Source of the DNA: an uncultured Ruminococcus sp.
GTDB lineage: Bacteria > Bacillota > Clostridia > Oscillospirales > Acutalibacteraceae
DNA length: 32,451 nucleotides
NCBI GenBank assembly: GCA_902778175.1
Contig: CACYWT010000015.1
Location: 1-32,451 of the forward strand
Direction of reading: 5' to 3'
The translations under genes were made by a program, and so were the position numbers. Shown here piece after piece: positions 1-32,451 of the stretch. Numbering within the stretch: the first letter of the stretch is position 1; every line of letters starts with the position of its first letter. A model generated the notes under the pieces. The model made no database searches, had not been told where the DNA came from, and worked only from the letters and a program-made list of their open reading frames with translations.

Positions 1-22
1 ATATCTTTTTTGTACTCTGTTG

Positions 23-80
23 ACAAAGCGAAAATCCTGTCACGAAAGTGGCAGGGTTTTCGCTTTGTATTATTCATTTT
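23..80 (+). terminator. Long hairpin, probable terminator of a gene left of the window
   Basis: Arms 23-42 and 49-68 pair over about 20 bp with two G-T wobbles around a six-base loop. On the plus strand the stem is followed by a T-rich tail (to about 80). No gene in the window reads into it from the left, so it most likely ends a transcript that starts outside. Confidence 0.6.
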
Positions 81-148
81 TAAGTTTTAAGTCTTAAGTT
101 TTCAGTTTGCGCTTAACAGACAGGATTTTCTAAATGAATAATGAATGC

Positions 149-170
149 TTAAGGCAACACCGCACAAATA
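149..170 (+). repeat. Solo end of the interspersed GGCAAYACCGCACAAA repeat
   Basis: TTAAGGCAACACCGCACAAA here matches the terminal motif seen at 30297, 31060 (inverted) and 32354. Only the end motif is present. It lies directly against the terminator of the downstream minus-strand gene, and its ACAAATAAAAAA part supplies that terminator's T tract. Confidence 0.6.
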
Positions 171-206
171 AAAAAACACTTCCGGTATAAAAATATCGGA
201 AGTGTT
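168..206 (-). terminator. Rho-independent terminator of the zinc-ribbon/CBM26 gene
   Basis: Stem 175-187 pairs with 194-206 (AACACTTCCGGTA type, one wobble). Read on the minus strand it is followed by a run of T. It sits about 40 bases after the stop codon at 246. Confidence 0.8.
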
Positions 207-245
207 CTTGTTATTACATTGTAATCGGGATTTAACGGAATGACA

Positions 246-2438
246 TCAGTCCTTCTTGGAATCCTTGTCATATTTTCCGCCGTTTTTGACAGTAAAGCCG
301 CCGTTTTTCGGAACCTGCTTTTTGCCGTCGTTGAATACTACGAGCGGTTCTTCGATATCAGCAGGAACCTCATATGAATATGTACCGTCACCGTTATTCT
401 TCATCGCTTCGCCGGGCCAATCATTGTTCTTGCTGCCGCCGTTGTTTTTAGCATAAACATAGGCATTGATATTATCGCCCCAATTGTCAGGCTTTGTAAA
501 AGTAATAACTATCTTATCTCCGCTGGCAGGAGCTGCTGCGGAATCAGATGCGGTCGAAGGAGCTGCCGATTCAGTCGCAGCAGCGCTTGATGTACTCGTC
601 TGACCTGCTGTTGATGCTGTGCTGGTTTCACTGGTCTTATTACCAGAGAAAGCAACTATTACTATTACTATAATTGCGATAACAAGAATCGCAACAATAG
701 CTATCGGAACAATAAGCTTCTTACCGCCGTTGTTCGGTGCGTGAACAACATTGACAGTTGCGCCTCTGACCTGTTTTCCGTCAAATTTCATCGGAGCTTC
801 CTTGATATTGCTCGAATCGAAATTATTGAACTGATTACTCTGCTGAGCAGAAATTGATTTATCTCTTTCTATGCGCTCCTTGAGGTTCTTGACATATGAA
901 TCTGTATCGAAATTGGGATCTGCGGTACTGCTGCTTGAAACAGGAGTAGCAGACCACTGTTTCTGACCCTGAGGCTGCTGCTGTACAGGTCTTTGCTGCG
1001 GAGCCGGCTGACGCTGCTGGCGGGGCTGCTGTGCAGGTGCAGATTCGGTTGACCACTGTTTCTTCTGCGGCGCTGCCTGCTGCGGCTGCTGTGCAGGTGC
1101 AGGTTCGGTTGACCACTGTTTCTTCTGCGGCGTTGCCTGCTGCGGCTGCTGTGCAGGAGCAGGCTCTGTTGACCACTGCTTTTTCTGCGGTGCTGCCTGC
1201 TGCGGCTGCTGTTTGGGAGCAGGCTCGGTTGACCACTGTTTCTTCTGTGGTGCTGCCTGCTGCGGCTGCTGTGCAGGTGCAGGCTCTGTTGACCACTGTT
1301 TCTTCTGCGGTACTGCCTGCTGCGGCTGCTGTGCAGGTGCAGGTTCGGTTGACCACTGCTTTTTCTGCGGTGCTGCCTGCTGCGGCTGCTGTGCAGGTGC
1401 AGGTTCGGTTGACCACTGTTTTTTCTGCGGTGCTGCCTGCTGCGGCTGCTGTGCAGGTGCAGGTTCGGTTGACCACTGTTTCTTCTGCGTTGTTGCCTGC
1501 TGCGGCTGAGGCTGCTCTGTTTTCTGTTCCGGAACAGATGCTTTTTGCAGCGCTGCAGCGTTATTACGCATACTCTTTCTTCTCTGCTCTGCAGGAGATG
1601 CCGCTTCGGGGCTGTTTATATCAGGAAGCTTATCCTTGACCTCTTCGGACTGAATGGGAGTAAGCTTGACAGCAGGGGTATGACGTATCTGATCTATTGT
1701 AACTTCTTTTTCCGGCTGCATCGGCGGAAGAACACCTGTCAGCTTTTCGCCCTCGATGGGTGTAAGCTTTACTGCAGGTGTATTCGCGATATCATTGATA
1801 GATACAGGCTTTTCCTTCTGCATAGGCGGAAGAGGCGTCTTATCTCCGCCTGTGGGCAGATCAGGAAGATCGGTACTTTCAACTATAGTAGTTTCTACGA
1901 ATCTCTGTTCAAAGCCGGGGCCGTTTGATTTCTGTCTGAACTGTGAAAAAATAGTATTTGCTTTTTCTTCAGCTTCACGTCTTAATTCGGCTTCGCGTCT
2001 TGCACGGGCTTCAGCTCTGAGTCTTTCTTCCTCAGCGATCCTGTACCTTTCTCTTGCTTCCTGCTCAGCCTTGATCTTAGCTTCTTTTTCAGCTCTCGCC
2101 TTAGCCTCCGCCTCGGCTTTCTTGCGGGCTTCTTCATCCCGTTTAGCCTTTTCCTCGGCTTCTCGGCGAGCCTTCTCTTCCGCCTTGGCTTTCTCAGCGG
2201 CAGCGCGTTCTTCCGCTTCCGCTTCTGCCTTTTTACGAGCCTCTTCTTCTTCTTTGGCGCGTTTTTCCGCTTCCTGTCGGGCAGCTTCTTCTTCCTTGGC
2301 GCGTTCTTCTGCTTCAAGCTCGCGGTCCATTTCTTCCTTGGACTTGCCCTCTTTGACATTATATCCGCAGAAAGGACAGTTTTCACCGTTATTTACAATC
2401 TGCATTCCGCAGCCCGGACAACTGATTAGTAATGCCAT
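246..2438 (-). CDS. Zinc-ribbon, coiled-coil, repeat-rich membrane protein with external CBM26-like domain
   Basis: 730 residues. Order of parts: N-terminal zinc ribbon with Cys7, Cys10, Cys21 and Cys24; a long Ala/Glu/Lys/Arg coiled coil (about 33-165); Pro-rich repeats of the LPPMQ/TPAVKLTPI type; eight 20-residue repeats around QKKQWSTEPAPAQQPQQ (about 313-470) plus a degenerate ninth; one hydrophobic segment (about 574-600); a Ser/Thr/Ala linker; and a C-terminal domain (about 638-725) with WGDNINAYVY, WPGEAM, YSYEVP and VVFNDG, which resembles starch-binding module CBM26. There is no signal peptide, so the ribbon and coil should be cytosolic and the CBM outside. GAGGAG precedes the ATG and a clear promoter and terminator make it monocistronic. 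No catalytic domain is visible. A role as starch sensor or tether is inference. Confidence 0.85.
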   Translation of the reverse strand: MALLISCPGCGMQIVNNGENCPFCGYNVKEGKSKEEMDRELEAEERAKEEEAARQEAEKRAKEEEEARKKAEAEAEERAAAEKAKAEEKARREAEEKAKRDEEARKKAEAEAKARAEKEAKIKAEQEARERYRIAEEERLRAEARARREAELRREAEEKANTIFSQFRQKSNGPGFEQRFVETTIVESTDLPDLPTGGDKTPLPPMQKEKPVSINDIANTPAVKLTPIEGEKLTGVLPPMQPEKEVTIDQIRHTPAVKLTPIQSEEVKDKLPDINSPEAASPAEQRRKSMRNNAAALQKASVPEQKTEQPQPQQATTQKKQWSTEPAPAQQPQQAAPQKKQWSTEPAPAQQPQQAAPQKKQWSTEPAPAQQPQQAVPQKKQWSTEPAPAQQPQQAAPQKKQWSTEPAPKQQPQQAAPQKKQWSTEPAPAQQPQQATPQKKQWSTEPAPAQQPQQAAPQKKQWSTESAPAQQPRQQRQPAPQQRPVQQQPQGQKQWSATPVSSSSTADPNFDTDSYVKNLKERIERDKSISAQQSNQFNNFDSSNIKEAPMKFDGKQVRGATVNVVHAPNNGGKKLIVPIAIVAILVIAIIVIVIVAFSGNKTSETSTASTAGQTSTSSAAATESAAPSTASDSAAAPASGDKIVITFTKPDNWGDNINAYVYAKNNGGSKNNDWPGEAMKNNGDGTYSYEVPADIEEPLVVFNDGKKQVPKNGGFTVKNGGKYDKDSKKD
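1021..1500 (-). repeat. Eight tandem 60-bp repeats inside the CBM26-protein gene
   Basis: The period is exactly 60 bp over eight units with a few percent divergence; each encodes 20 residues rich in Pro, Gln and Ala with a conserved KKQWSTE core. Because the period is a multiple of three and the units lack stops, all frames stay open here and create spurious ORFs on both strands. Confidence 0.95.
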
Positions 2439-2510
2439 AGTTATATCTCCTCTGTGCCTGATTTAATTAACTGTAAATCACAAACTTATCAGTTTAATTC
2501 ATTACTTAAT

Positions 2511-2539
2511 ATTATATAATAAAATTATGATACAGTCAA
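2511..2539 (-). promoter_or_regulatory. Sigma-A type promoter of the CBM26-protein gene
   Basis: On the minus strand, TTGACT (2534-2539), a 17-base spacer and TATAAT (2511-2516). Predicted leader is about 65 nt before the ATG at 2438. Confidence 0.75.
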
Positions 2540-2644
2540 TATTTTTGGAAAAATTATATGTATTTTACCGTAAAAGCCGGAATAATGAACATAAATGTTA
2601 AAATTTATTCAGGTATAATCACTCCATAAAATGAATAATTTTAT

Positions 2645-2688
2645 ATGAACACAAAAAAGAAGGGAACTCTTTTAGCAAGTGTTCCCTT
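2645..2688 (-). terminator. Terminator of the HD-GYP gene
   Basis: Stem 2660-2671 with 2677-2688 (AAGGGAAC core, one mismatch) followed on the minus strand by a run of six T. It lies about 25 bases after the stop at 2713. Confidence 0.8.
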
Positions 2689-2712
2689 TCCCAGTCTGTT
2701 TTTATTATCTGC

Positions 2713-3993
2713 TCAGTCTGCATTAGCCTTTGCTATCTCGTCTATCGTGTCGCGGATCCGAAGGAAGGCGTCAACAACAACGGGATCGAATTTCTTGCCG
2801 CGCTGTTCCTTTATATTATCGAATACGACAGATGTCGGAAGTGCAGCCTTATAGCTTCTCTTTGCAACGAGCGCATCAAAATAATCGGCTATTGTCATTA
2901 TTCTGGCGCAGAGCGGTATCTCATCTCCCGATATTCCGTAAGGATAACCGGATCCGTCCCAACATTCGTGATGGTACAGAGCCACGGATTTTGCTACCTT
3001 GAGAAATTCCTCATCTTCGATATCGCTCATGGATTCCTCTATAAGCGCCTTTCCGTTTACGGTATGCTGCTTTATGGTATTGAATTCGTTTTGCGTAAGT
3101 CTGCCGGCTTTGGTAAGTATCGAATCGGGAATCGTTATCTTGCCTATATCATGCAGAGGCGCGGACATCATTACATCATGCATATATCTGTCATCAAGTA
3201 TATCGGTATAATCACCGTTCCGCTTTAATTCTTTTACCAGAGCCTCAACATATTCGCTTGTACGCTTGACGTGCTTGCCTGTGCTGCCGTCACGGGCTTC
3301 AATGATATTCGCAAAGCTTATAATGATCTGATTCTGCATCGACTCAATAGCGTTCGTCTTTTCATTTACGCTTGTATCGAGCTGGCTTCTCTTTTCATCA
3401 AGCGAATGTACGACTCTTCCCGTGAAAATATAGATAAGAGTAAAGCTTGTCAGGCTGTTGAGTATTGTCAGACCTATTGTCACATTGTCATCAAGACGAT
3501 ATATCGGCGCATAATCACTAAAGAAAACTATCAGATATATAAATGTAGCAGCAGAGCACAGGATAATAAACCTTCTGATCATAGTGTAAACCGTACCCTT
3601 TTTGCGTATCAGCAGCGACAGGAACATCAGCGGAATGAGAAGATAATGGAAACCGGGACCAAGCCCGTAATACCGTACCGTTACAAGCTGATGCATATAC
3701 AGTTCCATTGCTGCAAGTATCGTACACGGAAGCCATGACCCCTTGAACCTTCTCAGCATGAATACAAAGCATGTATAGAGAAGAACGCTTATTCCGTCAA
3801 GAACAAGCATCAGCGGATCACGGAATATGGAAAAAATGACAAGGTAAACGCTGTGAAGTAAAAGACACGCCAGAAAAAACATATTGAGCGGCGCGCTGAA
3901 ATAAGCATAGTCGGCATAATCCTTGTCATCATTATAAACAGGAGTTCCTGTAAAGAAATCTACCAACTTATTATGTTTTGCTGATTTTGACAT
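2713..3993 (-). CDS. Membrane HD-GYP domain protein (probable cyclic-di-GMP phosphodiesterase)
   Basis: 426 residues from the ATG at 3993, chosen because GAGG lies eight bases upstream; a GTG nine bases earlier overlaps that site. The N-terminal half (about 35-200) is a set of roughly six hydrophobic segments, followed by a short helical linker. The C-terminal half has the HD-GYP signature: SFANIIEARDGSTGKH, the HD pair in LHDIGKI (about 279) and HHECWDGSGYP (about 340-350). Family members hydrolyse c-di-GMP using a two- or three-metal centre. No GGDEF partner is encoded nearby. It is transcribed alone from a promoter facing away from the polysaccharide deacetylase gene. The family call is firm; the signal sensed by the membrane part is unknown. 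Confidence 0.9.
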   Translation of the reverse strand: MSKSAKHNKLVDFFTGTPVYNDDKDYADYAYFSAPLNMFFLACLLLHSVYLVIFSIFRDPLMLVLDGISVLLYTCFVFMLRRFKGSWLPCTILAAMELYMHQLVTVRYYGLGPGFHYLLIPLMFLSLLIRKKGTVYTMIRRFIILCSAATFIYLIVFFSDYAPIYRLDDNVTIGLTILNSLTSFTLIYIFTGRVVHSLDEKRSQLDTSVNEKTNAIESMQNQIIISFANIIEARDGSTGKHVKRTSEYVEALVKELKRNGDYTDILDDRYMHDVMMSAPLHDIGKITIPDSILTKAGRLTQNEFNTIKQHTVNGKALIEESMSDIEDEEFLKVAKSVALYHHECWDGSGYPYGISGDEIPLCARIMTIADYFDALVAKRSYKAALPTSVVFDNIKEQRGKKFDPVVVDAFLRIRDTIDEIAKANAD

Positions 3994-4064
3994 CAAATAC
4001 ACCTCAAAATCTTAAAAATACCATTTCAACTAAAATTATACAATAATTAAACCAATTTTATATA

Positions 4065-4093
4065 ATTATACTATATTTTTCCGGTATATTCAA
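4065..4093 (-). promoter_or_regulatory. Promoter of the HD-GYP gene
   Basis: Minus strand TTGAAT (4088-4093), 17-base spacer, TATAAT (4065-4070), about 70 bases upstream of the ATG. Confidence 0.7.
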
Positions 4094-4141
4094 TAGTAAA
4101 AAACAAAAACCATCATATTTTTTTGTGAGGAGGAGAAACAT

Positions 4142-5011
4142 ATGTATCTGATCCTGCGAAAGAAAAACCTGATCCTTGCCGTTACCGCAGTATTTATCGT
4201 TTCAATCTGCATTTCGGTATGCTTTTATACAATGCCCGTACAAGGTAATACCGAAGAGATAAAACTTCCGGTAATCATGTATCATGGGCTTTGCAGCAAG
4301 GAAGAAAGAAGGAATAATTACATGATCGACCCTGACTGTTTTGAGGACGACCTTGTTTATCTGAAAAGCAACGGATATAATACAATTTTTATTTCCGAAC
4401 TTGTCAGTCATGTCGAAAAGGGGATCCCTCTGCCCGAAAACCCGGTAATACTGACCTTTGACGACGGATATCTGAATAATTATACGATTGCCTTTCCGCT
4501 GCTGAAAAAATACAATATGAAGGCAGTCGTCTCTCCTATTGCATCTCAGGCGGATAATGCGGAAAATGAAAAATACCGCAGTGATCTGTGGTCCCAGTGC
4601 AAATGGTCACAGCTCAGGGAAATGACGGAAAGCGGTCTGGTGGAGCTGGAAAACCATTCATACGATCTTCATAAAAACGAGGGCGGCAAAAAGGGTGCCG
4701 CCGCATTGCCCGGTGAAAGCTTTGACGATTACAAAACACGGCTTACCGACGATCTTGCTCTTGCGGACAAAAGGATCCTCCGGAATACCGGACGCAAGCC
4801 CTGCGCCTTTGTCTGTCCGTTCGGGGCGATAAGCAGAGATACCGGGAAAATAGCCCGTGAATACGGATTCAGTGCAATGCTCGACTGCGAAAACAAAATA
4901 AACATTATTACCTGTGAAGATGATCTTTTTCATATTCACAGATTTCTCAGACCCGATAAGATAAGCGCGCAGGAGTTTTTCAATAAGTGTATCGGCAAAA
5001 ATCGGGAATAA
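4142..5011 (+). CDS. Polysaccharide deacetylase family protein (NodB-type)
   Basis: 289 residues. An N-terminal hydrophobic stretch (about 10-30) looks like a signal anchor or signal peptide, placing the enzyme outside the membrane. The NodB core is recognisable: LPVIMYHGL near the start, TFDDGY (106-111, with the base/metal Asp pair at 108-109), the metal motif HSYDLH (His172 and His177) and VCPFG (about 224-228). Such enzymes remove N- or O-acetyl groups from peptidoglycan or other surface glycans using a bound divalent metal. GGAGGAG sits just upstream of the ATG. The next gene, an amidase, starts 55 bases downstream on the same strand, so the pair probably forms a cell-wall remodelling operon. 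The exact substrate cannot be read from sequence. Confidence 0.88.
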   Translation: MYLILRKKNLILAVTAVFIVSICISVCFYTMPVQGNTEEIKLPVIMYHGLCSKEERRNNYMIDPDCFEDDLVYLKSNGYNTIFISELVSHVEKGIPLPENPVILTFDDGYLNNYTIAFPLLKKYNMKAVVSPIASQADNAENEKYRSDLWSQCKWSQLREMTESGLVELENHSYDLHKNEGGKKGAAALPGESFDDYKTRLTDDLALADKRILRNTGRKPCAFVCPFGAISRDTGKIAREYGFSAMLDCENKINIITCEDDLFHIHRFLRPDKISAQEFFNKCIGKNRE

Positions 5012-5066
5012 CCCGGACAATGCCTTCATAGAATGATCAGACAGATAATCTCAGGGAGGAAATCAT

Positions 5067-5807
5067 ATGCCGAAAATATTTCTAAGTCCGTCCACTCAGG
5101 AATTTAATCCCTATATTGACGGCGGAAACGAAGAATATTATATGAACCTTATTGCCGATGATATGGAACCGTATCTCACTGCATCGGGAATAGAATTTGA
5201 CAGGAATGATCCTGCCGGAACAGTCAATAACTCCGTCGCTCAGTCAAATTCAGGAAATTACGATCTGCATTTAGCCATTCACTCCAATGCCTCTCCTGCA
5301 TCTTCCGCAGGAAAAAACCGCGGCACTCAGGTTTATTACTTCCCCGGTTCTGTAAGCAGCACAAGAGCCGCAGAAATATTTGCCGATAATTTCAGGAAAA
5401 TTTATCCCGACCCTGAACTTGTCAGAACAGTACCGACTGCCTCACTTGCGGAAATCGCAAGAACTAAGGCTCCTGCCATTCTGATCGAGGTAGCTTATCA
5501 CGATAACCGTGATGATGCAAAATGGATAAGAGAAAATATTGACAGGATTGCCGTAAATCTCACAATGTCAACAGCAGAATTTCTCGGGGTAAGATTCCGT
5601 ACCCCGGACCAGGCTGAAAAAGGTATTGTTTCTACAGCGGATTCCCCTCTTAATCTCAGAAAAGGACCTTCCCTTTCTTCGGAGATCATTTCAAGGATCC
5701 CCAGAGGAACAAGACTTGTTATCGGATCACGGAGCGGCGATTGGTACCTTACGATGTATAATGGACTGCAAGGCTTTGTGAACAAAAACTATGTAAAAAT
5801 TTTATAG
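5067..5807 (+). CDS. N-acetylmuramoyl-L-alanine amidase (Amidase_3 type) with C-terminal SH3b domain
   Basis: 246 residues. Residues 1-175 follow the Amidase_3 fold pattern: IFLSPSTQE, GGNEEYYMN, LHLAIHSNASP (metal His), GTQVYYFPGS and the catalytic-Glu region ILIEVAYHDN. Residues about 188-246 form a bacterial SH3 domain (LNLRKGPS, GDWYLTMYNG, GFVNKNYVKIL) that would bind cell wall. The first zinc-binding His of the usual GHGG motif is replaced by PSTQ; I recall this as a recurring variant in clostridial homologues. No signal peptide is visible, unlike the deacetylase before it, so export would need another route. The AGGGAGGAAATC ribosome site and 55-base gap support co-transcription with the deacetylase. 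Confidence 0.85.
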   Translation: MPKIFLSPSTQEFNPYIDGGNEEYYMNLIADDMEPYLTASGIEFDRNDPAGTVNNSVAQSNSGNYDLHLAIHSNASPASSAGKNRGTQVYYFPGSVSSTRAAEIFADNFRKIYPDPELVRTVPTASLAEIARTKAPAILIEVAYHDNRDDAKWIRENIDRIAVNLTMSTAEFLGVRFRTPDQAEKGIVSTADSPLNLRKGPSLSSEIISRIPRGTRLVIGSRSGDWYLTMYNGLQGFVNKNYVKIL

Positions 5808-5839
5808 AACATTACTAAAAAAATATACACAAAAAATCC

Positions 5840-5868
5840 TTTACAAATACAAAAAGGTATGTTATATT
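5840..5868 (+). promoter_or_regulatory. Promoter of perR
   Basis: TTTACA (5840-5845), 17-base spacer, TATATT (5863-5868). The predicted start point falls in the AT palindrome at 5878-5897, so a repressor bound there would block transcription. Confidence 0.7.
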
Positions 5869-5877
5869 AATAATCAA

Positions 5878-5897
5878 GAATAATTATTATTATTTTC
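5878..5897. promoter_or_regulatory. PerR-box-like operator
   Basis: ATAATTATTAT (5880-5890) matches exactly the 11-base core of the Bacillus PerR box TTATAATNATTATAA; three of the four outer bases differ. It overlaps the expected transcription start of the Fur-family gene, consistent with autoregulation. Assignment to PerR is inference from position and core match. Confidence 0.55.
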
Positions 5898-5932
5898 ACG
5901 GACATAAACAACATAAATATGAGGTGAAAAAA

Positions 5933-6352
5933 ATGCAGATCAAGCGTAATTTCAGTGCCAAAAGAGAAGCGATCTATGACACATTATCCTCAACAAAAAC
6001 TCACCCGACTGCCGAATGGGTATACAACAAACTAAAGCCCGATCTGCCTGATCTGAGTCTTGGTACCGTATACCGAAATCTCACTGTTTTCAAGGAAATG
6101 GGGCTTGCCCGTTCCGTCGGTGTGGTAAACGGTCAGGAAAGATTTGACGCGGATATGACACCTCACCCTCATTTTGTATGCACGAAATGTTTCAAGGTCA
6201 TTGACGTGCCTAAGGGTAGAAATTTCGTTGACGGAAATATATATGATTATGTTTCAAGAGAATGCGGCGTAAATGTTGAAACACACAGCATCACCTTCTA
6301 TGGTCTTTGCGATGTATGTGCCGGTAAAAAAGAGAAATTCAGCGAGCAGTGA
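5933..6352 (+). CDS. perR: Fur-family peroxide-type regulator (PerR-like)
   Basis: 139 residues from the ATG at 5933, seven bases after GAGGTG; a GTG at 5924 lies inside that ribosome site and is unlikely. The winged-helix DNA-binding half is typical (HPTAEWVYNKL, LSLGTVYRNL, LARSV) and the C-terminal half has the structural zinc pairs CTKC and CDVC and the His-rich HPHFVC segment. In PerR an iron or manganese-bound site is oxidised by peroxide, releasing DNA and derepressing defence genes. The neighbouring reverse rubrerythrin, 55 bases downstream, is a peroxide reductase, and a PerR-box-like palindrome precedes the gene. Fur or Zur roles are less likely given that context but cannot be excluded. 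Confidence 0.88.
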   Translation: MQIKRNFSAKREAIYDTLSSTKTHPTAEWVYNKLKPDLPDLSLGTVYRNLTVFKEMGLARSVGVVNGQERFDADMTPHPHFVCTKCFKVIDVPKGRNFVDGNIYDYVSRECGVNVETHSITFYGLCDVCAGKKEKFSEQ

Positions 6353-6407
6353 TCATTGCTTGCCGGATATAGAAAACCATATTTTATAAAAAACGGAGGA
6401 AACAATC

Positions 6408-6953
6408 ATGAAAAAATTTGTCTGTCAGGTATGCGGATATGTTTACGAGGGAGATGCTGCGCCGGAGCAGTGCCCTATCTGTAAGGCTCCCAAGGAAAAA
6501 TTCAACGAGCTGAAGGGCGAGGCTTCTTTTGCAACAGTACACGAATTAGGCTCCGCTAAGAGCGTTGATCCTGAGATCATCAAGGAGCTCCAGGCTAATT
6601 TCAACGGCGAATGCAGCGAGGTCGGAATGTATCTTGCAATGGCAAGACAGGCTGACCGCGAAGGTTATCCTGAGGTTGCTGCCGCATTCACAAAGTATGC
6701 ATTCGAGGAAGCTGAACACGCTGCAAAATTTGCAGAGCTTCTCGGTGAAGTTCTCACAGACAGCACAAAGAAGAATCTCCAGATGCGCGTAGACGCTGAA
6801 ACTGGCGCTTGCGCAGGTAAATTCGAGCTTGCTAAAAAGGCAAAGGCTCAGAATCTTGACGCTATCCATGATACCGTTCATGAAATGGCTAAGGACGAGG
6901 CTCGTCACGGCGCAGGCTTTGCAGGACTGCTCAAGAGATATTTCGGCGAATAA
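6408..6953 (+). CDS. rbr: Reverse rubrerythrin (rubredoxin domain first)
   Basis: 181 residues. Residues 1-36 are a rubredoxin-like iron site with Cys6, Cys9, Cys22 and Cys25 (CQVCGY, CPICKAP). Residues about 50-181 form the ferritin-like diiron domain with [31 protein letters not shown] and DEARHGAGF. This order is the reverse of classical rubrerythrin and is typical of the clostridial enzymes that reduce hydrogen peroxide and oxygen with NADH-derived electrons in the cytosol. Codons are of the highly expressed kind (AAG, GCT, CTC) and the GGAGG site is strong. It follows the PerR-like gene and is closed by a strong terminator, so it is probably in that regulon. Naming beyond reverse rubrerythrin is not needed. 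Confidence 0.93.
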
Positions 6954-7003
6954 TACGATGTGCGATAACAATGTGCTGATGAACAGCCGGACGATCTGAA
7001 CAA

Positions 7004-7051
7004 ATAAAAATGAGGACAGGCTCATATATACGGGCTTGTCCTCATTTATTT
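7004..7051. terminator. Bidirectional terminator between rbr and the C_GCAxxG gene
   Basis: A 15-bp stem (7008-7022 with 7033-7047, AAATGAGGACA core, two wobbles) is flanked by A-rich sequence on the left and T-rich on the right, so it can stop transcripts from both converging genes. Confidence 0.85.
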
Positions 7052-7418
7052 ATTTCATGCTTTCAACTATCCTTACTGCATTTCTTACGCAGTCGTCACA
7101 GGAACATAGCACCTTCCCTGTTCCGATCCCTTTCAGATCGGCGCAGCGTACCGCTCCGCAGCTTTGTCTGAAAGCTGCAAGTATCTCTCTGCCTCCGGCT
7201 GCATTGCGTCTGCTGTTCATAAGACTATCCACCATGACCGCGCCGACAAGCGCTCCGCAATTGCCCTCCATACAGCCCATTCCGGAACCGAATCCTGCTC
7301 CGAGTGTACGCAGTGTGTTTTCATCAGGCGACAGAATATCAGCATAGCTCAGCAGCACCGCCTGACAGCAATTGCATCCGCTGTGTTTAAGCTCTATTGC
7401 TTTATCTTCTCTGTTCAT
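7050..7418 (-). CDS. C_GCAxxG_C_C family protein
   Basis: 122 residues from the ATG at 7418. An upstream ATG at 7430 exists, but GGAGGAG starting right at it serves the ATG at 7418. The protein shows the spaced Cys/Gly pattern that names the family: HSGCNCCQAV, LGAGFGSGMGCMEGNCGAL, RQSCGAVRCADL and CSCDDCV. Members are small Cys-rich, presumed redox or metal-cofactor proteins of anaerobes; the biochemical role is not established. Its ATG overlaps the stop of the preceding two-TM gene (ATGA), so it is translationally coupled to that cluster. Whether the functions are linked or only the transcripts is unclear. Confidence 0.85.
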   Translation of the reverse strand: MNREDKAIELKHSGCNCCQAVLLSYADILSPDENTLRTLGAGFGSGMGCMEGNCGALVGAVMVDSLMNSRRNAAGGREILAAFRQSCGAVRCADLKGIGTGKVLCSCDDCVRNAVRIVESMK

Positions 7419-8065
7419 AATCTCCTCCATGCTATCATATGTATAATATCCGGCAAAAACTGACTGGAAATATTATAGATCAAAACTAATATATTCAATA
7501 CCAGACCTATAATGCATACTGTTTTCGCTGTTTTTCTGCTTGATTCAGCCTTTTCATCTGACGCTCCCGGCTCCGCTGCCTTCGATACGGAAACAAGACC
7601 GATTATCGCAAATATCAGACCTATGCCTCCCATGCTGAATATCAGTGAGATAATTCCGAATATCAAGCCCTTGCCGTTATTTGCAGAAGTGACGACTCTA
7701 TTGTTTAAGCCCTGATAATATCCGGCTTTATCCGGAGTAAAGGGTGCCTGCGGAGGAGATGTATAATTTGCGGAAGAATTATTGCCAATACTGCCGCCCT
7801 GAACGTCCGGAAAAACAGGACGAGCCGCTTCGTTTAAGCTGTAGGCGTTATCGGTAAATGACTTGTCCGATCCACCGGACGGTAAAGAATAGCGATCATC
7901 AGGCATGGAATAATGATCCTGCTCCTGCGCTGACGAAAAATCCGACTCATCATAATCGTCTGATAATGATGATCCGTAATCTGAATACTTGTTATCATTC
8001 TGCGGAAAGCTCTGCTCCGGAAATATCTCGTCAAAGGACATTTCCGTTATATTTCTTTTCTCCAT
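7415..8065 (-). CDS. Two-TM protein with acidic disordered N-terminus (paralogue 4 of 4)
   Basis: 216 residues. Residues 1-130 are low complexity (Ser, Asp, Tyr, Pro) with no fold visible. Two hydrophobic segments follow, about 133-160 (GKGLIFGIISLIFSMGGIGL) and 184-205 (AKTVCIIGLVLNILVLIY). This resembles DUF4190-type membrane proteins: a Gly-rich first helix beginning G..SLI/GI.S, then a short charged loop, then a second helix of the AGxxCSIxGIxLNI kind. Three neighbours upstream share the layout. GGTAGGAGTG lies before the ATG and 12 bases separate it from the previous gene. The stop overlaps the next start. Function unknown; the long soluble N-terminus suggests a cytosolic interaction arm, which is inference. 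Confidence 0.8.
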   Translation of the reverse strand: MEKRNITEMSFDEIFPEQSFPQNDNKYSDYGSSLSDDYDESDFSSAQEQDHYSMPDDRYSLPSGGSDKSFTDNAYSLNEAARPVFPDVQGGSIGNNSSANYTSPPQAPFTPDKAGYYQGLNNRVVTSANNGKGLIFGIISLIFSMGGIGLIFAIIGLVSVSKAAEPGASDEKAESSRKTAKTVCIIGLVLNILVLIYNISSQFLPDIIHMIAWRRL

Positions 8066-8077
8066 ACGCTGTCACTC

Positions 8078-8494
8078 CTACCAGAAAAGAATTATCCCCA
8101 GAATCCCAAGAATTGTAATAACCGTGGAAATAAGATTCAATGAAATGCCTAATATCGAACATATCATGCCTGCCACTGCAGCTCCGGAACGGTTTTGCAG
8201 ATAGACCTGATTGCTCTTTTTATCGTCATTTGAAAGAAATATCCCTATTCCTCCGAGTATAAGCGGAAGTAGCGGTACTACACAGCTTAATACTGAAAGC
8301 ACTCCGCAGATAAGACTTCCTACGCCGGAACCGCCCTTTGCAGTATAAAGAGGCTTTGAAAGCTGATGCTGCGGCGGCTGGTATTCAGTCATCTGCTTTT
8401 CTTCCTGACCGGGCGGATCATCTTCCATTACATTCGGATTGAAGATAGGCATATTGTCCTGTTCGGTAGTTTGTGTATCTCGGTAATCACTCAT
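8078..8494 (-). CDS. Two-TM DUF4190-like protein (paralogue 3 of 4)
   Basis: 138 residues from the ATG at 8494 (MSDYRD), nine bases after GGAGG; an ATG at 8500 is only three bases from that site and less likely. A short Pro/Gln-rich polar N-terminus (about 1-50) is followed by GSLICGVLSVLSCVVPLLPLI plus GGIGIFLS, a charged loop (NDDKKSNQVYLQNRSG) and a second helix pair AGMICSILGISLNLISTVITI. The pattern is shared with its three neighbours, most closely with the next gene upstream (CGLVSVLICFLPLIPLI). It probably arose by tandem duplication. Role unknown. Confidence 0.82.
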   Translation of the reverse strand: MSDYRDTQTTEQDNMPIFNPNVMEDDPPGQEEKQMTEYQPPQHQLSKPLYTAKGGSGVGSLICGVLSVLSCVVPLLPLILGGIGIFLSNDDKKSNQVYLQNRSGAAVAGMICSILGISLNLISTVITILGILGIILFW

Positions 8495-8517
8495 AAACAT
8501 AATCCTCCGTTCTGTTG

Positions 8518-8952
8518 TCAGAATATCTTCAGCGCGCTTGCCGCATCAACAAAAATCAGCGGAACGATATAGAAGAAAAAGCTTATAAGAAGGCTCAGGA
8601 CGATCCCAACAAAACCGCAGACCTTGCCGGCTATAGCAGTTCCCGGAGGAGGCATATCATTCATACGCGCGCTTTTACGGGCCTCCCTTGCGGTAAACAT
8701 CGCAACAAGACCGGTTATCAGCGGTATCAAGGGCAAAAAGCAGATTAACACAGATACCAATCCGCAGATACAGCTTATTATCGCGCTTGCGGAATCGTTC
8801 GGCTCACGCATTACGGGCATTGAAGCATAATCGCCGTCAAAGCCGCTCTCTTCATCTGTGTTTTCTTCGCCTCTCATATTCGTATAAGTAGGCTCGACCC
8901 TTAACGGTATATTATCAGGCTTTTCCAGATTCTTTTTCTTGTAATAATTCAT
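8518..8952 (-). CDS. Two-TM DUF4190-like protein (paralogue 2 of 4)
   Basis: 144 residues. Polar N-terminus of about 55 residues, then SAIISCICGLVSVLICFLPL running into IPLITGLVAMFTA, a basic loop (REARKSARMNDMPPPG) and AGKVCGFVGIVLSLLISFFF. The same helix, loop, AGxxC helix order is seen in the two genes after it and in the one before it. GGAGG is seven bases from the ATG. The loop between helices is basic here, charged in the other copies, so it is probably cytosolic. A 146-base gap separates it from the first paralogue; no promoter is obvious there. Role unknown. Confidence 0.82.
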   Translation of the reverse strand: MNYYKKKNLEKPDNIPLRVEPTYTNMRGEENTDEESGFDGDYASMPVMREPNDSASAIISCICGLVSVLICFLPLIPLITGLVAMFTAREARKSARMNDMPPPGTAIAGKVCGFVGIVLSLLISFFFYIVPLIFVDAASALKIF

Positions 8953-9098
8953 TGTTTTGCCTCCGATGAAATATCATGGGAAACGCCGGTCATCTTATCG
9001 ACGGCTTTCACAGCGCGGATCAGGCGAGCTGCATATAGCGTATTCGGGCTTAATACAAAGCTTACAGTCCGATGCAGCCATTGTTTCCCAAGCTGTTA

Positions 9099-9839
9099 TC
9101 ATGTGAAATATCTGTCGTAGAAATCATCAAGATCGTCGTCATCATAGTAATAATGATATCCGTAATCATCACGATCATCTTTATCATGTGACTTGCCTGA
9201 ACTTTCATCTGTGCCGAATACTACTGAGAGCACTATCGCCGCTACAAAGATCAGCGTCATGATTATATTCAGTATCAGTCCGATAAGAGAACAAACAAAG
9301 CCCGCCTTTGAATTTGATGACTGCGGCAGACCGACCGATTCTGCCTTTTTCTTTGCGCTCGATGAAAGTCCTATTCCTATGCCGCCCAGAACAGCGCCGA
9401 GCACCGGTGCGTTGATAAGCACAATTGACGCGACACCGAGTATCAATCCGGGAACATCCTTGTTATTCTGCTGATTTACACGATTGTTGTAAATATAGTT
9501 ATTATTCGGATACTGTGCATAAGCCGGAGGAGGCATCTGCCCCGGAACTCCGTAAGGCGGCGGAGGCGGCGGAGTGTTCGGCGCTCCGTAATTCGGCATC
9601 TGATTATTATTGCCGTAATAACTATCATTCTGCTGTGAAAAATACGAAGGAGCGACACTGTTGTAGGGATTGTTTCCATACGGCGCAGGTCCCCCCTGCG
9701 GCGGCATCGGCGGAACATTGCCAGGCGCAGGCATCTGCGCATTTTCCGGAGCATCTTTCCTGAGATTCACCGTCGGCTGTTCATGAGCCTCATTTTCCGG
9801 ATTATTATTCATATTGTTATTATTATCCATATTATCCAT
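9099..9839 (-). CDS. Two-TM protein with Asn/Pro-rich N-terminus and acidic tail (paralogue 1 of 4)
   Basis: 246 residues. Residues 1-130 are Asn-, Pro-, Gln- and Tyr-rich and probably disordered (APYGNNPYNS, PPPPPPYGVPGQMPPP). Hydrophobic segments lie at about 134-160 (GLILGVASIVLINAPVLGAV plus GGIGIGLS) and 180-207 (AGFVCSLIGLILNIIMTLIF). The C-terminus is strikingly acidic and aromatic (DDYGYHYYYDDDDLDDFYD). The core matches the three following genes. It is the promoter-proximal gene of the cluster. Its acid/Tyr tail recalls the small protein encoded just upstream (YNYYDEYLGYQ), perhaps by composition only. Role unknown. Confidence 0.82.
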   Translation of the reverse strand: MDNMDNNNNMNNNPENEAHEQPTVNLRKDAPENAQMPAPGNVPPMPPQGGPAPYGNNPYNSVAPSYFSQQNDSYYGNNNQMPNYGAPNTPPPPPPYGVPGQMPPPAYAQYPNNNYIYNNRVNQQNNKDVPGLILGVASIVLINAPVLGAVLGGIGIGLSSSAKKKAESVGLPQSSNSKAGFVCSLIGLILNIIMTLIFVAAIVLSVVFGTDESSGKSHDKDDRDDYGYHYYYDDDDLDDFYDRYFT

Positions 9840-9878
9840 TTTCTGACTTCCTCCAATTGATCCTTATTTCTTAAAACA

Positions 9879-9907
9879 AGCATACCACATCACGGGAAAA
9901 AAGTCAA
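9879..9907 (-). promoter_or_regulatory. Promoter of the two-TM cluster
   Basis: Minus strand TTGACT (9902-9907), 17-base spacer, TATGCT (9879-9884), directly after the terminator of the upstream small ORF. Confidence 0.65.
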
Positions 9908-9939
9908 AGAAAATCCTCCGGCATATCGGCGCCGGAGGA
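9900..9939 (-). terminator. Terminator of the small acidic ORF
   Basis: Perfect 9-bp stem TCCTCCGGC (9914-9922) with GCCGGAGGA (9931-9939), followed on the minus strand by TTTTCTTTGACTTTTTT. Its tail overlaps the -35 box of the next promoter. Confidence 0.8.
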
Positions 9940-9963
9940 AAAATGCTTGTCATAATGATAATT

Positions 9964-10155
9964 TCAGTCATCAGACGACTGATATCCTAAATATTCATCA
10001 TAATAATTGTATTCGTCGATCTTTTCATTATCAGTCATTCCGTTTGACGAAAAATTCAGATATTCGCCGCTTGTGTCAAATTCCTCTGTTTCATCTGCAA
10101 AATCACTGTCCTGCGGAAGAAGAAGATCATCTTTTTCCTCTCCGGGAAATGTCAT
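9964..10155 (-). CDS. Small acidic protein of unknown function
   Basis: 63 residues from the ATG at 10155, six bases after a clean GAGGTG. The same frame stays open to an ATG at 10245 (93 residues, adding HIIAFLKDGAALRINLMISG), but no good ribosome site precedes it. The product is very acidic (Asp, Glu) with several Tyr and Asn and no Cys or hydrophobic segment. It has its own terminator. Codon choice looks native. I do not recognise a family. It lies between metA and the two-TM cluster on the same strand, preceded by a region with several potential RNA helices. Confidence 0.5.
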   Translation of the reverse strand: MTFPGEEKDDLLLPQDSDFADETEEFDTSGEYLNFSSNGMTDNEKIDEYNYYDEYLGYQSSDD

Positions 10156-10249
10156 ATTAATCACCTCAATGACATTATGCCCGGATATCATGAGATTAAT
10201 CCGTAAGGCGGCGCCATCTTTCAAGAAAGCAATGATATGATCCATTGCC

Positions 10250-10349
10250 TGTTTTGCGCAGGAAGAATTTTCAACTGAGTGATGTAAACCTGACGATTTT
10301 CAGGCGGATCCGGCGCAATATGACTGAAAAGCTGCAAGCAGCAAAACAG
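10250..10349 (-). other. Candidate structured RNA leader upstream of the small acidic ORF
   Basis: CCTGTTTTGC (10250-10259) and GCAAAACAGG (10340-10349) can close a 100-nt domain holding further pairings: TTTTCAG (from about 10297) with CTGAAAA (from about 10324), and a compact GCTGC/GCAGC hairpin (about 10331-10342). I cannot match it to a known riboswitch class. It could also be part of the metA 3' region. Confidence 0.25.
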
Positions 10350-10371
10350 GTGTGATCTATTCAGCAGTCAC

Positions 10372-11310
10372 TTAATGCGTGGTATTCTTAAAACCCCTGA
10401 TCTCCTCGATCTTGTACGGCGTCTGCTGATATACATAATAATTCAGCCAGTTTGAATAAAGTATCGTCGCATAGCTGCGCCATGTCAGCGCAGGCAGCGC
10501 CCGCGGATCATTACCCGGAAAATAATTGTACGGAAGCGCAGGACTGATGCCCTTATTATTGTCGCGGAAAAATTCATTTGCTAAGGTATTGCGGTCATAT
10601 TCGGCATGACCCATGATGAAGAACTGTCTGCCGTTCTTATTTGCAACGATAGCAACGCCTGCAATATTCGATGATGCAAGTATCTCAAGCTCTTCATGCT
10701 TGCGTATTTCGGAACGGTGAACTCCAGTATAGCGGGAATGAGGTATAAGTATCTTATCATCGCAGCCGCGCATGAGCGGATGAAATATATCCATGACCCT
10801 GTGTACATATACTCCCGAAAGCTTTTCATCAAGCTGATATTTCGGTATTCCGTAATGATAGTAAAGTCCTGCCTGTGCGCCCCAGCAGATATGAAGAGTA
10901 CTGTATACGTTATGCGACGACCATTCCATGATTTTGCAAAGCTCGTCCCAGTAGTCGACCTCTTCGTATTCCATCTGCTCGACAGGAGCGCCGGTTATTA
11001 TCATTCCGTCATAATACTGATCCTTGATCTCGTCAAAGGTCTTGTAGAATGTCGTAAGATGATCCAGCGGAGCATTCTTCGACAAATGAGTAGCTGTGCG
11101 CAAAAGCTCGATATCGACCTGCAGAGGAGTATTTCCCAGAAGTCTGAGAAGCTGCGTTTCAGTTTCTATTTTTGTCGGCATAAGATTCAGTATAATGATC
11201 TTCAAGGGTCTGATATCCTGCGACATTGCCCTTTCGTTTGTCATAACGAAAATATTTTCCTGCTCAAGCTGCTTGTGCGCAGGCAGCTCGTTCTGTATTC
11301 TTATAGGCAT
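10372..11310 (-). CDS. metA: Homoserine O-acetyltransferase (MetA type)
   Basis: 312 residues, full length for the family. The Cys nucleophile is Cys142 in [15 protein letters not shown], and the catalytic His235 and Glu237 are in IMGHAEYD. Residue 111, in GAPVEQMEY, is Glu; published work on Bacillus cereus MetA shows that Glu at this position gives acetyl-CoA specificity while Gly gives succinyl-CoA, so this should be an acetyltransferase despite the MetA (not MetX) fold. It activates L-homoserine for methionine synthesis in the cytosol. It is alone, with a strong promoter at 11380-11408. The ribosome site (AAGAAGTG) is weaker than its neighbours'. No S-box or T-box is apparent in the roughly 60-nt leader. 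Confidence 0.95.
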
Positions 11311-11379
11311 TAACTACACTTCTTTCTTTTACGGCAGTATTACCGCCGTTTTCCTTTTTGCTTTTATCACCGATTTACT

Positions 11380-11408
11380 ATTGTATCACACATAATAAAA
11401 AATATCAA
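11380..11408 (-). promoter_or_regulatory. Promoter of metA
   Basis: Minus strand TTGATA (11403-11408), 17-base spacer, TACAAT (11380-11385). A small ACGGC/GCCGT hairpin (about 11332-11350) lies between it and the ATG. Confidence 0.7.
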
Positions 11409-11426
11409 TGTCCGGCTGCCGCTTTA

Positions 11427-12263
11427 TCATAATCTGAGAGGACATCCTATGCGTACTGCCATTGAATCCGATCCATGACCGATATCGTCCGTCTGCATTA
11501 CGGGTATACGTCCTTTTGTGATATCAGAAATAAGCTCCGCCGGAAGATCAGACAATCCGGCTTTTTTCAGACGTGAAAAGCTTCCACATATCACTCCGCC
11601 GGCATTTTCAAATACACCCATCTGTCCGAGCTGCGACAATCCTGTCCTCAGCCCCGCTTCATCAGCGCTGAGGGATTCAAGCAGCAGTATCCTGCCCTCG
11701 GTCCCGGGGAAATAAGGCGTACCTGCAAGCTTGAGAAAACACCGCAGATTGCCCCCTATAACGATACCGTTTCCAGGCTGACCGCAGTATGTTTCCGTCC
11801 GCGGAGAAAACAGTGCGTTTTCATCTCCCGAAAGAAATGACCGAAACCGTTTCTGCTGCAGCTCTGCGCCGGATCCGACAAGATTCTTTATCTGATAAAG
11901 AACACTGAATTTTCCTGTTACGGCAAAAACGGCATTTATCACTGACGTAAGATCGCTGTAGCCCCACAGGACTGAACGGGACGACGCAATTACATCATAA
12001 TCAAGATACGGCAGCATTTCATTTGCGATATTGCCTCCTGAAATATCAAATATATAATCCGGTCCATCGGAAAAAGCTCTGCACAAAGCCATAGCTCTCG
12101 ACTGCGGTGTATCGGAATAGCATCTGCCGTCACGACAGAACAAGCTGCCGTATTCAGTGCAGGTGACGCCCATTTGCGAAAGGATCAGCTCAAGGCGGCT
12201 GATCAGTTCTCTTTCGTCATTTTTTCTTCCGTCCGAACAACAGACTAATGCACAGCTTTTCAT
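11427..12263 (-). CDS. Peptidase S66 (LD-carboxypeptidase/MccF) family protein lacking the catalytic Ser
   Basis: 278 residues from the ATG at 12263, which overlaps the previous stop as ATGA and has AAGGAT upstream; a longer frame to 12404 runs inside the glycosylase gene and is rejected. The fold is recognisable: GGNIANEMLPYLDYDVI, WGYSDLTSVINAV, GGNLRCFLKLAGTPYFPG, ILLLESL (Glu196) and DIGHGSDS (His263). In active members the first motif reads GGxxSNxLLPYLD with the nucleophilic Ser; here that position is Ala80. Glu and His of the triad remain. Active relatives cleave the L,D bond of muropeptides or peptide-nucleotide amides such as microcin C. This copy may be a non-catalytic binder or use another residue. 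It is the last gene of the AraC-LRR-glycosylase operon. Confidence 0.8.
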   Translation of the reverse strand: MKSCALVCCSDGRKNDERELISRLELILSQMGVTCTEYGSLFCRDGRCYSDTPQSRAMALCRAFSDGPDYIFDISGGNIANEMLPYLDYDVIASSRSVLWGYSDLTSVINAVFAVTGKFSVLYQIKNLVGSGAELQQKRFRSFLSGDENALFSPRTETYCGQPGNGIVIGGNLRCFLKLAGTPYFPGTEGRILLLESLSADEAGLRTGLSQLGQMGVFENAGGVICGSFSRLKKAGLSDLPAELISDITKGRIPVMQTDDIGHGSDSMAVRIGCPLRL

Positions 12264-13111
12264 TGATCCTTCTTTCTGCCCGGCACAGCGCCCTCCAGCA
12301 ATCTGCTGTAATGAAATATATACTGCTGGGCAACTCCGGCATACCGTCCGATCGATTCGGCGCTTACTCCGGAAAAATGTGTCGCAAGGGCTTTTTTCAT
12401 CCATACGTCCACCGGAAAAGCCTCAAGCCGGTGAAGTCCGTATAACAGAGTACATTCGGCAACCTTCTGCCCTACTCCTGTTATCGTCATAAGCTCACGC
12501 CGACAGTCGTCTATCGGGGCGCTGTACATTTTTTCAAGGCATACTCTGCCATCGGAAACCTTTCGCGCAGCATCTGTTATATACCGTGCGCGGAATCCTG
12601 CCCGGAGAGGGGCAAGCTCCTCCGTTCCGACGGACGCAAGCTTTTCTGCGCCGGGAAAGCTTTTGCCGCCTTCGGTATCATCTCCGAACGTATCGCACAG
12701 TCTTTCTATTATTCCCTTTATTCTCGGAATATTATTATTCTGTGATATTATGAACGAACAAAGAGCCTCCCAGGGATCCTGCGACAGGATACGGATCCCG
12801 TCGATGCTATCTACCGCACAGGAAAGCTCAGGACAACCTGACGATATCTCCCTGCGGATACTGTCATAATCATTGCCGAGATCGAAATAATCCGTCCAGA
12901 TCATTTCCAGATCTTCTTCCGTGCAGTTTTCTATTATTATGCCGTCACGTTCACAGTACAGTCTGGCATATCTGCCGCGGACTATTCCTTCATAGGAACC
13001 GTCTTCCCTTTCGTTCCAGCGAAAGCACTGTCCGCAGTCAAATGTATTTTTCAGATCAAATGCTCCGTCAGGGATAATCTTTATCCCTTCGGAAATCTTT
13101 TTCCATTCCAT
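12260..13111 (-). CDS. OGG1-type 8-oxoguanine DNA glycosylase
   Basis: 283 residues. The N-terminal OGG domain has FDLKNTFDCGQCFRW; the helix-hairpin-helix glycosylase domain has QDPWEALCSFIISQNNNI, ITGVGQKVAECTLLYG with the Schiff-base Lys (about 215), and FPVDVWMKKAL with the catalytic Asp (about 235). The arrangement matches OGG1 enzymes, bifunctional glycosylase/AP lyases that remove 8-oxoguanine opposite cytosine. The last residues (PGRKKDQ) run into the ATGA overlap with the S66 gene. A GGAG site lies before the ATG, 27 bases after the LRR gene. In an anaerobe this would repair oxidative damage; its operon partners have no evident DNA role. Confidence 0.9.
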   Translation of the reverse strand: MEWKKISEGIKIIPDGAFDLKNTFDCGQCFRWNEREDGSYEGIVRGRYARLYCERDGIIIENCTEEDLEMIWTDYFDLGNDYDSIRREISSGCPELSCAVDSIDGIRILSQDPWEALCSFIISQNNNIPRIKGIIERLCDTFGDDTEGGKSFPGAEKLASVGTEELAPLRAGFRARYITDAARKVSDGRVCLEKMYSAPIDDCRRELMTITGVGQKVAECTLLYGLHRLEAFPVDVWMKKALATHFSGVSAESIGRYAGVAQQYIFHYSRLLEGAVPGRKKDQ

Positions 13112-13138
13112 TGCTTTTTCTCCGGATTCTGTTTTTTC

Positions 13139-14983
13139 TCATTCGACCGGCGGTTTTCTGTCAGGATTCGTATTCCTCGGCTTAGGTCTGTTATTCACAG
13201 GACGGTCAAATGTTCTGGTATTTCCCGATGCGGGACGGCGGATCGGTCTTGTATCTCCGCTGACCGAAGGACGCTTCTGCGCAGCGGCTGAATGATCCTG
13301 CCGCTGTTGTACCTCCGCATTTTTATGCGTAACGGGACGTTTGCGCCGGGACGGATCAGCATTGTTTGCCTGATGCTTTGCAGACTCCGAGTTCAGATAT
13401 TTCTCGTCAGCCTTTCTTCTGCGCTCGGCTGCCTGCGCAAGAGCTTTGTCGTGACGGCGGCGGCGCTGCTTCGGTTCAATGAACATAATGTATATGCTCA
13501 TAAGAATAACCACGGACAGATCTATCAGAATAATAATTACCGTAAGGAAGGTATAGCCCGATGAAAAGAAACCTTCGTCCTTGTCGTTTTTTTCAAGCTC
13601 GATATTGTCATCAGACACCGGAAGATTCTTTATTGTATCGCTGTGCTTGCCGTTGCGCGCAGCATATTCCTCAAGATACTGGTTATTGTCGCTGTAAATG
13701 GTAAGCTTCGGCGTTCTGTTGAAGGCGTTGTCCTCAAGCTCTGTCGGATTGCGGTAAAATGCCGCGGAATAAAGGTTCGGACATTCATTGAAAGAGGACG
13801 GGGCAAGCAAAGTATCTCCGTTAAATTCAACCCTTGTCAGACTTGTGCAGTTTTCAAATGCATTTTTATCAATTTGTTTCAGGCTCATCGGACAGATGAT
13901 TTTACGGAGCTTTTCACAGTCCTTGAAAGCCTCCTCGCCTATCTTCTTCAGCGACGAACCGAGATCTGCCGTTTCAAGCTCCCTGCACTGAGAAAAGGCT
14001 CCCTTATTGATATTTGCAAGAGAGGCAGGCATACGGATACTTGTCAGTCCCGAACCGGAAAAAACATAATCCTCAAATGTATTCAGTCCGTCAGGAAGAT
14101 CAATTTTCTGCAGCGAGGTGCAGCCGTAAAACGCGCGGCTGCCGATATATGATACTGATGCAGGTATATATATATTGTTTAGGGCGGTGCAGTCCTCAAA
14201 AGCCGATACTTCTATGCTGTTCGTTCCGCCGGGAAGCATTATCTGCTCTATTGTTTGGTTTCCGGCAAAGCAATGGCTGCCTATGGTCTTTATTTTATCA
14301 GGCAGGCTTTTGACCTTGGCTTCACCGAGATATTTTATCAGTATACCGTCGCCTACGGAAACAAATTCGCCTTTCTGGGAATTCATCCATTTTGTGTTTT
14401 CCAGCGCATAGCCGCCGAAATATTTCAGCGACATAGGTATTCCCGGAACAGAAAGAGAGGTGCAGTTGATAAAGCAGTAATCTCCGATAGTATCAAGACT
14501 GTTCGGAAGATGAAGAGCTTCAAGCGATGTACAGTCGGCAAAAGCATATCTTCCGAGTGATACTATTCCGTCGTCTATCGTGACCTCGGTCAGGGAACTG
14601 CAGCCTGAAAAGGCGTTGTCGCCTATTTCTTTTACATTTCCGGGTATCTGTACCTTCTTGAGCGCGCTGCAGCCCTCAAAGGCGCAGTTCCCTACGGAAT
14701 GAACGCTCTGCGGAAGTTCCAGCTCCTTTATTCCGGTATTATTGCGGAAAGCCGCCGCTCCGACAGAAGTTACACTGCATGAATCCACAGTTGCCGGAAC
14801 AGATACATAAAGGCTCTGTCCGCTGTAGCTTATCAGCTCGGCAGTATTTCCGTCGTCCGATATCATATATTTGAAATCACCGTTATCGACAATGTTTTTT
14901 GCCTGAACGGGAACAGGCAGCCCAAGTCCGACAAGCATTGCGGCGCATACTGCCGCAGCTGCCCGGATCATTTTTTTTACCAT
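13139..14983 (-). CDS. BspA-like leucine-rich-repeat membrane protein
   Basis: 614 residues from the ATG at 14983 (MVKKMIR), placed by a GGAGAG site that overlaps the AraC stop; an earlier in-frame ATG lies inside the AraC gene. Order: signal peptide (about 1-29, ending VPVQAK), a short entry region, then about 15 LRR_5 units (about 50-430) with the pattern IGxxAFxxCxxLxxIxLPxxLxxI, a linker, one membrane helix (about 474-498, TFLTVIIILIDLSVVILMSI) and a very basic Arg/Lys/Pro tail (499-614). The repeats should be outside and the tail in the cytosol. LRR_5 proteins often bind host or substrate surfaces. Following the AraC regulator by 16 bases, it is the likely main target of that regulator. 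Confidence 0.88.
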   Translation of the reverse strand: MVKKMIRAAAAVCAAMLVGLGLPVPVQAKNIVDNGDFKYMISDDGNTAELISYSGQSLYVSVPATVDSCSVTSVGAAAFRNNTGIKELELPQSVHSVGNCAFEGCSALKKVQIPGNVKEIGDNAFSGCSSLTEVTIDDGIVSLGRYAFADCTSLEALHLPNSLDTIGDYCFINCTSLSVPGIPMSLKYFGGYALENTKWMNSQKGEFVSVGDGILIKYLGEAKVKSLPDKIKTIGSHCFAGNQTIEQIMLPGGTNSIEVSAFEDCTALNNIYIPASVSYIGSRAFYGCTSLQKIDLPDGLNTFEDYVFSGSGLTSIRMPASLANINKGAFSQCRELETADLGSSLKKIGEEAFKDCEKLRKIICPMSLKQIDKNAFENCTSLTRVEFNGDTLLAPSSFNECPNLYSAAFYRNPTELEDNAFNRTPKLTIYSDNNQYLEEYAARNGKHSDTIKNLPVSDDNIELEKNDKDEGFFSSGYTFLTVIIILIDLSVVILMSIYIMFIEPKQRRRRHDKALAQAAERRRKADEKYLNSESAKHQANNADPSRRKRPVTHKNAEVQQRQDHSAAAQKRPSVSGDTRPIRRPASGNTRTFDRPVNNRPKPRNTNPDRKPPVE

Positions 14984-14999
14984 TATGTTTTCTCTCCGA

Positions 15000-15893
15000 T
15001 CAATTACGGTTATCGACATTATAACGATATTCCTTCGGTGTCATATTGTACTTCTTCTTGAAAATACGGTTAAAATAGGAAAGATTCGTTATCCCTATCC
15101 TTGCCGCGACCTCGGTTATCTGCATCCCCGTGGTAAGAAGAAGATTCGTCGCTATATTCAGCCGGTAATCATTTATATATTCGATACAGGTCATACCCAT
15201 ATATTTCTTGAAAAACCGCATGAAATAATGCTTGCTCAGATTAACGCTTTCCGCAAGCTCATCTATGGTAATCGTATTCATATAGTTTGCGTCGATATAA
15301 TCAAGAATAGTCTTGATATTACGGGTGGTATTATCTTTGATCGTCGGCTCGTGAAGCTCCGCTGTAAAGAAATAACTGAAAAGAGTATGGAACAGATTGA
15401 ACAGTTCAGACTTTATTTTTATTTCATAGAAGGGTTTCCTGCGGTCGTATTCATCTATCAGTCTGCGGACACTGGAAACAAGCTCATCATAATGCGGAGC
15501 ATCTGAAGATATCACTATCGGGTTGATATAATTTCCGTCAAGAAACGGATTCAGATATTTTATCGTGCAGGCATCGGTATTGTTGCCGGTAAGCATACTC
15601 AGATCAAATATTATAGTGCGGAAAGAGCTTCTCACATCGTCTGCCTGTTTAAAAGAATGAAGAAGGCAGGGATTTATTATTATTATATCCCCTTCCCTGA
15701 CCTGATAGCTTTCAAGATCAATATACTCCTCGAATCTTCCCTTTTCAACATATACTATCTCCATCTCATCATGCCAGTGCATAGGATAGGTAGTATAGAA
15801 ATCAGGCATAACTGTTCTTGATACCATATAAGGTAACAGAAAATCTCCCTTCTGACCTGTTTCCTTCAGGCTCAGTAATTCTTCCTGCTGCAT
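15000..15893 (-). CDS. AraC-family transcriptional regulator with cupin sensor domain
   Basis: 297 residues. The N-terminal part (about 20-165) is a cupin-like domain (YPMHWHDEMEIVYVEKG, YQVREGDIIIINPCLLHSF) expected to bind a small ligand, often a sugar. The C-terminal 100 residues hold two helix-turn-helix units: IDELAESVNLSKHYFMRFFK and ITEVAARIGITNLSYFNRIF, ending in TPKEYR. AAGGAG lies eight bases before the ATG. It heads the LRR, glycosylase and S66 operon and faces an unknown membrane protein gene. The divergent region holds a perfect 20-bp palindrome spanning both -10 boxes, a plausible control point. The ligand is unknown. Confidence 0.9.
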   Translation of the reverse strand: MQQEELLSLKETGQKGDFLLPYMVSRTVMPDFYTTYPMHWHDEMEIVYVEKGRFEEYIDLESYQVREGDIIIINPCLLHSFKQADDVRSSFRTIIFDLSMLTGNNTDACTIKYLNPFLDGNYINPIVISSDAPHYDELVSSVRRLIDEYDRRKPFYEIKIKSELFNLFHTLFSYFFTAELHEPTIKDNTTRNIKTILDYIDANYMNTITIDELAESVNLSKHYFMRFFKKYMGMTCIEYINDYRLNIATNLLLTTGMQITEVAARIGITNLSYFNRIFKKKYNMTPKEYRYNVDNRN

Positions 15894-15971
15894 ATTTCTT
15901 TCTCCTTTTATTTATCCGTAAAGAATCCCCATTTATCCGTACAGATTACAAATTGTCATAAAAACTGATAC

Positions 15972-16006
15972 AATAGTATTATAATACTATTATGCCCCTC
16001 ACTCAA
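15972..16006 (-). promoter_or_regulatory. AraC-operon promoter overlapping a perfect 20-bp palindrome
   Basis: Minus strand TTGAGT (16001-16006), 17-base spacer, TATAAT (15978-15983). The -10 box lies within AATAGTATTATAATACTATT (15972-15991), a perfect palindrome. On the plus strand TTGTCA (15953-15958), an 18-base spacer and TATTAT (15977-15982) form a back-to-back promoter for the membrane protein gene at 16130, so both promoters share the palindrome. Confidence 0.6.
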
Positions 16007-16129
16007 TGATAATAAAATGCCTCTTTATAATATTATTATGCTTTTTACTGATGATCCGGACCTTTTTATGTTTTTTCTGCGTTTATATTTACAGAAAGCG
16101 AAAAACAAATAAGAGCAGGAGGAAAAACA

Positions 16130-17284
16130 ATGAATAATACCGAATTATTTTACAGTGGCTACAATGATAACAATACTGAATATCTCGATCCCTTTGATCC
16201 GGTCAGAAATCCGGCGAAGTCCGCCGCTATTCCGGTCAAGGGAAAAAAGTATGAAAAATTCGAGATCGTCACAAACCGTAATTTACAGACGATCGTATCC
16301 GTAATTGCGCTTGTTTTCTTTTACTACAAAAGTTTCAGCAGGGTATATTATGAATTCCTGCGCGAAAGTGATTCCTCTCTCCGTCTGCTGACATATCTTT
16401 CATCATTGTTCATCATCGTCAGCATTATCCCGATCGTATACTATATTATAATGGCGTTTGTCAAGGCAGTAAAGCACAAGGAAAACATCAGTCCGCGCAA
16501 TACATTCATTGCGGCTGGCGTCGCCCTTATGACGGACATTGCGTATATCATATTCGCAAAAAGAGGTGTTCCGGATATTGTCCTGACAGTGATTATCGCT
16601 GTAATCATCCTTGCGGCGACTATTATACTCATGGTCAGAGAATCTGAAAAAGAAGACAGGGGCTCCGCCTTATTTGTTATCATCACCCTGCTGGCGCTGT
16701 TTATTCATATGATAACATTCAGCGTATTTTTCTCCGTGGTATACAGAAACGGTTCCGACTATACTGTAAAAATATTATGTATGCAGAGCGGCGCTACAGA
16801 AAAGAATGAAAAGGATCTTGTCATTGTGACAAACAGTATTATGAACCAGACAAACGATTACTCTATGTATTATTCAACAGAAGCAGCGCTTCCCGACAGA
16901 GTGTTCCATTCCGTAAAGGAGTTTGACGCTTATTATGCCGAAGCTGAAAAGCTGCGCATAAACAACGGTGCTTCGGGCGGAAAATATGATGAAGCGGCTC
17001 ATGCAATGGAAGCCGTGCTTTCTCCCGAACTGAGCAAATACGATGATAATTTCTTTATCAGCAATGATCTGGTCGTCGTATCATTTTCCCTTTATAAAAA
17101 TATAGAAAACGCTTCGTTACCGGAGGTTTATACAAAAGAAAGCACAGATCTGACATACCTGCACTTTTGTACCGAAGACACATCCGGCAGCGGCAATACA
17201 GACGAGCACGGAATATGCTATGCATTGATTTCCGTTCCCAAAGAAAAGTCTGATATCTTCTCGAATACGACACGCTGTATATGA
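16130..17284 (+). CDS. Polytopic membrane protein of unknown function
   Basis: 384 residues. A polar N-terminus (about 1-50) is followed by hydrophobic segments near 56-72, 84-108, 124-143, 149-168 and 183-206 (for example VLTVIIAVIILAATIILMV). The C-terminal part (about 210-384) is a soluble domain with DYSMYYSTEAALPDRVFHSV, KYDDNFFISNDLVVVSFSLY and YLHFCTED. I do not recognise a family. GGAGGAAAAACA precedes the ATG and a strong terminator follows, so it is a single gene. It faces the AraC regulator across a shared palindrome, which makes it a candidate second target. An odd number of helices would put the C-terminal domain outside; this is inference. Confidence 0.75.
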   Translation: MNNTELFYSGYNDNNTEYLDPFDPVRNPAKSAAIPVKGKKYEKFEIVTNRNLQTIVSVIALVFFYYKSFSRVYYEFLRESDSSLRLLTYLSSLFIIVSIIPIVYYIIMAFVKAVKHKENISPRNTFIAAGVALMTDIAYIIFAKRGVPDIVLTVIIAVIILAATIILMVRESEKEDRGSALFVIITLLALFIHMITFSVFFSVVYRNGSDYTVKILCMQSGATEKNEKDLVIVTNSIMNQTNDYSMYYSTEAALPDRVFHSVKEFDAYYAEAEKLRINNGASGGKYDEAAHAMEAVLSPELSKYDDNFFISNDLVVVSFSLYKNIENASLPEVYTKESTDLTYLHFCTEDTSGSGNTDEHGICYALISVPKEKSDIFSNTTRCI

Positions 17285-17318
17285 TGACAGGGATCTATCC
17301 CCGTCAAACAACCCCAGG

Positions 17319-17358
17319 CAGTTTCCGGAGCATTTATCTGCTCCGGAGCTGTTTTTTT
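17319..17358 (+). terminator. Terminator of the membrane protein gene
   Basis: Stem CCGGAGCA with TGCTCCGG, extended by CAG/CTG with a one-base bulge (17319-17332 with 17339-17351), followed by seven T. Confidence 0.85.
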
Positions 17359-17420
17359 ACTGCGTTGATATGCAGCGGAAAAAGTAGTATATGAAAGCGG
17401 AGGTTAGTTTCATAAAGTAC

Positions 17421-17449
17421 TTGAAGTTTCGGGCAAAAAATGTTAAAAT
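17421..17449 (+). promoter_or_regulatory. Promoter of glycyl-tRNA synthetase
   Basis: TTGAAG (17421-17426), 17-base spacer, TAAAAT (17444-17449). The predicted leader is only about 25 nt, too short for a T-box. Confidence 0.65.
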
Positions 17450-17480
17450 TACTTTATCTGATTTTATTGGAGGAACTAAA

Positions 17481-18857
17481 ATGAAAAATACGGAAAAAAA
17501 TCTTGATACGATCAAGGCTCTCTGTACCAGCAGAGGCTTCGTTTACCCCGGCTCCGAAATATACGGAGGTCTTGCTAATACCTGGGATTACGGTCCCCTC
17601 GGCGCAGCTCTCAAGAATAATATCAAAAATGCCTGGCTGAAAAAATTCGTTCAGGAAAACAAATACAATGTCGGTCTTGACGCCGCTATCCTCATGAACC
17701 CACAGACATGGGTAGCTTCGGGTCACCTCGGCGGTTTCTCTGATCCTCTTATGGACTGTAAGGAATGTAAGACAAGACATCGCGCAGATAACCTTATCGA
17801 GGAATTTGACGGAACTAATGTCGCAGGCTGGTCAAATGAACAGCTCTCCGATTATATCGAACAGAAACAGATACCCTGCCCCAAATGCGGCAAGCATAAT
17901 TTTACAGAGATCCGTCAGTTCAACCTTATGTTCAAGACCTTCCAGGGAGTTACCGAGGACAGCAAGGATACCCTCTATCTCCGTCCGGAAACTGCTCAGG
18001 GTATTTTCGTAAACTTCGCAAATATCCAGCGTACTACACGCAGAAAGGTTCCTTTCGGCGTTGCTCAGATCGGTAAATCCTTCCGTAATGAGATCACTCC
18101 CGGCAAGTTCATCTTCCGTGTTCGTGAATTTGAACAGATGGAGCTTGAATTCTTCTGTAAGCCCGGAACCGACCTCGAATGGTTCACATACTGGCGCGGA
18201 TTCTGCCGCGACTGGCTCTACAGCCTCGGCATTAAAGAAGAAAACCTCCGTCTGCGTGATCACGATCCCGAGGAGCTTTGTTTCTATTCAAAGGCTACGA
18301 CCGACTTTGAATATATGTTCCCGTTCGGCTGGGGCGAGCTTTGGGGCGTTGCCGACAGAACCGATTATGACCTTACTCAGCATATCAATACCAGCGGCAA
18401 AAGCCTTGAATATTTTGACCCGACTACAAATGAGAAATATATCCCCTACGTCATCGAACCGTCACTTGGCGTTGAGCGTCTGTTCCTTGCAGTTCTCTGC
18501 GAGGCTTATGACGAGGAAAAGATCGACGATAAGGATACCCGCGTGGTACTTCACTTCCACCCGGCTCTCGCACCGGTCAAGGCTGCTGTTCTTCCGCTCT
18601 CCAAAAAGCTCAATGAGCAGGCAGAAAAGGTATTTGAACAGCTCTCCAAAGATTTCATGGTCGAATATGACGACGCAGGATCTATCGGCAAGCGTTACCG
18701 CCGTCAGGACGAGATCGGTACTCCCTTCTGCATCACATACGACTTTGACAGCGTTGAGGACGGCTGCGTGACAATCCGTGACCGTGATACAATGCAGCAG
18801 GAAAGGATCTCTATTGACAAGCTGAACGACTATATCGCAGAAAAAATCAAATTCTGA
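17481..18857 (+). CDS. glyQS: Glycyl-tRNA synthetase (dimeric, class II)
   Basis: 458 residues from the ATG at 17481 behind GGAGGAAC; an upstream in-frame ATG at 17391 precedes the promoter. Class II core motifs are present: [19 protein letters not shown], motif 2 [20 protein letters not shown], and motif 3 [15 protein letters not shown] zinc-ribbon insertion carries CKECKTRH and CPKCGKHNF. The anticodon-binding domain occupies the C-terminal 100 residues ([39 protein letters not shown]). Length and order fit the single-chain alpha2 enzyme of Firmicutes and Archaea/Eukarya type, not the alpha2beta2 GlyQ/GlyS form. It charges tRNA-Gly with glycine in the cytosol. It is transcribed alone with a high-expression codon pattern. 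Confidence 0.96.
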
Positions 18858-18861
18858 AAAA

Positions 18862-18900
18862 ATACGGCTGCTGATACTCTCCGGCAGCCGTATCTTATTA
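18862..18900 (+). terminator. Hairpin terminator after glycyl-tRNA synthetase
   Basis: Perfect 10-bp stem ATACGGCTGC (18862-18871) with GCAGCCGTAT (18884-18893), then a short T-poor tail. A second TCCGGA stem (about 18900-18925) follows and may strengthen it. Confidence 0.65.
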
Positions 18901-18976
18901 TCCGGAAGAACTGATTCTCCGGATATTAATGCATAACATTATCGCTCTGTTTTATAATTTATATTACTATAAAATA

Positions 18977-19005
18977 TTGACAGGGCTTTTGTTTGGTACT
19001 ATAAT
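18977..19005 (+). promoter_or_regulatory. Consensus promoter of the branched-chain aminotransferase
   Basis: TTGACA (18977-18982), 17-base spacer, TATAAT (19000-19005): both boxes match consensus, the best promoter in the window. Confidence 0.85.
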
Positions 19006-19040
19006 AAAGTTGTATCTAATCTTGAAAGGAAGTCCTTAAA

Positions 19041-20066
19041 ATGGAAAAGAAAAATATTGATTGGTCAAGCCTTGGCTTCGGCTATATCAAAACAGACAAG
19101 CGTTACGTTTCTACTTATAAAAACGGCTCATGGGACGAGGGCGCGCTTATTGAAGATGATATGATAACTATGAGTGAATGTGCCTGCGTTCTTCAGTATT
19201 CACAGACTATATTTGAGGGACTGAAGGCTTATACTACTGAAAACGGACATATCGTTATCTTCCGCCCCGACCTCAATGCTGAAAGACTTGCCAATTCTGC
19301 AAGAAGAATGGAAATGCCGGTTTTCCCGGAGGATAAGTTCATCGACGCCGTTGTTCAGACAGTAAAGGCTAATGATTCATTCGTTCCGCCTTACGGCACA
19401 GGCGCTACTCTCTATATCCGTCCTTATATGTTCGGTATCAACCCCGTTATCGGCGTTAAGCCGGCAGATGAGTTCCAGTTCAGAGTATTTACTACTCCTG
19501 TTGGTCCCTACTTCAAGGGCGGCGCTAAGCCTATCGTTATAAAGGTAAGCGACTTCGACAGAGCTGCTCCCAACGGCACAGGCTTTATCAAAGCCGGTCT
19601 TAACTATGCAATGAGCCTTCACGCTATCGTTACCGCTCATAACGAAGGCTTTGCAGAAAATATGTATCTCGACGCAAGAACACGCACTAAGGTCGAGGAA
19701 ACAGGCGGAGCAAACTTCCTTTTCGTTACAAAGGACAATAAGATCGTTACTCCTAAGTCGAACAGTATTCTCCCGTCTATCACAAGACGTTCGCTTATGA
19801 CTGTTGCTAAGGATTATCTCGGTCTTGAGGTCGAGGAAAGGGAAGTTTACTTCGACGAGGTAAAGGATTTCGCAGAGTGCGGTCTTTGCGGAACAGCGGC
19901 TGTTATCTCCCCTGTCGGAAAGATCAACGATCACGGCAAAGAAATCTGTTTCCCGAGCGGAATGGAAGAGATGGGTCCTGTTACAAAGAAGCTTTACGAT
20001 ACTCTTACAGGTATCCAGATGGGCAGGCTCGAAGCTCCCGAGGGCTGGATCAAGGTTATCGAATAA
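19041..20066 (+). CDS. ilvE: Branched-chain amino acid aminotransferase (class IV, PLP)
   Basis: 341 residues, in the usual range for the longer BCAT type. Motifs: CACVLQYSQTIFEGLKAY, the substrate arm YIRPYMFGINPVIGV, the PLP-Lys region GTGFIKAGLNYAMS, TKVEETGGANFLFV with the conserved Glu, SILPSITRRSL for the cofactor phosphate, and CGLCGTAAVISPVG. It interconverts Val, Leu and Ile with their 2-oxo acids using glutamate. The ribosome site AAGGAAG and a perfect consensus promoter suggest constitutive high expression, and the codons agree. No T-box or attenuator is seen in the short leader. It is a single gene closed by a strong terminator. Confidence 0.95.
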   Translation: MEKKNIDWSSLGFGYIKTDKRYVSTYKNGSWDEGALIEDDMITMSECACVLQYSQTIFEGLKAYTTENGHIVIFRPDLNAERLANSARRMEMPVFPEDKFIDAVVQTVKANDSFVPPYGTGATLYIRPYMFGINPVIGVKPADEFQFRVFTTPVGPYFKGGAKPIVIKVSDFDRAAPNGTGFIKAGLNYAMSLHAIVTAHNEGFAENMYLDARTRTKVEETGGANFLFVTKDNKIVTPKSNSILPSITRRSLMTVAKDYLGLEVEEREVYFDEVKDFAECGLCGTAAVISPVGKINDHGKEICFPSGMEEMGPVTKKLYDTLTGIQMGRLEAPEGWIKVIE

Positions 20067-20071
20067 TAGTT

Positions 20072-20104
20072 TTTCCCTCCGGTATTGCCGGGGGGATTTT
20101 TTTG
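20072..20104 (+). terminator. Terminator of the aminotransferase gene
   Basis: Stem CCCTCCGG (20075-20082) with CCGGGGGG (20088-20095), followed by a run of seven T. Confidence 0.9.
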
Positions 20105-20155
20105 CCTTTTTGTGCTAAAGTATACAAAATTTCTCAAAAAAAATACAGTTTTCTA

Positions 20156-20185
20156 TTTACTAATACAGTTGCTTTGTGATATAAT
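20156..20185 (+). promoter_or_regulatory. Promoter of mscL
   Basis: TTTACT (20156-20161), 18-base spacer, TATAAT (20180-20185), about 32 bases before the ATG. Confidence 0.65.
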
Positions 20186-20216
20186 ATGTTTATCAATTTT
20201 TACGGAGGAATGTCAT

Positions 20217-20687
20217 ATGGGTAAACTTATAGGCGAATTCAAAGAATTTATTATGAGAGGCAACGTAATGGATCTTGCTGTCGGTGTTATCATCGGCGGA
20301 GCTTTCGGATCTATCGTTACTTCTCTGTGTAATGATGTTATCATGCCGGGCGTAAGCTGGATAATTGCAACTGTTTCCGGAATGGATTTCACCAATCCCG
20401 AAACCGGACAGCTTGATTTCACAAAGGTCACTCAGTCGCTTAATGTCGGACCGATAAATTTCGGCAACTTTGCTGCTGCTATAATCTATTTCCTTATCAT
20501 GGCTATCATCATCTTCATCATGGTAAAGGCTGTAAACAAGCTCACCTCCATTGCAAAGAAAAAGGAAGAGGAAGCTCCCACGACCAAGGAATGTCCTTTC
20601 TGCTGCAGCGAGATCGCTATCAAGGCTACACGCTGCCCTCATTGTACAGCTGTTCTTGAAGAGGCTGCTGCTGCGCTCAAGAAATAA
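20217..20687 (+). CDS. mscL: Large-conductance mechanosensitive channel with C-terminal zinc ribbon
   Basis: 156 residues from the ATG at 20217 behind ACGGAGGAATGTC; a longer frame from 20085 reads through the previous terminator and is rejected. The N-terminal amphipathic helix and pore helix are typical (FKEFIMRGNVMDLAVGVIIG, GAFGSIVTSLCNDVIMPG), and the second TM helix is IIYFLIMAIIIFIMVKAVN. The C-terminus adds KECPFCCSEIAIKATRCPHC, two CxxC pairs forming a small zinc ribbon absent from the E. coli protein but common, as I recall, in clostridial MscL. The homopentamer opens under membrane tension to release solutes during osmotic downshock. It is a single gene. Confidence 0.95.
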   Translation: MGKLIGEFKEFIMRGNVMDLAVGVIIGGAFGSIVTSLCNDVIMPGVSWIIATVSGMDFTNPETGQLDFTKVTQSLNVGPINFGNFAAAIIYFLIMAIIIFIMVKAVNKLTSIAKKKEEEAPTTKECPFCCSEIAIKATRCPHCTAVLEEAAAALKK

Positions 20688-20704
20688 TTACATAACCATA
20701 TAAA

Positions 20705-20755
20705 ACACCGCACAAAGAGCATACGGCATATCGTAACGTCTTTGTGCGGTATTTC
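20705..20755. terminator. Bidirectional terminator built from the interspersed-repeat end motif
   Basis: ACCGCACAAAGA (20707-20718) pairs with TCTTTGTGCGGT (20739-20750); T-rich sequence follows on the right and A-rich sequence precedes on the left. The arm equals the core of the repeat ends at 30301, 31060 and 32357. It separates the converging mscL and small Cys-protein genes. Confidence 0.8.
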
Positions 20756-20756
20756 T

Positions 20757-20969
20757 TTAAAGCCTGAAATCATCGGCGGTATATTCAGGAATGTCGGGTA
20801 AGACCTTTGGTTCTCTTTTCAGAGGATCATAGCAGTACTTACCGCACGGTTCACCAAAGCTGCGCGAACCGTAACGGCAGACCTTTATGCCGTCGTTATT
20901 TTTAGTACAGTAAAGACAGTAATCGCAATCCGGCGGAATATTTTTCCCGAACAGTTTTTTCAAAGACAA
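20757..20969 (-). CDS. Small Cys-rich protein
   Basis: 70 residues if translation begins at the TTG at 20969, six bases after GGGAGTG; another TTG at 20984 would add five residues but overlaps that site. Six Cys are arranged as DCDYCLYC, then VCRYGS, then PCGKYC, followed by YDPLKREPKVLPDIPEY. I recall similar short proteins with a CDYC start and a C..F/YCYDPLKR.P end in clostridial genomes, all of unknown function. The Cys set could bind zinc or an iron-sulfur centre; this is inference. A strong promoter (TTGACA-18-TATAAT) and a bidirectional terminator enclose it. Confidence 0.7.
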   Translation of the reverse strand: MSLKKLFGKNIPPDCDYCLYCTKNNDGIKVCRYGSRSFGEPCGKYCYDPLKREPKVLPDIPEYTADDFRL

Positions 20970-20998
20970 TCTGATCACTCCCAATAATCAATATAATA

Positions 20999-21028
20999 AT
21001 TATACCAACACAGGAACAGTTATGTCAA
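20999..21028 (-). promoter_or_regulatory. Promoter of the small Cys-rich protein gene
   Basis: Minus strand TTGACA (21023-21028), 18-base spacer, TATAAT (20999-21004). Confidence 0.75.
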
Positions 21029-21076
21029 CCGGAGTTACGGCAAAGACAGGTATTCTTTTTCAACTATTTCTTTACA

Positions 21077-21838
21077 CTATACTGCCCGTCCTATATAAAA
21101 CACATATCCGTAATGCTGTTTGTATTTCAGATAAAGCTCCGCTTCACTGCGGTTGATCCCGGCGTATTCTATGACGGTATCGCAGCTGTCATATTTTTCG
21201 ATAAGCTTTTGAATAGCTTTCTCCCGCGGAGAATAATAGTTATCCGTCCAACATTCCTCCGTCAGTGCGAAGGCAGCAACAAACTGATATCCGCAGTTCT
21301 GCATGACTGCAATATTATTTCCGATAATGTCAAGATCACTGCCTGCGTCGTTCCAGAATTTTTCTGCCTCTGCAGGATGCTCATTTGTCAGCCATGAAGG
21401 ACAGCTGACAGCGACATAACCGCCCTTTTTCAGGAATCCCCGCCAATGCGACAGACCTTTCTCAAAGCCGATATTATCGATAGCTCCCTCCGACCAGATA
21501 AGGTCAAGGGAGTTTTTTTCAAACGGCAGTCTTTCCATATTGCCTGCAATTCCCTTTACTCTGTCGGACAGATCCTTGCTTTTTGCTTTTTTGTCAAGCT
21601 CCCGGACAAATTCGGGAAACATATCAAGACCGACTATCCTGCCGGATAAATACTCCGCAAGAATAAGTGTCTGACCGCCCGTTCCGCAGCCTAAATCGGC
21701 AATGCTTTCAAATTTGTTCAGATCACCCAGAAATCCCAGCGCCTTTTTGATCGTTTCGCGGCTGCCCGGTCCCTGCCGTTCCAGACCGATATGAGCCTCT
21801 ATTAACAGTTCAAAAAATGACGGTTGATTATTATTCAC
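21077..21838 (-). CDS. Class I SAM-dependent methyltransferase
   Basis: 253 residues from a GTG at 21838, eight bases after GGGAGG; the ATG at 21844 is only two bases from that site, so the GTG is preferred though not certain. Motif I is IADLGCGTGGQT, motif II IVGLDMFPEF, motif post-I GNMERLPF, followed by LDLIWSEGAID and the LKKGGYVAVSCPSW strand. The C-terminal part (WTDNYYSPREKAI, YGYVFYIGR) may set the substrate, which cannot be predicted; a small molecule is more likely than RNA. It is the last gene of an operon with a PAP2-like membrane protein and an XRE regulator, 24-30 bases after the regulator's stop. Confidence 0.85.
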   Translation of the reverse strand: MNNNQPSFFELLIEAHIGLERQGPGSRETIKKALGFLGDLNKFESIADLGCGTGGQTLILAEYLSGRIVGLDMFPEFVRELDKKAKSKDLSDRVKGIAGNMERLPFEKNSLDLIWSEGAIDNIGFEKGLSHWRGFLKKGGYVAVSCPSWLTNEHPAEAEKFWNDAGSDLDIIGNNIAVMQNCGYQFVAAFALTEECWTDNYYSPREKAIQKLIEKYDSCDTVIEYAGINRSEAELYLKYKQHYGYVFYIGRAV

Positions 21839-21868
21839 TGTCATTACCTCCCGGTATAAACCTTTTCA

Positions 21869-22459
21869 TTATTTCCTTAAAAAAACTTTTATTACAAGTA
21901 TAGTAAAACACATTATCCCTGCATACGGCTGTCTTGTAATTATAAATATTATTACTGAAATCACTGATAATACGATCCCCGCGATCAGCAAACGCTTATT
22001 CCACACGGGTTTATCCAAACGGGTTGCAATCAATGCAAAGATTCCGTTCAATACTGTAATACCTATAACCGCCGCATATACTGTCACGATCCATCGGCTT
22101 ATCTCACTCAGTCCGAAAATCGGAGCAGAATTCGGTTTTTCACCATTTCCGAATATCGGCAGGAACAGTATGAGCGATGTAAGAATATCAAGCAAGCCGC
22201 ATATGAGCGCGGTATATTTGCCGATGGTTTCCTGCTTTTCATTTTCAGCAGCCGTTATTATCTCGTCAGAACATATCAGCTCGTCAATTGATACGGAAAA
22301 ATATCGTGATATCTCTTTTAACGAATCAATACTCGGATATCCTCTTCCTGATTCCCATTTTGAGATCGCTGTCCTTGATACAAAAAGCTCCTTCGCAAGC
22401 TCCTCCTGTGTCATTCCCTTTTCTTTTCTTAACTCCTGCAGTTTTTCATTGAATTCCAT
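21869..22459 (-). CDS. XRE-family regulator with C-terminal membrane domain
   Basis: 196 residues. Residues 1-65 are a helix-turn-helix of the Xre/Cro type (LRKEKGMTQEELAKELFVSR, ISKWESGRGYPSIDSLKEIS). A short linker leads to about four hydrophobic segments (IGKYTALICGLLDILTSLIL, IVTVYAAVIGITVLNGIFAL, LLIAGIVLSVISVIIFIIT and a short last one). The protein should sit in the membrane with its DNA-binding domain in the cytosol, so it may sense an envelope signal. Its start overlaps the end of the PAP2-like gene by 14 bases and AGAGGAAAG serves as ribosome site, indicating coupling. Its targets may include this operon. Confidence 0.88.
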   Translation of the reverse strand: MEFNEKLQELRKEKGMTQEELAKELFVSRTAISKWESGRGYPSIDSLKEISRYFSVSIDELICSDEIITAAENEKQETIGKYTALICGLLDILTSLILFLPIFGNGEKPNSAPIFGLSEISRWIVTVYAAVIGITVLNGIFALIATRLDKPVWNKRLLIAGIVLSVISVIIFIITRQPYAGIMCFTILVIKVFLRK

Positions 22460-23114
22460 TTTCTTTCCTCTTATCCGTAAACATTACTGCGGCACAATAT
22501 GACGCAAACAATCCGAAGCTCAGAAAAACCGACCCTATGATATCCGTAGCCCAGTGAACACCGGAGATCAGCCTTCCGATCACCATAAACGCAGAAAACA
22601 AAACCGCAGAGAAATACACGGAATATCTGATGATCTTATTATCACATCTTCGTCTGATCTGCATTATCAGCGTCGGCATTACGGATAATACAAGAAGTGT
22701 CGTCGAGGACGGATAGGAAGCCTCCATAATTCCGTCTATCGGGATCGGACGGTAATTTACAGGTATCATTTCAAAAACTAAATACCCGATAATAACAAGA
22801 ATATAATAGATACCCAGCAGAATGATATCAGCATCGACCTTAAATAAACTTCTGCGGCGTATCAGCTGAATAAGCCCCAAAACTGCAAAGCACATACATA
22901 TTGCTACCGGAACAAGTCCAAGCCAGTCCGTTACAGTATAGATCCGCATATGTACGCCCGTAAGCTGATGGAACCATGTGTTGAATCCTGCAAAGCCTAT
23001 CGGCGTTCCCCGCTGTCCGACATTACGGACATCAACATTCATTATCAGAAATGTCCAGAGCGCAAATGCGGCAAGCAGACCGACGCCGATCAATAAAATT
23101 CTTTTAGCCTTCAT
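22446..23114 (-). CDS. PAP2-superfamily membrane protein with altered catalytic motif
   Basis: 222 residues with about six hydrophobic segments. PAP2 landmarks: VNYRP (Arg122-Pro123, motif 1), YPSSTT (135-138, motif 2) and GRLISGVHWATD (His187 and Asp191, motif 3). Motif 2 in active phosphatases is PSGH; here the His is Thr138 and the Gly is Ser137, and the Ser that opens motif 3 is Gly180. The nucleophile His187 and Arg181 remain. Active members dephosphorylate undecaprenyl or other lipid phosphates. This copy may be inactive, altered, or belong to a divergent clade. It begins an operon with the XRE regulator and the methyltransferase. AAGGA lies eight bases from the ATG. Confidence 0.8.
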   Translation of the reverse strand: MKAKRILLIGVGLLAAFALWTFLIMNVDVRNVGQRGTPIGFAGFNTWFHQLTGVHMRIYTVTDWLGLVPVAICMCFAVLGLIQLIRRRSLFKVDADIILLGIYYILVIIGYLVFEMIPVNYRPIPIDGIMEASYPSSTTLLVLSVMPTLIMQIRRRCDNKIIRYSVYFSAVLFSAFMVIGRLISGVHWATDIIGSVFLSFGLFASYCAAVMFTDKRKENGIQ

Positions 23115-23327
23115 ATTATCCGTCCTTTCGTTTTTGTACCTTGAAAGTAACAGATATGAAGAAAAAAGTAAAGAATCGTTCCGTCACGTCATTGATACGG
23201 AGCGTGTCATCATAAAAAAAGCGAGTTTTTATCCGCAATACAGCTTTGATTTCTTTATCGGGGCGGATCCATTACAATTATTGCTTTTTCATATTCCGTG
23301 ATTTATTCATCTCCCTGACGGCAGGTA

Positions 23328-23798
23328 TTATTTACTTTTACGTTTTTCCATTATTTCATATATCATGAATTTCCCGTTGCCGAGATCGTGTTTTATGTGC
23401 CTGACAGTACGGTACCCTCTGTTTTCATAAAAAACACAAGCAGGTAAAGAAGCGTCAAGCTCACAGAAATCATATTCTGCAAATATTTCTTTCTCCAGTT
23501 CGTCCATTATCAGCGTACCGAACCCCTGTCCCTGATATTCCGGAAGAACATAGACCCTTGTAATATGATTATCGGTATGACTGCCGGTTGCTATGATCTC
23601 GCCGTCCTTTTCAAAGGCATATATTCTCCCCTGCTCAATGTCTTTTCTTATATTGTCGATGCTGTGAAGTCTGCCGAAGAAATCGACCGCCGGTCTTGCG
23701 TAATAATCAGGATAAATTACCTCTTTGGTATGCTGAACTATATAGAATATCCTTTCAGCATCATCGGGAAGTGCTTTTCTGTGTTTAAGTCCACTCAT
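23328..23798 (-). CDS. GNAT-family N-acetyltransferase
   Basis: 156 residues. The GNAT fold is shown by HRKALPDDAERIFYIVQHT (beta1-alpha1), GEIIATGSHTDNHITRVYVL (beta3-beta4), the acetyl-CoA loop PEYQGQGFGTLIMDELEKE and FYENRGYRTVRHIKH near the end. The loop matches the Q/RxxGxG/A pattern. The acceptor is unknown. AAGAGG lies about ten bases before the ATG. It is a single gene with a promoter facing that of glycerate kinase; a 21-bp dyad lies over both -35 boxes. Confidence 0.85.
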   Translation of the reverse strand: MSGLKHRKALPDDAERIFYIVQHTKEVIYPDYYARPAVDFFGRLHSIDNIRKDIEQGRIYAFEKDGEIIATGSHTDNHITRVYVLPEYQGQGFGTLIMDELEKEIFAEYDFCELDASLPACVFYENRGYRTVRHIKHDLGNGKFMIYEIMEKRKSK

Positions 23799-23836
23799 TT
23801 TATCAATCCTCTTAATAAAAAAATATCGTCATATTG

Positions 23837-23907
23837 ATTATACTATAAATCCGAACCAATGACAATCACCGCAGGCGATTGTTATATGTTCAAATTTATG
23901 ATATAAT
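23837..23907. promoter_or_regulatory. Divergent GNAT/glycerate-kinase promoters with a shared dyad
   Basis: Minus: TTGTCA (23860-23865), 17-base spacer, TATAAT (23837-23842). Plus: TTGTTA (23879-23884), 17-base spacer, TATAAT (23902-23907). ACAATCACC (23862-23870) and GGCGATTGT (23874-23882) form a dyad with one mismatch that covers both -35 boxes. Confidence 0.65.
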
Positions 23908-23939
23908 ATCATCAGAAAAAATATCCGGAGGCAAACAAA

Positions 23940-25079
23940 ATGAAATTCCTTTTTGCATCTGATTCGTTCAAGGGAAGTATGACAAGCGCGCAGACAATTG
24001 AATTACTGTCAAAAGCCGCAGAAGAGGTCTTTCCCGGCTGCGAATGTATCGGCGTACCTGTCGCTGACGGAGGCGAGGGTACTGTAAATGCCGTTGTTTC
24101 TGCGGCAAACGGAAAGATCGTAACCGCAAAGGCACACGACCCTCTGATGAACATAATAAATGCCGCCTATGGAATAACAGACGGCAATAAAGCAATTATA
24201 GAAATGTCTGCGGCATCAGGTCTGCCGCTTGTACCTGAGCATCTTCGCAATCCGATGAACACAACCACCTACGGCACAGGCGAGCTTATACTTGACGCTC
24301 TTGATCGCGGCTGCCGTGATATTTCCGCAGCGATCGGCGGCTCGGCTACCAATGACGGCGGAATGGGCTGCATGAGAGCGCTCGGCGCGCGCTTTTTTAA
24401 CAAGGACGGACAGGAGCTTAGGGGCTTTGGCAGAGAGCTTGCACAGGTCGCGCATATTGATACAAGCGGTCTTGACAGGCGGCTTTCCGAGTGCAGCATC
24501 ACTGTTATGTGTGATGTAAAAAATCCCCTTTGCGGCATTAACGGCGCAACACGCACATTTGCAAAGCAGAAGGGCGCTGCTCCTGAGATCATTGAACAGC
24601 TTGAAAACGGAATGTGTAATTACCGTGATGTTATAAAAAAAGAATTTTGCATTGACTGCGATACAATTGAAGGCTCGGGCGCTGCCGGTGGTCTTGGAGC
24701 TGCGCTGTGCGTATTTCTCGGCGGCAAAATGCAGTCCGGAATTGAAACAGTCCTGGATCTCATCGGCTTTGACGAAAAGCTGAAAGACGCCGATCTTGTG
24801 ATAACCGGCGAAGGCTGCACCGACAGTCAGAGCATCTGCGGAAAGGTAATACATGGCGTAGGTATGCGCGCAAAAAGGCTCGGAATACCATGTATCGGGC
24901 TGTCGGGTTCGCTTGGTGACGGCGCGGAAAAGATATTTGATTCTGGCATTTCCTCACTGCACTGTATCACTGACAGACCGATGACGCTTGAATATGCTGT
25001 GACCAATGCGGAAACGCTGTATTATAAAGCGGCTGTCAGAATGTTCAGAACTATAAGGGCAGGAATGAAGATCAGATGA
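23940..25079 (+). CDS. Glycerate kinase (GlxK/GarK family)
   Basis: 379 residues, full length. Family landmarks: FASDSFKGSMTSAQ at the N-terminus, VPVADGGEGTVNAVV, AIIEMSAASGLPLV, TTTYGTGELILDAL, AIGGSATNDGGMGCMRALGA, GSGAAGGLGAALCVFLGG and LVITGEGCTDSQSICGKV. These belong to the type that phosphorylates D-glycerate (usually to 2-phosphoglycerate) with ATP, feeding glyoxylate, serine or sugar-acid breakdown into glycolysis. No tartronate or glycerate uptake genes are adjacent. CGGAGG lies before the ATG and the promoter shares a dyad with the GNAT gene, so it may be regulated by a repressor encoded elsewhere. Confidence 0.94.
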   Translation: MKFLFASDSFKGSMTSAQTIELLSKAAEEVFPGCECIGVPVADGGEGTVNAVVSAANGKIVTAKAHDPLMNIINAAYGITDGNKAIIEMSAASGLPLVPEHLRNPMNTTTYGTGELILDALDRGCRDISAAIGGSATNDGGMGCMRALGARFFNKDGQELRGFGRELAQVAHIDTSGLDRRLSECSITVMCDVKNPLCGINGATRTFAKQKGAAPEIIEQLENGMCNYRDVIKKEFCIDCDTIEGSGAAGGLGAALCVFLGGKMQSGIETVLDLIGFDEKLKDADLVITGEGCTDSQSICGKVIHGVGMRAKRLGIPCIGLSGSLGDGAEKIFDSGISSLHCITDRPMTLEYAVTNAETLYYKAAVRMFRTIRAGMKIR

Positions 25080-25156
25080 TAAAACCGCCGACAGGACAGA
25101 AATGTTTTGTCGACACTTTTTTCTATTTTCAGTTCTATTTCAAACGGAATTTTCAG

Positions 25157-25185
25157 TTGCTTTTCTATTCCGTTTGTTGTATAAT
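25157..25185 (+). promoter_or_regulatory. Orphan promoter downstream of glycerate kinase
   Basis: TTGCTT (25157-25162), 17-base spacer, TATAAT (25180-25185). No ORF with a ribosome site follows before the terminator at 25230-25269. Confidence 0.5.
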
Positions 25186-25191
25186 CTTTTT

Positions 25192-25268
25192 GTAAATAGT
25201 TGTGTTTGAGCATACTTCTATTTTACACCAACAGTCGGATTTTTCATAGTCCGGCTGTTATTTTTTTT
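25192..25268 (+). ncRNA. Candidate small RNA ending in a strong terminator
   Basis: About 77 nt between an orphan promoter and a terminator stem AACAGTCGGA (25230-25239) with TCCGGCTGTT (25250-25259) followed by nine T. A first helix can form between GTAAATAG (25192-25199) and CTATTTTAC (25218-25226), with a bulge. It matches no RNA I know. The hairpin may alternatively be only the terminator of the kinase gene. Confidence 0.35.
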
Positions 25269-25274
25269 ACAAAA

Positions 25275-25310
25275 AATTCAGGGCTGCCTCTTTCTTAGTG
25301 CGACAGCCCC
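25275..25310 (-). terminator. Terminator of the downstream lipoprotein gene
   Basis: GGGCTG (25281-25286) pairs with CAGCCC (25304-25309); on the minus strand TGAATTTTTTG follows. It lies about 20 bases after the stop at 25332. Confidence 0.6.
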
Positions 25311-25331
25311 TTTTGTCCGGATAATAAAATA

Positions 25332-25877
25332 TCATTCGGAAACAGTACTTGCAGTACTTTCAATATTTGAACTTTTCACATCATTATCTTTATGAAGAAT
25401 TTCGGAATTACCACGAACACCTCTATATAAGACTATGCTAATATTTCCGGTACCAATACTTCTATTAAAAGAAACCCAGTAATTATTTTCTTTATCTACT
25501 ATATAGTTAAAAACATCAAAACTATCATAAAAAGCGTCTTCGCTATCCCATATAGGCTGGATCTTTCCTACTTCTTCAAGTACCTTTTTACCGTCATGAT
25601 ATTTATCAATAAGCTCCCGTATCTGCTCCAATGTCACCCTGTGCGTTCCGTCTTTGATATATCCTTTTGCAACAGCATCATTGTAATCAGTTGCATTTCC
25701 TATATAAACAGAGCTTTCACTGTCAGATGATTCTTCCGGTTCACTTGATGCAGCATTGATCTTACTTGTTACCGATGAATCTCCGGATGATGTCCCGGAG
25801 CTGCTTTCGGTAGATTTGGTGCAGGCGGAAAACGCAAGCAAAGACAACAGAATAATTGATATAAATGATTTTTTCAC
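25332..25877 (-). CDS. Putative lipoprotein, paralogue of the 26.3-27.1 kb lipoprotein
   Basis: 181 residues from the GTG at 25877, eight bases after GAGG; a GTG at 25886 overlaps that site. A signal peptide ends in AFSAC, a fair lipobox, followed by a Ser/Thr/Glu-rich linker (about 20-55). The folded part contains YNDAVAKGYI, HRVTLEQIRELIDKY, KKVLEEVGKIQ and YWVSFNRSIGTGNISIVLYR. The stretch YNDAVAKGYI...TLEQIRELI...VLEEVGKIQ aligns with YDIAVAAGEI...TLEKTKQII...VLSEIEKIQ in the other lipoprotein. It should be anchored to the outer face of the membrane. It follows the truncated surface-protein remnant, mirroring the intact gene pair next door. Confidence 0.75.
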   Translation of the reverse strand: MKKSFISIILLSLLAFSACTKSTESSSGTSSGDSSVTSKINAASSEPEESSDSESSVYIGNATDYNDAVAKGYIKDGTHRVTLEQIRELIDKYHDGKKVLEEVGKIQPIWDSEDAFYDSFDVFNYIVDKENNYWVSFNRSIGTGNISIVLYRGVRGNSEILHKDNDVKSSNIESTASTVSE

Positions 25878-25887
25878 ATTGATCACC

Positions 25888-26272
25888 TCAACTTATTATA
25901 ACAGAATATGGTTTCATGCCGCCGGTATCGCTGTAGATATCTATATAATACACAGAACCGGCATTCAGATAATATGAAATATTTACATTGCCCGTGCTCG
26001 CATCTGTTACCAATGGATAATTGTTTGAATTGTCATACAATTCAGCATCCAGATCTTCTCCGGTCGCCGCGACTGTTGTAATAGTATACTGTCTGCTTTG
26101 CGACGGAACAAAATAGAAAACATCATCATCATAAGTGTAATTGATTTTATAGCTGTGCGTTCCTGTTGTTATTTGATAACAGGTTTCAAGATAATCTCCG
26201 GGATCATTCTGTGTAACATTTATATTACTGTCATGTTTGTAATGAGCGGAAGCGATTATTACTCCGTGTCAA
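25888..26272 (-). pseudogene. 5'-truncated remnant of a surface protein (C-terminal domain only)
   Basis: The minus-strand frame is open from about 26270 to the TGA at 25888-25890 without a start codon or ribosome site. It reads GDYLETCYQI, INYTYDDDVFYFVPSQSRQY, ISYYLNAGSVYYIDIYSD and MKPYSVIIS. This parallels the C-terminus of the 951-residue protein (GENFETACSK, FNKDQDVFYFTPSSTKTY, LTSGQKYYIILYTHD, TPKRYNFVLS). The remnant begins directly after the stop of the first lipoprotein, so a deletion appears to have removed the front of a second surface-protein gene. Confidence 0.75.
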
Positions 26273-27106
26273 TTATGGTTGTAATTTCGGAGATTCTATA
26301 ATTTTATAATCAAATACTAAATCCTCCCATGCTGTTTCAATACCGTTTTCGTCAAAAAAAGCGTGCATAACAAAACCACCACGACCTGGCATAATTCCTT
26401 CTTTTTTAAAACCATTATCATACCTGCTGATATAATAAAGATTATCCACACCTGCTCCGGTAGAAATCTTTTCATTTGGATATTTCTGAATTTTTTCTAT
26501 TTCAGATAAGACTTGCTCCATATTTGTGTAGCCATTCTCATCTGTTGCCTCATTAATTATCTGCTTGGTTTTTTCAAGTGTAAGAGTCGGTGCATTTTCA
26601 TCTATTTCTCCAGCGGCAACAGCAATATCGTAATGCGGAGTGATCGGATAGTATTTATCCAACAATAAAAATATTTTATCCATTTGTTTTTGCGTCAGTT
26701 CCGGATACTTGTAACTGTAAATTTCAGCATAGTTTTTTATAGTTACGCTTGATTCATTGAGTTTTTCAAGATTTTGCACTATTTCATCCGATGGCATAAT
26801 TATCTCATCAGGTTGAAGCTGACTTATTTCTATGATTTTCGTTTTTTTACTGCTTGTCTGGGAATCAGATTGTTCTGCCGATGCTTGTGTACTCTCTTGT
26901 GATACCTTACTTTCGGAATCCGATGAGCTATCTTCGGCTTTGCTTTCGATCTCAGATAATTCATCTTGGCTTGTTTCGCCGATCTTTTTGTCTGTAACCG
27001 CTGTTTTTTGTTCTGTACCGCTGTTGTCGTCTTGTGTTACATTATTACAAGCACATAGCCCGACGATCAATGCTCCGGACAATATTATCAATAATAGTTT
27101 TTTCAT
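26273..27106 (-). CDS. Putative lipoprotein following the DNRLRE surface protein
   Basis: 277 residues from the ATG at 27106, placed by GGAGGAAG; an earlier in-frame ATG overlaps the end of the preceding gene. Signal peptide MKKLLLIILSGALIVGLCAC with a lipobox, then a Ser/Glu/Asp-rich linker (about 25-90). The rest includes LTQKQMDKIFLLLDKYYPIT, YDIAVAAGEIDENAPTLTLE, MEQVLSEIEKIQKYP, NLYYISRYDNG and GIETAWEDLVFDYKIIE. No known domain is recognised; the middle part is shared with the lipoprotein at 25332-25877. It lies 13 bases after the large surface-protein gene and is probably co-expressed with it; an anchoring, inhibitor or immunity role would fit that pairing, but this is inference. Confidence 0.78.
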   Translation of the reverse strand: MKKLLLIILSGALIVGLCACNNVTQDDNSGTEQKTAVTDKKIGETSQDELSEIESKAEDSSSDSESKVSQESTQASAEQSDSQTSSKKTKIIEISQLQPDEIIMPSDEIVQNLEKLNESSVTIKNYAEIYSYKYPELTQKQMDKIFLLLDKYYPITPHYDIAVAAGEIDENAPTLTLEKTKQIINEATDENGYTNMEQVLSEIEKIQKYPNEKISTGAGVDNLYYISRYDNGFKKEGIMPGRGGFVMHAFFDENGIETAWEDLVFDYKIIESPKLQP

Positions 27107-27119
27107 AAATACTTCCTCC

Positions 27120-29975
27120 TTAAGACAAAACAAAATTATACCTTTTAGGTGTCATTACCGTAGTATCATGAGTATACAATATTATATAGTATTTCTGACC
27201 TGATGTTAAGGCAATATTGATAAGAACATTACCCCCGTCATAATCACTGGCTATCAATACTCCGTTACTGTTATAAACTTTGCATTTTAGGCTTTTCTCA
27301 GGTATTTCTTCATCTTTATTAGGATGATCATCATAGAAAACTGTTGCTTCACTTTCATAAGGCGTTGAAATGTTTATAGTATATGTTTTCGTTGAAGAAG
27401 GAGTAAAATAAAATACATCCTGATCTTTATTAAAATCCATCAGCCCGGAATTATGTCCTAATGTTTTGGAACAAGCTGTTTCAAAATTTTCACCGCCTTT
27501 AATAAAACCAGCAAAGCTTACTAATTTCGTATGATTACACTGATTCTGTGGATTGTTAGTATAAAAATCATCACAGCATCTCTTGTTATGTGCGCAATCG
27601 ATGATAGCATTTTTTGTTATTTCGTAAAGAGTTACTTGTCCGTTCACATAGATTCCATTAAGAGCTTGAGAGATAATATTATCATTTGTTAAAACTATAG
27701 TTGTATTTGGGTTGCTATTTAACGGTTTGTTTGAAATATTTTTGCCTCCATCTTTGTGAGACCATGTTCCGTCATTATGCTGCATATAAAAATGGTATCC
27801 TCTACCATCTTGTTTTGTAACAAGTGCCACCAATCTTGAATTGATTCCTTGTTGTGGTACGGAAGAAAATGTAATCGGCACTTGGGTTATTGTGTACCCT
27901 AATCGTTGAGCATCATATTTCATATTATTATAAATTCGACTTGTTGCATCTGATGCACTTGATCCATAAATATTCGTGATATTATTTTTCTTATTATACA
28001 CAGAAGCAAATTCACCCGGCTGCTGTCGATAACCATAATCACTAAATTCTACAGCAGTGTGAATATGTAAATCCGGTGATATGCTAACAGGAACACCCAA
28101 CATAAAACCAAAGGCATAACCGTAACAATTCATACGAAATCTTACTTCATCTGTTATATTCAATGGAAAAACATAATTATCATTTAAATAATATTTAGTA
28201 TAATCATATTTGGAATAGTACTGATTCTGTACAATTTCATTTGTATATACTACTGTTAAGCTTGGTTTGAGCGTAAAGCGATTATATGAAGCAAATTCCT
28301 TAAATTTATCATTTGTTCCTGATTCAACAGTATCCGACGTTTTAAACAGAATCCCCAAATCTTTTGAAACAGAACCGTCAACCCAACATTTTACAGCTCC
28401 GGAAATGTCGAAGTTGAATTTATGTGTCGTTGTATTATGAACAATAACACTGTCCAATTGTAAAAGACGATAATCTTTTGAGGTACTGTTCCACGAAGCG
28501 CTGTTTTCTGACCATGTACTGCCGCCGTACATATAACAATAAACACGAACAGATTCCTCTTGATGTCTGCAATCTATCATTTCTACAGTTGCACTTGTAA
28601 CATTTAAGGAAGAATGAATATTTGTAAGTGATAACCACGGAAACTTCATAAGTGTTCTTGCTTTCAATCCGTTTTTGCGACCTACATACAGGTCACTGCC
28701 GGTTCCGTTAAACGTATTATTGCTGTAAACGGTTACATCACGAATACCGCCATCACCATTATTAGTGTAGTTTACGTTGATGGTCGGATCGATCCGTATC
28801 GGATATACCGTTGCTTCATCACTGAGATATTCGTCATCTACATGAAGCGTAATACGGTACTGTTCATTCGGAGTTATTTCATCGCATATTATTTCACCTG
28901 TTGTATTGTTGCTGTCGTCTGCGGAATACACAATGATATCTCCGATAGCGGCTTTTACTTCGTTTTTATCATTCATAAGATAATATGAACCGTCATTTTC
29001 GCTGACAGCAAGACCTGCGGTGTCAAGAATAAAGGAATAGTCCGTCTGCCCCGTGTATTCGCTTACTATGATATCTTCCTTTATGCCTTCATATGTAAGC
29101 GTATAAACATAATCTGTATTTTCGTCCGCACTGTAGGTCACACTTCCGCCTGTTTTTTCGGCAAATACATTTTCTCCTGTTATTTCCGCTGTAATGCGCA
29201 GGTCTGTATCTTCATATCCGAGTTCAATGCCTTCCGTAAAATCATGCGGAAATTGAGTGATCACATAATGATCAGCCGATACATATCCTCCGTTTCCGTC
29301 CTCTTTGACATCAAGGGTAATATCTCTGGTTTCTCCATCGCTGTCAATATACTTTACCGGGTGGCTGTAAAGCCGCATCGTTCCTGTTCCGTCGGAATTT
29401 CTGAAAACGAAGGTATAAAGATTTTCTTCCGAATCCTTATCTCTTGCAACATAGCCGTTTTCCTGCGCTTCTTTTTCGCTTACTATTGCAGGAAGAACAA
29501 ATCCCTCGGTATCGCCTTTTTCTCCGCTTTCTTTCGATTTGGATGGTTCGCTTTCATCAGTTTTTTCAATAGTAATTACTGCTTCCTGTTCTTCATCTGA
29601 TTCTTTATCGGATTCCTCAGAGATAATCTCGCTCGGTTCTTCTGTATGTTCCGGCTCGGTCATTTTTTCCGACGAATCAGAGTCTTCTTCTGTTTCGCTG
29701 CTTTCCTCCGAAGCTTCCTGCTGAATACTTTCAGAGTTTTCATCGCTTTCTTCCGGCTGTGTAACATCTTCGGTTTTGTATAATGTTTCTTTATCTTCTG
29801 ATGTTTCGTTTTCCAACAGGAAATCCGAATCGTCCGAAGGATCAGATTCTGTTGTTTCCGAAGATTCCGCTGTGAGTTCGGCACCGATGCATTCCTCTTC
29901 GGCAGCTCCAACACTTATCGGAGCTGCTAAAAGAGATAGAACGATTGCCATTGCCATTAGTTTTTTCACTTTCAC
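27120..29975 (-). CDS. Large secreted DNRLRE-type surface protein with NCY...HFY...WSHK domain
   Basis: 951 residues from a GTG with AAGGAG upstream. Signal peptide (about 1-25, ending VGAA), an acidic Glu/Ser/Asp linker (about 26-160), a beta-rich region like the front of RHS/wall-associated proteins (YTFVFRNSDGTGTMRLYS to YPIRIDPTI, about 175-400), a DNRLRE-like domain (about 405-570; SATVEMID, STWSENSASWNS, FNFDISGAVKCWVDG), a core domain with MNCYGYAFGFMLG (Cys near 614), RLVALVTKQDGRGYHFYMQ and DGTWSHKDGG (near 725-742), a Cys-rich stretch, and a C-terminal PPC-like beta domain (about 850-951; DVFYFTPSSTKTYTINIS, KYYIILYTHD). The Cys and His could form a papain-like or amidase-like pair; this is inference. 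The second half is AT-richer than the first. Confidence 0.8.
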   Translation of the reverse strand: MKVKKLMAMAIVLSLLAAPISVGAAEEECIGAELTAESSETTESDPSDDSDFLLENETSEDKETLYKTEDVTQPEESDENSESIQQEASEESSETEEDSDSSEKMTEPEHTEEPSEIISEESDKESDEEQEAVITIEKTDESEPSKSKESGEKGDTEGFVLPAIVSEKEAQENGYVARDKDSEENLYTFVFRNSDGTGTMRLYSHPVKYIDSDGETRDITLDVKEDGNGGYVSADHYVITQFPHDFTEGIELGYEDTDLRITAEITGENVFAEKTGGSVTYSADENTDYVYTLTYEGIKEDIIVSEYTGQTDYSFILDTAGLAVSENDGSYYLMNDKNEVKAAIGDIIVYSADDSNNTTGEIICDEITPNEQYRITLHVDDEYLSDEATVYPIRIDPTINVNYTNNGDGGIRDVTVYSNNTFNGTGSDLYVGRKNGLKARTLMKFPWLSLTNIHSSLNVTSATVEMIDCRHQEESVRVYCYMYGGSTWSENSASWNSTSKDYRLLQLDSVIVHNTTTHKFNFDISGAVKCWVDGSVSKDLGILFKTSDTVESGTNDKFKEFASYNRFTLKPSLTVVYTNEIVQNQYYSKYDYTKYYLNDNYVFPLNITDEVRFRMNCYGYAFGFMLGVPVSISPDLHIHTAVEFSDYGYRQQPGEFASVYNKKNNITNIYGSSASDATSRIYNNMKYDAQRLGYTITQVPITFSSVPQQGINSRLVALVTKQDGRGYHFYMQHNDGTWSHKDGGKNISNKPLNSNPNTTIVLTNDNIISQALNGIYVNGQVTLYEITKNAIIDCAHNKRCCDDFYTNNPQNQCNHTKLVSFAGFIKGGENFETACSKTLGHNSGLMDFNKDQDVFYFTPSSTKTYTINISTPYESEATVFYDDHPNKDEEIPEKSLKCKVYNSNGVLIASDYDGGNVLINIALTSGQKYYIILYTHDTTVMTPKRYNFVLS

Positions 29976-30296
29976 GATAAAACATCTCCTTTGAATATAT
30001 TTATTATAATAATTATATCACATTTATCACAATCGATCTATTGATATTTCACACAAAAAAACAGTCACTTTTTATCATTTATATACAAATAATATTCACG
30101 ATTGTATTATACTCCATATTTTATGAACTTGTCTTGCGAGGGGTTAATCAATATTTTTAAGCTTTTCTATTTCTTTGAAACGCAAAAGCAGATGTACACA
30201 GATGTGATAATGATTCTATAATAAAAAAATATCATTATTCTTTTTTTAGCGCTTGCTGACCTGCCTACCGGCAGGCAGGTGTACAATAGAAATAAT
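29976..30296. other. AT-rich non-coding stretch upstream of the surface-protein gene
   Basis: No coding frame with a ribosome site was found. It contains a TATAAT (minus strand, in about 30106-30116) that may drive the surface protein without a good -35; an AT hairpin (30207-30214 with 30231-30238) followed by seven T on the plus strand; and a near-palindrome ACCTGCCTACCGGCAGGCAG (from 30259). Confidence 0.4.
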
Positions 30297-30469
30297 TTAA
30301 GGCAATACCGCACAAAGATAGTGCCGCAGATGCGCCGTCTATTTTTTCGTCAGATTGTGCAAAACGAGCCAATAACCTGACGGTTATCAAGCGAGTTTTG
30401 TGCAGAATGACGGAAAAAGAGTACCCCAAGGGCACTTCCTTCGGGCGCAACAGATGTGGTGCTAAGCCG
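30297..30469 (-). repeat. Interspersed palindromic repeat, near-complete copy (reverse orientation)
   Basis: Begins TTAAGGCAATACCGCACAAA, contains an imperfect inverted repeat of about 30 bp per arm centred near 30378 (CGTCAGATTGTGCAAAACGA with its partner CGAGTTTTGTGCAGAATGAC), and ends with CAGATGTGGTGCTAAGCCG (30451-30469). Bases 30376-30421 are identical over 46 bp to the reverse complement of 32406-32451, and the ending matches 32383-32401. It has a 30-base segment (about 30422-30451) that the other copy lacks. The far end motif is missing. No ORF; MITE-like. Confidence 0.75.
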
Positions 30470-30648
30470 CAACTCAAAAATCGAAAAAGCATCTTCGCGC
30501 AACAGAAGCATAATAACTACTGAACTAAAGCGCGAACCGACAGCGGAGGCACTCCGCCCGGCGGCGATAACCCTGTGCTTTGCATATATGACGATCAGGC
30601 TCGAAGAAATAACTGTGCTTGATTTTCTCAGCTACGCTGTCAGGTATT

Positions 30649-31036
30649 TCATATCGACACAACAGCAATTTGAATGGAGGTAAGCACCGTATCCTTTGTA
30701 ACGGCAACAGAGCTGCCCGCTGCTTTCATAACAGGGGAGTCATCCCCGATCTTAACCTTCCAGCAAACAAAGGTGCGCTTTTCGGAAGGAACAGCAAACT
30801 CACATTCGGGGAGAGTATATTCGCTTTCTTTTAAAAGATAAACGTCCTCCATTTCGCCCGTGCCGTCTCCCGGGTCAAAGGCAACGGTTACTACCTCAGA
30901 CGCAGGAATAAGCGTCTTTTTGCTGAGGGCGCTGTTATCGCGACATCGGTAACATTGAATTTTTCAAGAGTTTCCCTGTCAAAGAACGGCTTTTTGATAT
31001 TCACGGGGCTGACCCAATATTCAGCCGATACGCTCA
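30649..31036 (-). pseudogene. Frameshifted fragment of a surface protein with an InlB/Listeria-Bacteroides repeat
   Basis: On the minus strand an upstream frame reads MSVSAEYWVSPVNIKKPFFD and FNVTDVAITAPS, then near an A5 run (30917-30921) the reading shifts to LIPASEVVTVAFDPGDGTGE, EYTLPECEFAVPSEKRTF, CWKVKIGD and SVAVTKDTVLTS. The second part matches the internalin-type B-repeat pattern (VTFDPGDGTG...YTLPE...GWKV...VTADT). No signal peptide, start or anchor is present, so it is a gene scrap lying between inverted copies of the repeat end. Confidence 0.6.
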
Positions 31037-31060
31037 TATCTTTGTGCGGTATTGCCCTAA
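31037..31060 (-). repeat. Inverted end motif of the interspersed repeat
   Basis: TATCTTTGTGCGGTATTGCC plus CTAA is the reverse complement of 30297-30320 with one mismatch in 24. Together they bracket a 764-bp segment holding the palindromic repeat and the InlB-like fragment. Confidence 0.75.
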
Positions 31061-31119
31061 GTCGGCAGCTTATCAATCATTCGTTTTGTGTAATGAATAC
31101 ATTTGATAATCTGCTCCAG

Positions 31120-31141
31120 TTGCCTATAAGGATATAGGCAA
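31120..31141. other. Perfect 9-bp hairpin after the BASS transporter gene
   Basis: TTGCCTATA (31120-31128) pairs with TATAGGCAA (31133-31141) around a four-base loop. Neither side has a T tract, so it is a poor rho-independent terminator; it may protect the 3' end. Confidence 0.4.
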
Positions 31142-31202
31142 ATCATTAGCAAATGGTCTTGATAAATATATATTCATATTTCGCTGTATTGTAAAGGTGA
31201 TT

Positions 31203-32171
31203 TCAAGACTTTTGGAGAGTATCTGGTTTTTTGGTTTCATTTTTCCATCTTCTGTATATTCCCGATAATAACGCACCCGAAATGTTGTGCCAAACAGAAA
31301 AAATTGCGCCGGGTACTGTTGCCATAGCAAGATCGGGAAAAGCTGTTCCTGCAAGACTTGTTGCAAGGCCGGAGTTTTGCATTCCGATCTCAATAGAAAG
31401 TGCCTTTACTTTTGCGTTAGGCAGTCTCAGTAGCTTGCCAAGTCCGAAACCGCAAGCATAGCCAAGCAAATTGTGAAGAATCACAACGCATAGAACCAAC
31501 GCACCGCTTGTGTAGATTTTTTCAGCATTGTGTGAAACAACAGCAGCTACAATCAGACAAATAGCAGCCGTGGACACCATCGGAAGTACATCGACTGCCT
31601 TTTCCGTTATTTTTCCGAGAAAATGATTGATAATGAAACCAAGTGCTATAGGAATAATTATCACCTGAATTATGCTCCAGAACATCGCCCAGACGTCAAC
31701 GCTTACGGTCGTTTGCAGCAGCAGATATGTTATTGCCGGCGTAAGGAGTGGCGCAAGCAGGGTATTGACGCTCGTCATTCCTACGGAAAGCGGAACATCG
31801 CCCTTTGACAGATATGTGATTACATTGCTCGCTGTGCCGCCCGGACAGGTTCCAACAAGCACAACTCCTGCGGTCAGCGCAGCATCAAGTCCAAACAGTC
31901 TGCTCAAGCCGAAAGCAAGTGCAGGCATAATGATAAACTGCGCTGCACATCCGATCAGAATATCCTTCGGTCTTTTAAAAACCAGAGCAAAATCCTTCGG
32001 TTTCATAGTCAGTCCCATACCGAACATCACAATTATAAGAAGATAATTCACCCAGGTGGTTTGTATCCATAGAGATGATTGAGGTACAAACAGTGCAAGT
32101 GCCGCTACTGCCAGAACGATCAACGCCATAAATTTTCCTATTATTTCGCTTAGTTTTTTTACTGCTTTCAT
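31203..32171 (-). CDS. Bile acid:sodium symporter family (BASS) transporter
   Basis: 322 residues with about nine or ten hydrophobic segments. Family signatures: IVMFGMGLTMKPKDF in the first part, GVVLVGTCPGGTASNVITYL and GDVPLSVGMTSVNTLLAPLL (the unwound-helix crossing region), and IEIGMQNSGLATSLAG with TVPGAIFSVWHNISG near the end. Bacterial members use sodium to import organic acids such as pantoate, pyruvate or steroid acids; the substrate here cannot be told. The ribosome site (GGTGA) is weak. A promoter at 32300-32328 gives a leader of about 120 nt with a 9-bp hairpin. It stands alone between repeat copies. Confidence 0.93.
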   Translation of the reverse strand: MKAVKKLSEIIGKFMALIVLAVAALALFVPQSSLWIQTTWVNYLLIIVMFGMGLTMKPKDFALVFKRPKDILIGCAAQFIIMPALAFGLSRLFGLDAALTAGVVLVGTCPGGTASNVITYLSKGDVPLSVGMTSVNTLLAPLLTPAITYLLLQTTVSVDVWAMFWSIIQVIIIPIALGFIINHFLGKITEKAVDVLPMVSTAAICLIVAAVVSHNAEKIYTSGALVLCVVILHNLLGYACGFGLGKLLRLPNAKVKALSIEIGMQNSGLATSLAGTAFPDLAMATVPGAIFSVWHNISGALLSGIYRRWKNETKKPDTLQKS

Positions 32172-32299
32172 AAGTCACCATCATTTCAAAAAATTATTAA
32201 TGATCGCATTTTGCTGTTTATTTCAACTGCATATTGATCAGAAACCGGTTTTTTCGGATGTCAATGACCTCCGGAACAGAAGTCATTTTATCCTATAGT

Positions 32300-32328
32300 A
32301 TTGTACCATATGTTTTTTAAAATGTCAT
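32300..32328 (-). promoter_or_regulatory. Promoter and leader of the BASS transporter gene
   Basis: Minus strand ATGACA (32323-32328), 17-base spacer, TACAAT (32300-32305). The roughly 120-nt leader contains AATGACTTC/GAGGTCATT, a 9-bp stem with one wobble (about 32261-32285), and an ACCGGTTT element; no known riboswitch is recognised. Confidence 0.55.
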
Positions 32329-32353
32329 AATACAATATTCCTGATCTTAAATT

Positions 32354-32451
32354 AAAGGCAACACCGCACAAAGACCGCCTTACGGCTTAGCACCACATCT
32401 GCTTGCTCTTTTTCCGTCATTCTGCACAAAACTCGCTTGATAACCGTCAGG
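32354..32451 (+). repeat. Interspersed palindromic repeat, copy cut by the window end
   Basis: Starts TTAAAGGCAACACCGCACAA (end motif 32357-32374), then CGGCTTAGCACCACATCTG (32383-32401) and a 46-bp block (32406-32451) identical to the reverse complement of 30376-30421. The window ends at the centre of the inner palindrome. Confidence 0.8.

What the first reader, a model, noticed from the sequence alone, without database searches (positions are those of the whole stretch)
246..2438. Zinc ribbon to external CBM26: a possible starch sensor or tether
Seen: an intracellular-type zinc ribbon, a long charged coiled coil, eight 20-residue Trp-containing Pro/Gln repeats, one TM helix and a C-terminal starch-binding-like module, with no signal peptide and no enzyme domain. 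Known: CBM26 modules normally sit on secreted amylases or amylosome parts. Inference: the CBM faces outwards while the ribbon and coil face inwards, so starch contact could be passed to the cytosol, or cytosolic machinery could be tethered near starch granules. I do not know of a described system with this layout.
Basis: partly seen in the sequence, partly recalled or inferred. Interest (0 to 1): 0.75.

Follow-up and report, generated by a model that had tools for sequence, protein, structure and literature searches.

The report
Membrane protein displaying a starch-binding module
A starch-degrading gut bacterium, probably from the rumen, makes a membrane protein with a zinc ribbon and a long rod inside the cell and, outside, a starch-binding module that about two in five of the sampled genomes of its genus have lost or let decay, so it is more likely a surface starch tether on a conserved internal scaffold than a proven starch sensor.

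Summary
ORF 246-2438(-) is 730 aa: Cys4 zinc ribbon, 136-residue charged helix, two conserved LPPMQ...NTPAV-LTPI repeats, Trp-containing Pro/Gln repeats, one TM helix, Ser/Thr/Ala linker, CBM26 (65.5 bits, cut-off 28.1). The charged segment reads better as a single alpha-helix than a coiled coil. Charge bias puts the N-terminus inside. The gene has its own promoter-like site (31 of 34 family members examined) and no starch gene among the identified neighbours. In the data searched the family is confined to this genus: at least 52 of 64 genus genomes, 0 of 392 others in the order. The core is conserved, the exterior is not: of 38 genomes read, 16 have one WPG-bearing CBM26, 6 have two, 9 a module without that Trp, 7 none or a stub. 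The core stays under purifying selection in lineages without the module. Four other proteins of this genome share the layout zinc ribbon, linker, TM, exterior domain, and zinc ribbons joined to exterior ligand domains are in print. Best reading: a cytosol-anchored surface alpha-glucan tether on a genus-specific scaffold. No matched output domain supports a starch sensor, though one is not excluded. New variant of a known kind.

The parts
246..2438 (-). gene of 730 aa: zinc ribbon, helix, repeats, TM, CBM26
   Evidence: ORF; family alignment A1
2511..2539 (-). promoter-like site TTGACT-17-TATAAT, 72 nt before the start codon
   Evidence: 11 of 12 matches; a site with 10 or more of 12 matches in 31 of 34 family members, window included
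2340..2438 (-). residues 1-33, Cys4 zinc ribbon (C7, C10, C21, C24)
   Evidence: second CPxC present in all 34 N-termini that have the first; Pfam UPF0547 19.3 bits, below cut-off 29
1932..2339 (-). residues 34-169, charged single alpha-helix
   Evidence: AlphaFold2 helix 34-169 without alignment; i,i+4 charge pairing against shuffles
1614..1832 (-). residues 203-275, two conserved LPPMQ...NTPAV-LTPI repeats
   Evidence: invariant columns in A1 and A2; as profile A2 it marks the family
1024..1508 (-). eight 20-aa Pro/Gln repeats with KKQWSTEPAP-type motif
   Evidence: TRF period 60, 8.1 copies, 92% matches; W at 322-462 every 20 residues
954..956 (-). W495, ninth Trp motif outside the tandem array
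759..917 (-). residues 508-560, conserved juxtamembrane region (PNFD..SYVKNLK, PMKFDGK)
   Evidence: A1
648..704 (-). residues 579-597, single transmembrane helix
   Evidence: hydropathy and charge bias
513..647 (-). residues 598-642, Ser/Thr/Ala-rich linker, predicted outside
306..506 (-). residues 645-711, CBM26
   Evidence: PF16738 65.5 bits, cut-off 28.1; same place at 69.7 bits in the genome scan
453..455 (-). Y662, predicted binding-site aromatic
   Evidence: position counted; conserved column; spacing to W674 as Sas20d1 Y60/W72
417..419 (-). W674 of the WPG motif, predicted binding-site aromatic
   Evidence: W72A of Sas20d1 bound neither ligand (PMC9112005, passages)
166..206 (-). hairpin 175-206, followed on the - strand by a T-run: probable terminator
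   Evidence: hairpin listed on the + strand only; the - strand T-run is my reading

Best explanation
A genus-specific, single-pass membrane protein. Its cytosolic side (zinc ribbon, usually a long charged helix, two conserved LPPMQ/NTPAV repeats, Trp repeats) is a conserved, multivalent-looking scaffold or anchor. In about three in five of the genomes read, its outside end carries one or two CBM26 modules, mostly on a flexible Ser/Thr linker. Most likely mechanism: the CBM26 holds alpha-glucan (starch or malto-oligosaccharide) at the cell surface, as the short CBM26 lipoproteins of related species and the lipid-anchored CBM26 amylase of this genome would, while the cytosolic part holds or clusters the protein in the membrane. 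Shown by computation: domain order, conservation, TM and charge bias, CBM26 profile match, loss or decay of the module while the core persists, own promoter-like site. Inferred: starch binding, clustering, any partner of the Trp and LPPMQ motifs.
For: CBM26 by profile. Best PDB sequence matches are Ruminococcus bromii Amy16, Sas6, Amy10, then Amy13K (with profile A1, Sas6 and Amy10). BhCBM26 (2c3h, 2c3g) is among the best fold matches of a weak model, E 0.02. Y662/W674 spaced as in Sas20d1. N-in by charge bias. Short CBM26 lipoproteins in relatives (13 loci fetched) and a CBM26 amylase with a lipobox-like signal in this genome (L011). All 61 genus genomes scanned carry CBM26. Core kept whatever the exterior, dN/dS 0.077-0.159 in the three CBM-less pairs tested. 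Promoter-like site conserved. Four own-genome proteins share the layout with other exteriors.
Against: No binding was measured. Sixteen of 38 genomes lack the WPG Trp, so starch binding is not the family's common function. The CBM model is of low confidence (mean pLDDT 61.5). No starch gene among the identified neighbours. The scaffold role rests on low-complexity and motif features, not on a partner. The long helix is missing from L053, L126 and L128 (my reading), so it is not universal. One search is not one-sided: the stub exterior of CBM-less L124/L134 gave 0.168, as low as real modules, in one pair (L065/L129) the core (0.274) is less constrained than the exterior (0.135), and several dS are near saturation.
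Confidence: 0.5

Rival explanations
1. Transmembrane starch sensor: CBM26 occupancy outside, probably through clustering, changes the state of the cytosolic zinc ribbon or Trp repeats and alters expression of starch genes.
For: Zinc ribbons joined to exterior ligand domains have been compared with signalling proteins (PMC3924330, passages). The multivalent-looking cytosolic part could respond to clustering (inference).
Against: No HTH, kinase, GGDEF or other output domain was matched. Low-complexity stretches flank the TM. The module is lost or lacks the WPG Trp in 16 of 38 genomes although all 61 genus genomes scanned still carry CBM26 somewhere.
Confidence: 0.15
2. The core works in the envelope independently of starch (for example in cell shape, division or wall synthesis); the CBM26 is an accessory that often decays.
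For: Core under purifying selection in CBM-less pairs (dN/dS 0.159, 0.083, 0.077). Own promoter-like site. Identified neighbours in relatives are housekeeping and spore genes: rluB-like, S11 carboxypeptidase, ytfJ, scpB, dpaA and a flavoprotein taken as dpaB.
Against: The exterior is under purifying selection where CBM26 is kept (0.135-0.316 in the 5 of 6 such pairs that could be computed) and the module is doubled in 6 of 38 genomes, so it matters in those lineages. The dpa linkage is absent in the window's own genome.
Confidence: 0.25
3. The exterior module binds another alpha-glucan or a self-made surface glycan instead of dietary starch.
For: Members with a CBM26-like module without the WPG Trp still evolve under constraint (L050, L119, L121: exterior dN/dS 0.183-0.194).
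Against: In the window protein the aromatic pair and the NDGKKQ segment are kept.
Confidence: 0.1

Closest known systems
Zinc ribbon + TM + exterior ligand domain proteins (NTF2-like DUF fusions of PMC3924330, passages; TcaA, layout recalled, a weak NCBIfam match to residues 6-49)
   Same: cytosolic zinc ribbon and an exterior domain; four such proteins lie in this genome too
   Different: exterior domain here is CBM26; long charged helix, LPPMQ/NTPAV repeats and Trp repeats are family features
Ruminococcus bromii Sas6/Sas20 and CBM26 amylases (amylosome)
   Same: CBM26-type modules; Amy16, Sas6 and Amy10 are the best solved sequence matches
   Different: those of Table 1 of PMC9112005 seen are secreted with a signal peptide and many carry dockerins; this protein has neither, and the genome shows one dockerin match
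SusE/SusF surface starch-binding lipoproteins of Bacteroides
   Same: starch binding at the cell surface (lipoproteins, passage of PMC9112005; lack of enzyme activity recalled)
   Different: TM anchor with a large cytosolic part in place of a lipid anchor; other module family (X25-type for SusF, passage)
STBD1, mammalian starch-binding-domain membrane protein
   Same: membrane protein with a glucan-binding module (start of abstract of PMC5358331; CBM20 from the 8x8k title); tether role recalled
   Different: eukaryotic, other CBM family, module on the cytosolic side (recalled)

Membership tests
CBM26 (PF16738) | profile match above the curated cut-off | tested here: met
   65.5 bits against 28.1
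CBM26 (PF16738) | aromatic binding pair | tested here: met
   Y662 and W674, 12 residues apart as Y60/W72 in Sas20d1; judged by spacing, not by a structural alignment
CBM26 (PF16738) | beta-sandwich fold | tested here: inconclusive
   mostly beta model of mean pLDDT 61.5; BhCBM26 at rank 5, E 0.021, no match at E 0.001 or below
CBM26 (PF16738) | binds starch or maltodextrin | not testable with these tools
   needs affinity electrophoresis or ITC
Zinc ribbon / single TM / exterior domain proteins | N-terminal Cys4 ribbon | tested here: met
   Cys pattern; Pfam UPF0547 below cut-off
Zinc ribbon / single TM / exterior domain proteins | one TM with N-in topology | tested here: met
   TM 579-597, K+R 5 before and 1 after; prediction only
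Amylosome component | dockerin or cohesin | tested here: not met
   no such match in the protein; one dockerin match in the genome, on C7; cohesin not searched genome-wide
Amylosome component | signal peptide | tested here: not met
   only hydrophobic helix is 579-597
Transmembrane signal receptor | recognisable cytosolic output domain | tested here: not met
   none in Pfam or NCBIfam
SusE/F-like surface starch-binding protein | lipid anchor | tested here: not met
   TM anchor; the separate lipoproteins of relatives have a lipobox by my reading

The most novel reading that the evidence does not exclude
A cytosol-coupled starch receptor: contact with a starch granule clusters the single-pass proteins through CBM26, and the dense array of cytosolic rods, LPPMQ/NTPAV repeats and Trp motifs recruits an intracellular partner (for example secretion or envelope machinery) to the contact site, so that the cell polarises towards its food. 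Loss of the module in some species would turn the same scaffold to another cue.
Probability: 0.12. Interest if true: 0.75.

Novelty: new variant of a known kind. Interest (0 to 1): 0.42.

Why it matters
If the tether reading is right, these starch degraders display CBM26 from the membrane with a large conserved cytosolic anchor, a way of holding starch outside the dockerin/sortase amylosome. The natural series of intact, doubled, decayed and lost modules on one conserved core makes it a clean system for asking what an exterior glycan module adds to an envelope scaffold.

Tried and rejected
Sporulation role: dpaB (named from a Flavoprotein match) lies downstream on the opposite strand in 15 of 20 relative loci, in L058 with four ORFs between; of the other five, L063, L064 and L068 end at the gene, L060 shows dpaA only, L067 has other genes. 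But in the window's genome dpaA/dpaB lie on contig C91 beside an ABC exporter, and the promoter-like site looks vegetative in 31 of 34. Rejected as weak.

Frameshift or assembly origin of the CBM-less members: no CBM26 remnant in three frames after seven such genes, read by eye over 500 nt and by a profile over 1500 nt with the window module as positive control; two genomes (L124, L134) share one stub. Rejected.

Classic coiled coil: no heptad signal. TolA match (30.2 bits, cut-off 59.45): below cut-off, put down to composition.

Amylosome part: no dockerin. Rumen origin is recalled from the isolate name; genus not identified. RNA families: 0 matches in the window. Fold search of residues 1-170: no match at E 0.001. 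On TcaA itself the paper searches gave nothing used; one search did list PMC3924330 and PMC12419801, which I then opened.

Not done: a search for zinc ribbon + CBM26 proteins of other descent outside the genus; genus genomes whose exterior part I did not fetch.

Full report
What is there. The ORF 246-2438(-) encodes 730 aa. Order: Cys4 zinc ribbon (C7, C10, C21, C24, the only cysteines); helix 34-169 (AlphaFold2 on residues 1-170 without alignment, mean pLDDT 89.6); two LPPMQ...NTPAV-LTPI repeats at 203-275; a 60-bp array of 8.1 copies giving Trp every 20 residues plus a ninth Trp motif; juxtamembrane block; TM 579-597; Ser/Thr/Ala linker; CBM26 645-711 (65.5 bits, cut-off 28.1). The charged stretch 34-163 has no heptad signal but far more i,i+4 opposite charges than shuffles (55 against 26.4; 0 of 1000 as high), which fits a single alpha-helix better than a coiled coil.

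Topology. Five K+R in the 30 residues before the TM and one after point to N-in/C-out. Of the 11 other members of A1 (L049-L059), 7 have 3-6 before and 0-1 after, L055 has 5 against 2, and the three whose module follows the TM directly (L050, L054, L056) have 5-6 against 3; the direction is the same in all 11. This is prediction, not measurement.

The CBM26. The closest solved sequences are R. bromii Amy16 (E 3.6e-5), Sas6 (0.0047), Amy10 (0.0067) and Amy13K (0.021). Y662 and W674 (counted; W) are 12 residues apart, as Y60 and W72 in Sas20d1, where W72A bound neither maltotriose nor maltoheptaose (PMC9112005, passages). I compared spacing, not structures. The model of residues 635-730 is poor (mean pLDDT 61.5); BhCBM26 (2c3h) ranks fifth with E 0.021, other starch-type CBMs and some unrelated beta folds are around it, and nothing reaches E 0.001.

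Distribution. A search with the whole protein found matches in 36 of 60 genomes (own included), all of one genus, some of them to CBM26 alone. With the middle segment as a profile (A2), 48 of 64 genus genomes match, 24 of 26 of those at least 90% complete and at most 5% contaminated (G030 and G074 are the two without). Four further genomes (G005, G009, G014, G033) show the juxtamembrane and exterior part, so at least 52 of 64. In the order, 2 of 394 genomes match, both of this genus, i.e. 0 of 392 others, 168 genera in all. All 61 genus genomes scanned have CBM26. A relative is titled uncultured Clostridiales bacterium RUG183.

The exterior varies, the core does not. One search read the part after the TM in 38 genomes (39 rows; one duplicate of G073 dropped): one WPG in 16 (window included; G015 is cut by its contig end), two in 6, none in 16. 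By my reading those 16 are 9 with a module lacking the Trp (G007, G013, G018, G019, G026, G072, G079, G080, G455) and 7 with no module or a stub (G002, G004, G011, G032, G065, G069, G073). These are the loci I had fetched, not all genus genomes. The seven CBM-less genes show no CBM26 remnant downstream, by eye over 500 nt in three frames and by profile over 1500 nt, with the window module found as control. On a 29-row tree of N-terminal, middle and juxtamembrane blocks the 'none' state needs four changes, of which well-supported branches force three; WPG against no WPG needs three (10 of 26 inner branches are poorly supported). The root is not known, so gains and losses cannot all be told apart; the stubs of L052, L124 and L134 point to loss in their clade.

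Selection. Pairwise dN/dS of the core was 0.077-0.274 over 12 pairs, and 0.159, 0.083, 0.077 in the three CBM-less pairs; the exterior (linker included) of WPG-bearing pairs gave 0.135-0.316 in 5 of 6, the sixth saturated; Trp-less modules gave 0.183-0.194 in three pairs (Nei-Gojobori, several dS near saturation). Against a simple story: the stub exterior of L124/L134 gave 0.168, and in L065/L129 the core (0.274) is less constrained than the exterior (0.135). Still, selection keeps the core where the CBM26 is gone, and keeps the CBM26 where present.

Cytosolic features. The long helix is not universal: L053, L126 and L128 lack it (my reading). The strict QW[ST]xxP motif is absent from L126, L128, L131 and L132, but L126, L128 and L131 keep QW[ST] repeats and L132 has DWSSNP/NWSADP, so a Trp motif is present in these too.

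Expression and neighbours. TTGACT-17-TATAAT lies 72 nt before the start in the window; a site of 10 or more of 12 matches is in 31 of 34 members with enough upstream sequence, window included (mean 9.6% in single-base shuffles); L049, L133 and L136 lack it. In relatives dpaB and dpaA lie downstream on the opposite strand in 15 of 20 loci (named by Pfam on L066 alone), but not in the window's genome. Upstream genes vary: an HD-domain gene in the window and L053; rluB-like, S11 carboxypeptidase, ytfJ and scpB in seven others. In the window, 24 other proteins were scanned and none matched a glycoside hydrolase or a CBM (several small ORFs were not scanned). The gene lies at a contig end, so its downstream side is unseen.

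Same layout elsewhere. In the window's genome L093, L094, L110 and L115 have an N-terminal zinc ribbon, a linker (Pro/Gln- or Pro/Ala-rich in L093 and L115), a TM and an exterior domain (in the frame as read L094 also has a hydrophobic stretch before its ribbon, and L110's ribbon is below the Pfam cut-offs). A 2013 paper describes exterior DUFs joined to intracellular zinc ribbons and compares them with signalling proteins (PMC3924330, passages only). Two searches for CBM26, or carbohydrate-binding module, with zinc ribbon gave 0 and 2 papers; of the two, PMC12419801 was looked at in two passages, which name no such protein, the other was seen only in the listing.

A second CBM26 surface class. 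Relatives carry lipoproteins of 196-253 aa with signal peptide, lipobox (my reading), acidic Ser/Glu or Ser/Thr linker and one CBM26 or CBM26-like module (13 loci fetched, L072-L084); the WPG Trp is kept in 6 of 13 (L072-L076, L082). I saw no such short lipoprotein in the window's genome among its 14 CBM26 matches, though its amylase L011 begins with a lipobox-like signal.

Mechanism. Best supported: a surface alpha-glucan tether carried by a conserved cytosolic scaffold, the CBM26 being an optional exterior part. Binding, clustering and partners are inferred. A sensor lacks a matched output domain and has to explain the frequent loss, so it ranks lower, but is not excluded.

Verdict. Real, well conserved and, in the data searched, restricted to one genus; a new variant of the known zinc ribbon / TM / exterior-domain kind.

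Noticed in passing
L072-L084 (same-genus genomes): A class of short CBM26 lipoproteins (196-253 aa, lipobox, acidic Ser/Glu or Ser/Thr linker); the WPG tryptophan is kept in 6 of 13 fetched.
   Followed up: partly
window 20085-20687 (+): MscL channel whose C-terminus carries a Cys4 zinc-ribbon-like motif (ECPFCCSE...CPHC).
   Followed up: partly
window 7415-9839 (-): Four consecutive short genes coding for a polar or Pro/Gln/Asn-rich N-terminus followed by hydrophobic, probably membrane-spanning stretches; only sub-cut-off Pfam matches (DUF4190 for one, MpPF26 and DUF4064 for others, none for one).
   Followed up: partly
L115 1079-3910 (own genome C9): 943-aa protein with seven zinc ribbons in Pro/Ala-rich repeats, one TM and an exterior part ending in DUF4854.
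   Followed up: partly
L114 2-310 (C91) and L016 3406-3852 (C28): The same translated stretch (IYPFSGSKNLPLNDSKPTACLCLLKAKLL) occurs on two contigs, next to dpaA and before a CBM26 fragment: a dispersed repeat.
   Followed up: no
L015 13289-15712 (own genome C19): 807-aa protein with at least two CBM26 copies, PT-rich linkers and, by my reading, a signal peptide and sortase-like C-terminus; no catalytic Pfam match.
   Followed up: partly
window 27120-29975 (-): 951-aa apparently secreted protein with a long acidic Ser/Glu-rich N-terminal region and no Pfam match at E 0.001.
   Followed up: no
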